Of a stretch of 64,000 nucleotides of DNA, positions 1-64,000 are shown in pieces. The stretch comes from Thermodesulfobacterium hveragerdense DSM 12571 (GTDB lineage Bacteria > Desulfobacterota > Thermodesulfobacteria > Thermodesulfobacteriales > Thermodesulfobacteriaceae). The stretch is from positions 62,001 to 126,000 of the forward strand of contig NZ_AUIT01000002.1 in NCBI RefSeq assembly GCF_000423845.1, given 5' to 3'. The position numbers were made by a program, and so were the translations under genes. Under the pieces are notes generated by a model. It did not search any database. It saw nothing but the letters and a program-made list of their open reading frames with translations, and was not told the origin of the DNA. The number at the start of each line of letters is the position of its first letter. Within the stretch, counting starts at the first letter, position 1.

Positions 1-1
1 C

Positions 2-247
2 TACCGCTACAGAAAAGAAAGACATTTCGTACCTGAGGACCAAATTAATCAACTTTTTTCAACGATGAAAGAAGGATTTTTAAACGTAGCCCTTCCTTAC
101 CTTTCTCATCCAGAATTCAAAGAAAGGTTGATCAAACATGAGGTAGACCTTTTTCAGAAAAAGATGGATTGGGAAAGGTCAATACAGGAAAAAGACGCAG
201 AAACAGAGCGTTTAGAAGAGATCTGGAAAGAAAAAGACATATATTAA
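2..247 (+). CDS. C-terminal end of an unidentified protein (5' partial)
   Basis: The reading frame is open from the left edge of the window to a TAA at 245-247, so this is the last 81 codons of a longer gene. The ATG at 65 is therefore probably internal. The visible part is strongly charged, rich in Lys and Glu, and probably helical. I do not recognise a family. The stop codon lies in a TTAA tetranucleotide that also supplies the stop of the convergent mtgA gene. Confidence 0.6.
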   Translation, partial: YRYRKERHFVPEDQINQLFSTMKEGFLNVALPYLSHPEFKERLIKHEVDLFQKKMDWERSIQEKDAETERLEEIWKEKDIY

Positions 248-1122
248 GGATTTTCTGTCTTTTTTTCTTCTGGATTAGAATCTGGCTGAGGGGTTTCTTT
301 TAAAGGAGATTGTTCAGGCTCGGGGGTTAATGGAAGTTTATTAGGAGTGTCCTCAGGTTTTTCAGGTTGATTGGGTGTAGGCTCAGGTTCGGTAATGTCT
401 TCTGTGTCTTTTTCTACGTCTTGATATTCCTCTTTGATGATACCTCTTTTTTTCATGATAAAGTAGATCAATCTACTTCTTTTTTCGACATATGGTTGAT
501 GCCCTAAAGGGTTATATTTTAAAGGATTAGGAAGCACAGCTACCAACCTTGCTGCTTCCCAGGGAGAAAGATGTTTTGCACTTTTTCCGTAGTAATGTCT
601 GGCTGCTGCTTCGGCTCCAAAGATACCCTCTCCCCATTCAGCCACATTTAGATAAAGTTCTAAAATGCGTTTTTTAGATAAGGTGTTTTCAAGCCTTATG
701 GTAAGGATGGCTTCTCGAATTTTTCTTATAGGATTTTTAGAAGGACTTAGGTAAAGATTTTTGGCAAGCTGCTGAGAGATGGTACTTCCTCCATATTTAA
801 GCTTTCCCTCTTTTAGGTTTTTCTCCAAGGCCTTTTTTATACCATCAAAATCAAAACCTTCATGTTTATAAAATTTGTCATCTTCTCCGATTAACACAGC
901 TTTGACTAAGTAAGGAGAGATGTTGGTTAAAGGAACCCAAATCTGTTTTATTTGAACCTTTTTTCCTTCTTTTTCCCATTGTTTTATACGGTATTTCATC
1001 ATAGCGGTAAGTTTAGGGTTTTGGGTTTTTAGAGAAGAGACATCAATTAAAAGGGGATATCCTATAAGATAAAATAAAAAGGCTGCAACAAATACAAAAA
1101 AGATAATTTTTAAAGTTTTCAT
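244..1122 (-). CDS. mtgA: Monofunctional peptidoglycan glycosyltransferase (GT51)
   Basis: It polymerises lipid II into glycan strands at the outer face of the inner membrane. An N-terminal membrane anchor covers about residues 5-25. The GT51 domain follows (about 60-225), with the catalytic Glu80 in GEDDKFYKHEG, the GGSTISQQLAKN motif and the KRILELYLNVAEWGEGIFGAE motif region. No transpeptidase domain follows. The last 60 or so residues are a Pro/Glu/Thr-rich tail of low complexity, which is unusual for MtgA and is likely disordered in the periplasm. The gene converges on the preceding partial gene and shares TTAA for the two stops. The family assignment is secure; the role of the tail is unknown. 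Confidence 0.93.
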   Translation of the reverse strand: MKTLKIIFFVFVAAFLFYLIGYPLLIDVSSLKTQNPKLTAMMKYRIKQWEKEGKKVQIKQIWVPLTNISPYLVKAVLIGEDDKFYKHEGFDFDGIKKALEKNLKEGKLKYGGSTISQQLAKNLYLSPSKNPIRKIREAILTIRLENTLSKKRILELYLNVAEWGEGIFGAEAAARHYYGKSAKHLSPWEAARLVAVLPNPLKYNPLGHQPYVEKRSRLIYFIMKKRGIIKEEYQDVEKDTEDITEPEPTPNQPEKPEDTPNKLPLTPEPEQSPLKETPQPDSNPEEKKTENP

Positions 1123-1172
1123 GGTTTTATAATTATATGATAAAATGGTAAAAAAACAAAATGGAGGGCAAG

Positions 1173-2396
1173 ATGGGGTTGGTTGAAAAACTAATCAAAA
1201 AGGCAGAAGGAAAGATTGTAAAAGTGGTACTTGACGGAATAGGAGATTTGCCTGTGAAAGACGGAAAAACCCCTTTAGAGTTAGCTTATACCCCTAATCT
1301 TGACCAGTTGGCTAAAAAATCAGCTACAGGTCTGCATATTCCTGTAGACTATGGTGTTACTCCAGGTAGTGGGCCAGGACATCTTGGGATTTTTGGTTAT
1401 GACCCTTCTCAAATTGTCATAGGAAGGGGAGTTTTAGAAGCCTTAGGGGTAGGTATAGAACTAAAAGATACAGACGTGGCTGTTAGAGGTAATTTTGCTA
1501 CGGTTGAATACCAAAACCAAATTCCTATCGTGATAGATAGAAGGGCAGGTAGAATTCCTACCGAAGAGAACCAAAGGCTAATCGCCAAACTTTCCGAAAA
1601 AATAAAAAACATAGATGGTGTCGAGGTGATTTTAAAATCAGGAATGGAACACCGATTTGTGGTGGTTTTTAGGTTTCAAGAAAAGCTTTCAGATTTGGTA
1701 AATAAACTAAACGATACAGACCCTCAAGTTTTAGGAAAACCTCCTATCCCGGTTTCTTCTCCTTATCCAGAGGTTAAAAAAGTAGTAGAAGTGATCTCTA
1801 AGTTTATCGATCAAGCCTCTGAAATCTTAAAGGATGAACCTAAGGCTAATTACGTCTTACTAAGGGGTTTTTCTGTAAAGCCTGACCTTCCAACTATACA
1901 ACAAAGGTTTGGGTTAAACCCATGTTGTATAGCGACCTATCCTATGTATAAAGGACTTGCAAGCCTTGTAGGGATGAAAATAATTTCTGTCAAAGGGACA
2001 GACCTAAAAGATGAAATTCAAACTTTGAAAGAAGTTTGGGAAGCTTACGATTACTTTTTTGTCCATATAAAAAAGACTGATTCTTACGGAGAAGATGGAA
2101 ACGCTGAGGCAAAAATTAAAACGATAGAGGTTTTTGATCAATACCTTCCAGAAATTTTAAATTTAAAACCACAAGTACTTTGTATCACCGGAGACCACTC
2201 TACCCCATGTATTATGAAAGCCCATTCCTGGCATCCTGTACCTACCCTTGTTTGGTCTCCCTATGTATTAGGAAATACCTCTGAAAGGTTTACAGAAAGA
2301 GAATGTTTGAAGGGAGAATTAGGTATATTTTATGCTTATAAACTGATGCCTATACTTTTGGCTCACGCAGGACGTTTGAAAAAATTTGGGGCTTAG
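1173..2396 (+). CDS. apgM: Cofactor-independent phosphoglycerate mutase, archaeal type (aPGAM)
   Basis: It interconverts 3- and 2-phosphoglycerate in glycolysis and gluconeogenesis, in the cytoplasm. It belongs to the alkaline phosphatase superfamily and, at about 407 residues, is the shorter archaeal form. Asp21 in LDGIGD is the expected first metal ligand. TPGSGPGH (Ser66) is the expected phosphorylated site, and ITGDHSTPC and HSWHPVP near the C-terminus supply further metal ligands. An ATG also exists at 1161, but GGAGG at 1163-1167 sits 5 nt before the ATG at 1173, so I take the latter as the start. It is divergent from mtgA. Confidence 0.93.
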   Translation: MGLVEKLIKKAEGKIVKVVLDGIGDLPVKDGKTPLELAYTPNLDQLAKKSATGLHIPVDYGVTPGSGPGHLGIFGYDPSQIVIGRGVLEALGVGIELKDTDVAVRGNFATVEYQNQIPIVIDRRAGRIPTEENQRLIAKLSEKIKNIDGVEVILKSGMEHRFVVVFRFQEKLSDLVNKLNDTDPQVLGKPPIPVSSPYPEVKKVVEVISKFIDQASEILKDEPKANYVLLRGFSVKPDLPTIQQRFGLNPCCIATYPMYKGLASLVGMKIISVKGTDLKDEIQTLKEVWEAYDYFFVHIKKTDSYGEDGNAEAKIKTIEVFDQYLPEILNLKPQVLCITGDHSTPCIMKAHSWHPVPTLVWSPYVLGNTSERFTERECLKGELGIFYAYKLMPILLAHAGRLKKFGA

Positions 2397-2410
2397 TTCT
2401 TACGATAATG

Positions 2411-2438
2411 TTGACAAAAGTAAAATTAGGATTATATC
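2411..2438 (+). promoter_or_regulatory. Putative sigma-70 promoter of the nickel/cobalt transporter operon
   Basis: A perfect -35 TTGACA (2411-2416) is followed after 16 nt by TATATC (2433-2438), a 4/6 match to the -10 consensus. It sits between apgM and nikK and would give a leader of about 35 nt containing an AAGGAGG ribosome binding site. No riboswitch fold or clear NikR palindrome was seen here. Confidence 0.5.
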
Positions 2439-2478
2439 TATTCCTTGTAGTTACTAATTTTAAAAAAGGAGGTTTAAA

Positions 2479-3276
2479 ATGATAAAATTATTAAAAAATG
2501 TAATTTTAAGCACATCTATTGTAATGCTAAGTGCTACTTTTTCATCTGCTCATTTTGTGGTGTTAAAGCCCGATACAGACAACGTGGTTGATAAGAAGAA
2601 GTCAGTTAGAGTTGAAGCCTTGTTTACCCATCCTATGGAAGGTGGACCTCATATGGATTTTAAGATTAAAAAAAGTGAACTTTTTGAAGAAGGCAAAAGA
2701 TATCCTGTGGATTGGAAGGTAGAGTATATTCCTTCTTCTAAGGGAAGTAACAAAAAAGTACCTAAATATGTAACCAACTTAGGCCTTAACAAACCAGGTC
2801 TATATCAGTTATACGTAGATCCAGAGCCTTATTTTGAGCCAGCAGAAGGTAAATATATTCAACAAATCACCAAAGTAGTTTTTTCCGCTTTTGGAAAAGA
2901 GGAAGGATGGGATGAACCTATTGGACTAAAAACTGAGATCATCCCTCTGGTTAAACCTTTTGCCTTATGGGAGGGTAACTTGTTTAAAGGAAGGGTGTTG
3001 GTTGACGGGAAACCTGCAGCTAATGTAGAGGTTGAGGTAGAGTATTTAAATACTCAAGGATTTAAAGCTCCTTATGACAGTTTGATTACCCAGGTAGTAA
3101 AAACCGACGAAAACGGTTATTTTGAATATACACTGCCTTGGGAAGGATGGTGGGGGTTTTCCGCGATTACTGATGGAGGTACGATAAAAGGAGATGACGG
3201 AAAGGAATATCCTTTAGAATTAGATGCGGTTATTTGGGTAAAGGCCTATCCTAAGCCTAAGAAAGGTGGTAAATAA
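2479..3276 (+). CDS. nikK: NikK-like DUF4198 periplasmic component of nickel/cobalt ECF transporter
   Basis: A DUF4198 protein with an N-terminal signal segment (about 1-25, ending around FSSAHF) and a mature beta-rich domain. The mature part begins with a His that could bind metal and includes an Ig/carboxypeptidase-regulatory-like stretch at about 175-235 ([13 protein letters not shown]). In NikKLMQO-type systems DUF4198 proteins accompany the S component and assist nickel uptake. A strong AAGGAGG site precedes the ATG. The next gene starts immediately after its stop. The family is clear; the exact metal (Ni or Co) is inferred from context. Confidence 0.75.
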
Positions 3277-3882
3277 ATGCATATTTCAGAGGGGGTTCTT
3301 TCCCCTCCTGTTTTGATAACAGGGTGGGGCTTAACATTAATAGGTTTAACCATATCCCTAAAAAAGCTTTCTACCAGAAAAATCCCAGAAGTAGCTGTGC
3401 TTTCGAGTGCCTTTTTTATTGCTTCTCTTATTCATGTCCCGATAGGGCCTTCAGCGGCACATTTAGTACTAAATGGGATGGTAGGGATACTCCTTGGCTG
3501 GAATTCTTTTGTGGCCATTTTTTTAGGTTTACTGCTTCAAGCCCTTTTTTTTCAATTCGGAGGTTTCACCACCTTAGGTATAAACACCTTTAATATGGCC
3601 TTTCCAGGGGTAGTTTCTTACTATCTTTTTAAAAGGTTTATCGGAAGAAAAAATCACAAACTATCTTTTATTTCTGGATTTTTAGCTGGATTTCTAAGCA
3701 TGTTAGGAGCAGGCTTTTTTACCGCTCTTTCTCTTTATTTAACAGAAAGAAATTTTTTGATACTCTGTGAAACCCTTATCATAGCCCATATACCTATTGC
3801 TGTGGTAGAAGGTTTGGTAACAGGTTTTATCGTGGTCTATCTGTTAAAAATAAAACCAGAGGTGTTTAAAGATGAGGTTTAG
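3277..3882 (+). CDS. nikM: Nickel/cobalt ECF transporter S component (CbiM/NikM)
   Basis: Substrate-binding membrane subunit of an energy-coupling-factor transporter. It begins MHISEGVLS; the free N-terminus with His2 is the known metal-chelating feature of CbiM/NikM. About six membrane helices follow, with the family segment FFQFGGFTTLGINTFNM around residues 88-104. At 201 residues it is the plain M form with no fused N domain. Its ATG abuts the nikK stop and its 3' end overlaps nikL by 11 nt, so the genes are translationally coupled. Anaerobes of this kind need nickel for hydrogenase and cobalt for corrinoids, and sequence alone does not settle which metal is carried. Confidence 0.9.
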   Translation: MHISEGVLSPPVLITGWGLTLIGLTISLKKLSTRKIPEVAVLSSAFFIASLIHVPIGPSAAHLVLNGMVGILLGWNSFVAIFLGLLLQALFFQFGGFTTLGINTFNMAFPGVVSYYLFKRFIGRKNHKLSFISGFLAGFLSMLGAGFFTALSLYLTERNFLILCETLIIAHIPIAVVEGLVTGFIVVYLLKIKPEVFKDEV

Positions 3883-4495
3883 ACTTATCTTGGGATTACT
3901 TTCCTTTTGGGTGTTATTTTTGTATAGCTATGGTTTTGCCCACAAGGTGAACCTATTTGTCTTTAGAGAAGGGGAAAAGGTTTCTGGAGAAGGATATTTT
4001 GCAAACGGTGCTCCATGTATGAAATGTGCCATAGAAGTTTATACCCTTAAAGGTAAAAAATTAACTCAGACCACAACCGATGAAAAGGGTCGGTTTGAAG
4101 TTAGGATAAAAGAAAGAGAACCTTTGTTGGTAAGGTTGATAGCAGGAGAAGGACATTTAGCAGAGGAAAAATTAGAAGGTTCTATAGAGGTAGCTTCAAA
4201 TGATAAAACAAAAGAAAATATAACAAAAAAAGAAAGAGTTGATCTACAAAACAAAAAAGATGTCGAGAGCATGAAAATAACTAATTCAAAAAATGTAGAA
4301 ATCGATAGAGAAATGTTAAAAGTTGTGGTTAAAGAGGTTATATCTGAGGAGTTAGTTTCTTTTAAAGGAAATTTTCTGGAGTTGAAAAAGGACTTAAACA
4401 GAGTTAGGTTCCAGGACATTATTGGAGGTATAGGTTATATAATAGGGATTTTAGGTTTGTTAGCTATGTTAAAAGCTAGAAAAGAGAAAGGTTAG
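3872..4495 (+). CDS. nikL: NikL-like accessory component of nickel/cobalt ECF transporter
   Basis: 207 residues. An N-terminal signal/membrane segment (about 3-22) is followed by a His at the mature start (AHKVNLF) and a small beta-sandwich domain. That domain contains NGAPCMKCAIEVY and TDEKGRFEVRI, typical of carboxypeptidase-regulatory-like folds. A Lys/Glu-rich linker follows, then one C-terminal membrane helix (about 183-200). This layout matches the NikL components described with NikM and NikK. The CxxC pair is noteworthy, being exposed to the periplasm and possibly metal- or redox-active. Assignment rests mostly on architecture and neighbours. Confidence 0.7.
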   Translation: MRFRLILGLLSFWVLFLYSYGFAHKVNLFVFREGEKVSGEGYFANGAPCMKCAIEVYTLKGKKLTQTTTDEKGRFEVRIKEREPLLVRLIAGEGHLAEEKLEGSIEVASNDKTKENITKKERVDLQNKKDVESMKITNSKNVEIDREMLKVVVKEVISEELVSFKGNFLELKKDLNRVRFQDIIGGIGYIIGILGLLAMLKARKEKG

Positions 4496-4502
4496 GTAAA
4501 AA

Positions 4503-5246
4503 ATGCATTTAGAGGTTTTTGCAGAAGGAAGGTCTCTTTTACATATCCTTGACCCAAGGGTTAAAATCGTAAGTTTCATAGTTTTTGTAATCTTTTGTGT
4601 AGGTGCTAAGGGCTTTCTACACCCCTTCGTTTATTTTCTTATTAGTTTAGGGCTTGTGTTTTTGGCAAAGCTTGAAATTAAAAAGGTATTAGCCCGTTTA
4701 CTTCCGGCCAATGTTTTTTTGGTGTTCTTTTGGGTTTTAATTCCTTTTATGTATAAGTCAAACCCTTACCTTATAGAGACTCCTTATCTGAAGATTAGTG
4801 CTGAAGGGGTATATCAGGCTTTACTTATTACTTTAAAGTGTAACGCTATCTTGATGGCTACGATTGCATTACTTGGCACTTCAAATGTTTTTATGTTGGC
4901 TCACGCCATGCTTCATTTCAAGGTTCCTGCAAAACTTGTGACTGTATTTTTTGTTTTTTACCGATATATCACCGTGCTTCACGAAGAGTATCTTAAAATC
5001 AAGAGGGCAGCATTAGCCAGAGGTTTTGTACCTAAAAACCGTCTTCAAACTTACAAAACCTATGGTTATCTGGTAGCTTTTCTTTTGATCAAAAGTTTTG
5101 AGAGGTCCGAAGAGGTTTACCGAGCGATGCTGGCTCGCGGATTTAAAGGGTTTTTCCCTGTTTTAAATCATTTTTATATAAAACCTTTAGACCTGTTTTT
5201 TGGGTTCTTTTTTTTAATGGCTATCTTTTTAATTTTCTTTTTTTAG
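4503..5246 (+). CDS. nikQ: ECF transporter T component, nickel/cobalt type (CbiQ/NikQ)
   Basis: Transmembrane coupling protein that links the S component to the ATPase. 247 residues with about five or six helices. The two coupling-helix Ala-Arg-Gly motifs that contact the ATPase are both present: ALARGFVPKN near residue 174 and MLARGFKGFF near residue 210. LDPRVKI near the N-terminus is the usual T-protein segment. It follows nikL by 7 nt and precedes nikO by 16 nt in the same operon. Confidence 0.9.
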   Translation: MHLEVFAEGRSLLHILDPRVKIVSFIVFVIFCVGAKGFLHPFVYFLISLGLVFLAKLEIKKVLARLLPANVFLVFFWVLIPFMYKSNPYLIETPYLKISAEGVYQALLITLKCNAILMATIALLGTSNVFMLAHAMLHFKVPAKLVTVFFVFYRYITVLHEEYLKIKRAALARGFVPKNRLQTYKTYGYLVAFLLIKSFERSEEVYRAMLARGFKGFFPVLNHFYIKPLDLFFGFFFLMAIFLIFFF

Positions 5247-5262
5247 TTATAATACCTTCTCT

Positions 5263-5913
5263 ATGGAAAAAGTTATAGACATAAAAGGTCTGGTTTTTAA
5301 GTATAACGACCGGGTGGTTCTTGATGCCTTAGACTTAGAGGTTAGGGTAGGGGATAGAATAGGACTTATAGGTCCCAATGGAGCAGGTAAAACTACTCTT
5401 CTTTACCTTATCATGGGATTTCTTAAACCCTTAAAAGGAAAGATATTTATTTTAGAAAAAGAAAGAAAAGAAGAGAAAGATTTTATAGAGGTTAGACAAA
5501 AAATAGGGCTTTTATTCCAAGATTCAGACTCTCAACTTTTTTGTCCTACGGTTAAAGAAGACATAGCCTTTGGTCCTCTTAACTTGGGAAAAAGACATGA
5601 AGAAGTTAGGGAGATAATAGATAAGGTAGCCCATTTTCTTGGAATAGTCCATCTCTTAGACCGTCCTGTTTATAAACTTTCAGGTGGAGAAAAGAGGTTG
5701 GTGGCTTTAGCAGGGATTTTTGCGATGAACCCAATATGTTACCTTCTGGACGAACCTTCTGCAGGGCTTGATGAACAAAGCAAAACCAAACTCATAGAAT
5801 TTTTAAAAACACAATCTACCTATCTTATCGTTTCTCATGAAAAAGATTTTCTTAAAGAGGTTAGCAATAAAATCTTTAAGTTAGAAAAGGGTAAACTCTT
5901 TCAGTTACTTTGA
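5263..5913 (+). CDS. nikO: ECF transporter ATPase, nickel/cobalt type (CbiO/NikO)
   Basis: ABC ATPase powering the importer. Walker A is GPNGAGKT (residues 37-44), the Q-loop lies in LLFQDSDSQLF, the signature is LSGGEKR, Walker B is CYLLDEPSAGLD, and the switch His is in LIVSHE. At 216 residues it is short for CbiO, which often carries a C-terminal extension. A single ATPase gene implies a homodimer. It is the last gene of the operon and its 3' end overlaps the convergent thioredoxin gene by 9 nt. Confidence 0.92.
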   Translation: MEKVIDIKGLVFKYNDRVVLDALDLEVRVGDRIGLIGPNGAGKTTLLYLIMGFLKPLKGKIFILEKERKEEKDFIEVRQKIGLLFQDSDSQLFCPTVKEDIAFGPLNLGKRHEEVREIIDKVAHFLGIVHLLDRPVYKLSGGEKRLVALAGIFAMNPICYLLDEPSAGLDEQSKTKLIEFLKTQSTYLIVSHEKDFLKEVSNKIFKLEKGKLFQLL

Positions 5914-6144
5914 GAGAAGTTTTTTAACATCTTCTACAGACAATAACTCCCCCTGAGAAACTAACTGTCCGTCTATCCACAAGCCAGGTGTTTTTAACAC
6001 ACCAAAAAGTGCCATTTGTTTGATATCTTGAACCTTTTCTATAAAAACCTCTATTCCTAATTCTTGAGCAGCTTTCTTAACGTTTTCATAAAGGGTTTCA
6101 CATTTTAAACAACCTGTTCCAAAAACTTTTACAAACCTCTGCAT
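5905..6144 (-). CDS. Small thioredoxin-like protein (CLKC)
   Basis: A 79-residue thioredoxin-fold protein with a redox CxxC at GTGCLKCE near the N-terminus and the conserved cis-Pro region KTPGLWIDG. It resembles the redox-active disulfide family often encoded beside YraQ/ArsP permeases. An ATG exists at 6159, but GAGGGGG lies 6 nt before the ATG at 6144, so that start is preferred. It is third in an arsR-permease-thioredoxin operon and may keep a metalloid or permease cysteine reduced (inference). Confidence 0.82.
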   Translation of the reverse strand: MQRFVKVFGTGCLKCETLYENVKKAAQELGIEVFIEKVQDIKQMALFGVLKTPGLWIDGQLVSQGELLSVEDVKKLLSK

Positions 6145-6175
6145 AACCGACCCCCTCATTATTTCTAAAGTGTTC

Positions 6176-7453
6176 TTAAGAGTATATCATTCCAAAAATA
6201 TATCCAGAAATGGTACCTAAAAAGATTATTATAACTGCGTAAACTAAAGTTTTCTTAACCCCCCAGATATTTTTTAAGACTAAAAGGCTTGGTAAACTTA
6301 CACTTGGACCGGCAAGCAAAAGAGCAAGGCCAGGACCATATCCCATACCAGACCCTAAAAGCCCCTGGATGATCGGAACTTCGGTTAAAGTAGCAAAATA
6401 CATCAAAACCCCTACTATACTGGCAAAAAAGTTGGCTAAAAGGGAGTTACCTCCTACTAAATAGTTGACATAAAAAGAAGGTATAAAAGCTTCGTGTCCT
6501 GGTCTTCCTAAAAAGAATCCTGCTACAAAAACTCCAGCCAAAAGCAACGGTAAAATTTGTTTACCTAAAAGGTAGGTGCTTTGAAACCATTTTTCCATGT
6601 CTCCTTTTGTCTTATAAAAAGCGTAGCTAAAACCTACCAAACCTACAAGAAAGGATATCTCCTTTTCATGCAGCAACACTTGCGTTAAAAACACAAAAAA
6701 CCCAGAGAGTATTAAATAACTAGCTGAAACTTTAAACCAAAAAATCACTTGTATTCCAAGGAATATAGCTAAAAAACAAACAAGATACCATTTTATAGAA
6801 AAGATGACTCCTGCTAAACCTTCTTTAGCACCCCAGGTAGCAAAAATAAGAATACCCACCAAAGTAGAGAGTAATACTACCTTTTGGTAAAAAGGAATGG
6901 TTTCTGTGGTTTTAGGAATTTCTATTTCACCTAACCTTTTCGTTTCTTCTTTTCTAAAAAAATAGGCCATGAGTAATCCTATTATGATACTTCCTGCTAT
7001 AGCCCCTACGGCTCTTGCCACTCCTATGTGGATACCTAAGATTTTCCCTGTAAGCACTATGGCTAACACATTGATAGCTGGACCAGAATAAAGGAATGTA
7101 GTAGCAGGACCAATACCTGCACCCCTAAAATAAATCCCTGCAAAAAGAGGAAGGACGGTACAGGAACAAACAGCAAGTATGGTTCCTGAAACACTGGCTA
7201 CACTATACGAAACAACTTTTGGAGCCTGTACTCCTAAATATTTCATCACAGAAGTCTCTGAGAGAAAAGTAGAGATAGCGCCTGCTATGAAAAGTGCTGG
7301 TAATAAACAAAAAATTACGTGTTCTCTTGCATATTCGTGAGTTAAATAGACAGCTTCTTTTAAACCTTCTATAACCCTTTGTTCAGCAGGTAAAAAATAA
7401 AAAAACAAAAAAACAAACGCCGCAATCAACAAAAACTTAAGTTCTTTCAACAT
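6176..7453 (-). CDS. YraQ/ArsP-type permease (DUF318/UPF0718)
   Basis: An integral membrane permease of about 425 residues and some ten helices. The family hallmark CSCTVLPLFAGIYFRGAG is followed by FLYSGPAINVLAIVL, and a second, similar half ends with LLLAGPSVSLPSLLVL. Relatives export organoarsenicals or are of unknown substrate. A TTG start is possible at 7477, but GGAGG (on the minus strand) precedes the ATG at 7453 by 10 nt, giving MLKELKF. It sits between the ArsR regulator and a thioredoxin, an arrangement that suggests metal or metalloid handling. The substrate is not determined by sequence. Confidence 0.85.
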   Translation of the reverse strand: MLKELKFLLIAAFVFLFFYFLPAEQRVIEGLKEAVYLTHEYAREHVIFCLLPALFIAGAISTFLSETSVMKYLGVQAPKVVSYSVASVSGTILAVCSCTVLPLFAGIYFRGAGIGPATTFLYSGPAINVLAIVLTGKILGIHIGVARAVGAIAGSIIIGLLMAYFFRKEETKRLGEIEIPKTTETIPFYQKVVLLSTLVGILIFATWGAKEGLAGVIFSIKWYLVCFLAIFLGIQVIFWFKVSASYLILSGFFVFLTQVLLHEKEISFLVGLVGFSYAFYKTKGDMEKWFQSTYLLGKQILPLLLAGVFVAGFFLGRPGHEAFIPSFYVNYLVGGNSLLANFFASIVGVLMYFATLTEVPIIQGLLGSGMGYGPGLALLLAGPSVSLPSLLVLKNIWGVKKTLVYAVIIIFLGTISGYIFGMIYS

Positions 7454-7480
7454 TAAAAATAGACCTCCTGTTATCAAGTT

Positions 7481-7828
7481 TTATCTGTCTGGTTTTACGA
7501 ACTCAGACTCAAGAGTAGTTTTAGCGGATAAACTGGTATATAAAGATTGCTTTTTCATTTCTTCAAGCAACTCCTTTATGACTTTGGCTATAAATTCATC
7601 TTTTGGTGAAAGTTTATATACAATAAAAGCCTTAGTTTTTTGATAAGATGTTATTCCTGCCTCGGTTAATACTTGAAGATGTCGTGAAACGGTGGGTTGA
7701 GAAGAACCTATAAGGTTTACCAACTCACATACACAATGAGGTCTTATCGATAAATAAACGATGATTTCAAGTCTGGTTGGGTCTGAAAGGGCTTTAAACA
7801 ACTTAGAAAACTGATACATTTTATTCAT
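7481..7828 (-). CDS. ArsR/SmtB-family transcriptional regulator
   Basis: A 115-residue winged-helix repressor. The N-terminal helices lead to RPHCVCELVNLI (Cys32, Cys34), matching the ELCVCDL-type metal/metalloid site in helix alpha-3 of ArsR. The recognition helix SSQPTVSRHLQVLTEAGI follows. It heads the operon with the permease and thioredoxin and probably represses it until metal or metalloid binds (family knowledge). A candidate operator lies directly upstream. Confidence 0.9.
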   Translation of the reverse strand: MNKMYQFSKLFKALSDPTRLEIIVYLSIRPHCVCELVNLIGSSQPTVSRHLQVLTEAGITSYQKTKAFIVYKLSPKDEFIAKVIKELLEEMKKQSLYTSLSAKTTLESEFVKPDR

Positions 7829-7851
7829 GTTATAAAATCCCTTTAGATATA

Positions 7852-7886
7852 ATATTTAAAAATATAGCAAAATAGCAATATGTCAA
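7852..7886 (-). promoter_or_regulatory. Putative promoter/operator of the arsR-permease-thioredoxin operon
   Basis: On the minus strand TTGACA (7881-7886) is followed after 16 nt by TATTTT (7859-7864). The -10 is covered by a perfect 6-2-6 inverted repeat ATATTT-AA-AAATAT at 7852-7865, a plausible ArsR-type operator. The repeat is short and AT-only, so chance is possible. Confidence 0.4.
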
Positions 7887-7937
7887 GATGTATTTTAAAA
7901 ATTAAAAAGTGAAAAGGTGATCGTTTTGGATAAGAAA

Positions 7938-8876
7938 TTAAGTGACTTTTTCTTTCTGTTTTATCAGAAGGGTAATAAACTTGTTAACCGGAGTTTTTAA
8001 TCCTTTTTGCTCTGCAAGGTTTACGATGGCACCGTTTAAAGCATCTATTTCCGTCTTTTTTCCGTTTTTGAGGTCATAATACATAGATGGATAATGGCCG
8101 GCTGTAGGAGGAATAAGTCTTTGATAAAAGTGCTTCTTATATTCCTCAGAGGATTTCCATCTTATCTCGATGTTATATGCCTTTAAAACTTCAAATATTT
8201 CCTCTATAACCTTATCCATGAGAAATTTTGTTTCGTAGCTTTTTGCAAGCTCTCCGTAGGTTCTTTCTAAAAGGGCACCTAAAGGATTTAAGGCTGAGTT
8301 GTAGATGATTTTCCCCCAGAGTATGGCATATACATCCTCGGAGATCCTGGTAGGGATACCTGCTTGGGTAAAGATTTGGGCTAATTTTTCTAAAGTTTCG
8401 GTAGGGATGGCTTTTTCTGGTTGGCCTATGACTACGTCATCTCCAAAAACGGTTACTTCTGCTATTCCTGGTGAGATTACTTTAGCTCCAAAGATAATCC
8501 TTGAAAGGATTACCTGATTTTTAGGAATAAGTTTTATAGCTTTTTCGTAGTTTCCATAGCCATTTTGAGCGATCAGAAGCAGCGTATTAGGTTTAATAAA
8601 TTTTTTTATCTGAAAAAGAGCATTTTCGGTGTCAAAGGCTTTTACAGTAAGGATTATCAAATCAAGGTCTAACAAGTTTAAATCTTCTGGGTTGGTAAAA
8701 TATTGATCTATATAAGCTTGTTTATCACCAAAAAGTCCGGTTATTTGAAGGGGGTTATTTTTTAGTTGGTCAAGATACTTTTCTTTGACAAAGGCATAGA
8801 CAGTGTGCCCAGCATTCTTTAGAGAAACAGCAAAAACCGTTCCTAAAGCCCCTAAACCAAAGACTAATATTTTCAT
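7938..8876 (-). CDS. panE: 2-dehydropantoate 2-reductase family protein
   Basis: It reduces ketopantoate to pantoate with NADPH in pantothenate/CoA synthesis. The N-terminal Rossmann motif is GLGALGTVFA (residues 7-16), followed by TVKAFDT. The C-terminal catalytic domain contains KIIYNSALNPLGAL, carrying the conserved Lys and Asn. GHYPSMYYDLKNGKKTEID holds the conserved Ser and substrate-contacting residues. At 312 residues the length is typical. It follows the small membrane gene at 8879 by 2 nt on the same strand. Some family members reduce other 2-keto acids, so the exact substrate is likely but not certain. Confidence 0.88.
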   Translation of the reverse strand: MKILVFGLGALGTVFAVSLKNAGHTVYAFVKEKYLDQLKNNPLQITGLFGDKQAYIDQYFTNPEDLNLLDLDLIILTVKAFDTENALFQIKKFIKPNTLLLIAQNGYGNYEKAIKLIPKNQVILSRIIFGAKVISPGIAEVTVFGDDVVIGQPEKAIPTETLEKLAQIFTQAGIPTRISEDVYAILWGKIIYNSALNPLGALLERTYGELAKSYETKFLMDKVIEEIFEVLKAYNIEIRWKSSEEYKKHFYQRLIPPTAGHYPSMYYDLKNGKKTEIDALNGAIVNLAEQKGLKTPVNKFITLLIKQKEKVT

Positions 8877-8878
8877 GT

Positions 8879-9259
8879 TTAAACCTCTATCCCCCTTTTT
8901 CTCAATTCCTCAAGTTTACGTTCTCTACAGTTTGGACATCTGAATTCAGGTTCAGGGTCGTTGAGACGATCATAGTTTTTGGCTTTTACTACTCTATAAC
9001 CTTCACCAACAACCCCGCAATCAGCACACTTTACGTTTTTTTCTATCTGCCAGAGGGTAACATGTGGAATACTAAAATAACCTTTAAAGATGGCTTTATC
9101 TATAAACCAAAACACGTTAGCTAAAATAAATTGGTTGAGTAAAAAAGCAGGTATGGTATGGATTTTTAACATATCACTCAATAAATATTGCATCAAGGCC
9201 CCGGCTATTCCAGAAAGTAATATCCATCTCCCAAATACATAAATAACCCAGGACTTCAA
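8879..9259 (-). CDS. Small membrane protein with C-terminal zinc ribbon, unknown function
   Basis: 126 residues. Two membrane segments (about 5-25 and 40-56) are followed by a soluble tail with CADC (about residue 80) and CPNC (about residue 111), a zinc-ribbon pattern. I recognise no named family. The start is TTG at 9259, preceded by GGAGG at 6 nt spacing. It lies immediately upstream of panE and is co-transcribed with it. Confidence 0.65.
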   Translation of the reverse strand: MKSWVIYVFGRWILLSGIAGALMQYLLSDMLKIHTIPAFLLNQFILANVFWFIDKAIFKGYFSIPHVTLWQIEKNVKCADCGVVGEGYRVVKAKNYDRLNDPEPEFRCPNCRERKLEELRKRGIEV

Positions 9260-9293
9260 GCTAAACCTCCTTTTTCAATTGTTTATGACGTTA

Positions 9294-9322
9294 ATTATAA
9301 CATTTTATCCCTATTTTATAAA
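9294..9322 (-). promoter_or_regulatory. Putative sigma-70 promoter for the small membrane protein and panE
   Basis: Minus-strand TTTATA (9317-9322), 17-nt spacer, perfect TATAAT (9294-9299), about 35 nt upstream of the TTG start at 9259. The -35 is a 4/6 match. Confidence 0.45.
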
Positions 9323-9395
9323 GGTGAAATTGTTGTATATTTTTTATTTAATTAAACGAAAAGCAAAAAGTTGAGAAAAACATGAGGTGAGTTTT

Positions 9396-10250
9396 ATGAA
9401 AATAGGGTTTATAGGCCTTGGGACCTTAGGTAGAGAAATAGTTAAAAGATTAGTTTCTCAAGGTGTTGAGTTAATCGTTTGGAATAGGTCTAAAGAGAGA
9501 GCTAAACAGTTGGGACTTGAGTTGGTAGAAACCCCTAAAGACTTGATGTCTATGGTAGATAAAGTTTTTGTCATCGTTTCTGACAGTGAGGCTTCCAAAA
9601 AGGTTGTTTTTGGAAAAGACGGTCTTGTTAAAGGTGATATTCAGGGAAAAACCATCATAGATTTAACTACCAACCATTATCGATACGTGGTTGAAGCTGA
9701 AAAAGAGTTAAAACAAAAAGGAGCTTATTATTTAGAAGCTCCTTTGCTTGGTTCTGTTGTCCCGGCACAAAGGGGTGAGTTAACCGTTTTGGTTGGTGGT
9801 GATAAAAATAAATTTGAGGAAATAAAGGGTATTTTTGAAAAATTTTGTCGTAATATCATTTACTTAGGTGAAATAGGAAAAGCTACTAAACTGAAACTTA
9901 TAAATAACATGGTATTAGGTGGTTACATGGCAGTCCTTGCTGAAGCTATAGCCATAGGAGAAAAGGCTGGTTTAGAAAAAGACTTGCTTTTAGAAGTGCT
10001 TTCTAACGGAGCTGGACGGTCTTATGTTCTTGAAGTAAAAAAACAAAAACTTCTTGAAGAAAATTTTGAACCGCATTTTTCTGTTGATTTAATCTATAAA
10101 GACCTTGACTATGCTCAGGACTTACTTAAAGATTTAAAAGCTTTTAGTATGTCTTTGCAGAATGTAAAAGAGGCTTATGGGCTTGCCAGAAGTAAAGATT
10201 TAGGTCATTTGGATTTTTCTGCAGTGTATAAAATATTTAAGACAGATTAG
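9396..10250 (+). CDS. NAD(P)-dependent beta-hydroxyacid dehydrogenase family protein
   Basis: 284 residues of the 3-hydroxyisobutyrate / glyoxylate-succinic semialdehyde reductase family. The Rossmann motif GFIGLGTLGREI starts at residue 4. The substrate motif corresponds to YLEAPLLGSVVPAQRGELTV, and the catalytic Lys is in KLINNMVLGG. GTG at 9387 is in frame, but GAGGTGA precedes the ATG at 9396, giving MKIGFIGLG. It is divergent from the panE pair. The substrate cannot be assigned; short-chain aldehyde or hydroxyacid reduction is the family role. Confidence 0.82.
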   Translation: MKIGFIGLGTLGREIVKRLVSQGVELIVWNRSKERAKQLGLELVETPKDLMSMVDKVFVIVSDSEASKKVVFGKDGLVKGDIQGKTIIDLTTNHYRYVVEAEKELKQKGAYYLEAPLLGSVVPAQRGELTVLVGGDKNKFEEIKGIFEKFCRNIIYLGEIGKATKLKLINNMVLGGYMAVLAEAIAIGEKAGLEKDLLLEVLSNGAGRSYVLEVKKQKLLEENFEPHFSVDLIYKDLDYAQDLLKDLKAFSMSLQNVKEAYGLARSKDLGHLDFSAVYKIFKTD

Positions 10251-10480
10251 CTTTTAAGCCTTACTTTATAAATAGAATTTTTTTCATAGTTATAAATTTC
10301 CGATAATGTATATTATGTAAAATAAAGTTTCTGATCTTAAGAACCCTATAGGAACCTTGTATAAAAATCTTGGAAAAAACTCTTTGTTCTGTCTTGCCTT
10401 TATCTAAATTTTTAGTTAAAGTTATAAAAACTTTTTTAAGTTTTTGGTAATTTATTCAAGATTAAGGGGGGTTTTATCTT

Positions 10481-11530
10481 ATGGAGGCTATCGTTCAAAA
10501 CTTAAAAACCACTCATATAGGAAGTCTTCCTTTTTCTGACCCTGAAAAAGCTGTAAAAATGGTTTTTGAATACTTAGACATCCCTGCTTGGCCTCAACTA
10601 TCTAAACGTAAAAAAGAAGGTATGCTCGTTCAGTTTAACGAAGGTCTTCCAGGGTTTAACTGGGAAAAAGAAGTCTTAGATATATCTTCCACTGATTTTG
10701 AAGAACAGATGATGATCTTTTATGAAAACTATCTGAAAATCATGGAAGAAAATCAGTTGTCTGAGTTGGCTAACTTTGAACTCACAGAATCTACCGCCCT
10801 TGGTTTTAAGTTTTTTTTAGAAATAGCCTCTCAAGTTAAACCTGAGGTTGTAAAAGGCCAAATCACAGGCCCCTTTACCTTGGCCTCAAGTTTGAAACTA
10901 CCTAATGGAGAAAGTCCCCTTTTTAGGGAAGACCTTAAAGACCTTATCGTCAAGTTTGTACTGATTAAAGCCTTGGCTCAAGGATTAAAACTTAAAAAGA
11001 TCTCCCCTAACGTAATTTTGTTTCTTGATGAACCAGGTCTTGCAGGTTTTGGCTCATCATCTTTTATTACCGTTACTAAAGAAGACGTTCTAAACATGTT
11101 AAATGAGGTGATTTCAGGTTTAAAAAATTTTAAACTTATGACAGGCATTCATATCTGTGCTAATACTTCTTGGGATCTTCCCTTAAGCTCTGAAATAGAT
11201 ATCTTAAGTTTTGACAGTTTTAATTTTTACGAAAAATTAAGTATTTATGCTGAAGAACTTAGAAAATTTCTTGAAAAAGAGAATAAGTATTTAGCCTGGG
11301 GAGTTGTGCCAACAGATAGCACTCAGTTAAAAGAGACAAGTTTTGAAGAGGTTTTGAAAAAGTTTGAGACTCAGTTGAAGGATCTTGCTGTAAAGCTCGG
11401 ATTTTCTGAAGAAGAACTGTTGAAAAAGAGTTTGTTTACTCCTGCCTGTGGTTTAGGAAGTCTTTCTGAAGACTTAGCTTTAAAAGCCTTGGAATGGCTT
11501 AAACGATTTAAACAAACTCTTAACTTATAA
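10481..11530 (+). CDS. Core MetE-like methionine synthase (UROD/MetE superfamily)
   Basis: 349 residues that match only the C-terminal, zinc-binding barrel of MetE. THIGSLP is at 11-17, DEPGLAGFG at 183-191, GIHICANTSW (His224, Cys226) at 222-231, and PACGLGS (Cys323) at 321-327. The N-terminal half of classical MetE is absent. Short core-MetE enzymes of anaerobes are known to take the methyl group from a corrinoid rather than from methyltetrahydrofolate. A fourth ligand may be Asp245 instead of the usual Glu (tentative). AAGGGGGG precedes the start. The 230-bp upstream gap shows no SAM or cobalamin riboswitch, only an AT-only hairpin at 10426-10445. An alternative is a UROD-like methyltransferase. 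Confidence 0.72.
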   Translation: MEAIVQNLKTTHIGSLPFSDPEKAVKMVFEYLDIPAWPQLSKRKKEGMLVQFNEGLPGFNWEKEVLDISSTDFEEQMMIFYENYLKIMEENQLSELANFELTESTALGFKFFLEIASQVKPEVVKGQITGPFTLASSLKLPNGESPLFREDLKDLIVKFVLIKALAQGLKLKKISPNVILFLDEPGLAGFGSSSFITVTKEDVLNMLNEVISGLKNFKLMTGIHICANTSWDLPLSSEIDILSFDSFNFYEKLSIYAEELRKFLEKENKYLAWGVVPTDSTQLKETSFEEVLKKFETQLKDLAVKLGFSEEELLKKSLFTPACGLGSLSEDLALKALEWLKRFKQTLNL

Positions 11531-11545
11531 TAACTTATAAAATAA

Positions 11546-12145
11546 ATGAAAAATTCGCTTTTAAACGAAAAGATTTTAGTTTTAAACAAGTATTACCAGG
11601 CAATACAGATAACTACGGCACAGAAGGCTATATGCCATTTGGTTAAAGGTACCGCAAAGGTAATAACCCCAGATTGGACTACCCACACGTTTGAGGAATG
11701 GATAAAGGTAAGCAAGTTTTATGAAAATGGAGCTCAACTGATTAAGAGTCCTTCTATCTCTATCGTTATACCTGAGGCTATCTATTTACCTTTTTATGAA
11801 AGACTTCCTAAAACCGAAGTTATTTTTTCCAGACAGAATTTGTTTTTACGCGATCGTTTTACCTGTCAGTATTGTGGAAAATTTTTAAAAAATCCTAAGG
11901 ATAGAACTATAGATCATATAATCCCTAAAAGTCAGGGAGGAAAGACTGTTTGGACTAACGTAGTCCTTTGTTGTAAAAAATGTAACCTAAAAAAAGGTAA
12001 CAAAACCCCTGAAGAGGCAGGACTAAAACTTTTGAAAATCCCAAAACCACCTAAATGGCAATCTCTTATTCTGGAAGAGTTCCCAAAACATAAAAAGGAA
12101 GTATGGAAGGTGTTTTTAGACTTTGCTGGAATAATAGAGGATTAA
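11546..12145 (+). CDS. HNH endonuclease family protein
   Basis: 199 residues. The N-terminal region (VLNKYYQAIQITTAQKAI) is typical of the stand-alone bacterial HNH family. Then come a zinc-binding CQYCGK (about 107-112), the HNH core TIDHIIPKSQGGKTVWTN, and CCKKCNLKKGNKTP with the second CxxC. It starts 15 nt after the methionine synthase stop with no clear ribosome binding site, between two nearly identical TAACTTATA repeats. It converges on the dnaJ-like gene with an 8-nt gap. These are chromosomal nucleases of unclear role. Confidence 0.88.
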   Translation: MKNSLLNEKILVLNKYYQAIQITTAQKAICHLVKGTAKVITPDWTTHTFEEWIKVSKFYENGAQLIKSPSISIVIPEAIYLPFYERLPKTEVIFSRQNLFLRDRFTCQYCGKFLKNPKDRTIDHIIPKSQGGKTVWTNVVLCCKKCNLKKGNKTPEEAGLKLLKIPKPPKWQSLILEEFPKHKKEVWKVFLDFAGIIED

Positions 12146-12153
12146 ATTCGCTG

Positions 12154-13044
12154 CTATTTTTCTATAAACTCTACTACTTTTTTGAGTAAGTCTTTTGCTT
12201 TTGTAGGAAGTTTTTTAGGTAGATAAATATGGTAATCAACGATTAAATTTCCTCTTTTTCCGTTGGGAAGAAAAGGACCTCTACCTTTAAGGATGACAGG
12301 GTGGCCTTCTGTAAAAAGGGAAGAAGAAACCACCTCTTCGCCTTCCAAGGTTTTGATGGTGATAAAATCGTTTAACAAAATCTCCCAAAAGGGAATTTGA
12401 CAGCGGTATTTTAGGTTTCCATCTACCAAAGAAAAATAAGGATGGGGTTTAATGATTACTTCTAAGTAAAGATCGTAATCAACTCCAAGGATTTCTTTTT
12501 CTACATAAAGATAATCCCCTTCTTTTAATCCTAAGGGTATTTCTAACCAAAACTCATTAAGTATTTTAACATATCCTTTACCTTTGCATTCTTCACACTT
12601 TTCAGTTAGTATAACACCTTGACCTCTACAATAAGGACAGGTAAGATAAGAGATCGCCTCTTTCCTTTGGTCATAAGTTTCTACAAAACCAATTCCTTTA
12701 CAGAAACCGCATTGAGAAAGTGGACCGTCTTTTTTCTTACCTAATCCTTCACATTTTGGGCAGACCTTCTCTTCTCCAGGAATGGTAATTTTCTTTTTTC
12801 CTCCAAGGGCTACCTCTTCTACCGTTAACTCTAAAACAGAAAAAAAATAATTTCCCTTTAAAACAGGATTTTTTAGAACTTTAACTTTAGAGGTTTCCCT
12901 GTAAGATTGAAAGAATTCTTCATAACTTTTTATAAACTCTAAAAATTCTTCTCTATCTCCTCCTCTATCAGGATGAAGTTTTTTAACCGTTTCTCTAAAA
13001 AATCTTTTAGCTTCTTCAAAAGAATTGAATTGTCTAAAATTCAT
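12154..13044 (-). CDS. DnaJ-like co-chaperone with shortened J-domain and zinc centre
   Basis: 296 residues. A short J-domain keeps KKLHPDRGGDREEF (HPD at about 23-25) but lacks most of helix I, and there is no Gly/Phe-rich linker. The cysteine-rich centre has four CxxCxG units (CPKCEG, CGFCKG, CPYCRG, CEECKG), followed by a C-terminal substrate domain. It is therefore DnaJ-like but atypical at its N-terminus. It lies last in the flagellar/chemotaxis operon, 18 nt after cheR, so it may serve flagellar assembly or simply be co-transcribed. It is not obviously the main housekeeping DnaJ. Confidence 0.8.
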   Translation of the reverse strand: MNFRQFNSFEEAKRFFRETVKKLHPDRGGDREEFLEFIKSYEEFFQSYRETSKVKVLKNPVLKGNYFFSVLELTVEEVALGGKKKITIPGEEKVCPKCEGLGKKKDGPLSQCGFCKGIGFVETYDQRKEAISYLTCPYCRGQGVILTEKCEECKGKGYVKILNEFWLEIPLGLKEGDYLYVEKEILGVDYDLYLEVIIKPHPYFSLVDGNLKYRCQIPFWEILLNDFITIKTLEGEEVVSSSLFTEGHPVILKGRGPFLPNGKRGNLIVDYHIYLPKKLPTKAKDLLKKVVEFIEK

Positions 13045-13062
13045 AGGCTAAAGGGTTAAAAT

Positions 13063-13884
13063 CTAATCTTTTTTATAATAACAGACGGTCTTTCCTAAGA
13101 TTTTCTTTTCCATGTCTGGAAAAGAAACCGGAGCTATCTCTGTAGCCCCTAAAATTAAATAACCACCAGGTTTTAAAGCATTCCACAAATCTCTGAAAAC
13201 TTTTTGTTTTGTTTCTTGAGCAAAGTATATCAGAACATAACGACAAAAGATTATATCAAATTTTGTCTTTACTTTTTGCGAGACTTCAAGAAGGTTTAAA
13301 ATCTCAAAACGGACCATATTTTTTAGGTTATCGTTTATTTTCCAGTGAGCTCCTTCTTGTTTAAAATGCTTGACCAAAAATACCACAGGTAATCCTCTGT
13401 TGACCTCTATTTGGTTGTAAACTCCAGTTTTAGCCTTTTCTATACTTTTTTTGGAGATATCCGTAGCATAGATATCTATTTGATAAGTCTTTAAATAAGA
13501 TTGGAAGTATTCGTGAAGAAGTAAAGCAATGCTATAAGGCTCTTGCCCAGTTGAACAAGCGGCAGACCAGATAGATATTTTCTTTTCTTTCTCTCTTTTT
13601 TTAAACAACTCAGGAAAAATCTGGTTTTTTAAAGTATCAAAGGGATGTTGGTCTCTAAAAAAATAAGTCTCATTGGTAGTCAGAGAATCTACAATTTCGT
13701 TTATTAATTTATAGTCAGGTCTTGATTTTACTATTTTATAAAGTTCTTCTGCATTGTTATATCCCAAGGTTAAAGCAAGCTCGTTTAACCTGCTCTCTAT
13801 CAAGTATTCTTTACCTTCTTTATAGGAAATACCACTTATTTTTTCAACCAGAGTTGTAAAAAACTCAAATATCTCTCTTTGCAT
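13063..13884 (-). CDS. cheR: Chemotaxis protein-glutamate methyltransferase CheR
   Basis: It methylates glutamates of chemoreceptor signalling helices with S-adenosylmethionine, giving sensory adaptation. 273 residues. The all-alpha N-terminal domain includes DSLTTNETYFFRD. The SAM domain follows with IWSAACSTGQEPYSIA and FDIIFCRYVLIYF. It has no C-terminal tetratricopeptide extension. It is separated from cheB by 4 nt. Four chemoreceptor-type genes in this window (53038-61443) are its likely substrates. Confidence 0.96.
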   Translation of the reverse strand: MQREIFEFFTTLVEKISGISYKEGKEYLIESRLNELALTLGYNNAEELYKIVKSRPDYKLINEIVDSLTTNETYFFRDQHPFDTLKNQIFPELFKKREKEKKISIWSAACSTGQEPYSIALLLHEYFQSYLKTYQIDIYATDISKKSIEKAKTGVYNQIEVNRGLPVVFLVKHFKQEGAHWKINDNLKNMVRFEILNLLEVSQKVKTKFDIIFCRYVLIYFAQETKQKVFRDLWNALKPGGYLILGATEIAPVSFPDMEKKILGKTVCYYKKD

Positions 13885-13888
13885 TTTC

Positions 13889-14917
13889 TTACACCTTAAA
13901 AATTTCTTTTAACCTTTGAGGTATCTGCTCTAAGCTTAAAACTTCATCTGCTAATCCAGCTTCTATTACAGCCTTAGGCATTCCAAAGACAACTGATGTT
14001 TCAGCATCTTGTGCTAAAATTACCCCACCCTGTTCTTTTATCTTTTTAGAACCTTCCTTACCATCACTACCCATACCTGTCAAAATAAGCCCTACAGAAC
14101 CACCGTTGTAATAATCAGCTATAGATTCAAACAGTTCATCTACCGCAGGACGGCAAAAATTTCTGGGTGGTCCTTGATGAAGACGAATTCTAAGTTCTCC
14201 GTTTTCTCTTTTAACTACCATATGAAAATCTCCAGGAGCTATGTAAACCAGCCCCGACTTAACAGGCTCTCCTTGTTCTCCTTCTTTTACTTTAAGTTGC
14301 GAAAGACTATCAAGACGCTCTGCAAGTTGCTTAGTAAAAAGAGGGGGCATGTGTTGAACAATAAGGATAGGAACAGGGAAATTTTTAGGAATTTTGGGAA
14401 TAATCTGCATCAAAGTTTGTGGACCACCTGTAGAAACACCTATACCTAAAACTTTAAAATCTTCTCTCTTGAACGCCTTTTTTACCGTAGAAGGACGATA
14501 GATAGGTTGTATTCTTTTTAAAGGAACAACGCTTTTTATTTTAGGTATGAGCTGATCCTTGATCTGTTTTACACTTTCTAAAAAAGATTTGGTAGAAGGT
14601 TTAGGGACAAAGTCGTATGCCCCTAAAGCGAGTGCTTCAATAGTTGCTTTAGCTCCTTCTTGGGTTAAAGAAGAGAACATAATAACCTTAGAAGAGGGAA
14701 CTTCCTTTTTGAGGACCTTTAATGCCTCAAGTCCATCCATCTCAGGCATTTCGATGTCTAACGTGATAACATCAGGTTTTAAAGCTTTAGCCTTTTCTAT
14801 CGCTTCACGACCGGTTTTGGCGGTATCAACTACCTCTATATCCTTTTCTTCTTTTAAAATATCTACTATCAATTTTCTCATGATAGCAGAATCATCAACC
14901 ACAAGGACACGGATCAT
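13889..14917 (-). CDS. cheB: Chemotaxis response regulator / protein-glutamate methylesterase CheB
   Basis: It removes methyl groups from, and deamidates, chemoreceptors; phosphorylation of the receiver domain activates it. 342 residues. The receiver (1-120) has VDDSAIMRK, the phospho-acceptor Asp in VITLDIEMPEMDG, and the PKPS Lys. After a linker, the methylesterase domain (about 155-342) has the catalytic Ser in GVSTGGPQTL, the His in VQHMPPLFT and the Asp in LTGMGSDGKEG. It lies between cheY and cheR in the operon. Confidence 0.97.
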   Translation of the reverse strand: MIRVLVVDDSAIMRKLIVDILKEEKDIEVVDTAKTGREAIEKAKALKPDVITLDIEMPEMDGLEALKVLKKEVPSSKVIMFSSLTQEGAKATIEALALGAYDFVPKPSTKSFLESVKQIKDQLIPKIKSVVPLKRIQPIYRPSTVKKAFKREDFKVLGIGVSTGGPQTLMQIIPKIPKNFPVPILIVQHMPPLFTKQLAERLDSLSQLKVKEGEQGEPVKSGLVYIAPGDFHMVVKRENGELRIRLHQGPPRNFCRPAVDELFESIADYYNGGSVGLILTGMGSDGKEGSKKIKEQGGVILAQDAETSVVFGMPKAVIEAGLADEVLSLEQIPQRLKEIFKV

Positions 14918-14921
14918 AAGT

Positions 14922-15302
14922 TTAGAACCCCTCTAAAAGAAATTTAATCTTCGTTTCAAGCATCTCTTTATCAAAGGGTTTCATCAAGTATTCATTAGCC
15001 CCTGCTAAGATAGCATCTATTACGCTTTTTTGCTGATTCTCTGTGGTAACCATCATAACCTTGATATCAGACCATTTAGGGTTGGCACGAAGTTTTACTA
15101 AAAATTCATAACCATTCATCACTGGCATATGCCAGTCAAGTAAAATAATTTGAATGTCTGGATGCTCGTTGAGAACCTTTAAGGCTTCCTCTCCATTTTC
15201 TGCCTCAACTACTTCAAACCCCATCTCTTCTAAATATTTCCTCTCTATTTGCCTTATAGCATTAGAATCATCTACTACCATCGCTTTTTTCATCCTTATC
15301 AT
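14922..15302 (-). CDS. CheY-like response regulator
   Basis: A 126-residue single receiver domain. It has VVDDSNAIRQ, the phospho-acceptor Asp in ILLDWHMPVMNG, the switch Thr in MVTTENQ and the Lys in MKPFDKE. It differs clearly from the CheY at 17268-17651, so the operon carries two receivers. It may be a second motor-binding CheY or a phosphate sink. It follows the FliK-like gene by 15 nt and precedes cheB by 4 nt. A second in-frame ATG lies three codons in, and the two starts cannot be separated with confidence. Confidence 0.9.
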   Translation of the reverse strand: MIRMKKAMVVDDSNAIRQIERKYLEEMGFEVVEAENGEEALKVLNEHPDIQIILLDWHMPVMNGYEFLVKLRANPKWSDIKVMMVTTENQQKSVIDAILAGANEYLMKPFDKEMLETKIKFLLEGF

Positions 15303-15317
15303 ACCTCTTTTAAACTT

Positions 15318-16118
15318 TTAAACACGTTTTTCTAATATAGACCCTGGTAAACTTTCTTCATAAGATATTTTAATTATAACCTGATTTTGACTGAAAATAA
15401 AGAGGTTTTTTAGATTTTTATGTTCTATCTTAGCAAGTTCATAGGCCTCTTTGGTATAAAAATAGAGCTCTAACAGAATTTCTCTTTCGTCATAACTGAT
15501 AAAACATTCAACCAGTCCTAAGTATTCTCCATAAAACTTAAGGTAAAAAAGCTTTATTTTTCCCTTTCTTTCTTGAGGAGGTCCTAATTCTATGTATCCC
15601 CAAGAACGTTCATCGTTAAACAGAAAGGGGATAAACAAACTATCTTCCTGATATAAAAGAGTTGAAGCTTTAACTTTGTCCCCTAAAAGTTCTTTAATAC
15701 CTTCTTCTAAGGATTTACTTTTTTTGTCTTTTTTGATAAAAAGATCTGTCAATAAATTAGAAAGGAGTTTTAACTCTTCTTTTACGTAAGGAATGTTAAC
15801 TTCTTCTTTTTTACCCGCTTGAGAAAGAAGATATAAAATCTTTAAATCATTACTGGTTTTTTCTCCAGAAACAACCTGAAGTACCACCGGGTTTCCTGTT
15901 TGCAAAACTTTTACCCTGATATTTTCTCCAACCTTAAAATCCTCTGGATTTACTGTCCCAGCTATCCTTGCTTGAAATTTTTCTCCTCCTAACTCAAGAT
16001 TTAAGGTTTTACCCTCAATCCCTACAACCCTGATAACTAACTCTCTACCTGGACGACTAAAGAGAAACCAAAGGTTTTCTGGAAGATAAAGTATAGGTGC
16101 AGGGGCTGTTATTTGCAT
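15318..16118 (-). CDS. Uncharacterised flagellar-operon protein, possibly FliK-like
   Basis: 266 residues with no signal peptide or membrane segment. The N-terminal third (about 20-85) is a small beta-rich domain. The C-terminal part (about 165-260) alternates strands and ends in a segment resembling the FliK hook-length-control C-terminal domain: LYFYTKEAYELAKIEHKNLK, then an isolated strand. Position in the flagellar operon supports this, since no other fliK candidate is visible here. Classical FliK is longer and Gln/Pro-rich in the middle, so the call is tentative. A PilZ-like regulator is the main alternative for the first domain. Confidence 0.45.
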   Translation of the reverse strand: MQITAPAPILYLPENLWFLFSRPGRELVIRVVGIEGKTLNLELGGEKFQARIAGTVNPEDFKVGENIRVKVLQTGNPVVLQVVSGEKTSNDLKILYLLSQAGKKEEVNIPYVKEELKLLSNLLTDLFIKKDKKSKSLEEGIKELLGDKVKASTLLYQEDSLFIPFLFNDERSWGYIELGPPQERKGKIKLFYLKFYGEYLGLVECFISYDEREILLELYFYTKEAYELAKIEHKNLKNLFIFSQNQVIIKISYEESLPGSILEKRV

Positions 16119-16133
16119 GGTTTTATCTTATTT

Positions 16134-16475
16134 TTACCTTAGTTTTTTAGAGGATAAGATAACCTCTACTTCTGCCTCACTTATTTTAAGCTGCTTAGCT
16201 ATCTCTTTAGGACTTAACCCTCTATCTGAAAGATAAAAAACCTGTTCTTTAACCGACCTATCCTTAAATTTTCCCTCTGTTAAAGGTTTAGAGGTCTTTT
16301 GAAGTTCTTCTAATTTTTTTACCAACTCTTGAGCCCTTTCTATACTTTCTTTGACTTCTTCCCATGGAAGGTCAAACACCTTTTTAAATTTTAGATAAAA
16401 AAACACAAAACCTGCTATCATCAGAAGATCTACCACCACAAGAATAACTAAAAAAGTAACAGTCAAAACCCCCAT
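16134..16475 (-). CDS. Small membrane-anchored protein with C-terminal helix-turn-helix (DUF2802-like)
   Basis: 113 residues. One N-terminal membrane helix (about 5-28) is followed by a charged coiled-coil-like stretch (35-60). A helix-turn-helix motif, GLSPKEIAKQLKISEAEVEVIL, closes the protein. The layout matches DUF2802 proteins often found in polar flagellar clusters next to cheY and fliL-like genes. It lies 2 nt downstream of the FliL-like gene. The function is unknown. Confidence 0.6.
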   Translation of the reverse strand: MGVLTVTFLVILVVVDLLMIAGFVFFYLKFKKVFDLPWEEVKESIERAQELVKKLEELQKTSKPLTEGKFKDRSVKEQVFYLSDRGLSPKEIAKQLKISEAEVEVILSSKKLR

Positions 16476-16477
16476 CT

Positions 16478-17266
16478 TTAACCCCTAAATACCACTCCCT
16501 CTATTTCTATTTTCTGTGGAACAGGAGTTATTCCCTTTTTCTTGATTTCCTCTTTTAATTTTTCTTCTAATTCCTTTTTCTTGTTTACATCAAACCAAAC
16601 AGATAAAGGGACTTTTTGTAATTTTTCATAGATGAATTCTCTGTAAGCTATTTCTGAATTCACGATTTCTTTCATAGTCGTACTGTTATCAAAATAAAAT
16701 ATCATATCTACGTTTAAATAATCCTTGTTTTCTACAGGGATTAAAAGTTCTTTCATTTCAAGCTTATAGGGATAGTATGTGTCTTTTTGTTCTATTTGAG
16801 AGATGATGATTTTGGAGACCTTGGAAGTTTTAGTGGCGTTTACAGGTGTTTTTTTCTCAACCGAAAATTCGGTTATTTCAGAGGGAGGCTCAACCTTATA
16901 AGTTTGCTGAGGTTCTTTAAAAAAAAAGATTTTAAATACTAAAAAAATACCTGTCAAAAGCAATACAGTAGAACCTAATATACCCCATATCCATGGATTT
17001 TTTAATTTTTCCAAATAACTTATTTTAGAGGCTTTAGGTGTCTCTTCTGAAGGTATTTCCTGAGAAACAGATTCTTCAGGTTTTTCTATCAAATCTTCTA
17101 CTAACGTAGAGGCTTTTTCAGGAGGAAGAACTTCTTCCTTGGTTTCCTGTTCGACTTTTACCCCCTCTTGTTTTTCATATTGAGATGATTCTTTTATTTC
17201 TTCTGAAGAAGTTTGTTCTACATCTTTTTTGATCTCTTCTAAGTCCTTTTTTAGTTCTTCTTCCAA
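16478..17266 (-). CDS. FliL-like single-pass membrane protein, second copy
   Basis: 262 residues. A long acidic, Glu/Lys-rich cytoplasmic N-terminus (1-90) leads to one membrane helix (about 93-115). The periplasmic domain (about 160-262) has the FliL pattern of strand-helix: MKELLIPVENKDYLNVDMIF, then a region corresponding to the FliL helix bundle. It starts 1 nt after cheY. A typical fliL is present at the head of the operon (26954-27451), so this would be a diverged paralogue, perhaps a stator partner. The assignment rests on topology and weak motif likeness. Confidence 0.5.
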   Translation of the reverse strand: MEEELKKDLEEIKKDVEQTSSEEIKESSQYEKQEGVKVEQETKEEVLPPEKASTLVEDLIEKPEESVSQEIPSEETPKASKISYLEKLKNPWIWGILGSTVLLLTGIFLVFKIFFFKEPQQTYKVEPPSEITEFSVEKKTPVNATKTSKVSKIIISQIEQKDTYYPYKLEMKELLIPVENKDYLNVDMIFYFDNSTTMKEIVNSEIAYREFIYEKLQKVPLSVWFDVNKKKELEEKLKEEIKKKGITPVPQKIEIEGVVFRG

Positions 17267-17267
17267 A

Positions 17268-17651
17268 CTATCCTCCTAAAACTTTTTCTAATTTTTCCTT
17301 TAAAGTTTCAGGGGTAAAAGGCTTAACTATATATTGATTAACCCCGTGTTTTATAGCCTCTATAACGTTGTCTTTTTGTGCCTCAGCTGTTACCATTACA
17401 AAGAGAATGTCTTTAAGATTAGGGTCGTTTCTTACTGCTTTTAAAAGATCAAGACCACTCATCTTAGGCATGTTCCAGTCAGAAATGATAAGGTCTATTT
17501 TTTCTTTTTTTAATAGTTCTAATGCAGAACTTCCGTCGTCTGCTTCCAAGATATTTTTAAAACCTAACTGGGTTAAGATGTTTTTTATGATCTTTCTCAT
17601 CGTAGCAAAATCGTCTACTACCAATACCTTTAAATCAGTATTTAAAGACAT
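17268..17651 (-). CDS. cheY: Chemotaxis response regulator CheY
   Basis: A 127-residue receiver that, when phosphorylated by CheA, binds the flagellar switch proteins FliM/FliN. Acidic pocket: VVDDFATMRK. Phospho-acceptor Asp: LIISDWNMPKMSGLDLL. Switch Thr: VMVTAEAQKDN. Lys: IVKPFTPET. These motifs are those of canonical CheY. It lies 5 nt downstream of fliA. Confidence 0.95.
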   Translation of the reverse strand: MSLNTDLKVLVVDDFATMRKIIKNILTQLGFKNILEADDGSSALELLKKEKIDLIISDWNMPKMSGLDLLKAVRNDPNLKDILFVMVTAEAQKDNVIEAIKHGVNQYIVKPFTPETLKEKLEKVLGG

Positions 17652-17656
17652 ACTCC

Positions 17657-18406
17657 TTACCCTCCTCTCTTAGGTTGGTTTAAAATACTTCTAAGTTTTA
17701 TGATAGCTTGGTTGTGAAGTTGAGAAACTCTACTTTCTGTACACTCCAAAACTTTTGCAATTTCTTTCATCGTAAGTCCTTCATAGTAATAAAGAGCCAA
17801 AACTAAACGCTCTTTTTCGGTAAGATATTCTAAAGCCTTTTCAAGCTCTTCCTGTAATTCTTTTAAGGAATATTGTTCAAAGGGGTCATCTTTAGTAGAC
17901 CCTATAAACTCAAAAATGTCCTCTTCTTCTAACTCAGGGATTCTCTGTTTAAAGCTTTGAATGTCTATAAAAGTAATCCCTTTAATGTTTTCTAAAAACC
18001 TGTGATATTCGTCTAAGCTTAAATTCATAGCCTTAGCTATCTCTGTTTCTTCTGGCATTCTTCCTAAATCTTTATATAAATCTTTTACTTTATTTTCTAA
18101 TTCAGAAATTTTATCTCTTATACTTCTTGGTATTATATCTATTTTTCGAATTTCATCAAGCATCGCTCCTTTAATTCTAAACTCAGCAAAGGTTCTAAAT
18201 TTGACTTTTTTGGCAGGATCATATCGATGATATGCCTCTATCAGACCTATAACCCCTGCAGACACCAAATCTTCTTTGCTAATCACAGGCTGCCCCTGAA
18301 AATGATATCTATTAGCCCAATAGTTGATAGTTGGTAAAAATTCTTCTACTACCTTTTCTAAAGGAGGTTTTTGATAAAATATTTTGTTAATGATCTTCGG
18401 GACCAT
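17657..18406 (-). CDS. fliA: RNA polymerase sigma factor FliA (sigma-28)
   Basis: It directs transcription of late flagellar and chemotaxis genes. 249 residues. Region 2 has DLVSAGVIGLIEAYHRYDP and KFRTFAEFRIKGAMLDEIR. Region 3 follows, and region 4 has EKERLVLALYYYEGLTMKEI with the helix-turn-helix ECTESRVSQLHNQAI. An ATG exists at 18424, but AAAGGATG precedes the ATG at 18406 at good spacing. Its activity is presumably held by an anti-sigma FlgM not present here. A candidate sigma-28 promoter lies at 55221-55247 ahead of an MCP gene. Confidence 0.96.
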   Translation of the reverse strand: MVPKIINKIFYQKPPLEKVVEEFLPTINYWANRYHFQGQPVISKEDLVSAGVIGLIEAYHRYDPAKKVKFRTFAEFRIKGAMLDEIRKIDIIPRSIRDKISELENKVKDLYKDLGRMPEETEIAKAMNLSLDEYHRFLENIKGITFIDIQSFKQRIPELEEEDIFEFIGSTKDDPFEQYSLKELQEELEKALEYLTEKERLVLALYYYEGLTMKEIAKVLECTESRVSQLHNQAIIKLRSILNQPKRGG

Positions 18407-18427
18407 AAGACATCCTTTTACCATTTT

Positions 18428-19219
18428 TTATAAAGACACTACCCTCTCTAAAAAAGCCTCTAAACCTTGAGAAGCTTGAGGATTGTATTTCATAAGTTTG
18501 TAGGCTATTTCTTTAATTTTTAAGCTACAAGGTTTATCTGGACACATTAAAAGATAAGGAACTTGAGAACGGATGGCTTTTTTTACACACTCATCGTATG
18601 GGATTCCTCCCAGATAAGAAAGCTTTATTTCAGGTAAAAATTTTTCTTGCACATAAAGTAGTTGCTGATAGATTTTTTTCCCATCCTCTTCTTGATTTAT
18701 CATGTTTACTACTAAATAAAAATCTTTAATACGATGTTTTTTATAGGCTACTTTTATCAAGGCATAGGCATCGGCTATGGAGGTAGGTTCAGGGGTACAA
18801 ACTACTATTCTTTCTCCCCCTAATAGAAAGAAAAATAACACGTTTTCTGAAATACCGGCTGAAGAGTCAAAGATCAAATAATCATAGTTCTTAAAAGCCT
18901 CCTCCATTTGCTCTTTTAGAAGAAGTTTTTGCATAGAAGTTAGATGGGTAAGCTCTACTACCCCAGATCCTGCAGGTATGATGTCGATGTTGTAATCTGT
19001 GGGGTAGATAATATCCTTAAGGCTCATTTCTCCGTTTAACACATATCTTATGTCATATTTAGGAGAGATGCCTAACATAACGTCCACATTAGCTAGTCCT
19101 AAGTCTGCGTCAAAAATTAGTACCTTTTGTTGTAGTTGAGTAAGGGCTAATGAGAGGTTTATCACAAAGCTTGTCTTACCTACCCCACCTTTTCCACTAG
19201 CCACAGCTATGCTTCTCAT
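18428..19219 (-). CDS. flhG: Flagellar number regulator FlhG (MinD/ParA-type ATPase)
   Basis: It limits flagellar number together with FlhF. 263 residues. The deviant Walker A is SGKGGVGKTS (residues 8-17) and the Walker B-like motif is VLIFDADLGLANVD. DYLIFDSSAGIS follows, and the C-terminal amphipathic helix would mediate membrane contact. A longer frame starts at 19261 inside flhF, but GGAGG lies 4 nt before the ATG at 19219, giving MRSIAVASGKGG. It sits between flhF and fliA, as in polar flagellates. Confidence 0.94.
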   Translation of the reverse strand: MRSIAVASGKGGVGKTSFVINLSLALTQLQQKVLIFDADLGLANVDVMLGISPKYDIRYVLNGEMSLKDIIYPTDYNIDIIPAGSGVVELTHLTSMQKLLLKEQMEEAFKNYDYLIFDSSAGISENVLFFFLLGGERIVVCTPEPTSIADAYALIKVAYKKHRIKDFYLVVNMINQEEDGKKIYQQLLYVQEKFLPEIKLSYLGGIPYDECVKKAIRSQVPYLLMCPDKPCSLKIKEIAYKLMKYNPQASQGLEAFLERVVSL

Positions 19220-19253
19220 AAAACCTCCTACTTTTTTATTTTCAAAAATTATT

Positions 19254-20249
19254 TTATTCAAAACCCCTTAAAAAAAGTTTTACTAAAACCTCTTCCTCAG
19301 CTTTTAACAAGTCTTCAGGAACTCTTTCTCCGTTAGAGATGAAGGTTAGAGGAGGAAGATTGCTCTCTAACAACCAAAGTATAGGTAAACTATTTTTTAT
19401 CTTATCTGTGAAGGTCAAAAATACTCCCTCTACCGGAAGTTTTTCGATCTTTTCCCACAACCGTAAACCAAACTCAAAATGCTCTGTGGCTTTGACTACC
19501 CACTGAAACCTTAAAAACGGTAGCCTTTGCGCAAGTTCTTCTAAATCGAGGGTGCTAAACTTTTTGTTGAGCCCTGGTGTGTCTACTAAAATATAATCAT
19601 ATTTATTTAAACTTTGGGCTATTTCTTTAAAATCTTCTATGTCTACTATGTCAAAATCTATCTCCAAAAGTTCTGCTAACCTTTTTGTCTGAAAAGCGCC
19701 TCCTATTTTATAGGTGTCTAAACTTAAAACCAACACCTTAGCTTCATACTTATACTTATACCAAACAGCTATTTTAAAAATGTTTGTAGTCTTACCTACC
19801 CCACCCTCTCCTATAAAAATTTGGTACTTAGAATGGGGAACCACCCCTTTTTCTTTTATTTTAACAGAGATATACTTAGGAAGGTCTAAGCTTTTTTCAA
19901 CCATTTCTTTAGCGATAAAAGCTGGTATCCCTCTTTCTAAATATTTCAAGTAGGTTGCGTCTCTTAATCGAGGATGTAAAACTTCTTTTAAAAGATATTT
20001 AATTTCTTCTAAATCTTTTTTTAACCCTTGGTCAAAGGGATGAGAAAGACTTTCAGGCTTTTTGTCTTCAATCGTCGTAGAGACAACAGGGACTTCAGTT
20101 TCTTCGATGGCCGCGGTAATCTCAAAAAAATCTCCTTCTGGGGTTTTTACCTTTTCTGAGCTCAAAATAACTGCCTCTTCCCCAAATTCCTTTTTAACCT
20201 GATTTAAAGCCTCTAAAATCGTTCTACCTCTAAACTTTTTGATCTTCAT
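19254..20249 (-). CDS. flhF: Flagellar biosynthesis GTPase FlhF (SRP type)
   Basis: It marks the site of flagellum assembly, usually a cell pole. 331 residues. The N-terminal basic segment MKIKKFRGRTILEALNQVKK is followed by a short linker. The NG domain (about 100-331) has the P-loop GEGGVGKTTN, LSLDTYKIGGAFQTKRLA and the DTPGLN motif. It is shorter than many FlhF proteins because the variable B domain is brief. It follows flhA by 8 nt. Confidence 0.95.
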   Translation of the reverse strand: MKIKKFRGRTILEALNQVKKEFGEEAVILSSEKVKTPEGDFFEITAAIEETEVPVVSTTIEDKKPESLSHPFDQGLKKDLEEIKYLLKEVLHPRLRDATYLKYLERGIPAFIAKEMVEKSLDLPKYISVKIKEKGVVPHSKYQIFIGEGGVGKTTNIFKIAVWYKYKYEAKVLVLSLDTYKIGGAFQTKRLAELLEIDFDIVDIEDFKEIAQSLNKYDYILVDTPGLNKKFSTLDLEELAQRLPFLRFQWVVKATEHFEFGLRLWEKIEKLPVEGVFLTFTDKIKNSLPILWLLESNLPPLTFISNGERVPEDLLKAEEEVLVKLFLRGFE

Positions 20250-20257
20250 CTTTTTTC

Positions 20258-22327
20258 CTACTCTCTCACTATCTTTACTACTTCTAACACCTCTATGTTA
20301 ACCTCAAAGGGTATTTCTGCTTGCGAAACTACCGGAACATAATGGAGGCTTCTTTCTATCAATTTTCTAAGATGTCTTCTTATCGTAGGACTACAGATGA
20401 TAACAGGAACTATGTTTTTTTGTCCTGCCCTTTCTACTGCTTGGGTTAAGGCTGCTACTATCTTGCTTCCTATTTTAGGGTCTACCATTAAAAATATTCC
20501 TTGCTCTGTTCTTTGAAGAGACTTCCTTAAGATTTCCTCTATATCATCACCTACCACTAATGCAGGGAGTTTGCCTTCGATTAAGTATGGCTTTACTATA
20601 TACCTGTTTAACTTTTGTCTTACATATTCAGTAAGTACGTCAGGATCTTTTATGGAGGGAGCATAGTCACTTATGGTTTCAAAAATGGTGACATAATCTT
20701 TCAACGAAATACCCTCTTTTATTAAGTTTTGTAATACCTTCTGGATTAAAGTTAAATTAGCATTGTTTAAACATTCTTCAACTATTTTGGGATAATATTT
20801 ACTAACACTGTCTAAGATCCTTTGAACTTCCTGTTTAGTCAAGAATTCGTCTGCATGTTTTTTTACTACCTCAGAAAGATGAGTAGTTATAACGGTAGAA
20901 AGGGTGACTACGGTAAAACCTGCCATTTCTGCCTCTTCTCTTTGGTCCTCAGAAATAAAATAGGCATTCATCCCAAAGGTAGGCTCTTTAGTAGGAATGG
21001 CTCCAGAAGGAGGAGGGAGGTCAGGGGTTGAGGGAAGAGCCATAAGATAGTTTGGCATAAGCTCTCCCTTAGCTATTTCGACTCCTTTTATCAGGATTAC
21101 ATATTCTCCAGGTTTGAGGCTTAAATTATCTCTTACATGAACAGAGGGTATCCTTATCCCTAATTCTTGGGCAAGATGTTTCCTTAGGTTTTTAATCCTT
21201 TCAAGTAAATCTCCTCCTCTGTTTTCATCAGCAAGATAAATCAAAGCATATCCTAACTCTAAGGCCAGAAGTTCTACAGGTCTTATTTCTTCTAACTCAG
21301 AAGGAGGTGGTGGAGCCTCTTCTTTAGCTACCTCTTCAGCCTCTACCTTTTGCTGATTTTTATAGGCTACATATCCTAAAGAAAAAAGGATTACGCTAAA
21401 AATAAAAAGAGGTAAAAAGGGAATTCCTGGTATCAAAGCTATAGCTAAAACTATGCCACTTGCCAACCAGAGTACCTCTGGTTTTTGGGCAAATTGCATT
21501 ACTAAATCTTTACCAAGCCCTGCTTCTGCTGCAGCCCTACTAACCAAAATACCTGCTGAAGTAGAAATAATCAAAGCTGGAATCTGAGAGACTAATCCGT
21601 CTCCTATGGTGAGGATGGTATAAGTTTTGGCTGAGGTCGCAAGGTCTAAACCTTTTTGTAAAGTTCCGATAAGAATCCCACCTATGATGTTGATAGAAGT
21701 AATGATAAGTCCTGCTATAGCCTCTCCTCTTATAAACTTAGAAGCACCATCCATGGCTCCATAAAAATCAGCTTCCTTAGCGATTTCTTCACGTCTTTTT
21801 TTGGCCTCTTTTTCATCTATTAGACCTGCGTTTAAGTCCGCATCAATAGCCATTTGTTTACCTGGCATGGCATCGAGTGTGAACCTTGCAGCTACTTCAG
21901 CAATCCTACCAGCTCCTTTGGTAATAACCACAAAATTTATCAACACCAGGATTAAAAACACGATAAAACCAACTATATAATTGCCCCCTACAACTACTTC
22001 TCCAAAACTTTTAATGATATAACCAGCTGCCCCTGTACCTTCATGGCCTTTAAGGAGAATTACCCTAGTAGTTGCTATGTTCATCGCTAATCTAAAAAGG
22101 GTAGTTAAAAGTAAAAGAGCTGGAAACCCTGTAAAATCAAGAGGTTTATTCACTTGCATGGTCATGATTAGTATTAACACAGAAACAGAAAGGTTGAGGC
22201 TTAGGGAAATATCGATAAGATAAGGAGGGAGAGGAAAAAGCATGATAGCAAAAAGAACTACTATACCTAAAACAGCAAACATACTATAACGATCTGGAAC
22301 GTATTTAGCCATTAAACTTTTTTCCAT
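20258..22327 (-). CDS. flhA: Flagellar type III export gate protein FlhA
   Basis: Major export-gate subunit forming the nonameric ring below the export channel. 689 residues, the usual length. Eight membrane helices lie within about 1-325, with the conserved FHIPEP-type loop: GRIAEVAARFTLDAMPGKQM and EADFYGAMDGASKF. The large cytoplasmic domain (about 345-689) docks chaperone-substrate complexes. A second in-frame ATG lies at residue 6, and the start is not decided by a strong ribosome binding site. It sits 4 nt downstream of flhB. Confidence 0.97.
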   Translation of the reverse strand: MEKSLMAKYVPDRYSMFAVLGIVVLFAIMLFPLPPYLIDISLSLNLSVSVLILIMTMQVNKPLDFTGFPALLLLTTLFRLAMNIATTRVILLKGHEGTGAAGYIIKSFGEVVVGGNYIVGFIVFLILVLINFVVITKGAGRIAEVAARFTLDAMPGKQMAIDADLNAGLIDEKEAKKRREEIAKEADFYGAMDGASKFIRGEAIAGLIITSINIIGGILIGTLQKGLDLATSAKTYTILTIGDGLVSQIPALIISTSAGILVSRAAAEAGLGKDLVMQFAQKPEVLWLASGIVLAIALIPGIPFLPLFIFSVILFSLGYVAYKNQQKVEAEEVAKEEAPPPPSELEEIRPVELLALELGYALIYLADENRGGDLLERIKNLRKHLAQELGIRIPSVHVRDNLSLKPGEYVILIKGVEIAKGELMPNYLMALPSTPDLPPPSGAIPTKEPTFGMNAYFISEDQREEAEMAGFTVVTLSTVITTHLSEVVKKHADEFLTKQEVQRILDSVSKYYPKIVEECLNNANLTLIQKVLQNLIKEGISLKDYVTIFETISDYAPSIKDPDVLTEYVRQKLNRYIVKPYLIEGKLPALVVGDDIEEILRKSLQRTEQGIFLMVDPKIGSKIVAALTQAVERAGQKNIVPVIICSPTIRRHLRKLIERSLHYVPVVSQAEIPFEVNIEVLEVVKIVRE

Positions 22328-22331
22328 CTGT

Positions 22332-23402
22332 TTACATCACCTTTTTGTTTTTTAGTTTGTATACATAAGCCAAAACCTTGGCCACTACCTGATAAAGGTC
22401 TTGAGGAATAAATTCTCCTAAGTCTACTTTTTCATAAAGAAGCCTAGCTAAAGGTGGATCTTCATAGATAGGTACTTTATGTTCTTTAGCGATTTCCTTT
22501 ATTTTTTGAGCCAGAAAATCTTTTCCTTTTGCTACCACCTGTGGAGCCGGATCTTTACCTATTTCATACTTAAGGGCTACAGCATAGTGGGTGGGGTTGG
22601 TAATAACCACATCTGCCTTGGGTACTTCGGCAAGCATCCTTCTTCTTGCCATCTCTCTTTGCTTTTGTCTTATCTTAGCCTTAACCAACGGGTCTCCCTC
22701 AGTCTGTTTTATCTCTTCTTTCAATTCTTTCCTGGTAAGTCTTAATTTTTTATCTAAATCCCAACGAGCATAAAACCAATCAAGAATTCCTAAAAACACA
22801 AGAAGTACCAAAAGCTTAGAAACGAAATCTTTTAAAAAAACTTTAAAACTAAAAGCTAAATAATTAGGAGAAACTCCAAAGAGTTTTAGGATATAAGGGA
22901 GATATTTTGTTATTATAAAATAAGAAACACCTGTGATGATGGCGAGTTTAACGATAACCTTTAATAGTTCAAACACAGCGGTAAGAGAAAAAAGTCTTTT
23001 AAACCCAGAAACTGGGTTAATTCTGTCAAAATTTAACCCAATGGCTTGGGAAGCCAAAACTCCACCTCCGGTTTGCAAAAGGTAAACCAAAATCACCACA
23101 AAACAAAGGATAGAAAAGAAAGGTAAAAGAACCTTTCCTAAGGTTTTAAGTAAAAAATGTGCCAAATATATCAAAAAAGAAAGATTTAAGTCTGTGTAGT
23201 AATTGTTTATGCAGTGATAAAAAATTAGGTAAAACTGCTGAAAAAACAGGAAACTTAACAACATAAAGCCAAAAAAGCCGGTACCTAATACTGCTACTGA
23301 GGAAAGTTCACGGCTTTTGACAATTTGTCCTCTTTTTCTGGCTTCCTCTCGCCGTCGAGGTGTGGGCTCTTCTGTCCTTTCCTCAAAAGGTTCTTCTGGC
23401 AT
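22332..23402 (-). CDS. flhB: Flagellar type III export switch protein FlhB
   Basis: It switches export specificity from rod/hook to filament substrates through self-cleavage. 356 residues. The N-terminal motif ERTEEPTPRRREEARKRGQI is followed by four membrane helices up to about residue 215. The cytoplasmic domain has the autocleavage motif NPTH (in VITNPTHYAVALKYE). It lies between fliR and flhA, with 14 and 4 nt gaps. Confidence 0.97.
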   Translation of the reverse strand: MPEEPFEERTEEPTPRRREEARKRGQIVKSRELSSVAVLGTGFFGFMLLSFLFFQQFYLIFYHCINNYYTDLNLSFLIYLAHFLLKTLGKVLLPFFSILCFVVILVYLLQTGGGVLASQAIGLNFDRINPVSGFKRLFSLTAVFELLKVIVKLAIITGVSYFIITKYLPYILKLFGVSPNYLAFSFKVFLKDFVSKLLVLLVFLGILDWFYARWDLDKKLRLTRKELKEEIKQTEGDPLVKAKIRQKQREMARRRMLAEVPKADVVITNPTHYAVALKYEIGKDPAPQVVAKGKDFLAQKIKEIAKEHKVPIYEDPPLARLLYEKVDLGEFIPQDLYQVVAKVLAYVYKLKNKKVM

Positions 23403-23416
23403 GGGTCTCTACCTCT

Positions 23417-24193
23417 TTACTTAAAATATACAAAAATGCCATGTAACAGGTTAAAATAATTTTTAAGGCTTGGTACCATTATTTTAGGCAATAAGACCAA
23501 CATAAGTCCAAGAAAGATTAAACCTATACCTATGGTTAGAGGAAAACTTACAAACATGATGTTTATCTGGGGTAGCAACCTACCCACTATAGCCAAGCTT
23601 ACGTAAACTAACATCATAAGCACCATCAATGGAGCAAGAAACCTTATTCCTAAGTCAAACATCAATCGGCTTTTTTTTACCACCAAAAGCCCAAGGTTGT
23701 TGTCTAACCAAAAACTTCCAGGAGGAATTTTTTCAAAACTATAATAAATAAAACTTATCAGATAGTGGTGAAAGTCAAACGTAAAAAACACAAAAAGAAA
23801 GATGATGTAGATAAACTGAGAGATTACAGGCAAGCTAAAGCCTGAAAGAGGGTCTATGGTTTGGGTAATACCAAATCCCATCTGATATCCTACCAGTTCA
23901 CCTCCTACCTGAATCCCAGCTAAGATAATCCTAAAAAGCAAAGATACCATAAAGATAAACAGAAAATCCGATACAAGCCATAAAAAGAGTTGATAGACGT
24001 TAAAAGACGAAGGGATGTTTATCTTAATCACCGGGGTTAAAACCAATCCCAAAACTAAAGAAAGGGCAATCCTATTTTTAGTAGGAAAATAAACTGCCCC
24101 AAAAACAGGAAAAAGCACAAAAAGAAGAAGGATTCTATAAAAAACCAAAAAAAACAGAAAAACCTGATTTTCAATAAACTCTAAAAGCCCCAT
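23417..24193 (-). CDS. fliR: Flagellar type III export channel protein FliR
   Basis: One copy per channel, it joins FliP and FliQ in the export gate. 258 residues with about six hydrophobic helices and the family segment GGELVGYQMGFGITQTIDP near residues 97-115. No extra domains; FlhB is encoded separately rather than fused. It follows fliQ by 7 nt. Confidence 0.95.
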   Translation of the reverse strand: MGLLEFIENQVFLFFLVFYRILLLFVLFPVFGAVYFPTKNRIALSLVLGLVLTPVIKINIPSSFNVYQLFLWLVSDFLFIFMVSLLFRIILAGIQVGGELVGYQMGFGITQTIDPLSGFSLPVISQFIYIIFLFVFFTFDFHHYLISFIYYSFEKIPPGSFWLDNNLGLLVVKKSRLMFDLGIRFLAPLMVLMMLVYVSLAIVGRLLPQINIMFVSFPLTIGIGLIFLGLMLVLLPKIMVPSLKNYFNLLHGIFVYFK

Positions 24194-24200
24194 CCTACCT

Positions 24201-24470
24201 TCAACTAATCAAATTTGGAATATTTAAGATTAAATTTTCAGTAAAGGAAGTCAGTTTCTTTAATAACCAAGGTAAGGTTAACACAAACACAACAATAAGT
24301 GCTAAAATCTTGGGGACAAAAGTAAGTGTCATTTCTTGGATTTGGGTTACTGCCTGTAAGATACTGATGACCAAACCAACGATTAAAGCAGTAAGCAAAA
24401 AGGGGCCAGAAACCAGAATACAAATTTTGATAGATTCTTTGGCCAATGTCAAAATAGTGGCATCTGTCAT
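24201..24470 (-). CDS. fliQ: Flagellar type III export channel protein FliQ
   Basis: Four copies of this two-helix protein surround the FliP-FliR channel. 89 residues, the normal size. Helix 1 (about 15-37) and helix 2 (about 52-72) are separated by the conserved ILQAVTQIQEMTLTFVPKI segment. It lies between fliP and fliR in the conserved P-Q-R order. Confidence 0.96.
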   Translation of the reverse strand: MTDATILTLAKESIKICILVSGPFLLTALIVGLVISILQAVTQIQEMTLTFVPKILALIVVFVLTLPWLLKKLTSFTENLILNIPNLIS

Positions 24471-24486
24471 TTTATTAACACCTCCT

Positions 24487-25185
24487 TTAATGAAAACTTT
24501 TTACTAAAGACATTACGAGCAAATTCCATCCATCAACCAGCACGAACAATAAAAGTTTTACTGGAAGAGAGATCATCATAGGCGGGAGCATCAAGACTCC
24601 CATGGAAATTAACACACTTGAAATCACCACATCTATTATCAAAAAGGGTATGTATAATAAAAATCCTATCTGAAAGGCGGTTTTTAACTCACTTATCATA
24701 AAGGCTGGTACCAAAGTAAAAAAAGATACGTCATCAGGTGTTCTTGGACGCTCCTCTTGTCTGAGTTTAATAAAAAGTGCTAAGTCTTTTTCTCTGGTAT
24801 TTTTTAACATAAAGTCTTTAAAGGGTTTTTGAGCTCTTTCCAGAAACTCTTTATCTCCTATCTGTTTGTTGAGGTAAGGTATAAAAGCCTGTTCATAGAC
24901 AGCTTTAAAGGTAGGGGTCATGATAAAAAAGGTTAGAAATAAGGCTAAAGAAAGTAAAACCTGGTTAGGAGGAGTTTGTTGGGTACCTATGGCGTGTCTT
25001 AAGATGGAAAACACTACCACCAATCGGGTAAAAGAGGTTAGCATCAAAAGAAGGGCTGGAGCTATAGATAAAACAGTAAGTAAAATAAGTACTTGTATGA
25101 TAGTAGAAAACTGTTCTGGAGTTTTAGCAGCTTCAACTCCTATCTTTACTGTAGGTAAAACAATGGTCAAAAAACTAACCATCAT
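24487..25185 (-). CDS. fliP: Flagellar type III export channel protein FliP
   Basis: Five copies form the core of the export channel. 232 residues. An N-terminal hydrophobic segment is followed by the conserved LTSFTRLVVVFSILRHAIG and TPPNQVLLSLALFLTFFIM. The C-terminal half carries LVPAFMISELKTAFQIGF. It overlaps the 3' end of the fliO-like gene by 11 nt, implying translational coupling. Confidence 0.96.
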   Translation of the reverse strand: MMVSFLTIVLPTVKIGVEAAKTPEQFSTIIQVLILLTVLSIAPALLLMLTSFTRLVVVFSILRHAIGTQQTPPNQVLLSLALFLTFFIMTPTFKAVYEQAFIPYLNKQIGDKEFLERAQKPFKDFMLKNTREKDLALFIKLRQEERPRTPDDVSFFTLVPAFMISELKTAFQIGFLLYIPFLIIDVVISSVLISMGVLMLPPMMISLPVKLLLFVLVDGWNLLVMSLVKSFH

Positions 25186-25426
25186 GCTTTATCTCCCCTA
25201 AAAGGCTAAATCCCTTGTCTGAATATCCTACCAAAAATTTTTTGCCTTCAACCTCTATTAACAAAATCTGTGCCTTATAACTTACAGGTTTAACTGCCAA
25301 AAGTTTGATTGAGTTTTCTGACGTATTTTTGACAGTATATTTTTTGTAAAAATGGAGGGCTATAGGGAATAAGCTTAAAACAAGCAGTAAAATTCCTATA
25401 CTTTGTAGATAATAAAACCATTCCAT
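25175..25426 (-). CDS. fliO: FliO-like flagellar membrane protein
   Basis: 83 residues. One membrane helix (about 5-26) is followed by a small beta domain with the FliO-type pattern IKLLAVKPVSYKAQILLIEV and GKKFLVGYSDKGFSLL. FliO is a chaperone for FliP-FliR assembly and is poorly conserved. Size, topology and position between fliN and fliP make the assignment convincing. Confidence 0.85.
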   Translation of the reverse strand: MEWFYYLQSIGILLLVLSLFPIALHFYKKYTVKNTSENSIKLLAVKPVSYKAQILLIEVEGKKFLVGYSDKGFSLLGEIKHDG

Positions 25427-25429
25427 AGG

Positions 25430-25951
25430 CTAAGACCCCAGTTTTTTAATCCTATCTTGAGCACTTATGATCTCAGTAATCCTTACCCCGAACCTATCGT
25501 TTACTACCACTACCTCTCCTTTTGCCATCAGTTTGCCGTTTACATAGACCTCTACAGGTTCTCCGGCAAACTTTTCCAACTCGATGATAGAACCTTGGTT
25601 GAGTTTTAGTAGATCTCTTATTAGCATTTTATTTCTACCTATTTCTACCGAAATTTCTAAGGGTATGTCTAAAATAAACTCTAAGTCTGGATGTAAACCT
25701 CCTTTTTGGGTTGGGCTAAGTTCCTCAAAGCTGACTGGCTGGGTAGGAGGTCTTTCTTTAACTGAGGGTTCTTTAGGTTGAAAAAGATCGTGGGATGACT
25801 CTTGAGAAACGGTTTGAACGCTTTCTTCTTTAGTTTCTGGAGTTCCAGCTTGAGCCTCTTTTAAAGCCTCTTCCCACATAGCCATCAAATCTTCAGGACT
25901 AAGAGTAGCTTCTTCTTGGGTTTGGCTATTAACCTTTTCTTCTTCAGCCAT
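25430..25951 (-). CDS. fliN: Flagellar motor switch protein FliN
   Basis: C-ring component that binds phospho-CheY and supports export. 173 residues. A Glu/Gln/Pro-rich N-terminal extension (1-85) precedes the SpoA domain (about 95-170), with LEISVEIGRNKMLIRDLLKL and PVEVYVNGKLMAKGEVVVV. The extension is similar in kind to those of long FliN/FliY proteins but has no CheC domain. It is 19 nt downstream of fliM. Confidence 0.95.
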   Translation of the reverse strand: MAEEEKVNSQTQEEATLSPEDLMAMWEEALKEAQAGTPETKEESVQTVSQESSHDLFQPKEPSVKERPPTQPVSFEELSPTQKGGLHPDLEFILDIPLEISVEIGRNKMLIRDLLKLNQGSIIELEKFAGEPVEVYVNGKLMAKGEVVVVNDRFGVRITEIISAQDRIKKLGS

Positions 25952-25970
25952 TTATGTTCCCCCTGATTTC

Positions 25971-26951
25971 TTATTTTTCTGTATGTTCTGAAGATAAAAA
26001 TTTGTCTACCTGAATAGCAAGGTGGTTTTTAAAAACCCCTAATTTGCCTAAGATTTTAGGAACCCCTTCTATATAAACCTCTATTGGTTCTTCTACTTTT
26101 TTATCAAGGATTACCACATCTCCTACCTCAAGGTTTACTAAATCTTCTAAAGTAATGGTGCCTTTTCCTAAAAGGGCTTTAAGTTGTACGCTACTGTTAA
26201 GTATGTAGTTTTCTAAGTTCTTTTTCCAAGTTAGGTCTACATATTCTTCTAACTGATAAGGGGAATAAAGTTTATCTTTTATTGGTTGTAAGGTGCTTAG
26301 AGAATAACAAAAGAGTATCTTTCCGCTGATAGATTCAAGCTCTAACGTGTAACCAGTGACTACCACAGTTTCTTCAGGCATAAGTACCCTTGCAAACTGT
26401 GGATTTACTTCACCTCTAATATACTTAGGTTTTACAGGATAGATGTTTTTCCAAGCCTTTTCTAACTCGTTAAAAATAAGGTCCACCACTTTTTTCAGAA
26501 GTCTTTGTTCTATTGGTGTAAACTCTCTTCCTTCAACCTTGATGTGTTTTCTTTCTCCTCCTAAAAACCTTTCTATAAACAGGAAGGCCAAGGTAGCATC
26601 GATAATAAGAAGGGATTGCCCTTTAAGAGGTTCTAATTTAAAGATATGGATGGAGGTAGGTACAGGAATTTTGTTTAAAAAATCTTTGAACCTTTCCATC
26701 TGAAGGGGTAAATTGGAGATGTCTAACATTTCCCTTAAAAGGGTAGAAAGCTGCATCCTTAAGCTTCGAGCAAGTTGCTCGTTGATAACTTCAAGGCCTG
26801 GGATCTTAAGACGGGTAGATATGGTATAGTTTCTAAAATCAAAAGACTTAGCCTTAACCTCTTCTTTAACCTCTGGGGTAGTATCTATCTTGCCTTCAGA
26901 AAGTCCAGAAAGTAACGCATCTATTTCATCTTGGCTAAGTATTTTTTCCAT
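25971..26951 (-). CDS. fliM: Flagellar motor switch protein FliM
   Basis: Middle C-ring protein that receives phospho-CheY through its N-terminal peptide. 326 residues. The N-terminus EKILSQDEIDALLSGL is the conserved CheY-binding segment. A central CheC-like domain (about 40-225) follows, and a C-terminal SpoA domain (about 240-320) with EVGDVVILDKKVEEPIEVYI. It overlaps nothing and lies 2 nt downstream of fliL. Confidence 0.97.
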   Translation of the reverse strand: MEKILSQDEIDALLSGLSEGKIDTTPEVKEEVKAKSFDFRNYTISTRLKIPGLEVINEQLARSLRMQLSTLLREMLDISNLPLQMERFKDFLNKIPVPTSIHIFKLEPLKGQSLLIIDATLAFLFIERFLGGERKHIKVEGREFTPIEQRLLKKVVDLIFNELEKAWKNIYPVKPKYIRGEVNPQFARVLMPEETVVVTGYTLELESISGKILFCYSLSTLQPIKDKLYSPYQLEEYVDLTWKKNLENYILNSSVQLKALLGKGTITLEDLVNLEVGDVVILDKKVEEPIEVYIEGVPKILGKLGVFKNHLAIQVDKFLSSEHTEK

Positions 26952-26953
26952 AA

Positions 26954-27451
26954 CTACTCCACTATGTATTGGGTTATGTAAACGGCTTGTAAAATTTCAT
27001 CTCCTAAAGCTTCGTTGATCTTCATCAAGAGATCTTTTTTTATCGTCTCTTTAGCCTCTGGCTGGATTACTTCCTCTGGGGTTTTACTACTAAGATAGGT
27101 GATGATTACGTCTCTTATCATCGGTTCTTTTACTTTAATCTTCTCTTCAGCCTTTTTATCTGCTACCCCTAAGGCTAACCTTACTTGAAGGTATCGTTTC
27201 CCTGTAGGTTCTAAAAGATTTACCACCACTGGTTCCATAGGATAGATAACCTTAACTTCAACCTTTTCTTTTTTAGCCCCTTTTTTTCCTTCTTCCTTTT
27301 CTTCTCCTTTTTTACCCATCAAAAATAAAACCACCCCAGAAGCAAGAACTATTACCAAAACACCCAGCAACAACAATAATAAAAATTTCTTTTTTCCTCC
27401 TTTTTTCTCAGATGCCTGCTTCTCTGCCCCTTCTTTAACCTCTTCTGCCAT
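26954..27451 (-). CDS. fliL: Flagellar basal-body protein FliL
   Basis: Stator-associated membrane protein. 165 residues. A short Lys/Glu-rich cytoplasmic start, one membrane helix (about 24-46), a Lys/Glu linker, then the periplasmic FliL domain with YPMEPVVVNLLEPTGKRYLQ. GGAGG lies 5 nt before the ATG at 27451, so the in-frame start at 27484 is rejected. It is the first gene of the flagellar/chemotaxis operon, and the regulatory region lies directly upstream. Confidence 0.93.
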   Translation of the reverse strand: MAEEVKEGAEKQASEKKGGKKKFLLLLLLGVLVIVLASGVVLFLMGKKGEEKEEGKKGAKKEKVEVKVIYPMEPVVVNLLEPTGKRYLQVRLALGVADKKAEEKIKVKEPMIRDVIITYLSSKTPEEVIQPEAKETIKKDLLMKINEALGDEILQAVYITQYIVE

Positions 27452-27480
27452 AAGACCCTCCTCACTTTTTAGAAGTTTTA

Positions 27481-27496
27481 TCAAAAATTATGCCAA
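27481..27496 (-). promoter_or_regulatory. Candidate sigma-54 promoter of the flagellar operon
   Basis: The minus strand reads TTGGCATAATTTTTGA. GG and the -12 dinucleotide are 10 nt apart, as in sigma-54 sites (TGGCAC-N5-TTGC), but the -12 GC is GA here. It lies about 30 nt upstream of the fliL start. RpoN is encoded in this window at 48356-49768. Confidence 0.4.
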
Positions 27497-27546
27497 GTTT
27501 TTAGGGATTGAAGTTTGCTAAAAACATTCTGGTTTTTCTTGGCTCC

Positions 27547-27579
27547 TGTCAAAAAATTAACATGATTGTCAAAAAATTA
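27547..27579. repeat. Two copies of a 13-bp direct repeat upstream of fliL
   Basis: TGTCAAAAAATTA occurs exactly at 27547-27559 and again at 27567-27579, a 20-bp period or about two helical turns. It lies 50-83 bp upstream of the sigma-54-like element, where enhancer-binding activators often bind. Each copy also contains TTGACA on the minus strand, but no good -10 follows at promoter spacing. Confidence 0.55.
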
Positions 27580-27660
27580 TAAAACAAGAGTTTTTAATAA
27601 AAAGATAGCTAAGTTTATTAAACATGACAAGTGATTGAGACGATAACGATGAAAAAAGGA

Positions 27661-27754
27661 TGGCGGAGGGGGCGGGATTCGAACCCGCGGTACGGGTTTT
27701 AGCCCGTACATGCGATTTCCAGTCGCACCCCTTCGTCCACTCGGGCACCCCTCC
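27661..27754 (-). tRNA. tRNA-Ser (anticodon GGA)
   Basis: Read on the minus strand, the acceptor stem GGAGGGG pairs with CCCCTCC. The anticodon stem GCGA/TCGC encloses loop CTGGAAA with anticodon GGA. The long variable arm TACGGG/CCCGTA is the class II hallmark of serine tRNA. The T-arm CGGGTTCGAATCCCG is intact. The discriminator is G and CCA is encoded at 27661-27663. It decodes UCC and UCU. Confidence 0.97.
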
Positions 27755-27767
27755 AAAATTCGTTTAC

Positions 27768-27796
27768 ATTTTAAAACCTAATCAAAGTTTTGGCAA
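27768..27796 (-). promoter_or_regulatory. Promoter of tRNA-Ser
   Basis: Minus-strand TTGCCA (27791-27796), a 17-nt spacer and TAAAAT (27768-27773), ending 13 nt before the tRNA 5' end. Both hexamers match 5/6 and the spacing is optimal. Confidence 0.7.
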
Positions 27797-27803
27797 GAGG
27801 TCT

Positions 27804-28388
27804 TTAGAACTTTTTAAAGCCAAACTTTAAGATAGAGACTACCAAAAAGATTTTTAACAGGTCTCCATAGATAAAGGGTAGACTTCCTATATTCAATAAA
27901 ACTTTTAAGTCAGAAATTTTTAAAACCCAGCCTAACCAAACCAGTCCCAAAAGATGAATAAACCCAAAATTTACTAAGGTTAAAAGTAAAACAACTCCTG
28001 AAAAACTCTTAGCCCATTGAAATTTATGATATATCAAGCTAACCATCAAACTTGCAGGAAGAAAACTTAATAGATAACCTCCAGTAGGTCCTAAAAGCGT
28101 TAAAAAACCACCAGTTAACCCTGCAAACCAAGGAAACCCTAATCCACCTAAAAACAAATAGAAAAAATTAGCTAAACCACATCTAAAAGGAGAAAATAAA
28201 AGACCAGTCATAAAAACCCCAAAGGTCTGAAAGGTTACCGGTACAGGAGAAAAAGGAAGATAAAACTTAAGGTTAGAACAAATACCTATCAAAAGAGCTC
28301 CAATTAGTCCCCAAAAAATTTCTACCTTTACATGACTTTGCTTAAAAACTTCTGAACTTGAAACTGACATCTCTAAAAGCCTTTTCAT
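27804..28388 (-). CDS. bioY: Biotin transporter BioY (ECF S component)
   Basis: Membrane substrate-binding protein for biotin uptake. 194 residues with about six helices. Family motifs are PFSPVPVTFQTFGVFMTGLL (about 46-65), YLFLGGLGFPWFAG and GPTGGYLLSFLPAS. No dedicated BioM/BioN genes are adjacent, so it may work alone or use a shared ECF module. It is preceded by GGAGG and by a BirA-type operator, which implies biotin-dependent repression. It is the only gene between waaA and tRNA-Ser. Confidence 0.94.
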   Translation of the reverse strand: MKRLLEMSVSSSEVFKQSHVKVEIFWGLIGALLIGICSNLKFYLPFSPVPVTFQTFGVFMTGLLFSPFRCGLANFFYLFLGGLGFPWFAGLTGGFLTLLGPTGGYLLSFLPASLMVSLIYHKFQWAKSFSGVVLLLTLVNFGFIHLLGLVWLGWVLKISDLKVLLNIGSLPFIYGDLLKIFLVVSILKFGFKKF

Positions 28389-28415
28389 AGTAGCCCTCCT
28401 GGTTGTAAGATAGGA

Positions 28416-28455
28416 TTTTTAGTTAACTTAATATTATATCCTGGTTAACCAAAAA
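28416..28455 (-). promoter_or_regulatory. BirA-type biotin operator overlapping the bioY promoter
   Basis: Half-sites TTTTTAGTTAACT (28416-28428) and GGTTAACCAAAAA (28443-28455) form an inverted repeat matching at 11 of 13 positions with a 14-nt spacer. This is the known geometry and GTTAAC-type core of BirA operators. A perfect minus-strand TATAAT (28433-28438) lies inside the spacer, so binding would block the bioY promoter. No good -35 is seen. Confidence 0.75.
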
Positions 28456-29709
28456 TTAAAGATATTTTTCCAATAAATGTAAAATTTTTTCTGTAGCGCC
28501 TGTTTTGGAGAGATACATTTGGTAGGCTTTTTCAGATAAGGTCTTAAGTTTTTCAGGGTTTTTAAGAAAATATTCTAAGGTTTCAGTTAGTTTTTCTGGT
28601 GTAGTTTGAATACAGGCCTCTTTTTCCAAAAATTCTTGGATAAAAGGAAAGTTTTCCATAGAAGGCCCTACTACCACAGGTTTTTTCCAGTAAAATGCTT
28701 CTAAAGGGTTTTGCCCTCCATGGGGGATAAAACTTCCTCCTATGATGGCTAAGTCCCCTATTCTGTAAAGACTACCCAAGATACCTATCTGGTCTATAAG
28801 AAGGATACATCTTTTTGCTTCTTTCAAGTCTGAAAATTCCTTAGATAAAGCGCTTAGGCGATAAAGTTTTACATCTTCCAAATTATCTAACATCAGGTTT
28901 AACTGTGAAAACACTTCGTCAAACCGTTCAGGATGTCTTGGCACTATAAGCAAGGTACCTTGGTTTACTGCTGAAAGAAAAGCTTTGGTTATAAGTTCTT
29001 CTTCAGGATGGTGTGTGCTTCCAGCAATAACAACCGGTTTTTTAACCCTACCTTCCCAAAAAAATTCCACGCAAGGAATTTCAAGGTCAAACTTAGTATT
29101 GCCTGTTACTACGATTTTTTCTTCTTTTACCCCCAAGGCTCTAAACCTTTCCTGATAAATATTGTCTTGCACCACAACCAGAGTAAGCCTATTAAGAACT
29201 TTTTTGATGAAAAATCTTACTTTCTGGTAGTTTTTAAAAGATTTTTCACTAAGACGTGCGTTTACTAAAAAAACTGGAATTTTTTTAGCTGCAATATGAA
29301 TAAGATTAGGCCAGATTTCTGTTTCAGCAATGATTAAAGCCTTAGGATTAAAAGCCTTTAAAGTTCTTTTTATCGCGAAAGGACAGTCTAAAGGGAGATA
29401 GATAGTTTCTACCGGTAATCCTTTAAACCGGTCTTTAGCCACTTTTTGTCCGGTGTCGGTAATCGTGCTTAAAAGGATGTTATAAGCTTTAGAAAGTTTT
29501 TTGATAAGACTGGAAAGGGCGATAACCTCACCGACAGACACACAATGAACCCAGATAAAAGAACGAGAATAAAGATTGGTTTTTGATTTAAATATAGCAA
29601 ATTTATCTCTTAACCATTTTAATCTTAGATCTCGTGGGCGTTTTAAAAACTCTCTTGGTAAAAGTAGGCCTGCTATCAGATAATAGATAAACGTGTAAAC
29701 CCATAACAT
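28456..29709 (-). CDS. waaA: 3-deoxy-D-manno-octulosonic acid transferase
   Basis: It adds Kdo from CMP-Kdo to lipid A precursor at the cytoplasmic face of the inner membrane. 417 residues. An N-terminal membrane anchor (1-18) is followed by two Rossmann-like GT-B halves. WVHCVSVGEV is the family motif with the catalytic acidic residue nearby. ILLSTITDTGQKVAKDRF, IAETEIWPNLI and GGSFIPHGGQNPLEAF are also conserved. It is the last gene of a minus-strand run from asd and confirms an LPS outer membrane. Its stop abuts the BirA operator. Confidence 0.95.
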   Translation of the reverse strand: MLWVYTFIYYLIAGLLLPREFLKRPRDLRLKWLRDKFAIFKSKTNLYSRSFIWVHCVSVGEVIALSSLIKKLSKAYNILLSTITDTGQKVAKDRFKGLPVETIYLPLDCPFAIKRTLKAFNPKALIIAETEIWPNLIHIAAKKIPVFLVNARLSEKSFKNYQKVRFFIKKVLNRLTLVVVQDNIYQERFRALGVKEEKIVVTGNTKFDLEIPCVEFFWEGRVKKPVVIAGSTHHPEEELITKAFLSAVNQGTLLIVPRHPERFDEVFSQLNLMLDNLEDVKLYRLSALSKEFSDLKEAKRCILLIDQIGILGSLYRIGDLAIIGGSFIPHGGQNPLEAFYWKKPVVVGPSMENFPFIQEFLEKEACIQTTPEKLTETLEYFLKNPEKLKTLSEKAYQMYLSKTGATEKILHLLEKYL

Positions 29710-29713
29710 AGTT

Positions 29714-30442
29714 TTAAGGCTTCCCTATAAAAGCTATTTGTACTCCTCGGTCCTTCCCGTGATAACGATGGGACCAGTAAACCTCATGCAAACACCTTGT
29801 ACAATCCTTTGACACCCACACATTCTCCTCAGGAATCCCCAAACATAAAGCTTGATAAAGATTGGCTTTTTCTAAATCTAAATAGACTTTACCTTGATGA
29901 TGTTTAATAACCTCTTCATAAAAAGGAAATTTTATCCTTAAAGCACTTAAAACTTCATCTTTGATTTCGTAGCAACAGACTTTGATATGTGGGCCTATGG
30001 CCAAAAAAATTTCTTCAGGTTTATACCCTAAAGAAAGTACCCTTCTAAGGGTTTTTTCTAAGATTTTAGACACAGTGCCTTTCCATCCAGCATGAACAGC
30101 ACCTATTATCTTACGATCTTTGGTTGCTAAAAGCACCGGCACACAATCTGCTGTCTTAACCCCAACAAAAAGCCTTTCTTGGTCTGTAAGCACTCCGTCA
30201 CCTTCTAAAGAAAAAATCTCTGGAACCGAAGAGCCATTCCAAAGGGTTATAAAAAGGTCGCTATGGACCTGTTTTGGAAAAAACCAACGATAATTACTGA
30301 CTTGTTTTAAAGAATTAAAGTTAAAATTTTTATAAAGTTTCTTAGAAAATGTAGCCAACAGATCGATATTAAGAAGATTTTCAGGAAAAACAAAATCGGT
30401 TTTTAGATGATTGACAAGTTCTAAGATTAGTTCTTTTGACAT
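29714..30442 (-). CDS. pgeF: Peptidoglycan editing factor PgeF (YfiH/laccase-domain family)
   Basis: Cytoplasmic zinc enzyme that hydrolyses misincorporated UDP-MurNAc-L-Ser in relatives; other members act on purine nucleosides. 242 residues. Metal and active-site residues lie in FPKQVHSDLF (His), VGVKTADCVPVLL (Cys), GAVHAGWKGTV (His) and GPHIKVCCYEI. It overlaps the 3' end of rdgB by 16 nt and precedes waaA by 4 nt. Confidence 0.93.
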   Translation of the reverse strand: MSKELILELVNHLKTDFVFPENLLNIDLLATFSKKLYKNFNFNSLKQVSNYRWFFPKQVHSDLFITLWNGSSVPEIFSLEGDGVLTDQERLFVGVKTADCVPVLLATKDRKIIGAVHAGWKGTVSKILEKTLRRVLSLGYKPEEIFLAIGPHIKVCCYEIKDEVLSALRIKFPFYEEVIKHHQGKVYLDLEKANLYQALCLGIPEENVWVSKDCTRCLHEVYWSHRYHGKDRGVQIAFIGKP

Positions 30443-31074
30443 CGTTCAAGGTCTTTTAGGAATGATAAAATTCGTTTTTTTAAGTTTTGGATAGCCTTAC
30501 CTCTGTGGCTTAAACGGTTTTTTTCTTCTAAAAGAAGTTCTGATGCGGTTTTTTGAAATTGGTATTCAGGTACTAAAAAAAGAGGGTCATATCCAAAACC
30601 ATAAGAACCTTTAGGTTCAAACCCTATTCTGCCTTCCCATACTCCTTCTGAAACCAGATATTTTCCACAGGGATGATAAAGCACCATAACACACTTAAAC
30701 CTTGCAGTTCTCTTTTCCAAAGGCACATCAGCTAACTCTTTAAGAAGCTTTTGGTTGTTCTTTTCATCATTTGCATCTTCTCCGGCGTAGCGAGAAGAAT
30801 ACACCCCAGGTGCACCGTTTAAGGCATCTACCTCAAGTCCAGAATCGTCTGCAAGACATAAACATCCGGTTTTTTCAGCATAATACTTAGCTTTAATCAA
30901 AGCATTTTCTAAAAAAGTTTTTCCTGTTTCTTCAGGAGGGATAATTTCTGAAAAATCCTTGAGACTTTTTACTTCTAAGTTTATTTCAGACTTTAAATCT
31001 TCAAGGGCCTTTGCTATTTCTCTAATTTTACCTAAATTAGAAGTAGCTATAACTAAGGTTAGTTTTTGGCTCAT
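30427..31074 (-). CDS. rdgB: XTP/dITP diphosphatase (non-canonical purine NTP pyrophosphatase)
   Basis: It cleans the nucleotide pool of ITP, XTP and dITP. 215 residues, the normal size. Motifs: ATSNLGKIREI at the N-terminus, the metal-binding LADDSGLEVDALNGAPGVYS, base recognition in GYGFGYDPLFLVP, and the C-terminal LSHRGKAI. It overlaps rph by 4 nt, a common rph-rdgB pairing. Confidence 0.96.
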   Translation of the reverse strand: MSQKLTLVIATSNLGKIREIAKALEDLKSEINLEVKSLKDFSEIIPPEETGKTFLENALIKAKYYAEKTGCLCLADDSGLEVDALNGAPGVYSSRYAGEDANDEKNNQKLLKELADVPLEKRTARFKCVMVLYHPCGKYLVSEGVWEGRIGFEPKGSYGFGYDPLFLVPEYQFQKTASELLLEEKNRLSHRGKAIQNLKKRILSFLKDLERCQKN

Positions 31075-31784
31075 ACTCCTAATACCTCTTTTTGTTTGTT
31101 AATCAGTTCTTTAATACCCTTAAAAGCAAGGTTTTTCATCTGTTCTAAGTCTTCCCAGGTAAACAGACTTTTTTCAGCGCTTGCCTGAATTTCTACAATT
31201 TTCCCAGACTCAGTCATAAAAAAGTTAGCGTCCACCTCAGCAATTATGTCTTCCTGGTAATCAAGATCTAAAAAAAAGTTTTCTCCTATCTTACCTACAC
31301 TAACCCCTGCTAAGAATTCTAAAACCGGAAAGGTAAAGAGAACTCCTTTTTCAACAAGTTTTTTCACTGCTAAGGTTAAGGCTAAAAAAGCCCCTGTAAC
31401 AGAGGCAGTCCTTGTTCCACCGTCTGCGTTTAAAACTTCGCAGTCTATCCAGAGGGTTCTTTCTCCTAATTTTGATAGGTCTATCACCCCTCTTAAAACC
31501 CTACCTATAAGTCGTTGTATTTCCATAGACCTACCTTTTCGTCCCATCGTTTCTCTGGGAGTTCTTTCTAACGTAGCTCCAGGAATAAAGGCATACTCTG
31601 CGGTAATCCAACCTGTTCCTGTACCCTTAAGAAAAGGGGGGACCTTTTCGTCTAAACTTACCGTACAAAGTACCTTAGTGTTGCCAAACTCAACCAAAAC
31701 AGAACTTAACGGATTTTTTAAAAAGTCTATCGTAAACCTTATCTCTCTAAGTTGGTCAAAATTTCTTCCTTCATGTCGCATCAT
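31071..31784 (-). CDS. rph: Ribonuclease PH
   Basis: Phosphorolytic 3' exonuclease that trims tRNA precursors. 237 residues. Motifs: GNTKVLCTVSLDEKVPPFLK, GWITAEYAFIPGAT, the Arg-rich RETMGRKGRSMEIQRLIGR and DCEVLNADGGTRTASVTGA, which carries catalytic residues. It overlaps the cytochrome gene upstream by 4 nt and rdgB downstream by 4 nt. Confidence 0.97.
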   Translation of the reverse strand: MMRHEGRNFDQLREIRFTIDFLKNPLSSVLVEFGNTKVLCTVSLDEKVPPFLKGTGTGWITAEYAFIPGATLERTPRETMGRKGRSMEIQRLIGRVLRGVIDLSKLGERTLWIDCEVLNADGGTRTASVTGAFLALTLAVKKLVEKGVLFTFPVLEFLAGVSVGKIGENFFLDLDYQEDIIAEVDANFFMTESGKIVEIQASAEKSLFTWEDLEQMKNLAFKGIKELINKQKEVLGV

Positions 31785-33028
31785 AAACCTCCTGAGTTAA
31801 AAAGGTTACCTTTCCCTATGGAGTGGGGAGATATACATTTTTCTAAACTACCTTCCAACTCTAAACTTTCATCATAGATGGTTATTTTCTTTTTTCTTAA
31901 GACACATATTTTACCATATAAATCCTTTCCTAAAACCAGTTTTTCAAAAGTTCTCTCTCCTAAACCACACAACCATAATCCTTCTTCTAATTTGCCGGTA
32001 AGTTTATCTTTCATAAGAGGTTTGGCTAATTTGGGAGATTTGTTTAATAAATCAAAAAAACTTTCAACCTCAGAAGATTCTTGAACGGTTAAATCATACC
32101 AATCGTCTAAAGAGGGATTAAACTCAAGACTACAAGAAAGCTTGCCATCAAGATTGACAAAGTTTGCATGACAGACCTCACATCGGTATTTTGAAAGGGT
32201 TTTTTGGTTATGCGTTTTTTTACTGAGATTTTGATGACAATCTAAACATTTTATTTTATTACGACCAAACATCACTTCTTCTTTTTTATGACAGTCTGTA
32301 CACACTAATCCATTTTTATGGTGTATACTTTCTACAAGTTGATAGGCTTCAATTCCGTAAGGCCTTTCAGGTGGTTTTCCTTCAACAAAAGGTGAACGAT
32401 AGTCTTCATACCAATTATGAGGGGAATATCCTAAGTAATCCCAACCTATGTAACTGCTATAATGACAGGATAGGCAGTTGTTTATGGTAGGTTTAACAAT
32501 GGAGTGATTTGATAGGTTGAAATGACAGGCTAAACAACCTTTACCTCTTCGGGTGTTTTTATAGTCTTCTCCTTCATAATCAACATGACAGAGCAAACAT
32601 CTTCTACGTAAAAAATCTACAACCAACGAGGTTTTATCAAAAGGTTTTTCATAATTAAAGGTTTTAAGTTCTTGTAAATTAAGGTTTTTAGATATCCCAA
32701 AGGCCTTTAGGGTGTTTGATATCATTTTTCTGTAGGTGTAATGGAAAGAATTTTTAAACCGGTCTACCTCAAGTTTATGACACTCTAAGCAAACCTGATA
32801 AATTAGCCAAGAATTTGGATGTTTTAAAAGATTTTGATGAGCCTCTTCTTTAGAAAAAGTCTTACTGTTACCTTGATGACATTTGGTACAATCTATTTGC
32901 TTATGAGGGTTATCAAAAGATACTTGATTATGACAATCTGTACATCGTTTGATTTTAGGTTGGTTAATACAACCAAAAAGGAAAAAACTCAAAAATATGT
33001 ATAAAAAAAACTGTTTTATGACAAACAC
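31781..33028 (-). CDS. Nine-haem cytochrome c lipoprotein
   Basis: 415 residues. The N-terminal signal ends in the lipobox LFGC (Cys20), so the protein is probably lipid-anchored outside the cytoplasm. Nine CxxCH haem sites are visible in order: CTDCH, CTKCH, CLECH, CLLCH, CLACH, CLSCH, CTDCH, CLDCH and CEVCH, the first at residue 29. The C-terminal 120 residues have no haem motif. I do not recognise a specific family (not a clear NrfA, OmcA or Hao). It overlaps the radical SAM gene by 13 nt and rph by 4 nt, so a respiratory protein sits inside a housekeeping operon. Electron partners are not visible. Confidence 0.85.
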   Translation of the reverse strand: MFVIKQFFLYIFLSFFLFGCINQPKIKRCTDCHNQVSFDNPHKQIDCTKCHQGNSKTFSKEEAHQNLLKHPNSWLIYQVCLECHKLEVDRFKNSFHYTYRKMISNTLKAFGISKNLNLQELKTFNYEKPFDKTSLVVDFLRRRCLLCHVDYEGEDYKNTRRGKGCLACHFNLSNHSIVKPTINNCLSCHYSSYIGWDYLGYSPHNWYEDYRSPFVEGKPPERPYGIEAYQLVESIHHKNGLVCTDCHKKEEVMFGRNKIKCLDCHQNLSKKTHNQKTLSKYRCEVCHANFVNLDGKLSCSLEFNPSLDDWYDLTVQESSEVESFFDLLNKSPKLAKPLMKDKLTGKLEEGLWLCGLGERTFEKLVLGKDLYGKICVLRKKKITIYDESLELEGSLEKCISPHSIGKGNLFNSGGL

Positions 33029-34116
33029 AGTCTATAAGCCACTTGGTCAAGGAGCTGACAAACTTGGTTAGAACTTTTAAAAGGTTTCTCTAAAACTTCT
33101 TCCCAAACCCTTTCGCCTTCCATGCAAAAATAAAAGGTTATTTTATCTTCCACTTCTTTTATAATTTTAGCTAAACTTTGATAAAGTTTTTTTCTGAGGT
33201 CTATAAAATATCTCTTTTTTAAATCGAGACCTTCGATAAACTCATAGGCATAGATTGAGGTTTGAGGGAATCTTTCTTCTGCGATGTATTTTAGCTCCTT
33301 AGGGTATCTTAAGGCTCCTAAACTTATCCAGGCAATCTTTTCCCATGGTATTGCGTTTAAAACCTTTTCTAAAACTTGAGGATATTCAACCTCAGCGTTT
33401 TCGTAAAAAATGATTGGGTCAAAATGGAAGGCTACTGTAAACCCATGGTTTACCGCATATTTTGCACTCTCGATTCTTTGTTCCAACGAAGAAGTTCCGT
33501 TTTCCTCGGTGTTTATGATAAATGGAGCATTTAAGGACCAGGCAAAGATAATCTTAGGGTTAGGTTTAAATTTTTTAAAATAATCTTCTTTAATAAAAGC
33601 CTTGGTTTTTAATTCAAGTACAGCCAAAGGGCTTAAAACTTCCCAAAAGTTGATTAATTTTTCAGAAACACCCACAAAAGGTTCCAAAACCATGCTATCA
33701 GCAAATTCTCCTGTTCCAATCCTTAGTATCTTTTTTTCTTTTTTTGCTTCGTTAAGAACTCTTTCTAATTCTGGAAACCCATCCTCGACAACATTAGCCC
33801 AAAGTTTTATGCCAGGGCGGTTTAAATAGAGCTGAAGGATACAATAGGTGCAGTCAAACAAACAACCCTCAGCAAAATGAAAAATTTTATAACCACAACA
33901 GAAATAATTTTTAGTTCCAGGACAATCTCTGAAGAACCTACCTTTAAATTTCATCAAAAAAAGGAATTTTTTACCTAAAGAGACAAGCTCTGCCTGGGAG
34001 GCTTGTTCCTTCCATCGAAAATCCTCATAAGCAGGAATAACCTCATAAGGATACTTTTCTATTATTTCTTGGGTTAAAGAAGAGGAAAGAGCTTCCTGTT
34101 CAACAAAAATTTTCAT
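33016..34116 (-). CDS. Spore-photoproduct-lyase-like radical SAM protein
   Basis: 366 residues. The cluster-binding motif is CLFDCTYC (C-x3-C-x2-C), following the family segment FCCGYKIFHFAEG. LRIGTGEFADS, LELKTKAF and FAWSLNAP match the SPL family barrel. Spore photoproduct lyase repairs UV thymine dimers of spores, but this organism shows no other spore genes here, so the substrate is open: DNA repair or another radical reaction. It lies between asd and the cytochrome gene with overlaps. Confidence 0.78.
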   Translation of the reverse strand: MKIFVEQEALSSSLTQEIIEKYPYEVIPAYEDFRWKEQASQAELVSLGKKFLFLMKFKGRFFRDCPGTKNYFCCGYKIFHFAEGCLFDCTYCILQLYLNRPGIKLWANVVEDGFPELERVLNEAKKEKKILRIGTGEFADSMVLEPFVGVSEKLINFWEVLSPLAVLELKTKAFIKEDYFKKFKPNPKIIFAWSLNAPFIINTEENGTSSLEQRIESAKYAVNHGFTVAFHFDPIIFYENAEVEYPQVLEKVLNAIPWEKIAWISLGALRYPKELKYIAEERFPQTSIYAYEFIEGLDLKKRYFIDLRKKLYQSLAKIIKEVEDKITFYFCMEGERVWEEVLEKPFKSSNQVCQLLDQVAYRLCLS

Positions 34117-34119
34117 TAC

Positions 34120-35142
34120 TTAAAGATAATCTCTTATCAGTACCTCTGCAATCTGAACCGCGTTGGTGGCTGCACCCTTTCTTAAGTTGTCTGCTACTAT
34201 CCATAAGTTTAAACCATTTTCTATAGAAAAGTCTTCTCTGATCCTTCCTACAAAAACCTCGTCTCTTCCTGCAACCTCTATCTGAAGTGGATAAACCTTT
34301 TTTTCTGGGTTATCAAAAACCACCACTCCAGGAGCTTTTTCTAAAAGTTCTATAGCCTTTTCTACGGTAAGTTTTTTTTCTGTTTCTATGTTTACTGCTT
34401 CTGCATGTCCGTAAAATACAGGCACTCTTACCGTGGTGGAGGTAACCCTTATGCTATCGTCTTCCATGATTTTTTTGGTCTCCTCTACCATCTTCATCTC
34501 TTCCTTAGTATACCGGTTAGGAAGGAAAACATCTATTTGGGGTATACAGTTGAAAGCAATAAACTGAGGAAGAGATTTAGGCTCTGGCATAGGTTCTCCC
34601 ATACACCAGGCCTTAACCTGAGCTTCAAGTTCAGCTATAGCCTTTTGCCCTGCACCTGAAACTGATTGATAGGTGCTTACTACTATTCTTTTAATTTTTG
34701 CATAATCATGTAAGGGTTTTAAGGCTACCACCATCTGAATGGTGGAACAGTTGGGGTTTGCGATGATACCTTTGTTTTTGTATTGGGCTACTGCATGAGG
34801 GTTTACCTCTGGAACTACTAAAGGTACTTCAGGGTCCATCCTCCAGGCACTTGAATTATCTATGACTACCGCACCATCTCTTGCAAAAAGGGGAGCATAA
34901 TCTAAACTTCTTTGTCCGCCTGCTGAAAAAAGGGCAATGTCAATCCCTTTAAAACTTTTGGTTTCCTCTAAAACTTCAACAGGTATCTCTTCTCCCTTAA
35001 AAGGAAGTTTTATTCCTTTAGACTTAGATGAAGCAAAAAATCTTATGTTTTTTACAGGAAAGTTTCTTTCTTCTAAAACAGTTATCATCATTCTTCCTAC
35101 AGCCCCAGTGGCCCCAACTACTGCTACTGTATACTCTTTCAT
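34120..35142 (-). CDS. asd: Aspartate-semialdehyde dehydrogenase
   Basis: It converts aspartyl phosphate to aspartate semialdehyde for lysine/diaminopimelate, threonine and methionine synthesis. 340 residues. The N-terminal NADP motif is VVGATGAVGRMM, the catalytic Cys is in IANPNCSTIQMV, and the catalytic His is in VFYGHAEAV. It is the first gene of the minus-strand run that ends with waaA. TATGAT (35181-35186, minus strand) is a possible -10. Confidence 0.97.
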   Translation of the reverse strand: MKEYTVAVVGATGAVGRMMITVLEERNFPVKNIRFFASSKSKGIKLPFKGEEIPVEVLEETKSFKGIDIALFSAGGQRSLDYAPLFARDGAVVIDNSSAWRMDPEVPLVVPEVNPHAVAQYKNKGIIANPNCSTIQMVVALKPLHDYAKIKRIVVSTYQSVSGAGQKAIAELEAQVKAWCMGEPMPEPKSLPQFIAFNCIPQIDVFLPNRYTKEEMKMVEETKKIMEDDSIRVTSTTVRVPVFYGHAEAVNIETEKKLTVEKAIELLEKAPGVVVFDNPEKKVYPLQIEVAGRDEVFVGRIREDFSIENGLNLWIVADNLRKGAATNAVQIAEVLIRDYL

Positions 35143-35218
35143 AAGTAGCCCCCTACTCTGTGATTTTAATTTATGAGGATATCATAAAACCTAAAAACTT
35201 CAACCTAACTACCTCGTC

Positions 35219-35248
35219 TTTATCTCAAGAAGTCCTATGATCTATAAT
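35219..35248 (+). promoter_or_regulatory. Putative promoter of the SpoU methyltransferase operon
   Basis: TTTATC (35219-35224), an 18-nt spacer and perfect TATAAT (35243-35248), about 48 nt upstream of the ATG at 35296. The -35 is weak. Confidence 0.45.
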
Positions 35249-35295
35249 ATTTTTATTTGCAGTTTCTTAAGATTAAATTAAAATTAACGGAGATT

Positions 35296-35856
35296 ATGAA
35301 AAAGTTAGAAGGCGAAGAAATTCTCAAAAAATGGCGGAAAAATAGAGATGATAGCGGAAGATTACCTCTTATAGCTGTACTTGACAACATAAGAAGCGCC
35401 TATAACGTAGGGTCTATGTTTAGAACAGCAGAATGTGCCTACCTTTCTAAACTGGTCTTATGTGGTATCACCGCCTACCCTCCCAATCCCAAGATAGAAA
35501 AAACCGCCTTAGGTACTACCCAAACCGTTCCCTGGGAATATTTTAGCGAGACTTATCAGGCAGTAAAACACCTTAAAAATTTAGGGTACAAGATCGCAGC
35601 CTTAGAAATTACAAAAAGCAGTATCCCTATTCAAAACGTTAAAACATCTGACTTTCCGTTAGCGTTGGTTATCGGAAACGAAGTTACCGGAGTGGACGAA
35701 AGGGTTCTTGAAGAGGCTGATATGGTTTTAGAAATTCCACTTTACGGAGAAAAGGAATCGTTAAACGTAGCCATAGCCTTTGGGGTAGCCATCTTTCTTC
35801 TTATAGAAAAACTAAAAAATAACACCAAAAATGAAATATCCTTTCCTTTTTCCTAA
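35296..35856 (+). CDS. TrmH/SpoU-family RNA 2'-O-methyltransferase
   Basis: 186 residues forming the SPOUT knot. Motif 1 is LDNIRSAYNVGSMFRTAEC, motif 2 is ALVIGNEVTGVDERVLEEAD, and motif 3 is LEIPLYGEKESLNVAIAFGV. A TTG start at 35257 is in frame, but GGAG precedes the ATG at 35296. There is no N-terminal substrate domain, so the RNA target (tRNA or rRNA) cannot be named. It overlaps the sfsA-DUF123 gene by 26 nt in another frame. Confidence 0.9.
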   Translation: MKKLEGEEILKKWRKNRDDSGRLPLIAVLDNIRSAYNVGSMFRTAECAYLSKLVLCGITAYPPNPKIEKTALGTTQTVPWEYFSETYQAVKHLKNLGYKIAALEITKSSIPIQNVKTSDFPLALVIGNEVTGVDERVLEEADMVLEIPLYGEKESLNVAIAFGVAIFLLIEKLKNNTKNEISFPFS

Positions 35857-36991
35857 AGTTCCTGCTATCTTTATCGAAAGAATCAACCGGTTTGTGGTCA
35901 AAATAAAAATAAAAGATGGATTAAGTCGCAGTACCTATGATTTTGCCTATCTACCTAATCCAGGTAGACTTTGGGAGCTGCTTTTGGAAGGTACTGAGCT
36001 TTTAGTATTCCCTAATCCTAAAAATAATAAACTTCCTTACACAGTTTTATTCTGCAAAAAAAGAGAAAACTATGTCCTTCTTCATACCCATCTGACCAAC
36101 TACATCGTTTCAACCCTTATTGAAGAAGAAAAGATTCCTATTTATAAAGGTTTTCAGGTTGAGAAAAAAGAACTTATGTCTGCTAAAGGCCGTTTCGATT
36201 TGTTACTAAACAATCTGTATTCTCAGGAAAAAATTTTGCTTGAAATTAAAACGTGTACTCTTTTTGGAGAGAAAATGGCCATGTTTCCTGATGCAGAAAC
36301 TAAAAGAGGACAACGACACCTTGTGGAACTACTTGAGCTTTCTAAAAAGGGATATCAAGCAGAGATGCTTTTTGTCGTCATGAACCCCGAAGTAAAATAT
36401 TTTCTTCCTGCCTATCATATAGATTTTAATTTTTCTTTTTGGTTTTTAAGAGTAAAAGAAGAGATAAATTTAAGGGCTATAGCTTTAACCTGGGATCCTA
36501 CTTTTACCGAAGTAACACGTATAAGCTTAGTAGATATTCCCTTTGACCTTTTAGAACAAGAGCTAAAAGACCAGGGAGCTTATCTTTTGGTTTTTAAAAT
36601 AGCCCAGCCTGTAAATCTTTTAATAAATCAAAGAACTTTTTCTATAAAACCAGGTTTTTACATCTACGTAGGGTCTGCGATGCAAGGCCTTGAGGCCAGA
36701 ATAAAAAGACACTTAAGAAAAAACAAAAAGCTTCATTGGCACATAGACTATCTACTAACCTATGCTCACAGTATCTTATCTATTCCTATAAGGTCCTCTG
36801 CAAAAATAGAATGTGCTTTAGCTTCTGACGTTGGTAAACTGTCTGAAGGTTTGGTGTTTGGTTTTGGGTCAACTGATTGTAGATATCCTTCTCATCTTTT
36901 TTATTTCTCGTGCTCACCTTTTCAAAATCCTGATTTTCACGAATTAATAATTAAATACCGGATAGATAGGCTATGTTCTTACCTAAGATAA
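35831..36991 (+). CDS. SfsA family protein fused to a DUF123 (GIY-YIG-fold) domain
   Basis: 386 residues. The SfsA domain (about 1-225) has the conserved YLPNPGRLWELL, KGRFDLLL, EIKTCTLF and FPDAETKRGQRHLVEL. This includes the acidic and Lys residues of its nuclease-like fold. A DUF123 domain (about 250-386) follows, with GFYIYVGSAM, ARIKRHL, HWHIDYLL, ECALA and GFGSTDCRYPSHL. DUF123 belongs to the GIY-YIG nuclease superfamily. The two-domain protein suggests nucleic-acid binding or cleavage. It overlaps both neighbours (26 and 19 nt). Confidence 0.85.
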   Translation: MKYPFLFPKVPAIFIERINRFVVKIKIKDGLSRSTYDFAYLPNPGRLWELLLEGTELLVFPNPKNNKLPYTVLFCKKRENYVLLHTHLTNYIVSTLIEEEKIPIYKGFQVEKKELMSAKGRFDLLLNNLYSQEKILLEIKTCTLFGEKMAMFPDAETKRGQRHLVELLELSKKGYQAEMLFVVMNPEVKYFLPAYHIDFNFSFWFLRVKEEINLRAIALTWDPTFTEVTRISLVDIPFDLLEQELKDQGAYLLVFKIAQPVNLLINQRTFSIKPGFYIYVGSAMQGLEARIKRHLRKNKKLHWHIDYLLTYAHSILSIPIRSSAKIECALASDVGKLSEGLVFGFGSTDCRYPSHLFYFSCSPFQNPDFHELIIKYRIDRLCSYLR

Positions 36992-37659
36992 ACCTAAAGA
37001 CCGGGGATCGAGGGGTTCTTTTTTTTACGCTGCCTGAATGGAAGCTCGCAAAAGAAAAAATCAGCCTAAGAAACCATTTTTCCTGGTTAAACCTTATCAT
37101 AAAATATGACGCACAGGGTTTTATTTGTGGTCCGATTTTAGGGGCTCCGATGATCGGACTACTTTTTGAGATTTTTCAAAACTGGGAGATAAAAGAATTG
37201 TTAACCGTAGGTTGGGCAGCTAAGTTAGGGGAAAAGCTTAAATTAGGAGAGGTTTTTCTCCCAAACAAGGCTTATTCTTTAGAAGGAACTTCAAGGCTTT
37301 ACTGGGAAAAACGAAAAGTCTTTACCCCAGAATTTGAATTTTTTACCAAGATTAAAGAAAATCTTATGCAAATAGGATTACTACCATCTTCGGGTCCTAT
37401 AATTTCTACAGACGCCCCTTTTATTTTTGAAAAAAATACACAATTTTTAAACAAATGGTCAACCAAGGCTTATGCTTTAGACATGGAAACCTCTGCGGTG
37501 TATGCTTTGGGTAAGTATTTTAACGTTAAAACCCAGGCTATACTTTTGATTACCGATGAGATTGGTAGAACGAGTTTTCAGAGACCTGAAAACTTATTGA
37601 AACCAAACAGAGAAAAAATTTTAGATTTAATACAAAGATTTCTAAGCCATGAGGTCTAA
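36973..37659 (+). CDS. Nucleoside phosphorylase / MTA-SAH nucleosidase superfamily protein
   Basis: 228 residues of the PNP_UDP fold. LTVGWAAKLGEKLKLGEVFL is the central strand region, IISTDAPF follows, and AYALDMETSAVYALG carries the conserved ribose-binding Met-Glu pair. A late acidic site, ITDEIGRTSF, would hold the catalytic Asp. It could cleave methylthioadenosine/adenosylhomocysteine or a futalosine-type substrate, and I cannot tell which. It overlaps the gene before by 19 nt and the J-domain gene after by 11 nt. Confidence 0.78.
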   Translation: MFLPKINLKTGDRGVLFFTLPEWKLAKEKISLRNHFSWLNLIIKYDAQGFICGPILGAPMIGLLFEIFQNWEIKELLTVGWAAKLGEKLKLGEVFLPNKAYSLEGTSRLYWEKRKVFTPEFEFFTKIKENLMQIGLLPSSGPIISTDAPFIFEKNTQFLNKWSTKAYALDMETSAVYALGKYFNVKTQAILLITDEIGRTSFQRPENLLKPNREKILDLIQRFLSHEV

Positions 37660-38536
37660 AAACTCAAAAACCAATCCCTTTGAGCTTTTTGGTTTAACCC
37701 CTAAATTAGTAAAAGAATTGGACGACCAAACCCTTTCTAAACTTATCAAGGCTATTTATAGAGTCCTTCAACTTTACTATCATCCGGACAAAGGAGGAGA
37801 CCCTAAAAAGGCATTAGAACTAAACTTAGCTTATGAATCCTTAAATTTAGATAAAAACGAAAAACTTTTTAAAGAGTATAAAAACAAGTATATCCAAAGG
37901 CTTTCTCGTAAGACCATGTTTTCAAGGCTTCAAGAACTGGAAACTCAAAACCGTAAACTCACTTTTTTAGCCGACCTTTTAAAGGAAAAATGTTGGCAGC
38001 TTTTGGCAGAAAGACCGATGGTCATAGAAGAATTTAGCCGTAAAAAGGTTTTAAAACTTAAAATTTTTGACCTGGTATCCCATCTCAACTTTTCTTACTT
38101 AAAACCATCTCAAAAATCTCTGTTTTTTAAAGAGATATATCTCATAGGTTCTGAGGTGGTTAAAAAAGATAAGTTTAAACGTACCTGCTACAGAATAAAA
38201 AACTATAGATTTTTAGGTTCAATAAAAAGAAATTATATAGAACCATGGGTTTTATTAGAAAAACATACAAAAGATAAAGAAGTGATCTATAATAACCTGA
38301 TAAATCGAGATATTTTTGTACAAGAATTTATACTTTTTTTAAAGCCTGAACTGGAAACAAACGCTTATCTTTTTTTCTTTCAACCAGAAGAACCGCAAGG
38401 TGTAGTGTTTGAGGGAATTCTTATAAAAAAAGAAGAGGTTGATTTAGAAAAAGTTAAGCCCTTGTTAACCAAAGTTCCTCTTTTTAAAGAGGACTTTGCA
38501 GAAAACATCCCAGATAGAAGTTTAAAACAAGATTAA
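37649..38536 (+). CDS. J-domain protein with uncharacterised C-terminal region
   Basis: 295 residues. An N-terminal J-domain (about 8-75) contains NPFELFGLTPKLVKEL and YYHPDKGGDPKKALELN (HPD present). There is no cysteine-rich zinc centre and no recognisable DnaJ C-terminal domain. The remaining 220 residues are Lys-rich and unassigned. It probably recruits DnaK to a specific client. It is the last gene of its operon and shares the tetranucleotide TTAA (38533-38536) with the stop of the convergent TauE gene. Confidence 0.75.
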   Translation: MRSKNSKTNPFELFGLTPKLVKELDDQTLSKLIKAIYRVLQLYYHPDKGGDPKKALELNLAYESLNLDKNEKLFKEYKNKYIQRLSRKTMFSRLQELETQNRKLTFLADLLKEKCWQLLAERPMVIEEFSRKKVLKLKIFDLVSHLNFSYLKPSQKSLFFKEIYLIGSEVVKKDKFKRTCYRIKNYRFLGSIKRNYIEPWVLLEKHTKDKEVIYNNLINRDIFVQEFILFLKPELETNAYLFFFQPEEPQGVVFEGILIKKEEVDLEKVKPLLTKVPLFKEDFAENIPDRSLKQD

Positions 38537-39300
38537 CCCTTAGGTTTAGGGGTTTTCAAGAACCTAATTCCTGTCCAGATTACTATGATAGCAAAAAAGA
38601 TCCTCAAGTAAAATTCAGGTAGAATATTGGCTATGTTTCCTCCTATAAAAGTGCCTGTAATAATCCCTATTACCAATCCAGGCAAAATTGTTTTTACCAC
38701 GTTACCCAGTTTTAGGTGCGTATAAGCTCCTACCAATCCAGCAGGAACCATGCATAAAAGTGATGTTCCTTGAGCAAGGTGTTGTCCATAGTTTAACCCT
38801 AAAACCAAAGCAGGAACCATTATTGTTCCTCCCCCTACTCCCATCATTCCTGCGATAAAACCAGCAAATACTCCGGTGAGCAACAAAGCTATGATTTTTG
38901 AAGTTCCTTCTAAAGAAAAATGGTAGAGGCTTCCTAAGTAAGGTTTGGCCAAAAGTAAAAGAGAGGCAAAGATTAAAAAAGCTCCAAAAGACCTTTTTAG
39001 TTTCCATTCAGGAAGACTGTGGGCAAACTTAGCCCCTTTTCTTGCGGTAATCATCGCAGTAATAGCGATGATTACTGAAGCTAAGACATCAACTGCTCCG
39101 TGCAATCCGTAAGTAATAGCACCTACAAGTCCTGTAAACACCAAAGCCCAAAGGCTGGTTCCATGAGCCTGATGTTGAGAAAGCTTTAACACCCCTACCA
39201 TAAGGGGAATCATCACCACCCCACCACCTAAACCAACCAGGCCTCCAAAACATCCTGCTAAAATTCCTATCCAAATCGCATGAAAAATCTCTTTTTTCAT
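38533..39300 (-). CDS. TauE/SafE-family sulfite or anion exporter
   Basis: 255 residues with about eight helices in two similar halves. Each half holds the family glycine-rich motif: GLVGLGGGVVMIPLMVGVL and AGMMGVGGGTIMVPALVLG, each followed by AHGTSL or AQGTSLL. The family carries sulfite, sulfoacetate or related organosulfur anions. In a likely sulfate reducer a sulfur-anion substrate is plausible but unproven. It is preceded by AAGGGGGG. Confidence 0.9.
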   Translation of the reverse strand: MKKEIFHAIWIGILAGCFGGLVGLGGGVVMIPLMVGVLKLSQHQAHGTSLWALVFTGLVGAITYGLHGAVDVLASVIIAITAMITARKGAKFAHSLPEWKLKRSFGAFLIFASLLLLAKPYLGSLYHFSLEGTSKIIALLLTGVFAGFIAGMMGVGGGTIMVPALVLGLNYGQHLAQGTSLLCMVPAGLVGAYTHLKLGNVVKTILPGLVIGIITGTFIGGNIANILPEFYLRIFFAIIVIWTGIRFLKTPKPKG

Positions 39301-39313
39301 AATCCCCCCCTTT

Positions 39314-40489
39314 TTATTTTTCTATATAAAGCCCTATACCTTTTAAATAAAAGGTTTCTTCTACAAACGGATTGATTGGATGGTCTTTTGCCTGAATCCC
39401 TTTAAAAATAATTTTTCCGTCGGTTTGTAGTCTTTTAAGAGAGGTTTTAATAAAATTCAAAAGCCTTTCAAACTTTAGAAAATGAGAACAAGAAAATCCG
39501 AAGAAAAATCCTCTTTCCAGGGCTTTAAGGCCTAAAAAATAAAGGTTTTCGTATTTTTTTTCCCCTTCTAAAACATGTTTATGAGACTTTATAAAGGCTG
39601 GAGGATCAAGGATTACCATATCTACTTTAGGAGGGTTTTTTAATATGTGAAAAACGTCCCCTTGTAGAGTTATAACTTTGTCCTTCCAGTAGTTAACTTT
39701 AGCTATTTCTTCTGCTAATCCAAGGGCACTGCCTGAACGGTCAACTAAAAAAATTCTGTCAGCACCACTCTTTAAACAGTAAAACCCAAAACCACCTAAA
39801 TAACAAAAACCATCTATAACCTGCAATCCTTTAGAAAACCTGGCTATAGCCCTACGGTTTTCTCTTTGGTCTAAAAAAAATCCCGTTTTTTGTCCGGTGA
39901 TAACAGGCACCAAAAACTTTATTCCGTCGATGGTGACTAAAATCGGATCTTCTACGTCCCCATAGACTACCTTTGTATAAAGAGGAAGACCTTCTTCTTG
40001 TCTTTTTGTGTGATCGTTTTTTAAAACGATAGCTTGAGGAGTAAACAACACCCTCAAAGCTTCGATTATAAAATCTACAAGTCTTTCCATCCCAAGGGTA
40101 TGAATTTGGACCACCACTACTTTTTCAAAAAGGTCTACCACTAACCCAGGTATAAAATCACCTTCAGAAAACACTAAACGAAAACACCCTTCACCTGGAT
40201 AAAGAGACTTCCTAAGGTTTAGTGTTTTGGTAAAGGCCTCTAAAAAAAATTTTTCATCTATCTTTTGTTCTTCTCTTGAAAGTAGCTTTAAGCAGTAAAA
40301 AGATCGTGGATTAAAATATCCTATTCCTAAACAATGATTTTCCTCAGATAAAATGGTTACTAAATCTCCGGGTGCGATTTTTTCAGATGTTTTCTTAAAA
40401 TCTTTAATCTCCTTTTGGGTAAACCAGAGATGCCTTTTCAGATAAGTTTGTAGCCCTTGTTTATTTAAAACAACCGGGGGATAAAGCAT
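39314..40489 (-). CDS. RlmI-like class I rRNA cytosine methyltransferase
   Basis: 391 residues. An N-terminal PUA domain (about 1-85) includes HLWFTQKEI and GIGYFNPRS. A linker domain follows, then the SAM domain (about 190-391) with QKTGFFLDQRENRR, VIDGFCYLGGFGFY, FLVDRSGSALGLAE and the motif DPPAFIKS. This order is that of RlmI (23S rRNA m5C1962), although related YccW/RlmK-type enzymes exist. It overlaps the polyferredoxin gene upstream by 29 nt. Confidence 0.87.
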   Translation of the reverse strand: MLYPPVVLNKQGLQTYLKRHLWFTQKEIKDFKKTSEKIAPGDLVTILSEENHCLGIGYFNPRSFYCLKLLSREEQKIDEKFFLEAFTKTLNLRKSLYPGEGCFRLVFSEGDFIPGLVVDLFEKVVVVQIHTLGMERLVDFIIEALRVLFTPQAIVLKNDHTKRQEEGLPLYTKVVYGDVEDPILVTIDGIKFLVPVITGQKTGFFLDQRENRRAIARFSKGLQVIDGFCYLGGFGFYCLKSGADRIFLVDRSGSALGLAEEIAKVNYWKDKVITLQGDVFHILKNPPKVDMVILDPPAFIKSHKHVLEGEKKYENLYFLGLKALERGFFFGFSCSHFLKFERLLNFIKTSLKRLQTDGKIIFKGIQAKDHPINPFVEETFYLKGIGLYIEK

Positions 40490-41339
40490 TTTGATAGATT
40501 CCCTTTTCTAAAAATATTGCTTTATACGGACAAATTTTTACACAGTTTAGACAGCGAATGCACTCAACAGAATTCATTTCTTCTAAAGGATTAAGCCCAA
40601 CAGGGCAAATTTTTTCGCAAGTCTTACAATGGGTGCACCTGTTAAGGTTTACGTTTAGTCTTAAAAAACTAATTTTATTAAACAGTCCGTATATCAAACC
40701 AAGGGGGCATACATTCTTGCAAAAAAATCTATAATCTATTAAAACAAAAAAAACAAACAGCAACAAAAGAAAGGTTTTCAGATAAAAAAGTTTCCCTACA
40801 TAATCCCAAAGTTCTGGACTAAGAATAAGATTTAGATAGCCTGCCTCTAAAGTTCCTGCCGGACAAAGATACTTGCAAAATCCTAAAATTCCATAACCTA
40901 TTTCATCTCCCAAAAAAAGAGGTATAAAAAACACCAATCCTATAAGCATCAAATGTTTGAGGTATCTTTGAGATTTTTTAGGAAGGGAGAGTCTTCTCTT
41001 AAAGAAAGGAATTTTATAAATAAGGTCCTGGAACAAACCGAAAGGACAAACCCATCCACAGATAAACCTTCCTAAAGTTAAACCAAAAATCAAGAAAAAT
41101 CCTAATACATACAAAAAAGGACCTAACAAAACCTGCCAATTTAAGACCTTTAATGCACTTAACAGGTTTTGTAAAACACCTAAAGGACAGGAAAAAAGGC
41201 TTGCAGGGCAAGAATAACAGTTTAATCCTGGGGCACACAGTCCTTTTAAAGGTCCTGTATATAGGTTTTTGGTGAAAGGAAAACCTAAGTATCCATTATG
41301 CAGAAAAAAAGAAATAGACTGTACCACCCTTCTTTTCAT
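40461..41339 (-). CDS. NapH-like membrane polyferredoxin
   Basis: 292 residues with about five membrane helices. CAPGLNCYSCPASLFSCPLG lies near the N-terminus, then the paired CxxxCP signatures GWVCPFGLFQD and KNVCPLGLIYG. Two 4Fe-4S motifs sit at the C-terminus, CTHCKTCEKICP and CIRCLNCVKICP. The NapH/YccM family moves electrons across or along the membrane. An upstream ATG at 41366 exists, but the ATG at 41339 overlaps the stop of the small CXXC gene as ATGA and gives MKRRVVQ. The electron donor and acceptor are unknown. Confidence 0.86.
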   Translation of the reverse strand: MKRRVVQSISFFLHNGYLGFPFTKNLYTGPLKGLCAPGLNCYSCPASLFSCPLGVLQNLLSALKVLNWQVLLGPFLYVLGFFLIFGLTLGRFICGWVCPFGLFQDLIYKIPFFKRRLSLPKKSQRYLKHLMLIGLVFFIPLFLGDEIGYGILGFCKYLCPAGTLEAGYLNLILSPELWDYVGKLFYLKTFLLLLFVFFVLIDYRFFCKNVCPLGLIYGLFNKISFLRLNVNLNRCTHCKTCEKICPVGLNPLEEMNSVECIRCLNCVKICPYKAIFLEKGIYQNALSPGCFK

Positions 41340-41473
41340 TCTTCTAATCCCATACAGGAAAGACACAGCACAGAACCTCTGGAATAAACAAAATCATAGC
41401 CGTTAAGTTTAAGACCTGAGAAAAATAACATTCCAAGGAAGATTAGAAAAAACAAGATTTTCCACCAACTCAT
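41336..41473 (-). CDS. 45-residue membrane protein with C-terminal CXXC (CD1871A-like)
   Basis: A short gene between glmM and the polyferredoxin gene. The ATG at 41473 directly follows the glmM stop and has AAGGAT upstream. The TGA overlaps the next ATG as ATGA. The product has one hydrophobic helix (about 5-20), then VYSRGSVLCLSCMGLEE at the end. This is the layout of the CD1871A-type CXXC mini-proteins that accompany NapH/YccM polyferredoxins. The tight coupling on both sides argues that it is real. It is probably a small subunit or redox partner of the polyferredoxin. Confidence 0.75.
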   Translation of the reverse strand: MSWWKILFFLIFLGMLFFSGLKLNGYDFVYSRGSVLCLSCMGLEE

Positions 41474-42838
41474 CTATCCTTGTCCCAACTTTTTATGGAG
41501 AAAGGCTTTAAGATCTTCGCTAACTTCCTCCACCAACTCTGGATTTTCTCCTTCTACCATAATTCGGTACTTAGGCTCGGTACCAGAAGGTCTTATGATT
41601 ACCCTTCCCTTTTTCCCTAATTTCTTTTCTGCCTGACTAATTTTTTCTTCTATACCTTCGATTTCAACCAAAGGTACTTTTTTGTTTACTTTTAGGTTTT
41701 TGATAACTTGTGGGAGTTTTTCAAAAAGTTTGGCCAATTCAGAAAGAGGTTTTTGTTTCTCCTTGATTAAAGAGATAAGCCTTAAACCTGTCAAAAGTCC
41801 ATCTCCTGTGGTAGCTTTATCTAAGAAGATGATATGACCTGAAGTTTCTCCTCCTAAAAGAGCGTCTATTTCTTTCATTTTCATCACTACATATCTGTCT
41901 CCTACGGGAGTTCTTAAAAAAGTGATCCCTTGATCTTTAAAAAAGAGTTCTAATCCAAGGTTACTCATGATTGTGCCTACCACCGTTTGGTTGGTAAGTT
42001 GTCCTTTTTCTTTAAGGTCTTTGGCAAAAATGGCTAAAAGATCGTCTCCATCTAACAGATTCCCCTTTTCGTCTACCACCACAATCCGGTCTCCGTCTCC
42101 ATCAAGTGCTATCCCTAAATGTGCCTGAGTTTCTACTACTTTTTTTCGAAGATTTTCAGGATAGAGGGCTCCACAATCTTCATTGATGTTTGTTCCGTTA
42201 GGACTGCAGCCTATTGGGATCACTTCTGCTCCAAGTTCTTCTAAGATCTTTGGTCCTACTTGATAACAAGCTCCGTTTGCACAATCTATTACTATTTTTA
42301 ATCCTTCAAAATCAAGGTTTAGGGGTACAACAGACTTTAGGTGTACTACATACCTCCCTATGGCATCTTTTATCCTAAAAGCCCTTCCTAAGGCATCTTT
42401 GTGAACCCTTACCTCTTTAAACCCTTCATCAAAAATTAGTTCTTCTATTTTAGCCTCTGTCTCATCAGAAAGTTTAAAACCATCTTTACCAAAGATTTTA
42501 ATCCCGTTATCGTAGTAAGGATTATGGGAAGCGGAAATCATGATACCTGCATCTGCCCTTAGGTCTTTGGTTAAAAAGGCAATCCCTGGAGTAGGGATAG
42601 GGCCTACTAACAAACTATAGCCTCCCATAGAACATAGACCAGCAACCAGGGAAGACTCAAAAATATATCCTGACAACCTAGTATCCTTACCTATAACCAC
42701 CTTGGTAATATGATGATTTTGATTTTTAAACAAAAATCCTATGGCTCTGCCTACCTGCAAAGCTATTTCCGGAAGCATCGGGAAGAGATTGGCTTCTCCT
42801 CTTATTCCGTCTGTACCGAAAAGTTTTCTATCTCCCAT
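41474..42838 (-). CDS. glmM: Phosphoglucosamine mutase
   Basis: It converts glucosamine-6-phosphate to glucosamine-1-phosphate for UDP-GlcNAc, peptidoglycan and LPS. 454 residues. The N-terminal LFGTDGIRGEAN, the phosphoserine site MISASHNPYYDNGIKIFG, the metal-binding DGDGDR and the sugar-binding GGETSGHII are all present. The C-terminal RPSGTEPKYRIMVEG binds phosphate. It follows cdaR by 5 nt in the conserved cdaA-cdaR-glmM order. Confidence 0.97.
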   Translation of the reverse strand: MGDRKLFGTDGIRGEANLFPMLPEIALQVGRAIGFLFKNQNHHITKVVIGKDTRLSGYIFESSLVAGLCSMGGYSLLVGPIPTPGIAFLTKDLRADAGIMISASHNPYYDNGIKIFGKDGFKLSDETEAKIEELIFDEGFKEVRVHKDALGRAFRIKDAIGRYVVHLKSVVPLNLDFEGLKIVIDCANGACYQVGPKILEELGAEVIPIGCSPNGTNINEDCGALYPENLRKKVVETQAHLGIALDGDGDRIVVVDEKGNLLDGDDLLAIFAKDLKEKGQLTNQTVVGTIMSNLGLELFFKDQGITFLRTPVGDRYVVMKMKEIDALLGGETSGHIIFLDKATTGDGLLTGLRLISLIKEKQKPLSELAKLFEKLPQVIKNLKVNKKVPLVEIEGIEEKISQAEKKLGKKGRVIIRPSGTEPKYRIMVEGENPELVEEVSEDLKAFLHKKLGQG

Positions 42839-42843
42839 GTTTT

Positions 42844-43473
42844 TTACCTCTTTTTTTCTTCATAGTATACCTTCACTTTTTCTACATTCATAGAAATAAT
42901 ACCTAAAGGCGGCATTAGATCAACTTCTAAGGATCCTGTTAGTCTTAGTTTTAAAAGGTCTATAGGTTCGGTATTAATCTCTTGAAGGTTTAACAGAACC
43001 TCTATCGGAGCTTTGATTAGTACATATTTAGGAAAGACCTTTATTTTCCCTCGAGTATGATAAAAACTTTCTTCTTTTAAAACCGGCCTTACAGGAACTT
43101 TTTTAGTACCTATTTTTTTAATTATCAAAGTTAGAAACGTAGGGTTTATTTCTTTTACTTTTATCCCGGAAGGCAGATTTATCTTTTCTATCGGCACCCT
43201 TATCTGATGAACACCTGGAGTTAAGTTTTTCAAATCAATTTCTAAATTAAGGTCTTTTTCGTTAACGTTTCTTAATAGACTTCTTATAGCCTGAATTTTC
43301 AACACCACGGTAGAAGGGGTGATTTCTACTATATAGTTAGAATTAGGTAGTTTATAAAAAACAGGAATTTCTACCGTCTTTTCTATAGACCTTCCCCACA
43401 CTACAAAGTACCATAGAGTAACAGCCATCAAAAAAGAAAGAATTTTTAGTCTATGTTCCCTTTTGAATTTCAT
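42844..43473 (-). CDS. cdaR: YbbR-domain protein CdaR, regulator of CdaA
   Basis: 209 residues. An N-terminal membrane anchor (about 8-28) precedes about two YbbR-type beta repeats, recognisable by the repeated pattern IPVFYKLPNSNYIVEITPS and VPVRPVLKEESF. It is known to modulate the c-di-AMP cyclase CdaA. A longer frame begins at 43509, but AAGGA precedes the ATG at 43473, which lies inside the 3' end of cdaA, so the two genes are coupled. Confidence 0.88.
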   Translation of the reverse strand: MKFKREHRLKILSFLMAVTLWYFVVWGRSIEKTVEIPVFYKLPNSNYIVEITPSTVVLKIQAIRSLLRNVNEKDLNLEIDLKNLTPGVHQIRVPIEKINLPSGIKVKEINPTFLTLIIKKIGTKKVPVRPVLKEESFYHTRGKIKVFPKYVLIKAPIEVLLNLQEINTEPIDLLKLRLTGSLEVDLMPPLGIISMNVEKVKVYYEEKKR

Positions 43474-44272
43474 AGGTAATCCTTGTCCACCAAGGTGCTT
43501 TAGACTCAAAACCTAAAAGTTGAGACAACATCTTTCTTAAGGTTGCGGGGGTTACATCTCTGGTAATTTTTCCGCTAACTGCCAGAGAAATATAACCTTT
43601 TTCTTCAGAAACCACTATGGCTACAGCATCGGTAATTTCTGTAATTCCTATAGCTGCCCTGTGTCTGGTTCCAAGGTCTTTGGCTATGTCAGGATTGGTA
43701 GAAAGTGGTAACACCACCCCTGCAGCTACGATCTTTCCTTTACTGATAACCACTGCCCCATCATGGAGGGGGCTTTTAGGATTAAAGATACTTACCAGTA
43801 ACTCCTCGCTGATCTTCGAATCTAACATCACCGCTCCTTCCAGAAAGTCTTTTAAACTTATTTCTCTTTCAAACACTATCAAGGCCCCTATCTTTTTTTC
43901 AGCAAGTTGGGTAACAGCTTTAACTACCTCTTCTATACCATAAGAGTATTCTGTCTGGAACTTAGTAAAAGGATGTTTCCCTATCTGGGCCAAAGCTTTC
44001 CTTATGTCCTCCTGAAAAACTATGATGATCAAAATCAAAATAGAAGACATAAAGGTGTTTAAAATCCAGTTCAGAGTTAATAATTGTAAGGCATCTGAAA
44101 CGAAATATAATAGAACTACCACTGATAAACCTGCAGCCATTTGAAGAGCTCTACTACCCTGGATAAGCAAAAGAATTCTATAAATCAAAAAACTAACCAC
44201 AAAGATGTCTACCATATCTTTCCAGGTTATAGAATTAAATATTTCAGTAATTCTTAAAACACCAAAATCCAA
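43451..44272 (-). CDS. cdaA: Diadenylate cyclase CdaA
   Basis: It makes c-di-AMP from two ATP at the membrane. 273 residues. Three membrane helices in the first 95 residues are followed by the DAC domain with the catalytic LHDGAVVI (DGA) and GTRHRAAIGI (RHR). It lies in ftsH-folP-cdaA-cdaR-glmM. The presence of c-di-AMP synthesis in a Gram-negative thermophile is notable. No c-di-AMP phosphodiesterase is in this window. Confidence 0.95.
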   Translation of the reverse strand: MDFGVLRITEIFNSITWKDMVDIFVVSFLIYRILLLIQGSRALQMAAGLSVVVLLYFVSDALQLLTLNWILNTFMSSILILIIIVFQEDIRKALAQIGKHPFTKFQTEYSYGIEEVVKAVTQLAEKKIGALIVFEREISLKDFLEGAVMLDSKISEELLVSIFNPKSPLHDGAVVISKGKIVAAGVVLPLSTNPDIAKDLGTRHRAAIGITEITDAVAIVVSEEKGYISLAVSGKITRDVTPATLRKMLSQLLGFESKAPWWTRITYEIQKGT

Positions 44273-44277
44273 ATCCT

Positions 44278-45132
44278 TTATCCTCCTATTTGTTGCACTA
44301 AAAACTTAAACATTATAACAGCATCTTTATTAAGATCTACTCGATGAACTCTCAAAAATTGAACTCCCCTTAACGAAGACCAAACAGAAAAACCAACCGT
44401 ACCCCCTTCTCTATCTAAAGGATTAAGCTTATTAAGGACCTTTCCTATAAAACTTTTTCTTGAGTGCCCTAAAAGAATAGGCCTTTCCAAACTATAAAAT
44501 TCGTCTAATCTTTTTAAAATTTCTAAGTTATGTTCAAAGTTTTTGCCAAATCCTAACCCAGGGTCTACGATGATTTTTTCTACAGAAATTCCTTTTTTTA
44601 CCAAAAATTCTATACGGTTTTGTAAAAATTCCTTTACTTCTTTTACTACATCTTTATACTGAGGGTTTTCTTGCATAGTTTTGGGAGTTCCTTTGATATG
44701 CATAATTACATATGGGCAATCAAAGTCTTTTACCACCTCAACCATTCTTTGATCAAAGCAACCTGCACTTATGTCGTTTATCATCGAAGCTCCCGCTTTT
44801 AAAGATTCTTCAGCTACCCTACTCTTATAAGTGTCTACTGAGATTACAACGTCTGGTAACTCTTCACGGATTGCCTTAACTACAGGCACAACCCTTTTTA
44901 GCTCTTCTTCTTCAGTTATAGGCTCAGAAAAAGGTCTGGTTGATTCCCCTCCTATGTCTATGATGTCTGCCCCTTCTTCTATCAATTCTTTAGCCCTTAA
45001 AACCGCCTCCTTTAGACCAAAAAACCTTCCCCCGTCTGAAAAAGAGTCAGGAGTTACGTTTAAAACTCCCATAAAATAGGGACAAGCTTTCCAATCAAAA
45101 ATTTTAGACCCTATCCTTAAAGGAGGTAACAT
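44278..45132 (-). CDS. folP: Dihydropteroate synthase
   Basis: It condenses p-aminobenzoate with hydroxymethyl-dihydropterin pyrophosphate in folate synthesis. 284 residues. Motifs: MGVLNVTPDSFSDGG, DIIDIGGESTRP, MINDISAG, IIVDPGLGFGK and LLGHSRKSFIG; the last Arg and His bind substrate. It follows ftsH by 3 nt and precedes cdaA by 5 nt. Confidence 0.97.
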   Translation of the reverse strand: MLPPLRIGSKIFDWKACPYFMGVLNVTPDSFSDGGRFFGLKEAVLRAKELIEEGADIIDIGGESTRPFSEPITEEEELKRVVPVVKAIREELPDVVISVDTYKSRVAEESLKAGASMINDISAGCFDQRMVEVVKDFDCPYVIMHIKGTPKTMQENPQYKDVVKEVKEFLQNRIEFLVKKGISVEKIIVDPGLGFGKNFEHNLEILKRLDEFYSLERPILLGHSRKSFIGKVLNKLNPLDREGGTVGFSVWSSLRGVQFLRVHRVDLNKDAVIMFKFLVQQIGG

Positions 45133-45135
45133 AAC

Positions 45136-46932
45136 CTATTGAGTTTGAGTTTCTAAAATAACTTTAAACCTTTCAGCATCGATAGTCTCTTCTTCTAATA
45201 AAACTGAGGCAACTTTATGAAGATTATCTGTATAAGTAAGAATAATCTCCTTAGCCCTTTGATAACAACGATTTACTATATCTTTTATTTCCTCGTCAAT
45301 AATCTTTGCTGTCTCCTCTGAATAATCCTTTATCTGTAAAAGTTCTTTTCCGAGAAAAATATGGTCCTCTCCTTTTCCCAAGGCTAAAGGGCCTAATTTT
45401 TTACTCATCCCCCATTCACAAACCATCTTTTTGGCGATTTGGGTAGCCCTTTTGATATCATCTTGAGCTCCAGTGCTTATAGAGTTAAAAACCACTTCTT
45501 CACTCACCCTTCCTCCTAACAGCACGGTTATTTTTTTAAGCAAATAGTCTTCTGGATAGATGTGTCGATCATCTAAGGGCAGTTGTTGGGTTACTCCTAA
45601 AGCTTGTCCCCTTGGGATAATGCTTATCTTATGCACAGGGTCAGGGTCAGGTAGGTAATAAGCCACCAACGCATGTCCTGCCTCATGATAGGCTATAATC
45701 TTTTTTTCTTCTTCACTTAACATAAAACCTTTTCTTTCTTTACCCATTAGAATTTTATCTTTAGCCTCTTCTAAATCTTCCTGTTCGATAAGCTCTTTCC
45801 CTTTTTTAGCGGCGATAAGGGCTGCTTCGTTAAGCATGTTTTCTAAATTAGCTCCGGTGAACCCAGGGGTCGCTTTAGCGATAGACCTTAAATCTAAGTT
45901 TGGAGATACTTTAAACTTCCGAGCATAAAGTTTTAAGATAGCCTCCCTTCCGTTTACGTCTGGGGGAGGTACAAAAACTTGCCTATCAAACCTACCAGGT
46001 CTTAAAAGAGCTGGATCTAAAATGTCAGGTCTGTTAGTAGCAGCAAGCACAACTATCCCTTCTGCTGTATCAAACCCATCCATCTCTACAAGCAGCTGGT
46101 TTAAAGTTTGTTCTCTTTCATCATGTCCACCACCTAATCCTGCCCCCCTCTGTCTACCAACGGCATCTATCTCGTCTATAAAAATGATACAAGGTGCATG
46201 GGCTTTGGCTTGAGAAAATAAATCTCTTACCCTCGCAGCTCCTACACCTACAAACATTTCTACAAAATCTGATCCACTTATACTAAAAAAAGGAACTCCT
46301 GCCTCTCCAGCTATTGCTTTAGCAAGAAGAGTTTTACCTGTACCTGGAGGCCCTACCAACAAAATACCCTTGGGGATACGTGCCCCTAATTTGGTAAACT
46401 TTTGAGGATTTTTTAAGAACTCTACTACCTCCTGTAATTCTTCTTTAGCCTCCTCTATCCCAGCCACATCTTTAAAAGTTACCTTGGTTTCTCCCTCTTT
46501 TATTAGACGGGCCCTGCTTTTTACAAAACTAAAGGGTTTATTTCCAGGCTGCATCTGTTTGATAAACAAAAACCAAAGTAGAATTAGCACAATGAAAGGA
46601 AGCCAAGACACCAGAAAAGTGGTAAACCAACTGTGTTGAGACTCTGGTTTAACCACAATTTTAACCCCTTTTTCTTTTAACATAGGGATTAAATCTTTAT
46701 CCTCTGGGATATAAGTAATTATTTCCTTAGAAGGCGAGACCTTAGCTGAAACCTTTTGTCCCTCTATTAATACCTCTTTTATTTCACCCTTTTCTACTTT
46801 TTCGAGAAACTCGGTATAACTGATGTTGTTAGAGGTGTATAACGAGGTTTGATTGTAAAAAAAGTTGTAAGTTAATAAAACCAACAATCCAATAAAAAAC
46901 CAAAGCAACAACGTTTTCCCTTTTTGCCACAT
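45136..46932 (-). CDS. ftsH: ATP-dependent zinc metalloprotease FtsH
   Basis: Membrane-anchored hexameric protease for membrane-protein quality control. 598 residues. Two membrane helices (about 8-25 and 105-125) flank a periplasmic domain. The AAA module has Walker [13 protein letters not shown], the pore FVEMFVG, Walker [13 protein letters not shown] and the second-region LLRPGRFDR. The zinc site is HEAGHAL with a downstream Asp. It is the first gene of its operon. TATAAT on the minus strand at 47008-47013 is a possible -10 without a good -35. Confidence 0.98.
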
Positions 46933-47101
46933 CTATCTTTGCCTCCTATTTTCTATTTTTTAAATTTATTACAACTTTCTTGATTTTCAACGAAAAAGTT
47001 TTACATCATTATAACCATCCTTATAATTTAAGGCTCAGAGAGGTTTAAAAGACAATTTTTCAGCAAAAGACTGAATAGACCCTAAGTTAGGAAATCCTCC
47101 C

Positions 47102-47130
47102 TTGTCTAAAACTTAAACTTAGATTATAAT
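47102..47130 (+). promoter_or_regulatory. Strong sigma-70 promoter of lptA, apparently leaderless
   Basis: TTGTCT (47102-47107), a 17-nt spacer and perfect TATAAT (47125-47130). The lptA ATG begins only 7 nt after the -10, where transcription would start, and there is no ribosome binding site. Confidence 0.7.
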
Positions 47131-47137
47131 CTTTAAT

Positions 47138-47611
47138 ATGGGAAAAATAAACAGGATTGTAATCTTTCTATTAGGGATCTGGTTGGTATTTTTAGGTACC
47201 AATACTTTAGGATTGGCTTCTGAAGTAAGCGTGACCGCCAATAAGATGGAGGTTATGGAAAGCGAAGGAATAGCGGTTTTTACAGGTAAGGTGCAAGCTA
47301 CCCGAGGAGATATGAAAGTTTTTTCTGATAAGTTATATGTTTATTATGCTAATCAAGAAGAGAAGAAAAACGTAACCAAGGTGGTTGCTTTAGGAAAAGT
47401 GGTTATTTATAAAGGAAAATGGAAAGCCTATGCGGAAAAGGCGGTATACTACAAGGATCAGGAAAAGTTAGTTTTAGAGGATAACCCTAAAGTATGGTAT
47501 GATAAAAACCTGATAGAGGGAGACATTGTGGTGATTTACTTCAACGAAGATAGGAGTGAGTTTTTGTCTAAAAACGAAGGTAGAGTAAGAGCCAAGTTTT
47601 ATCTTAACTAA
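47138..47611 (+). CDS. lptA: Lipopolysaccharide transport periplasmic protein LptA
   Basis: It bridges the inner and outer membranes and carries LPS. 157 residues. The signal peptide (about 1-29) ends near LGLASEV. The OstA-like beta-jellyroll repeats then follow: VSVTANKMEVMESEGIAVFT, GKVQATRGDMKVFSDKLYVYY, and later VVALGKVVIYKGKWKAYAEK. It precedes lptB by 24 nt. Confidence 0.88.
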   Translation: MGKINRIVIFLLGIWLVFLGTNTLGLASEVSVTANKMEVMESEGIAVFTGKVQATRGDMKVFSDKLYVYYANQEEKKNVTKVVALGKVVIYKGKWKAYAEKAVYYKDQEKLVLEDNPKVWYDKNLIEGDIVVIYFNEDRSEFLSKNEGRVRAKFYLN

Positions 47612-47635
47612 AGTTTTTTTCTGGTTGCACTTATT

Positions 47636-48352
47636 ATGCTCAAAGCCCAAAATTTAAAAAAAAGTTTTAATAAAAGAGAGGTAGTACGTGGGATTACTGT
47701 AGAGATAAAAAAGGGAGAGATGGTAGGCTTACTTGGTCCTAATGGTGCTGGGAAGACTACCTCGTTCTATATGATCGCTGGATTTCTTAAACCTGATTCA
47801 GGAGAGGTATGGCTTTTTGACAAAGAAATCACCGATTACGATGTTTCTGAAAGAGCTAATCAAGGTATCATCTATCTTCCTCAGGAAAGTTCTGTTTTTA
47901 GGAAACTTACCGTTTATGAAAATTTTAAGATGGTGATAGAACGTTTAGAACGAAAACAGAAAGAAATAGAAGAAAAGCTCGATTTTTATATAGACCTTTT
48001 TAATTTAAGAGAAGTCCTATATCAAAAGGCCTATACCCTTTCTGGTGGACAAAAAAGAAAGTTAGAAATAGCCAGAGCCCTTTTGGTTGAACCTTCCTTT
48101 ATCCTTCTTGATGAACCTTTTGCAGGTATTGACCCGATAGGAATTGACCAGTTAAAACAGATTTTTAAAACGTTAAAAGAACGCAATATCGGCCTTTTGA
48201 TTTCTGACCATAACGTTAGAGAGACGTTAAAAATATGTGATAGGGCTTACGTAATAGCAGATGGTCAAATCATCGGATCAGGGACCCCTCAACAAATCTT
48301 AGAAAACGAAACCGTTAGAGAAAAATATTTAGGCGAAAGGTTTAAACTTTAG
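47636..48352 (+). CDS. lptB: LPS export ABC transporter ATP-binding protein LptB
   Basis: ATPase that drives LPS extraction by LptFG. 238 residues. Walker A is GPNGAGKTTS, followed by the family segment YLPQESSVFRKLTV at the Q-loop. The signature is LSGGQKRKLEIARAL, Walker B is FILLDEPFAGIDP, and the switch His is in LLISDHNVRE. This full set and the lptA neighbour make LptB certain. The rpoN gene begins 3 nt after its stop. Confidence 0.97.
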   Translation: MLKAQNLKKSFNKREVVRGITVEIKKGEMVGLLGPNGAGKTTSFYMIAGFLKPDSGEVWLFDKEITDYDVSERANQGIIYLPQESSVFRKLTVYENFKMVIERLERKQKEIEEKLDFYIDLFNLREVLYQKAYTLSGGQKRKLEIARALLVEPSFILLDEPFAGIDPIGIDQLKQIFKTLKERNIGLLISDHNVRETLKICDRAYVIADGQIIGSGTPQQILENETVREKYLGERFKL

Positions 48353-48355
48353 AAA

Positions 48356-49768
48356 ATGATAGAACTTAAAAATCAATTAAAACTTAGTCAACAACTGATT
48401 TTAACCCCTCAACTAAAACTTTTGTTAAAAGTCCTTCAACTTAACACCTTAGAATTAGAAGAATATCTGGTTCAAGAGGCTCAGACAAACCCCTTTTTAG
48501 AGATAGAATATAAAGACTTGGCTCCAAAAGTTAGTCAAGATAGAGACCATATGCCCGAAGAAGTTAAACTAACAGATGAAATAGATTTAGGAACTGAGGA
48601 ATTTTTAGAAAAGAGTTTCTATCTTATAGAACCTCAGGAGGAACCAGAAGAACCTATCTGGGAAAAAACCCTTAAGGCTGAAGACAAACTCAGTGATTAT
48701 TTACTCTGGCAGTTTCGGATGAAAGAATTTACCCCTGTCGAATACGAAATCGCCCAGTATATTGTAGGAAATCTTGATGAAAAAGGATATCTAACCGTTT
48801 CTTCTGAAGAACTGGCTAAAGAGGTGAACCTTGCTGCAGAGAAAGTAGAAAAAGTAAGAAATGTCATAAAGTCTTTAGACCCAGTAGGGGTAGCCTCTTA
48901 CGATGTTAAAGAATGTTTACTTACTCAGCTTTTATTTATGGGTTACAAAGAAGAAAGTCTTCCTTATGTGCTGATAGAAAAATACTTCGAACAAATTCCT
49001 GAAGGAGTAGACGTACTTTCTCAAAAGTTAGGCATAGAACCTTCAAAGATAGAAGAGGCTTTAGAGGTTATCAAACATCTTGAGCCCTATCCTGCCAGAA
49101 ATTTTTATGTAGAAACTTCCACCTACATAGAACCAGACCTCAGGTTTTATAGGGAAGATGAAGAATGGAAGGTAGAGGTTCTCAAGGAAAAAAGCTTTAA
49201 GGTAAGATTAAATAACTTTTATTTAGAATACTTAAAATTAAAGAAAAAGGACCCCCGGTTTTTAAAGTCAAAACAGTTTTTAAAAGAGAAATTTAAAGAA
49301 GCGGAAAATTTGCTAAAGGCTTTAGACAGTAGATATTCAAGCCTTTATAAAGTTGGAGCAGCCATTTTGACACATCAAAAGGAGTTTTTAGAAAAAGGAA
49401 TTAAATATTTAAAACCTCTTACTTTAAGGATGTTGGCTGAAGAAACCCAGTTGCATGAATCTACTATCAGTAGGATTATTAATCGCAAATATGTACAAAC
49501 GCCTTCAGGAGTTTTTTCTCTTAAGTTTTTCTTTTCTTCAGGTTATGAATCTTCTGACGGAACAAGCCTTTCTTCTAAAGCAGTAAAAGACCTTATTAAA
49601 CAGATCATTTCTCAAGAAAACCCTGAAAAACCTTTAAGTGATAACGAGGTGGCTAAAGTTTTAAAATCTAAATATGGGGTTAATATAGCAAGAAGAACGG
49701 TTACTAAATACAGAGAAGAACTTCAAATTCCCTCAGTTCGGGAAAGGAAAAAACAAAATAAGAGGTAA
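48356..49768 (+). CDS. rpoN: RNA polymerase sigma-54 factor RpoN
   Basis: It recognises -24/-12 promoters and needs AAA activators. 470 residues. Region I is Gln/Leu-rich (LSQQLILTPQLKLLLKVLQL). The core-binding domain follows, with GNLDEKGYL and LDPVGVASYDVKECL. The helix-turn-helix contains LHESTISRIINRKYVQTP, and the C-terminal RpoN box ARRTVTKYREEL binds the -24 element. It lies in the conserved lptA-lptB-rpoN order. A candidate target precedes fliL (27481-27496). Confidence 0.97.
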   Translation: MIELKNQLKLSQQLILTPQLKLLLKVLQLNTLELEEYLVQEAQTNPFLEIEYKDLAPKVSQDRDHMPEEVKLTDEIDLGTEEFLEKSFYLIEPQEEPEEPIWEKTLKAEDKLSDYLLWQFRMKEFTPVEYEIAQYIVGNLDEKGYLTVSSEELAKEVNLAAEKVEKVRNVIKSLDPVGVASYDVKECLLTQLLFMGYKEESLPYVLIEKYFEQIPEGVDVLSQKLGIEPSKIEEALEVIKHLEPYPARNFYVETSTYIEPDLRFYREDEEWKVEVLKEKSFKVRLNNFYLEYLKLKKKDPRFLKSKQFLKEKFKEAENLLKALDSRYSSLYKVGAAILTHQKEFLEKGIKYLKPLTLRMLAEETQLHESTISRIINRKYVQTPSGVFSLKFFFSSGYESSDGTSLSSKAVKDLIKQIISQENPEKPLSDNEVAKVLKSKYGVNIARRTVTKYREELQIPSVRERKKQNKR

Positions 49769-49773
49769 GCCTT

Positions 49774-50784
49774 ATGCCTTTTATAGCTTTTGACTGCGAA
49801 GGCCCTTTAACCTTAAACGACAACGCTTTTGAGTATTCCAAGTATATAATACCTGAGGGCCATAGGTTTTTTAAACAAGTCTCTCGTTTTGACGATTACT
49901 TAGCAGACATTAAAAAACGTCCTGGGTACAAACCAGGAGACACCCTTAAATTAATACTTCCTTTCTTAAAACTTTTTGGAGCAACCAACCAAAGCCTTAG
50001 AGAGTTTTCTCGGAAAACTTTGCTTTTTTTACCTAAGATACCTGAGGTTTTAAAGGAGATAAAAAATTTAGTCCCTACTTTTATCATCAGCACAAGTTAT
50101 AAGCCCTATTTAGAAGCCCTTGCCGAGGCTATAGAGTTTCCCATGGACCATATCTTCTGTACAGAGGTAGACCTTGATAAAGTAACCCTTTCAAAGGAAG
50201 AAACAAAAATTTTAGAAAAATTATACCAAGAAATACTTTCTTATCCAACTATAGAAATACCGTTAAAAGCTACCTCCCCTTCCGACCTCTCTCCAGAACT
50301 CTTAAACGTGCTTGAACGGATGGAAGAGATTTTTTTTAAAATTATTTGGAATCTTGATGTAGGGGTATTTTTAAGAGAGGTTAATCCTGTAGGGGGAGAA
50401 GAAAAGGCAAGAGCCTGCCAACAAATATCTGAAGGTTTAAATGTTCCTTTTGCAGAAGGATTTTATGCCGGAGATAGTATTACCGATATGAAGGCTTTAA
50501 TCCTTTTAAGAGAAAACCAGGGGGTATCTTTGGCCTTTAATCCAAACAGATATGCCTTAAAAACTGCAGAATTTTATGCTTTAAGCAAAAACGGATTGGT
50601 TTTTAAAGATTTGGTAAAACTGTTTATTGAACAAGGAAAAGAAGGACTCGATAGTTTTGTGTCTTTCAAAGGTTATGAGTTTGAAAAAGTTCCTTCAGAG
50701 CCTGAAGTTTTTGAAAATCTTGTAGACAAATGTGAAAACTTTAGAAAGATTGTAAGGGGAACGTTGATAGGAGATTTAGGGTGA
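49774..50784 (+). CDS. HAD-superfamily protein, EhaR-like
   Basis: 336 residues. The HAD nucleophile motif is FDCEGPLTLNDNAFE (Asp7, with Glu9 replacing the usual second Asp). A second motif (FIISTSY) and a late acidic motif (GDSITDMKAL) complete the fold. The segment between them is a large cap. The CEGP signature and length resemble EhaR, a HAD protein encoded near energy-converting hydrogenase in methanogens. No hydrogenase genes are next to it here. It lies 5 nt after rpoN and overlaps the rhomboid GTG by 4 nt. The substrate is unknown. Confidence 0.65.
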   Translation: MPFIAFDCEGPLTLNDNAFEYSKYIIPEGHRFFKQVSRFDDYLADIKKRPGYKPGDTLKLILPFLKLFGATNQSLREFSRKTLLFLPKIPEVLKEIKNLVPTFIISTSYKPYLEALAEAIEFPMDHIFCTEVDLDKVTLSKEETKILEKLYQEILSYPTIEIPLKATSPSDLSPELLNVLERMEEIFFKIIWNLDVGVFLREVNPVGGEEKARACQQISEGLNVPFAEGFYAGDSITDMKALILLRENQGVSLAFNPNRYALKTAEFYALSKNGLVFKDLVKLFIEQGKEGLDSFVSFKGYEFEKVPSEPEVFENLVDKCENFRKIVRGTLIGDLG

Positions 50785-51521
50785 TACCCTTACAAGATAT
50801 CTTGCCAAGACGTAACCCTCCGGTAATGACCTGGTTTATCATTCTTTTAAATACTTTAGTTTTTTTTTATGAAATCTCTTTACCTACTGTAGAAAGAGAA
50901 ATCTTTTTTAAAACCTGGGGATTTATACCTGCTATCTTTTTTGATCCTTACTTTAACTTTCTTGTTGGTTTTCCTTGGTATCATAAGTTTTTAACCCTTT
51001 TTACCCATCTTTTTATCCACGGAGGGTGGCTTCATTTTATAGGTAACATGTGGACTTTATGGATTTTTGGGGATAATGTTGAAGACCGATTAGGACCATT
51101 TAGGTTTTTATTTTTTTATTTAGTGTGTGGAATTTTAGCTACGATGCTCCATTCTTTTATCTATCCTAACTCTGTTATTCCTTTAGTAGGAGCCTCTGGT
51201 GCTATCTCTGGAGTTATGGGAGCCTACTTTTTATTGTATCCTTTAGCAAGAATTCTGGTAGTTTTTCCGGTGTTTTTTATACCCCTATTTTTTGAGGTCC
51301 CTGCCTTCATATTTTTGGGTTTATGGTTTTTGCTTCAGTTTTATAACGGACTTTTTTCGTTGGTTTTACCAGAAAGTTTTGGTGGGGTTGCCTGGTTTGC
51401 TCATATAGGTGGTTTTTTGGCAGGAGCCTTGCTATATAAAATTTTCTGTAAAAGAAAATGCAGATTCTATAAAGATGAATATACCTTTTTTGGTTCCTTT
51501 TTTGATATAGACAAGCCTTAA
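50781..51521 (+). CDS. Rhomboid-family intramembrane serine protease
   Basis: 246 residues with about six to seven helices. FIHGGWLHFIGNMWTLWIFG carries the conserved HxxxN-type oxyanion residues. The catalytic Ser is in GASGAISGVMGAY and the catalytic His in HIGGFLAGALLY. The start is GTG at 50781, overlapping the stop of the HAD gene as GTGA. The C-terminal tail is short and cytoplasmic. Substrates are unknown. Confidence 0.92.
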   Translation: MIPLQDILPRRNPPVMTWFIILLNTLVFFYEISLPTVEREIFFKTWGFIPAIFFDPYFNFLVGFPWYHKFLTLFTHLFIHGGWLHFIGNMWTLWIFGDNVEDRLGPFRFLFFYLVCGILATMLHSFIYPNSVIPLVGASGAISGVMGAYFLLYPLARILVVFPVFFIPLFFEVPAFIFLGLWFLLQFYNGLFSLVLPESFGGVAWFAHIGGFLAGALLYKIFCKRKCRFYKDEYTFFGSFFDIDKP

Positions 51522-51535
51522 GGGGGTTTTATGTT

Positions 51536-52357
51536 ATGGTTGGTATAGGAGACCTTTTCTGGATTATCTTTTTTGCCATAGCTATGCAACCTTTTTTGAG
51601 ACAAAAGTTCTTAGAAATAGCCAGACAAAAAGCCATAGAACAAATCGAAAAAAAGAGAGGTTCAAGGGTTATTTTGTTGGTTCATCGTCAAGAAAAAATG
51701 TCGTTTTTTGGTTTTCCTCTGATGAGATACATCGATATCAACGATTCTGAAGAGGTAATAAGGGCCATACATCTTACAGATAAAGACGTTCCTATAGATT
51801 TAATACTCCATACTCCAGGAGGATTGGTTTTGGCCTCTCTTCAGATCGCCCTTGCCATAAAAAAACATCCGGCTAAGGTTACAGCCTTTATTCCTCATTA
51901 TGCTATGAGCGGAGGAACCCTTATTGCTCTTGCCTGTGATGAAATAGTGATGGATGAACACGCTGTGCTTGGACCGGTAGATCCTCAGTTAGGAGAATAT
52001 CCAGCTGCCTCGATTCTAAGAGCAGTTAAAAGAAAACCTTTAGAACATATAGACGATAAAACCTTGATTTTAGCAGATGTAGCTGAGATGGCTTTAAAAC
52101 AGATGAAAGAAAATCTAAAAGTAATCCTAAACGATAGATATTCTGAAGAAAAAATAAACACCTTAGCAGAAATACTGTCTCAAGGATACTTTACTCACGA
52201 TTATCCTATTACTTATGAAAAAGCCTTAGAATTAGGGCTACCGGTGAGCAAAGACATGCCTATAGAAATCTATCAACTTATGAAATTATTTCCTCAACCA
52301 ACCAAAACAACCTCTTCGGTAGAATACATACCTTTACCTAAAAAAGGCAAACCTTAA
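51536..52357 (+). CDS. SDH_sah-type membrane serine protease (SppA/ClpP fold)
   Basis: 273 residues. One N-terminal membrane helix (about 3-20) precedes a ClpP/crotonase-fold domain with LILHTPGGLVLASLQIA and the nucleophile Ser in YAMSGGTLIALACDEIVM, then VLGPVDPQLGEYPA. These match the serine dehydrogenase proteinase-like family related to SppA. It follows the rhomboid gene by 14 nt, so two membrane proteases are co-transcribed. Its stop shares TTAA (52354-52357) with the convergent macro-domain gene. Confidence 0.87.
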   Translation: MVGIGDLFWIIFFAIAMQPFLRQKFLEIARQKAIEQIEKKRGSRVILLVHRQEKMSFFGFPLMRYIDINDSEEVIRAIHLTDKDVPIDLILHTPGGLVLASLQIALAIKKHPAKVTAFIPHYAMSGGTLIALACDEIVMDEHAVLGPVDPQLGEYPAASILRAVKRKPLEHIDDKTLILADVAEMALKQMKENLKVILNDRYSEEKINTLAEILSQGYFTHDYPITYEKALELGLPVSKDMPIEIYQLMKLFPQPTKTTSSVEYIPLPKKGKP

Positions 52358-52902
52358 GCACCTTTAGAAGATATCAGCGATTTCAATGTTTCTGCAAATA
52401 CTTGAAAATGTTCTTCTTTCCAGAGGACAAACACAATTTTTTGGGGGGATTTATGTTTTTTCAGAAAGTCACATACTGTTTTTAAGGCGATCTTTGCAGC
52501 CTCTTTTATAGGATAACCATAGGCTCCTGTGCTAAGAGCAGGAAAAGCAACTGAGTTGAGACCATAATCTAAGACTAATTTTAAAGAATTTTGGTAGGCC
52601 TTCTTAAGAAGTTCAGGTTCACCGCTTTTTCCGTCTCTGTATATAGGACCTACTGTATGAATAACATATTTTGCCTTAAGGTTCCCCCCTTTCGTGATTA
52701 CTGCCTCACCGGTAGGGCATTTTTTATATTTAGCCCTAAGTTCTTCAAGAATTACAGGCCCACCTTTTCTATGAATGGCTCCGTCAACCCCTCCCCCTGG
52801 AATAAGTTCCTGGTTAGCCGCGTTAACTATAGCCTCAGTTTCTTGTTCAGTAATATCTCCTTGGATTAATTCAATTTCACATCCTTCAATATAAACCTTC
52901 AT
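52354..52902 (-). CDS. Macro-domain ADP-ribose-binding protein
   Basis: 182 residues, a single macro domain. IELIQGDITEQETEAIVNAA starts the fold. NQELIPGGGVDGAIHRKGG holds the glycine-rich loop, and the second phosphate loop is ALSTGAYGYPIKEAA. Relatives remove O-acetyl-ADP-ribose or ADP-ribose from proteins and nucleic acids. It stands alone between a protease gene and tRNA-Arg. Confidence 0.94.
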   Translation of the reverse strand: MKVYIEGCEIELIQGDITEQETEAIVNAANQELIPGGGVDGAIHRKGGPVILEELRAKYKKCPTGEAVITKGGNLKAKYVIHTVGPIYRDGKSGEPELLKKAYQNSLKLVLDYGLNSVAFPALSTGAYGYPIKEAAKIALKTVCDFLKKHKSPQKIVFVLWKEEHFQVFAETLKSLISSKGA

Positions 52903-52930
52903 GGTTTTACCTTCCCTTTTTAAGGTAAAA

Positions 52931-53004
52931 CGGGTCTGGGGGGATTTGAACCCCCGACTCCTGGCTCCGGAGGCCAGTGCTCTTTCCAGCTGAGCTACAG
53001 ACCC
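52931..53004 (-). tRNA. tRNA-Arg (anticodon CCG)
   Basis: Read on the minus strand, the acceptor GGGTCTG pairs with CAGACCC. The D-arm is GCTC/GAGC. The anticodon stem CTGGC/GCCAG encloses CTCCGGA with anticodon CCG. The T-arm is GGGGG/CCCCC around TTCAAAT, and the discriminator is G. CCA is not encoded, unlike the tRNA-Ser in this window. Confidence 0.97.
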
Positions 53005-53015
53005 ATCACCTTTAA

Positions 53016-53021
53016 ATTATA
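53016..53021 (-). promoter_or_regulatory. -10 element of tRNA-Arg promoter
   Basis: A perfect TATAAT on the minus strand, 11 nt before the tRNA 5' end, in the 33-nt gap behind the MCP stop. No good -35 at 16-18 nt spacing. Confidence 0.45.
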
Positions 53022-53037
53022 CCTTAAACAAATACTT

Positions 53038-54969
53038 TTACACCTTAACCCCTTCAACCGCCCTGTTTAATTCCATAATAACATTTTTAAGTACTTCTAT
53101 TTCTTCTATAACTCTATCGTTTAATTCTTTTATTTCAACGGCAAGTTGACTTGACTGAATAGCAGCCTGAGCAACCTCATTGCTTGCAACGCTTTGTTCC
53201 TCTGTTGCCGCTGCTATCTGATTGATAGCATCTCTAACCTGAATGCTTGATTGAGCAATATTTTCAAGAACATCTTTAATTTTCGTTAAAGCATTTAATG
53301 CCTCTCCTACTTTTTCCACCGTGGTATTCATGTTGTCCATAGAGTTTTTAGATTCTTGTTGAACGGCTAAGATTCTATTTGCAATATCTTCGGTTGCCTT
53401 TATCGTTTTTTCAGCAAGCTTTCTAACCTCTCCTGCAACCACCGCAAAACCTTTTCCATGCTCCCCAGCTCGCGCTGCCTCTATCGTTGCGTTAAGTGCA
53501 AGGAGATTTGTCTGGTCTGCTATGTCTTTAATCATCACAACTATATCTCCTATTTCGTTTACTCTTATGTTTAAAGTATCCAAGGTTTTCTTAAGTTCAT
53601 CTGTTGCTTGAGTGGTTTCATGAATTATTACCATAGACTCATCTGCTAACCTTGCTCCTTCTTCTGATACTTTTTGGGATTTATTGGCTAATTCTTGAGC
53701 ATAATGAGCGTTTTTAGCAACATCTGCAATGGTTGCACTCATCTCCTCTACTGCTGCTGCAATCTGATTTGCCTGGTTGGTCTGAAGGTCTATTTTTTTC
53801 TTTACAGAATCAACGTTCCCCAGAAGATTCTCTACAACCTCATAAACGGTTGAGGCTGAACTTTTAATCTGTTTTACCAACCTTTGAGTGAACTCTTCAA
53901 CCTTGATAACTGCCTGGGCGATAAGACCGATTTCATCTTTTCTATTTCTGTACCCCTTTCCAAAACCAATTCTGCTAAAATCACCCTTGGCTACCTCTCC
54001 AAGTTTTGCTGCCATGTCTGGAATTGGATTCAAGCTTCTTTGAGTGAGTACATAAATAAGTATTCCTATAGCAATGGCTGCTAAAATATTTAAAACAAAC
54101 ATGACATTTCTAAAAGTATAAGACACCCCATAAATTTGACTCTTAGGAACATTTATAGAAATTAACCACTTAAAACCAGAATAAACTTGAGCTATAGAGA
54201 CATGTTTTTCCCCGTTTATCTTTGTTTCTACAGCTTCCCCTTCTTTGGCTTTTGATAGTTTTTCTATACTTTCTTTTCCTAAATCTTTTCCAGCAATAAG
54301 TTTAGGTTCTCCTTTGGCAACATCATACACAGACACAAACCCTCTTTCTCCTATCTTAAGACTGCCTAAATAATTTTTAAACTCATTAATGACAGGAGTG
54401 ATATCAAAACCTATGAAAAATACGCCTATTACAGCTCCGCTTGAGTCCTTTACAGGTACATATTTAGTCATATACTCTTTACCAAAAAGGGTAGCCTTTC
54501 CTACATAGGTTTCTCCCCTTAACAAACCTTGATATGCAGGATGATTCCTATCTAAAGTCGTCCCAACTGCACGGGTTCCATCTTCTTTTTTAAGAGAGGT
54601 TGCCACTCTTAAAAAATCGTCTCCTTCTCTTTTAAAAATGGTTGCTACACTTCCGCCTGTGATAGCGGTAAACTTATCACAGACATCGTTGCTGGGATTA
54701 CTAATACTTGGTCCTAAAGACATATAAACACTCATAAAACGGTCAGCTGAATACCTTGCAAACTGGTCAAAGGTTTGTAGTTCATGGATAATCGTTTTAA
54801 ATTCAAGGTTTAAGGTTGCAAGTTCTTTCTTTTTTATAGAAGAACTTGTCTGAAAATAAAGAACAGCCGCAACTATAGAATACACTAACAAAATAGAAAC
54901 AAGAGCTAAAACAAAAATCTTTTTACTTAAAGATAAACCATCTAAAACATTTTTACCCCTTTCTCCCAT
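53038..54969 (-). CDS. Methyl-accepting chemotaxis protein with periplasmic Cache domain
   Basis: 643 residues. Membrane helix 1 spans about 14-35. A large periplasmic Cache3/Cache2-type domain (about 36-285) has [20 protein letters not shown] and GEVFIGFD-like segments. Membrane helix 2 (about 287-308) leads to a HAMP domain and a long signalling coiled coil with tip [20 protein letters not shown]. There is no C-terminal CheR-tethering pentapeptide. The ligand is unknown. It lies alone on the minus strand with its own promoter. Confidence 0.95.
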
Positions 54970-55042
54970 TTCCTCCTCCTGGAATTAAATAATATATCAT
55001 TATTTATACTTTTCATTAACCTTTTATTATAATTAACATTTT

Positions 55043-55070
55043 ATTATAAAAACAGGGTCCTAAAAGTCAA
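55043..55070 (-). promoter_or_regulatory. Sigma-70-type promoter of the Cache MCP gene
   Basis: Minus-strand TTGACT (55065-55070), a 16-nt spacer and perfect TATAAT (55043-55048), about 75 nt upstream of the start at 54969. A second TTTTATTATAA-type copy lies just downstream on the transcript side (55022-55032). Confidence 0.6.
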
Positions 55071-55220
55071 GCAATATTGACATAAAAAAGCTAAGAGCTA
55101 AAAGATAAAAAAGTAACATGCACTACTAAAGAATATTCAAAAAAGAAAGAATTCACAAAATTGTTTGTTAAAATTTTATATTAAAAGGTACAACTTAATA
55201 CTTATAAGGTTAATCTATTT

Positions 55221-55247
55221 TAAAAAACATAATGGCAAAGCGGTAAA
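55221..55247 (+). promoter_or_regulatory. Candidate sigma-28 (FliA) promoter of an MCP gene
   Basis: TAAA (55221-55224), exactly 15 nt, then GCGGTAAA (55240-55247). The consensus is TAAA-N15-GCCGATAA, so the -35 is perfect and the -10 matches 5 of 8. It lies about 105 nt upstream of the MCP start at 55353. FliA is encoded in this window. Confidence 0.4.
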
Positions 55248-55352
55248 AATATTCAATTGTTCAAAAAATCACATATCCTAAAATTCCTTTTTAAATTTTT
55301 ATAAAATTTAAGAATAGAAAAAGTATTCAAATATTGGTAGGAGGTGGGGAAC

Positions 55353-57068
55353 ATGAAAAAGTTTGAAAATTTGAGTATAAAAAATAAGCTTTTGCTTTTA
55401 GTCTTTTTTTCTTTATTTGGTTATATAATATTTTTCCTTTTACAATCTACTTACTTAAAAGAATCTATTCTAAAAGAAAAAAAGGTAGAACTAATTCAAA
55501 AAGGAGAGATGGCCTTATCTATAGTAGAATATTACTACAGTCTTTATAAAGCTGGGAATCTTACCGAAGAAGAGGCTAAAGAAAAGGCAAAGCTTGCCAT
55601 AAAAAACTTACGTTATGAAGAAAGAACTAACTATTTCTGGATAAATGATGGAAGTCTCCCCTATCCGATAATGGTAATGCATCCAACGGTTCCTCAGCTT
55701 GAAGGAAAACCTCTTTCTGACACCAAATTCAACGTAGCATACAAACGACAGACTGACCTTAATGCAAAAGAGGAAAAGGTAAACAATCAAAATCTTTTTA
55801 CTCTTTTGGTAGAAACTGCAGGTAAAACAGGACAGGCTTTTGTTTGGTACAAATGGCCTAAACCGTTAAAAGGGGGAGGAGTAACTAAAGAAGTTTATCC
55901 TAAACTTTCCTATGTCGTAAAGTTTGAACCATGGAACTGGTATATAGGAACAGGGGTTTATATTGATGATGTCGATAAAGCTTTTATACAAGCTATGAAG
56001 AGAAATAGTATAAAAACTGGCTTAGCTGTGTTAATAATTTTACTTATCACAGGATTTTTGGCTATTTTATCTGTCCGTTCTATTTCTATACCAATCTCTG
56101 AATTAGAAGAAAAAATAAAAAAATTTGGACAGGGACATCTAAACATCGAGTTTAAAACCCAAAGAAAAGATGAAATAGGTAAAATTGCTAACAGCTTAGA
56201 TGATGCTATTAGCAACCTCAAGGGAATTCTTTTAAGTATCAAAGAAGTTTCAGAAAGTCTTTCTGATTCAGCCAATGGTCTAACTGAAGTGTCTAATCAG
56301 TTCAAAATAAGCCTTGACCTCCAAACCCAGCAAGCAACCCAGATTGCCTCTGCTGCAGAAGAAATGTCCATTACTGTGGTTGATATCGCTAAAAACACGA
56401 CAAGCATTTTAGAAGAAAGTAAAAAAACAGCAGAAATTGCCAAAGAAGGTGAAACCTATATTTTAAAAACCGCAAATGAAGTTAAAATAATAGAAAAAAC
56501 AGCAGAAAAACTAAAAGAAGTCATGTATAGTTTAGAAGAAAGGACCAGGGCAATAGAGAGTGTGGTAGAGTTTATCAAGGATGTGGCAGAGCAGACCAAT
56601 TTACTTGCATTAAACGCAACGATTGAGGCAGCCCGAGCTGGAGAGCATGGAAAATCTTTTGCGGTTGTTGCAGGGGAGATAAGAAAATTAGCAGAAAGAA
56701 CTAACAAATCAACCGATGAGATAGCAGGTGTTATAAGGGAGATAAAGGGAGTGGTAGAGGAGGTGAGTAGGGAGGTAGAGGAGATAGGTGCTAAGGTTGA
56801 GAGTGGTGCAAGGCTTAGTGAGGAGGCATCAGGGATTCTTAGTAGGATAGCAGATGCGGCAGAAAGATTGCAGGAGATGATACAGAGCATTGCAAGTGCG
56901 ACAGAGGAGATGAGTGTGACAGCAGAGGCTGTAGCAAAGGATGTGGGCAGTGTGGCAGAGGCAGCCAAGGAGCTTGAGGCAGGGGTTGAGCAGGTGGTTG
57001 CTACAACGACTGAGGTTGCCAAACTTGGGAATGAGCTTAAGACCGCGGTAGAGAAATTTAGGGTTTAG
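55353..57068 (+). CDS. Methyl-accepting chemotaxis protein with single Cache (sCache_2) domain
   Basis: 571 residues. Membrane helix 1 spans about 11-30. An sCache_2-type sensor (about 35-210) has [20 protein letters not shown] and [15 protein letters not shown], typical of sensors for small organic acids. Helix 2, HAMP and the signalling coiled coil with tip [20 protein letters not shown] follow. GGAGG precedes the ATG at 55353; an upstream in-frame start at 55344 is less likely. Bases 56541-56917 are identical to part of the MCP at 58114, and codon choice shifts toward GAG and AGG in that tract. Confidence 0.95.
56541..56917 (+). repeat. 377-bp direct repeat, copy 1 (MCP signalling domain)
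   Basis: Read base by base, this stretch is identical to 59209-59585 and is flanked by diverged sequence on both sides. It encodes the signalling tip and the following helix of the chemoreceptor. It fits recent gene conversion or recombination between paralogues. Confidence 0.9.
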
Positions 57069-57082
57069 TTTGTATAAAGTTT

Positions 57083-57520
57083 ATGATAAAAGTTTATGTA
57101 GATGGGGCTTGTTTGGGGAATCCAGGTCCTGGAGGCTGGGCGGTTTTGATTTTAGATGATGGTCGAGAACATTTGATTACAGGTGGGGAAGAAGTAACCA
57201 CCAACAACCGGATGGAGCTTGAGGCAGTCCTCCAGGCCCTTTCTTTTTTTAAACAACCTACTGAAATTACCATTTTTTGTGATTCAGAATATGTGATAAA
57301 AGGTGCAACACAGTGGCTTTCTAACTGGAAGAAAAAAGTTTATAGGACTGCAGACGGAAAACCGGTTAAAAATAGGGACTTATGGGAAAAACTTGATGAA
57401 CTTCTCAAGTTTCATAAGGTTTCTTTTCAAAAGGTTTCTGCCCACAGTGGAGATCCTTTAAACGAAAAGGTAGACCAAATAGCTAAGAAAAGTGCTCAGA
57501 GATGGAAAAAAGATATTTAG
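57083..57520 (+). CDS. rnhA: Ribonuclease HI
   Basis: It cuts RNA in RNA-DNA hybrids. 145 residues. The catalytic acidic residues are in VYVDGACLGNPGPGG (Asp), NNRMELEAVLQAL (Glu), FCDSEYVIKG (Asp) and the last Asp in EKVDQIAKK. WLSNWKKKVYRTADGKPVKN is the basic substrate-binding region. It lies between two MCP genes and overlaps ubiX by 19 nt. Confidence 0.97.
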   Translation: MIKVYVDGACLGNPGPGGWAVLILDDGREHLITGGEEVTTNNRMELEAVLQALSFFKQPTEITIFCDSEYVIKGATQWLSNWKKKVYRTADGKPVKNRDLWEKLDELLKFHKVSFQKVSAHSGDPLNEKVDQIAKKSAQRWKKDI

Positions 57521-58074
57521 TAGGTATAACAGGGGCAAGTGGAGCGATTTATGCAAAGTTTTTTTTACAGGAACTAAGGGAGTTAGGGGTTAAAACTGAG
57601 GTAATTATTACAGAGGCAGGAAAAAGGGTTTGGGAGGCAGAGTTAAACTCTTCGTGGGATGGTCTAAAAGATTTAGCTTTTAAGGTTTATCAGGAAAGGG
57701 AAATTTCAGCTCCACCTGCCAGTGGTTCTTCTTTATATTCTGGGATGGTGGTCATACCTTGCAGTATGGGGACGTTAGGGGCTATTGCTCATGGAGTTTC
57801 AAGAAATCTGCTTCAAAGGGCGGCAGACGTGATGTTAAAGGAGAGAAGGCCTTTAGTTTTAGTGGTGAGAGAAACCCCTCTAAACTTTATTCACATAAAA
57901 AACATGGAAGCTTGTCTTAAGGCAGGAGCTGTTATTTTTCCAGCCATGCCCTCGTTTTATCAAAGACCTAAGACTTTAGAGGAGCTGGTAGACTTTTTTG
58001 TGAAAAGGCTTCTTATGTTTCTGGGTTTTAACCCCCAAGGTTTTAAGAGCTGGGAAGAAATCTGCGAAAGTTAA
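57502..58074 (+). CDS. ubiX: Flavin prenyltransferase UbiX
   Basis: It makes prenylated FMN, the cofactor of UbiD-type decarboxylases. 190 residues, the usual size. Motifs: GITGASGAIYAKFF at the N-terminus, VVIPCSMGTLGAIAHGVSRNLLQRAADV, split here as PCSMGTLGAIAHG and LLQRAADVMLKERRPL, and RETPLNFIHIKNM. No ubiD is adjacent. It overlaps rnhA by 19 nt. Confidence 0.96.
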   Translation: MEKRYLVGITGASGAIYAKFFLQELRELGVKTEVIITEAGKRVWEAELNSSWDGLKDLAFKVYQEREISAPPASGSSLYSGMVVIPCSMGTLGAIAHGVSRNLLQRAADVMLKERRPLVLVVRETPLNFIHIKNMEACLKAGAVIFPAMPSFYQRPKTLEELVDFFVKRLLMFLGFNPQGFKSWEEICES

Positions 58075-58113
58075 CTTGGTTATAAGGTAAAAATAAAAAA
58101 ATAGGAGGTAAAG

Positions 58114-59736
58114 ATGTTTAAAAACTGGAGTATTACCAAAAAGCTTCTTGCAGGTTTTGGTGTTATCTTTTTTATAGTCGGCCTTGTATCTTTCTATACT
58201 TTATATTCTTTGTTTATTGTGAAAAAAGACGTTCAGGATTTAGGAGAAAGAGCGGACAAGCTCGAGATGGCTGCTAAGGTTAGAAGAGAGACTATGGTAG
58301 GTGTTCACTATAACGTCACCAAACTTCTTTTAACGAATGATCCGGAAAAAAGAAAGGAGTATTATAACGAAATCCTTAAAGCTCGAGAGGAGTATAAGAA
58401 AGCTATGGATTTTCTTAAGTCTGTTACCCGATCAGAGGAAGGAAAAAGACTTTTGCAAAACGTGCAAGATTCTATAGTTTCAGCAAGAGAGTTAACCAAC
58501 AAAACCCTTGAACTTGTCTTAGCAGGTAAAACTTTGGAGGCTATCTCTTTTTATGAAAAAGAGGTGATTCCTAAAACCAAGACGATTGAAAAAGCTCTTA
58601 ACGAGCTGGTTGCCTTTTATGCAAAAACTGCTGACGAAAGAGGTCATGAAGTATCAATTTGCATCAAACGTCTTTTTGTTATTTTGTTTGTATTTGGAGG
58701 AATTTTTATAGTTATTTCTTTGGTTGTAGTTTTTGGTGTGACTAAATCTATCAGGGGTTCTATCGAGAGGTTAAGGCAGGCTTTGGCAAGGGTAAGGGAA
58801 GGGGATCTTGCGGTTGAGATAGCTGTTGACAGTCGAGATGAAATAGGAACGATGAGTGCTGACCTCAGAGAGGCATTAGTTAGCATTAGAAATCTTATAG
58901 ATGAGGTCAAGCATGTGTCAGTTGCCCTTGCTGGGTCAAGTGAGGAGTTATCTGCCATAACCAAGCAGTTTAGTGCAAGTATTGAGAATCAGACTCAAAA
59001 GGCAACTCAGATTGCAAGCGCAGCAGAACAGATGTCTATTACGGTGGTTGACATAGCTAAAAACACAACCAACATACTTGAAGAGAGTAAAAAGACAGCT
59101 GAGATTGCAAGGGAAGGGGAGAACTATACTTTAAAAACAGCAAATGAGGTTAAGGTAATAGAAAGGAATGCAGGGAAGTTGAAGGAAGTTATGTACAGTT
59201 TAGAGGAGAGGACCAGGGCAATAGAGAGTGTGGTAGAGTTTATCAAGGATGTGGCAGAGCAGACCAATTTACTTGCATTAAACGCAACGATTGAGGCAGC
59301 CCGAGCTGGAGAGCATGGAAAATCTTTTGCGGTTGTTGCAGGGGAGATAAGAAAATTAGCAGAAAGAACTAACAAATCAACCGATGAGATAGCAGGTGTT
59401 ATAAGGGAGATAAAGGGAGTGGTAGAGGAGGTGAGTAGGGAGGTAGAGGAGATAGGTGCTAAGGTTGAGAGTGGTGCAAGGCTTAGTGAGGAGGCATCAG
59501 GGATTCTTAGTAGGATAGCAGATGCGGCAGAAAGATTGCAGGAGATGATACAGAGCATTGCAAGTGCGACAGAGGAGATGAGTGTTACGTCTGAGTCAGT
59601 AGCTAAGGATGTAGGTAGTGTGGCGGAAGGAATACAAGAACTAAAAAGAAACATCTTTTCCCTTCTTGAAACCACGGAAGGTATAAAAAAAATGGAAGAA
59701 GAACTAAGAAAAAAAGCCTCTATTTTTACCCTTTAA
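58114..59736 (+). CDS. Methyl-accepting chemotaxis protein with helical (4HB-type) sensor
   Basis: 540 residues. Membrane helix 1 (about 9-30) precedes an all-helical periplasmic domain (about 32-188) of the four-helix-bundle class, with no Cache motif. Helix 2 (about 190-212), HAMP (about 213-265) and a signalling coiled coil follow. The stretch 59209-59585 is identical to the MCP at 55353. The two proteins differ before and after it, notably at the C-terminus. GGAGG precedes the start. It probably shares transcription with rnhA-ubiX. Confidence 0.95.
59209..59585 (+). repeat. 377-bp direct repeat, copy 2 (MCP signalling domain)
   Basis: Identical to 56541-56917 at an offset of 2668 bp. The repeat pair brackets rnhA, ubiX and the 5' part of this MCP, so recombination between the copies would delete them. 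Confidence 0.9.
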
Positions 59737-59753
59737 TTTTTTTTAATTTTGAT

Positions 59754-59759
59754 TATAAT
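59754..59759 (+). promoter_or_regulatory. Possible -10 element of the ODP-MCP pair
   Basis: A perfect TATAAT lies 33 nt before the start at 59793, in an AT-only gap. No acceptable -35 was found, so this may be chance. Confidence 0.3.
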
Positions 59760-59792
59760 GTTTAAACAATATTAATTTTAAAGGAGATTTGT

Positions 59793-60563
59793 ATGGATAG
59801 AGAAACCTTGATAAAAGGAATGGTGCTTTATGAAGATATCGACCACAAGTTTATCTGGTTAGGATGGGAAGAAGAGGAAGAAGAAGGGTTGGTACAGACT
59901 AATCAATATCTGATCATAAATAAAGGAAAGGGGATTCTTCTTGATCCAGGTGGGGTGTATGTTTTCCCTCGGGTTTTAGCCGCTGTTGCCAACTACATAA
60001 ATATTGAAAACATAGAATATATCTTCTTTTCCCATCAAGACCCTGACGTAAGCTCAGGACTAATTACCTGGTTGGAAAACACCAACGCCAAGGTTTATAT
60101 CAGCAAACTTTGGACAAGGTTTATTCCCCATTTTGGTTACAATTCTTTAAAGCGGACCATTCCTTTAGAAGATAAAGGGGGAGAATTAACTTTGGGTTCA
60201 GGTGATAAACTTTTGTTTATACCTGCTCATTTTCTTCATTCTAAGGGAAATTTTTCCATATTTGATACGCGAAGCAAAATTTTGTTTTCCGGAGACATAG
60301 GGGCTGCTGTTTTTCCTAAAGGCCAGAGATATCTTTTTGTAGAAAACTTTGAAAACCATGTAAAACTTATGGAAGGTTTCCATAAAAGATATATGGGAAG
60401 CAATAAAGTATGCAAAAAATGGGTTAACTCAGTCAAACCTCTTAATCCAACCATTATAGCTCCTCAACATGGAGCAATTTTTAAGGGAGAGAATGTAAAG
60501 AAATTTCTCAACTGGTTTGAGAACTTAAGTTGTGGGCTTGACATTATAGATCAAATTTATTAA
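59793..60563 (+). CDS. ODP-like diiron metallo-beta-lactamase-fold protein (oxygen sensor candidate)
   Basis: 256 residues, a single metallo-beta-lactamase-fold domain of the flavodiiron/ODP type without a flavodoxin domain. The diiron ligands line up: His81, Asp83 and Asp85 in SHQDPD; His146 in AHFLHS; Asp168 in FSGDIGA; His226 in PQHGA. In Treponema denticola, ODP binds oxygen or iron and reports to a chemoreceptor. Here the next gene, 16 nt away, is a soluble MCP. A strong AAAGGAGA precedes the start. The alternative is an oxygen-reducing flavodiiron fragment, which would need a partner for electrons. Confidence 0.8.
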   Translation: MDRETLIKGMVLYEDIDHKFIWLGWEEEEEEGLVQTNQYLIINKGKGILLDPGGVYVFPRVLAAVANYINIENIEYIFFSHQDPDVSSGLITWLENTNAKVYISKLWTRFIPHFGYNSLKRTIPLEDKGGELTLGSGDKLLFIPAHFLHSKGNFSIFDTRSKILFSGDIGAAVFPKGQRYLFVENFENHVKLMEGFHKRYMGSNKVCKKWVNSVKPLNPTIIAPQHGAIFKGENVKKFLNWFENLSCGLDIIDQIY

Positions 60564-60579
60564 CCTTTAGGGGAAAAAC

Positions 60580-61443
60580 ATGTTCAACTTTTTTAAAAAA
60601 GAAACCAAAGCATTTAATCTCACTTCAACTTTTTCCCCCTACCCTATCAACCTAAGAAAAGTAGCACAAAAACTTTGGAAATTTTCTTACATAAAAAGTT
60701 TGTCAAATTATGTTTCTAAGGCTCTTATAAAAGCTTTACAACTTTCACAAGAATCTGGTAAATATATTTCTTCTTTGGTAGAAAAGTTTAATTTTGCCAT
60801 CCAAACCCTTTCAGAAAAAATATTACCCATAAAATCTGAAACAGATAACTTGGTAAAAAAATCTGAGGAGTCAAAAGAAAAGATAAACGTTATGATAGAA
60901 GAGGTAAAAGTTATAGAAAGCAGCCTTAAAAATTTTGTAGAGACCTCAAAAAAAATGCAAAACTCGTTCCAAGAAATCAAAAATTCTTTGACAGAAATTC
61001 ATAACATCGCAGACCAAACGACTATCTTGTCCCTGAACGCATCTATTGAGGCTGCTCGAGTGGGATTAGCTGGAAAAGGTTTTACTGTGCTTGCTGAAGA
61101 AATTAGGAAATTAGCTAACAAAACCAATCAGTTTGCTAAACACATTAACGAAAGCATCCTTTCTGTAGAAAAAAACATCAACTTTTTTACCACCTCGATC
61201 TTTGCCCTTAAAGAAAGCTTAGATAAAAGCATCGCAACCTTAAAGGAACTATATTCTTTTATAGATTCTAACCATCAGATGGCTGAAAATGTAGAAAGAT
61301 TGATAAATGATATGTTTTTAGCCATAGAAGAGCAAGTTAAAATTACAGAAGAGATTACTCAAAACATGGTTAACCTTTCAAAAAATTTAGAAATTACGGA
61401 GAAGCAACTTCAATCTATAGTGATACAGTTTAAAAAGATTTAA
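60580..61443 (+). CDS. Soluble MCP signalling protein paired with the ODP-like sensor
   Basis: 287 residues with no membrane helix. The N-terminal 75 residues are an unassigned helical region, possibly the ODP contact. The rest is a chemoreceptor coiled coil with the tip ADQTTILSLNASIEAARVG and EEIRKLANKTNQF. The tip is more diverged than in the three membrane MCPs of this window, which all keep [15 protein letters not shown]. It is short, with a minimal signalling bundle. It is placed directly after the ODP-like gene and converges on the epimerase gene with a 7-nt gap. Confidence 0.88.
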   Translation: MFNFFKKETKAFNLTSTFSPYPINLRKVAQKLWKFSYIKSLSNYVSKALIKALQLSQESGKYISSLVEKFNFAIQTLSEKILPIKSETDNLVKKSEESKEKINVMIEEVKVIESSLKNFVETSKKMQNSFQEIKNSLTEIHNIADQTTILSLNASIEAARVGLAGKGFTVLAEEIRKLANKTNQFAKHINESILSVEKNINFFTTSIFALKESLDKSIATLKELYSFIDSNHQMAENVERLINDMFLAIEEQVKITEEITQNMVNLSKNLEITEKQLQSIVIQFKKI

Positions 61444-61450
61444 AAAATTG

Positions 61451-62332
61451 TTATTTAACTAAACTTTCCAAAGCCCCCTTTATCTCAGGGTAAATAAATT
61501 TAAAATCGTTTTGTATCAATCTTCGAGGATGAGCCTTTATATTTGCAGTTATACTGTCTGCCAACTCACCTAAAAACAACTTTAAGGCAAACATAGGTAC
61601 CCTAAAGAAAGCTGGTCTTTTTAAAACCGTAGCCAGGGCTTTAGTAAACTCTTTGTTGGTTACAGGTTGAGGGGAAGTAAAGTTAAAAACTCCTTCAAGG
61701 TCTTTTTCTATGAGAAAAATCAAGCCGTTTACTAAATCACTTATATGTATCCAAGAAAACCATTGTCTCCCATCCCCCAAAGTTCCACCTAATCCCCACT
61801 TAAAAACAGGTAAAACCTTGGCAAGCATACCACCTTTACCAAGAACGATACCAAAACGGGTTATAGCTACTTTAACTCCATACTTCTTAGCAATTTGGGC
61901 CTGTTTTTCCCATTCTATGCATACTTTTGCCAGAAAATCATTTCCTGGTTGAGAGTCTTCGTCTACGGATTGATCTCCTTTATCTCCATAATATCCTATG
62001 GCTGAGGCATTTATCAAAAAAGCGTCTTTTTTTAAAGATTTTACGATGTTTTCTGTAGACTTAACTCTGCTTTCTAAGATTAGCCTTTTATAGGACTCTG
62101 TCCATTTTCCAAAGATGTTTTGTCCTACCAGATTGATTACCACGTCAAAATTGGAAACCTCAGCTTGCCAACTTCCTGATTTCATAGGGTCTCCCAAAAT
62201 AAAATCACAACCTGAAAACCGAGACCTAGCCTTTTCTAAATCCCTTACCAATAAAGTCGTACTGAAACCTTTTTTTATCAGTTCAGGCACTAAAGCTCCC
62301 CCAACAAAGCCTGTACCTCCAACTACCAGCAC
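61451..62332 (-). CDS. TIGR01777-family NAD-dependent epimerase (YfcH-like)
   Basis: 293 residues or slightly more. The extended SDR fold has VVGGTGFVGGALVPEL, NASAIGYYGDKGDQ with the active Tyr region, and TRFGIVLGKGGMLAK. It closes with the DUF1731-type C-terminal HPRRLIQNDF. GTG at 62332 is the first standard start. A GAGG lies 8 nt before an in-frame ATA at 62341, which would give the family-typical xKKVLVVGG, so the true start may be a rare ATA. The physiological substrate is unknown. Confidence 0.88.
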   Translation of the reverse strand: MLVVGGTGFVGGALVPELIKKGFSTTLLVRDLEKARSRFSGCDFILGDPMKSGSWQAEVSNFDVVINLVGQNIFGKWTESYKRLILESRVKSTENIVKSLKKDAFLINASAIGYYGDKGDQSVDEDSQPGNDFLAKVCIEWEKQAQIAKKYGVKVAITRFGIVLGKGGMLAKVLPVFKWGLGGTLGDGRQWFSWIHISDLVNGLIFLIEKDLEGVFNFTSPQPVTNKEFTKALATVLKRPAFFRVPMFALKLFLGELADSITANIKAHPRRLIQNDFKFIYPEIKGALESLVK

Positions 62333-62376
62333 TTTTTTTATAGTAATAACCTCAAGTTTTTCTCCTATAAAACATT

Positions 62377-63147
62377 TTAAAATAAAAACATCAGAAAGTA
62401 AATAATACCTATAAAAATACGGTAAACTCCAAATATAAAAAAACTATGCTTAGAAATAAAACTCAGAAAAGTTTTGATAGCTACCAGTGCCGTAAAAAAA
62501 GCAAAGATAAAGCCTACTAAAAGGACTTGCCAATCTTGAAAGGACATCTCGGAATATGATTTGATGAGGTCATAACTGGTAGCCATAAGCATCGTTGGTA
62601 AGGCCAGAAGAAAGGAAAACTCAGCCGCAGCCTTTCTGTTAAGACCAACCACCATCCCTCCTATGATGGTAGCAGCTGAACGAGAAACTCCAGGCATCAT
62701 GGCTAAAGACTGAAAAACCCCTATTAAAGGTATTTTCTTTAAACTAAGCTCTTTTACATCAGACAACCCATTATCTTTTTGAAGAAATCTGTCTATAAAT
62801 AAAAGCACTACCCCTCCGAAAATCAAGTTGATCACCACTAAAAGGTCGTTGCCTATAAAAAATCTTTTGATTATCTTATAAAGTAAAAACCCTAAGATCC
62901 CTGTAGGAATAAAAGCCAAAATAATCCTTTTCCAAGTTTCCTGATCTTTTAAAAGTTTTTCGTAATATAGAGATAAAACCGCCAAAATAGACCCGAGTTG
63001 TATGGAGATTTCAAAAGTCTTGGTAAAGTTAGTGTGAGGAATGTTTAAGATATGAGCAGTCAAAATAAGATGGCCTGTGGAAGAGACAGGCAGAAACTCG
63101 GTTAGTCCTTCTACTATGCCTAAGATAGCAGCTTGAATAAGATCCAT
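62377..63147 (-). CDS. uppP: Undecaprenyl-diphosphatase (UppP/BacA)
   Basis: It recycles the lipid carrier for peptidoglycan and O-antigen. 256 residues with about seven to eight helices. GIVEGLTEFLPVSSTGHLIL near the N-terminus and PGVSRSAATIIGGMVVGLNR in the second half are the two active-site motifs, with Glu, Ser, His and Arg. GGAGG precedes the start. It stands divergent from fmt and just upstream of the epimerase gene. Confidence 0.96.
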   Translation of the reverse strand: MDLIQAAILGIVEGLTEFLPVSSTGHLILTAHILNIPHTNFTKTFEISIQLGSILAVLSLYYEKLLKDQETWKRIILAFIPTGILGFLLYKIIKRFFIGNDLLVVINLIFGGVVLLFIDRFLQKDNGLSDVKELSLKKIPLIGVFQSLAMMPGVSRSAATIIGGMVVGLNRKAAAEFSFLLALPTMLMATSYDLIKSYSEMSFQDWQVLLVGFIFAFFTALVAIKTFLSFISKHSFFIFGVYRIFIGIIYFLMFLF

Positions 63148-63278
63148 AAAACCTCCTCCTGCTGTTAGAATCTTTCAAGATAAGAGTTTAATCTTCTATT
63201 TTATTTTAAGCAAATTTTGTTAAACTTGTGTAAAGATACCTGATTTCAAAGGTTATTCAACCTAAAAGAGGGATTAAG

Positions 63279-64000
63279 ATGGAAAAATATCGTATAGTTT
63301 TTTTTGGTAGTCCAGACTTTGCGATACCACCTATAGAGGGACTGCATGAAAATGAAAACCTTATAGCAGTGGTTACTCAACCAGACAAACCCCAGGGAAG
63401 AGGTTTAAAAACCCTACCCTGTGTGGTGAAAAAATGGGCTTTAGAAAAGGGAATTTATGTGTTAGACCCTCAGAAAATAAAAGGAAATGTTGAATTTTTT
63501 AAAATTCTAAAGGAACTTGCTCCTGACCTGATCGTGGTTTGTGCTTATGGTAAAATCCTACCTAAGGAAGTTTTAGAAATTCCGAGATTTGGATGCTGGA
63601 ACATACATGCCTCTTTGCTTCCTAAATACAGAGGTGCCTCTCCTATCAACTGGGCTATTTTACAAGGAGAAAAAGAAACAGGGATAACCATCATGCTTAT
63701 GGACGAAGGATTAGATACTGGTCCTATACTTTTGCAGAAAAAGATTCCGATAAATCCAGAAGACAATGCCCAAACCTTAGCTCAAAAGCTTAGTGACCTT
63801 GGTAAAGAGGCTATTTTAGAAGCTATAAATCTACATAAAAAAGGATTAATTAAGCCTATCCCTCAACCTGAGGGGGGTGCCTCTTACGCACCTTTATTAA
63901 AAAAAGAGGATGGATTTTTTACTTTTAAAGAGCCTGCTTGGTTTATCGAGAGAAAGGTAAAGGCCTTTGTTCTTTGGCCTACAGCCTATACCTACATCCA
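63279..64000 (+). CDS. fmt: Methionyl-tRNA formyltransferase (3' partial)
   Basis: It formylates initiator methionyl-tRNA with 10-formyltetrahydrofolate. About 240 residues are visible and the gene runs off the right edge. FFGSPDFAIPP, the SLLPKYRGASPINWAI catalytic loop (Asn and His just before, in NIHAS) and MDEGLDTGPIL (Asp) are conserved. The N-terminal domain is complete and the C-terminal tRNA-binding domain is only begun. GAGGG lies 6 nt before the ATG. It is divergent from uppP. Confidence 0.96.
   Translation, partial: MEKYRIVFFGSPDFAIPPIEGLHENENLIAVVTQPDKPQGRGLKTLPCVVKKWALEKGIYVLDPQKIKGNVEFFKILKELAPDLIVVCAYGKILPKEVLEIPRFGCWNIHASLLPKYRGASPINWAILQGEKETGITIMLMDEGLDTGPILLQKKIPINPEDNAQTLAQKLSDLGKEAILEAINLHKKGLIKPIPQPEGGASYAPLLKKEDGFFTFKEPAWFIERKVKAFVLWPTAYTYI

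Follow-up and report, generated by a model that had tools for sequence, protein, structure and literature searches.

A 45-residue CXXC membrane protein paired with a polyferredoxin: a candidate thiol-reducing pair with predicted selenocysteine homologues

In System II cytochrome c biogenesis, as summarized in PMC3884852, apocytochrome c is normally reduced by CcdA and ResA. Other described membrane proteins carry CX3CP motifs; the account of NapH-type proteins in PMC5928378 gives these motifs no agreed role and treats NapH as thought to be fed by quinol. A third relevant group, the CD1871A family of NCBIfam (NF040920), has a model name that assigns it no function. The locus described here, from Thermodesulfobacterium hveragerdense DSM 12571, touches on all three. 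It encodes a 45-residue membrane protein, overlooked by gene finders, that lies beside an Fe-S membrane protein in many anaerobic bacteria. A literature search judged by titles and abstracts, with most subscription papers outside its scope, returned no paper on this mini-protein/polyferredoxin pair. The main new facts are the UxxC form of the mini-protein, its operons with resB and ccsA, and its pattern of replacement with CcdA. Judging from sequence, we consider it rather probable that the mini-protein and the polyferredoxin make up a two-subunit transmembrane thiol reductase that replaces CcdA/DsbD, mostly in genomes that have no CcdA.

The mini-gene and its polyferredoxin partner

The window, by which we mean the whole 64,000-nucleotide stretch that was analyzed, contains the following features.

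41336..41473, minus strand: CXXC mini-protein gene, 45 amino acids, with one hydrophobic (membrane) helix and then a short segment ending in CLSCMGLEE
41354..41365, minus strand: CXXC motif, Cys37-Leu-Ser-Cys40; Cys37 is the site read as TGA (Sec) in 38 homologous loci
41477..41481, minus strand: ribosome binding site-like AAGGA ahead of the mini-ORF
41339..41336, minus strand: ATGA overlap between the TGA stop of the mini-ORF and the ATG of the polyferredoxin gene
41474..42838, minus strand: glmM, the upstream neighbor; its stop codon (41474-41476) abuts the start of the mini-ORF
40461..41339, minus strand: polyferredoxin gene, 292 amino acids from the overlapping ATG

The mini-ORF has 45 codons and runs on the minus strand from an ATG at 41473, directly after the glmM stop, to 41336 with its stop codon included. 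The protein is the cysteine form, CXXC and not UxxC, and its C-terminus, VYSRGSVLCLSCMGLEE, is the same as that quoted in the initial annotation of this DNA, which also described the start at the glmM stop, the ribosome binding site and the overlap with the next gene; all of these were confirmed on the sequence. The ATGA overlap makes translational coupling of the mini-ORF and the polyferredoxin likely.

A CXXC mini-ORF lies directly upstream of the polyferredoxin in all 30 loci fetched from relatives, which argues that the ORF is more than a chance one. A profile built from these 30 mini-ORFs (A1) was searched against 41 related genomes and matches in 33 of them at E < 1e-10. Of the eight genomes that give no such match, three are incomplete (64-76%) and the other five belong to different families of the phylum; among these five, G040 still reaches 1.1e-4. 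Lack of conservation in related genomes, the outcome that the initial annotation named as counting against the ORF, is thus the opposite of what we see. In eight pairs of close relatives the pN/pS of the mini-ORF is 0.20-0.72, the differences being mainly synonymous, and this bias, together with the conservation among relatives, rules out a chance ORF. That the mini-ORF at 41336-41473 on the minus strand is a real gene is well supported.

The polyferredoxin has an N-terminal cysteine motif (Cys35, 41, 44 and 51), three CX3CP motifs (Cys94/98, 155/159 and 207/211) and a C-terminal pair of 4Fe-4S motifs. We examined its position in 137 mini-ORF loci (100 and a further 37). In 130 of them (98/100 and 32/37) it lies downstream, no more than 1.5-1.6 kb away, mostly after a gap of 25 nt or less (218-1057 nt in nine loci), and upstream in two (L190 and L298), for a paired total of 132/137. 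No polyferredoxin was found in the other five fetched loci, namely L146 (a second copy in G208), L281, where the contig ends 18 nt past the mini-ORF, L295, L299 and L302. The last three (from G185, G056 and G205, respectively) are second, Sec-type copies of the mini-gene whose fetched stretch holds no polyferredoxin. At L190 (5013-6098, a second copy in G257) the order is reversed, with a single TAG separating the polyferredoxin from a downstream mini-protein in the same frame, an arrangement close to a natural fusion.

The pairing itself is well supported, and this part of the initial annotation, which coupled the small protein to a NapH-like polyferredoxin, stands. The resemblance to NapH stays below both models' cut-offs: the polyferredoxin scores 83.6 bits with TIGR02163 (cut-off 213.05) and 77.5 bits with NF007013 (cut-off 234). 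Among Fe-S models it also matches CcoG weakly.

Relatives of the mini-protein and predicted selenocysteine forms

The CD1871A model, NF040920 (CD1871A_fam), matches 17 of the 30 A1 members at E up to 10, the best at 1.5e-10. Under its curated cut-off, a whole protein must score 32 bits or more. The window protein gives no match to the model at E up to 10, nor is there one at its locus in the genome search, and by curated score it is not a member. G025, from the same order as the window genome, scores 39 bits and is the only one of the 41 relatives over the cut-off. By homology and common architecture the window copy does belong with the family, since A1 and a wider profile, A2 (52 rows, four of them Sec forms), hold members both above and below the cut-off; both cysteines and two glycines are invariant in the 52 aligned rows, with Sec written as Cys. 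The results for the window copy and G025 mark the former as a divergent homologue that is no member by NCBI's rule, and on sequence grounds the window mini-protein is a divergent relative of the CD1871A family. The likeness to CD1871A-type proteins noted initially holds for the group, while the window copy lies below the reach of the model.

Searches covered 394 genomes of one phylum, each at least 90% complete, and one Chloroflexi genome (G413). In the 394-genome set NF040920 matched 93 genomes at E ≤ 0.01, 49 of them over its cut-off, and A2 matched 129 at E ≤ 0.001, with 140 matches in total. The Chloroflexi genome also has the mini-gene, with a polyferredoxin downstream. One divergent mini-protein, with CTACTGLG (L016 in G007), stands beside a polyferredoxin match that has one in-frame TAA, a possible case of decay.

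In 38 loci (11 seen at first and 27 further), the first cysteine codon of the CXXC is replaced by an in-frame TGA. The first 11 cases, for each of which the DNA was read, came from ten genomes of family f30 (NF040920 search) and from G040 (A1 search), before Sec forms had entered any profile built here. The 38 loci span 13 families by automatic family labels, and families f9 and f30 contain both Sec and Cys forms. Among the 140 A2 matches, 37 contain one TGA, none contains a TAG and one contains a TAA, which sits just ahead of the start codon of the mini-ORF. Because every one of the 38 interruptions falls at the same codon and is a TGA, never a TAG, sequencing error and pseudogenes can be ruled out as their source. 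Variation in the codons 3' of the UGA is largely silent (Leu CTN, Ser TCN and AGY, Cys TGY, Ile ATH).

A SECIS-like hairpin, GGGGUC-GGGU-GAYCCC, which begins 15 nt downstream of the first UGA base and is scored as present when at least 5 of 6 pairs form, is found in 30/38 Sec forms versus 7/99 Cys forms; when it is slid by -2 to +3 positions as a control, only 0-4 of the 38 score. A second type, GGGUUA-GGN-UAACCC, occupies the same site in four more Sec forms, and neither type was found in the remaining four (three of f9 and one of f12, G080). Folding energy alone, taken over the 57 nt that follow the UGA, told little (z from -1.54 to 0.32, 11 sequences); it was the specific hairpin, set against its slid and Cys-form controls, that decided the matter. 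Of 40 genomes tested, 39 have a tRNA-Sec that scores over the cut-off, 11/11 Sec-form genomes among them, and 38 have SelB, including 10/11 Sec-form genomes; SelB was not found in the Sec-form genome G331 (92% complete). The only tested genome without both, G283, has the Cys form. Four genomes (G040 C163, G124 C1, G063 C11 and G317 C2) have a second tRNA-Sec-like gene beside a second SelB gene, a combination that may be a separate recoding system.

The homologues thus combine the features by which selenoproteins are recognized, an in-frame TGA aligned with Cys homologues, a SECIS-like element and the Sec machinery, and the prediction that they form a selenoprotein family (UxxC) is well supported. 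Table 1 of the May 2026 inventory of 119 families (PMC13188914) contains no UxxC family that is related to CD1871A or linked to NapH. The TsoA model (LULAXC, NF045695) did not match any of six mini-protein family members scanned. With the gene about 45 codons long and the UGA eight codons from its end, gene finders would truncate the Sec form. The Sec codons at the first cysteine strengthen the redox role proposed in the initial annotation.

Exchange between Cys and Sec is a usual sign of catalytic thiols and is seldom met at Fe-S ligands, and here it argues for a catalytic thiol. This bears on a different and, in our view, unlikely explanation, in which a quinol-linked relay resembling NapH/NosR contains the mini-protein as a structural part whose CXXC ligates or completes an Fe-S cluster together with the N-terminal cysteine motif of the polyferredoxin, and the acceptor is a periplasmic reductase rather than thiols. 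Such a relay would account well for the NapH-like membrane module with its CX3CP motifs, the four-cysteine motif at the polyferredoxin N-terminus and the near-universal pairing. It fits poorly with repeated exchange of Cys and Sec at a single position, with the presence of ResB, CcsA and TlpA among the neighbors, where no dedicated reductase recurs in the largest clusters, and with the complementarity with CcdA described below.

Gene neighborhoods and the distribution of CcdA

In family f30 the gene order is resB, ccsA, mini-ORF, polyferredoxin, which places the pair with System II genes (for example in G226, G146, G123, G264, G188, G331 and G283). The distance from the end of ccsA to the mini-ORF is 8-82 nt in nine genomes (G188, G331, G347, G283, G097, G226, G146, G123 and G264). 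A gene for a GltD-like Fe-S/flavin oxidoreductase, as we take it to be from its sequence, precedes resB at L285 and L290 and is a possible electron donor.

Across the fetched stretches of 126 genomes, ResB was matched in 17, CcsA in 20, a TlpA-like redoxin in 25 and any of the three in 39. Counted by locus, such a gene accompanies 40/137 pairs versus 0/38 12-kb control stretches drawn from nine of these genomes (Fisher 1.6e-5), in a comparison where loci are not independent and f30 contributes many. A CXXC site is present in 17 of the 25 TlpA-like redoxins, 14 by pattern and three by eye (G232, G056 and G205); one of the 14, in G317, is a thioredoxin 4 kb away. The remaining TlpA-like matches are f30 redoxins without a CXXC site and a Bcp-like protein (L286). 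At seven loci (L142, L143, L147, L148, L149, L281 and L284) a redoxin-like protein in which WSxRS-type residues replace the CXXC is encoded upstream of a Sec-form mini-gene. An early neighbor cluster of 25 genomes labeled "TlpA" was discarded because it had merged with TPR proteins. Other recurrent neighbors, presumably MTH1187-like, RdgB-like and RNase PH-like proteins from their sequences, look like shared housekeeping gene order. Queries for ResB, CcsA and TlpA found none in the 64-kb window, where the pair adjoins glmM.

The distribution of the pair relative to CcdA was examined in the 394 genomes, with tallies taken by hand from the match lists. PF02683 (DsbD_TM/CcdA) is present in 324 genomes and absent from 70. 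The pair gene, as matched by A2, occurs in 57/70 genomes without PF02683 versus 72/324 with it (Fisher by genome, p = 1.4e-20, or 1.5e-12 without families f1-f3). By family, it occurs in 20/29 CcdA-less and 16/79 CcdA-bearing families (Fisher p = 4.8e-6). In the Thermodesulfobacteriales-like families f1-f3, 20/20 genomes of the set have no PF02683, likewise 24/24 in another search. PF13386 (DsbD_2) occurs in 12 of the 70 CcdA-less genomes, 10 of which carry the pair gene, and all 70 have PF01578 (cytochrome c assembly domain). The window genome has neither PF02683 nor PF13386 and has two PF01578 matches; in its lineage, genome-wide absence of CcdA is the only tie of the pair to cytochromes. 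Counter-cases exist in both directions, namely the 72 CcdA-bearing genomes that have the pair gene and the 13/70 CcdA-less genomes that do not. These 13 (G045, G058 and G065 among them) have CcsA and neither CcdA (PF02683) nor the pair gene. The pair itself does not belong to CcdA/DsbD, as PF02683 and PF13386 are absent from its Pfam matches.

The neighboring genes and the complementarity with CcdA are our reasons for assigning the pair a reductive direction and a link to cytochrome c, and they point to reduction of cytochrome c and TlpA thiols. The initial annotation had proposed a minimal redox unit and named no partners for it; the redox role is retained, and partners are now hinted at by these two lines of evidence. 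A rather improbable alternative is that the pair serves some other metal- or thiol-dependent assembly, such as a CcoG-like delivery of copper or iron by reduction, and that its link to CcdA is indirect, through anaerobic lifestyle. The weak CcoG match is in keeping with this, as are the 87/126 genomes with no ResB, CcsA or TlpA-like match in the fetched stretch, but the association with CcdA absence persists at the level of families and resB, ccsA, mini-ORF and polyferredoxin follow one another directly. Least plausible, and to our minds very improbable, is an oxidase like DsbB or VKOR that passes electrons from periplasmic dithiols inward: an electron carrier next to a membrane protein with a CXXC would suit it too, but ferredoxin-type clusters usually have a low potential, and the pair is enriched in genomes without the reductant transporter CcdA and neighbors genes for cytochrome c biogenesis, a process that requires thiols in reduced form.

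A candidate electron path and its relation to known systems

A predicted model of the polyferredoxin (57-row alignment, mean pLDDT 86) has long helices at residues 68-89, 121-142 and 183-201 and is weak in the N-terminal cysteine region (pLDDT 55-58). If the three helices span the membrane, the N-terminal cysteine motif and Cys155/159 would share one face, with Cys94/98, Cys207/211 and the ferredoxin domain on the opposite one. In a model of the read-through chain, the mini-protein is made up of two helices joined by a turn, the second of them reaching to the CXXC (pLDDT about 60); its basic N-terminus would be inside and the CXXC outside. Sequence searches of the PDB returned only ferredoxin-domain matches for the polyferredoxin and only chance-level single-helix matches for the mini-protein, and Foldseek gave nothing at E ≤ 0.001.

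For a thiol reductase built from these two proteins, we infer the membrane sides, the direction of flow, the physical contact, the substrate and the electron donor as follows. Electrons would enter at the cytoplasmic 4Fe-4S ferredoxin domain of the polyferredoxin and would cross the membrane via the cysteine motifs at the ends of its membrane helices. The polyferredoxin would then reduce the C-terminal CXXC of the mini-protein (UxxC in many species) on the outer face, and the resulting dithiol or selenol-thiol would reduce TlpA/ResA-like thioredoxins or, directly, the CXXCH of apocytochromes c. Against this path stands the quinol supply ascribed to NapH, since quinol is a poor thiol reductant. 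The broader proposition is one on which we are evenly divided: that this is a new kind of transmembrane machine for reducing power, in which an Fe-S polyferredoxin feeds a detached 45-residue dithiol or selenol-thiol subunit, that Thermodesulfobacteriales and many other anaerobes use it instead of CcdA/DsbD to mature cytochrome c, and that it brings with it a selenoprotein family missing from current inventories. If true, it would account for the way cytochrome thiols are kept reduced in anaerobes whose c-type cytochromes are made without CcdA/DsbD, would give a function to the named but uncharacterized CD1871A family, and would add a selenoprotein family of a kind that gene finders would cut short.

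The window mini-protein and the CD1871A family (NF040920) have in common their size, one N-terminal hydrophobic helix and a C-terminal CLSC[IM]G. They differ in that the window protein, like most others of its genus, falls under the 32-bit cut-off or gives no match, and the family name says CXXC whereas 38 homologous loci are UxxC. Ferredoxin-thioredoxin reductase, which is soluble and cytosolic, works alike in principle, converting electrons from an Fe-S cluster to a dithiol. A Sec form of that enzyme is listed in Table 1 of PMC13188914, and the UxxC redox motif is a feature shared with the known prokaryotic selenoprotein families given there. With the NapH/MauN (TIGR02163, NF007013), NosR and RdhC modules the polyferredoxin shares CX3CP motifs between membrane helices, and with NapH and NosR, as described in PMC5928378, two C-terminal 4Fe-4S motifs. 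It differs from NapH and NosR in its additional N-terminal cysteine motif and its third CX3CP, the NapH and NosR module having two according to the same source, and from all of these modules in having a CXXC mini-protein as partner. With CcdA/DsbD (PF02683) the pair shares operon company and the proposed task of supplying ResA-like thioredoxins and apocytochrome c with reducing power from across the membrane. Whereas CcdA is one thiol-carrying membrane protein, electrons in the pair would travel via Fe-S clusters and a separate mini-subunit.

Follow-up and report, generated by a model that had tools for sequence, protein, structure and literature searches.

The gene pair and its surroundings

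The window, a stretch of 64,000 nucleotides from Thermodesulfobacterium hveragerdense DSM 12571 (contig NZ_AUIT01000002.1, positions 62,001 to 126,000), carries a gene for an oxygen-binding di-iron protein (ODP) followed on the same strand by a gene for a soluble chemoreceptor (MCP). Both reading frames were found where the original prediction had placed them, with exactly 16 nt in between (Table 1).

Table 1. Features of the ODP-MCP locus, numbered from the first letter of the window
Feature	Position	Strand	Basis
Neighbouring membrane MCP, upstream of ODP by 56 nt	58114..59736	+	the other three Thermodesulfobacterium loci likewise have an MCP upstream on the same strand
AAAGGAG ribosome-binding site of ODP, 6 nt upstream	59780..59786	+	read from sequence
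ODP gene, oxygen-binding di-iron protein, 256 aa, ATG start	59793..60563	+	PF19583; solved ODPs; fold match
His81, Asp83 and Asp85 codons (HQDPD motif); Val86 at the fourth flavodiiron His position	60033..60047	+	alignment with 12 flavodiiron proteins
His146 codon, ligand of the original prediction	60228-60230	+
His149 codon, aligned with flavodiiron ligand His	60237..60239	+	same 12-protein alignment
Asp168 codon, bridging ligand equivalent	60294..60296	+	no variation among ODPs or flavodiiron proteins
Gln225-His226 codons (PQHG); Gln as replacement ligand specific to ODPs	60465..60470	+	conservation; PMC7785958
Intergenic gap of 16 nt with AGGGG ribosome-binding site for MCP	60564..60579	+	read from sequence
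Soluble chemoreceptor (MCP), 287 aa, partner of ODP	60580..61443	+	PF00015; ODP-coupled MCP profile
MCP residues 21-58, N-terminal helical segment, candidate ODP docking site	60640..60753	+	29-MCP alignment; predicted helix
MCP hairpin tip, residues 147-170	61018..61089	+

In a Pfam search, the first protein matched PF19583 (ODP) at 265.6 bits (E 3.6e-79, cut-off 27.2), residues 34-227 covering positions 1-194 of 194 and therefore the full model, and the second matched MCPsignal (PF00015) at 106.6 bits. Between species, dN/dS was 0.04-0.07 for the ODP and 0.06-0.11 for the MCP; these ratios indicate strong purifying selection on both. Because of the two profile scores and of dN/dS values between 0.04 and 0.11, the reading frames are not chance occurrences. 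No membrane helix was found in the MCP, as had been predicted, its highest 19-residue Kyte-Doolittle mean being 0.93, and the ODP gene lies directly beside this soluble receptor that has neither a transmembrane nor a sensing domain.

A search for promoters in the 56-nt gap before the ODP gene returned no site on the + strand, and the whole region was at shuffle expectation. Further upstream, positions 55344-59736 hold two membrane MCPs with a nearly identical signalling domain, which suggests a recent duplication or gene conversion. Between them lie an RNase H-like gene and a UbiX-type flavin prenyltransferase-like gene, both named by reading the sequence.

The CheA, CheW and flagella expected in the host of a chemotaxis module are all represented in the 1.73 Mb genome, where a dozen MCP matches exceed the family cut-off and two CheA, CheX, flagellin and several CheW domains occur. 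The CheA domains are Hpt, dimer, ATPase, CheW and receiver. A CheA of 904 aa (L132:1398-4112, G000:C29) combines two CheW-like domains with a receiver at its C-terminus; genes for CheW and CheX adjoin it.

Fold and iron ligands of the ODP

The AlphaFold2 model of the ODP (pLDDT 91.6, pTM 0.91) was compared with solved structures by Foldseek. It matched the solved ODPs at TM 0.87-0.94, the highest value belonging to T. maritima 6qwo/6qrq, as against about 0.7 for flavodiiron proteins and about 0.56-0.60 for hydrolytic lactamases. Since 6qwo stands at 0.94 and the lactamases only at about 0.56-0.60, the protein is not placed among the ordinary hydrolytic enzymes of the beta-lactamase fold, the outcome that would have contradicted the original prediction. 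Sequence comparison agrees with the fold: identity to the crystallised ODPs is 58% for T. maritima and 55% for T. denticola, and the top matches among solved sequences were 6qrq/6qwo and 6qnm/6r9n, at E about 1e-102. Flavodiiron proteins appeared in the same search at 5e-5 or weaker, so these ODPs are the only strong solved relatives by sequence. Structure names follow the titles in the fold search (6qwo, T. maritima ODP; 6r9n, peroxy di-iron form; 6qnm, T. denticola ODP), with 6qrq and 6r9n allotted to their respective ODP by shared sequences in the solved-structure search. The homologue in Thermodesulfobacterium thermophilum DSM 1276 is 96-97% identical.

Based on an alignment with 12 flavodiiron proteins, the ligand set comprises His81, Asp83, Asp85, His149, Asp168 and His226. 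Five of the six ligands originally predicted are thus retained, while the sixth, His146, gives way to His149: although His146 is also invariant among ODPs, it is by alignment His149 that is the flavodiiron-equivalent ligand. Where the flavodiiron motif HxExDH ends in a fourth His, the window ODP has Val86, a position occupied by Val or Ile across the ODP groups, and Gln225 precedes His226. This His-to-Gln exchange has been described for the T. maritima ODP in PMC7785958, from which we also took the ODP ligand rule as stated there (H, D, D, H, D, H; third His of motif 2 lost; Gln in motif 5). The window protein conforms to it with H81, D83, D85, V86, H149, D168, Q225 and H226. Across 60 sequences, conservation of the Gln225-His226 pair reaches 95% or more in each of the two ODP groups, and the pair is invariant in alignment A1.

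The HxHxDH zinc motif of hydrolytic metallo-beta-lactamases is absent, residues 81-86 reading HQDPDV; neither the flavodiiron HxExDH motif nor a trailing flavodoxin domain is present, the Pfam search having found no flavodoxin domain in the single-domain, 256-residue protein. A hydrolytic lactamase or a flavodiiron enzyme as the identity of the protein is therefore ruled out by the fold ranking, the motif and the absent flavodoxin domain. These results bear out the earlier assignment to the ODP family and the earlier reading of the protein as an ODP without a flavodoxin domain.

Conservation of the pair and features of the receptor

In all 47 loci with enough sequence, an MCP gene lies directly downstream of the ODP gene on the same strand. 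They comprise four Thermodesulfobacterium loci (window included), 13 from Aquificota and 30 from Thermotogota; two Aquificota loci that end inside the MCP and one that ends before it stand outside this count. The pair, whose conservation in related genomes the original prediction had made a decisive point, is thus kept across three phyla, and an unconserved pair is ruled out. Within the genus, a close ODP occurs in 4 of the 14 genomes examined. One close homologue (L070/L114, 61%) has as its neighbour a CZB-domain coiled-coil protein and not an MCP.

ODP homologues (E <= 1e-15) are present in 116 of 136 Aquificota genomes. CheW is absent from 48 of the 136, and 38 of those 48 have an ODP homologue; CheW is present in every one of the 17 genomes with the close ODP type (Fisher p = 0.0006, ignoring shared descent). 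An ODP by itself is no proof of chemotaxis, and these counts mean that the case for taxis is made more by the gene pair than by the ODP on its own. In the tree, the 12 loci of the MCP-free type group in a clade of their own with support 100/100. Gln225 and the iron ligands are kept in the aligned ODPs, whether MCP-coupled or MCP-free, but the MCP-free proteins are without the acidic Trp-Glu loop (residues 25-31) and the C-terminal Tyr256, both of which are kept in coupled ODPs.

Several other arrangements were observed. Aquificota loci L071-L083 represent a separate ODP clade with no MCP neighbour and every iron ligand present, and other Aquificota ODPs (L115, L119, L114, L127-L129) adjoin GGDEF-EAL, Roadblock/LC7, CZB-domain coiled-coil or shorter soluble MCP genes. 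An Aquificota genome without CheW carries a truncated ODP (G120:C1:961707-962246; residues 78-256, 61% identical), possibly decaying after the loss of chemotaxis. A same-genus genome encodes an ODP-GGDEF fusion of 566 aa (L013:1462-3162), a candidate oxygen-gated diguanylate cyclase, and a second ODP-like match lies inside a 600-aa open frame (G007:C2:62058-62735).

The best match to a profile of ODP-coupled MCPs was the soluble receptor 3g67/3g6b, at 232/228 bits. As aligned, the 3g67 chain is letter for letter part of the MCP that follows the ODP in two Thermotogota loci (L097, L098), and the crystallised receptor is therefore an ODP partner. The chain starts at residue 42 of these MCPs, leaving the first 41 residues outside the construct; within the part left out, an alignment of 29 ODP-coupled MCPs shows a helical segment common to them, about 35 residues long and roughly equivalent to residues 21-58 in the window MCP. 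In the model of the latter, a single long helix runs from residue 21 and residues 1-19 have pLDDT <50; thus, the N-terminus is a short disordered tail and a helix entering the coiled coil. The unassigned 75-residue N-terminus first described is accordingly replaced by about 20 disordered residues and the helical segment of about 35. Docking of the ODP at this helix is a plausible proposal, one that comes from the present comparison and not from the Treponema and Thermotoga ODPs.

Two other ideas about this region were discarded. A membrane-binding amphipathic N-terminus was not convincing: the hydrophobic moment was moderate, at most about 0.48 near residues 37-54, and other parts of the coiled coil exceeded it. 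A charge match between the acidic GWEEEEEE loop of the ODP and a basic MCP N-terminus was dropped because the Thermotogota receptors look, by eye, acidic in that segment.

At the hairpin tip, codon 163 (61066-61068) encodes Leu, whereas nearly all other ODP-coupled MCPs examined have Glu or Asp. The Leu is common to all four Thermodesulfobacterium species, giving a tip sequence of Gly-Leu-Ala-Gly as against Gly-Glu-x-Gly elsewhere, and this genus-specific exchange means that coupling to CheA could differ. The receptor stays in register with the membrane MCPs encoded in the genome over the 89 residues that follow the tip, up to an EE[MQ] site at +89; a shared register of this kind would let the soluble MCP join the same array. 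No consensus methylation site was found in the soluble MCP, a weak test because two of the three membrane MCPs tested also had no strict match.

A proposed sensing module and its known relatives

The two window genes very probably form an ODP-MCP module, in which an oxygen- or iron-sensing ODP signals through the soluble MCP to CheA and biases swimming. By analogy with the Treponema and Thermotoga ODPs, the protein would first take up Fe(II), then O2, at the di-iron site of its metallo-beta-lactamase fold, and its state would be passed by protein contact to the receptor encoded just downstream. The receptor would take its place within the cytoplasmic portion of the chemoreceptor array and alter CheA activity, and the change in CheA would bias swimming in oxygen and iron gradients. 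The cytoplasmic oxygen or iron taxis module of the original prediction is in this way supported by sequence, fold, pair conservation, and Che and flagellar machinery.

Two other explanations were weighed against this module. The protein could be an O2- or NO-scavenging or a hydrolytic enzyme, with the adjacent MCP reflecting a passive operon arrangement; its fold and most of its ligands are common to O2/NO-reducing flavodiiron proteins and metallo-beta-lactamases, and MCP-free ODPs occur in non-chemotactic Aquificota. We consider this very unlikely, as the protein lacks a flavodoxin domain, its gene has no obvious electron donor gene as neighbour, the pair holds throughout the 47 loci in three phyla, the nearest solved relatives are deposited as chemotaxis sensor ODPs, and the protein has the ODP-specific Gln225.

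Alternatively, the ODP may still be bound by a receptor that no longer activates CheA, its altered tip leaving it silent or inhibitory within the array. The tip Leu in all four species of the genus, set against near-universal Glu or Asp, and the missing consensus methylation site would fit such a receptor. Strong purifying selection on both genes speaks against it, as do a tip that is otherwise conserved, a register kept with the membrane MCPs, and the two membrane MCPs that likewise fail the strict methylation match; we regard it as improbable to the same degree. Returning to the ODP-MCP module, a more specific version, with residues 21-58 as a dedicated docking module and the Thermodesulfobacterium tip retuned for CheA contact by the Glu-to-Leu exchange, is possible but rather doubtful.

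The 2019 ODP study (PNAS 116:14955) reportedly found coupling of this kind in eight phyla. As PMC7319448 relates, the 2019 study described operons of ODP and MCP in two gene orders, fusions of ODP, and ODPs that share an operon with other signalling genes. The T. denticola ODP is reported to be the oxygen sensor for chemotaxis; coupled to it genetically is TDE2496, an MCP that has neither transmembrane nor sensing modules and is able to modulate CheA (PMC7666581). Interaction of ODP with its cognate receptors has been described as conformation-dependent (PMC6978683). The system can thus not be called little-described, as was first thought, since a Pfam family, crystal structures and the 2019 PNAS study exist for ODPs, and operons, fusions and receptor contact are reported in these sources (PMC7319448, PMC6978683, PMC7666581). 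As a possible relative, CheO of Campylobacter was set aside, its paper giving no known sensory domain.

Compared with the T. maritima ODP (6qrq, 6qwo) and the Thermotoga receptor (3g67, 3g6b), the window module has a 58% identical ODP, the same fold, the same order of ODP then MCP and the same receptor type; it differs in phylum, in a receptor only about 20-22% identical overall and in the Thermodesulfobacterium tip exchange. With T. denticola TDE2498 (6qnm, 6r9n) and TDE2496 it shares a 55% identical ODP and a soluble MCP partner without a sensing module, but its host is a thermophilic sulfate reducer. The flavodiiron proteins have the metallo-beta-lactamase fold and most iron ligands in common with the window ODP, which departs from them in lacking a flavodoxin domain, in Val86 for the fourth His of HxExDH and in Gln225 beside His226. 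Modules of these two genes have already been described, with crystal structures, from Treponema and Thermotoga; the present locus adds a sound example without being a new system. Only details go beyond the published description: the Glu-to-Leu exchange at the tip in this genus, and the residues parting coupled from uncoupled ODPs.

MCP-free ODPs may have a role outside taxis in non-chemotactic Aquificota, and these proteins are, together with the receptor N-terminal helix left out of the crystal construct, the best leads from this work. In summary, the locus places an ODP-receptor module in a thermophilic sulfate reducer, and the protein pair should be stable for structural work. The comparison offers two handles, the conserved N-terminal segment of the receptor that is missing from the crystal and the ODP residues kept in MCP-coupled but not in MCP-free ODPs, which make the question of ODP-receptor contact testable.
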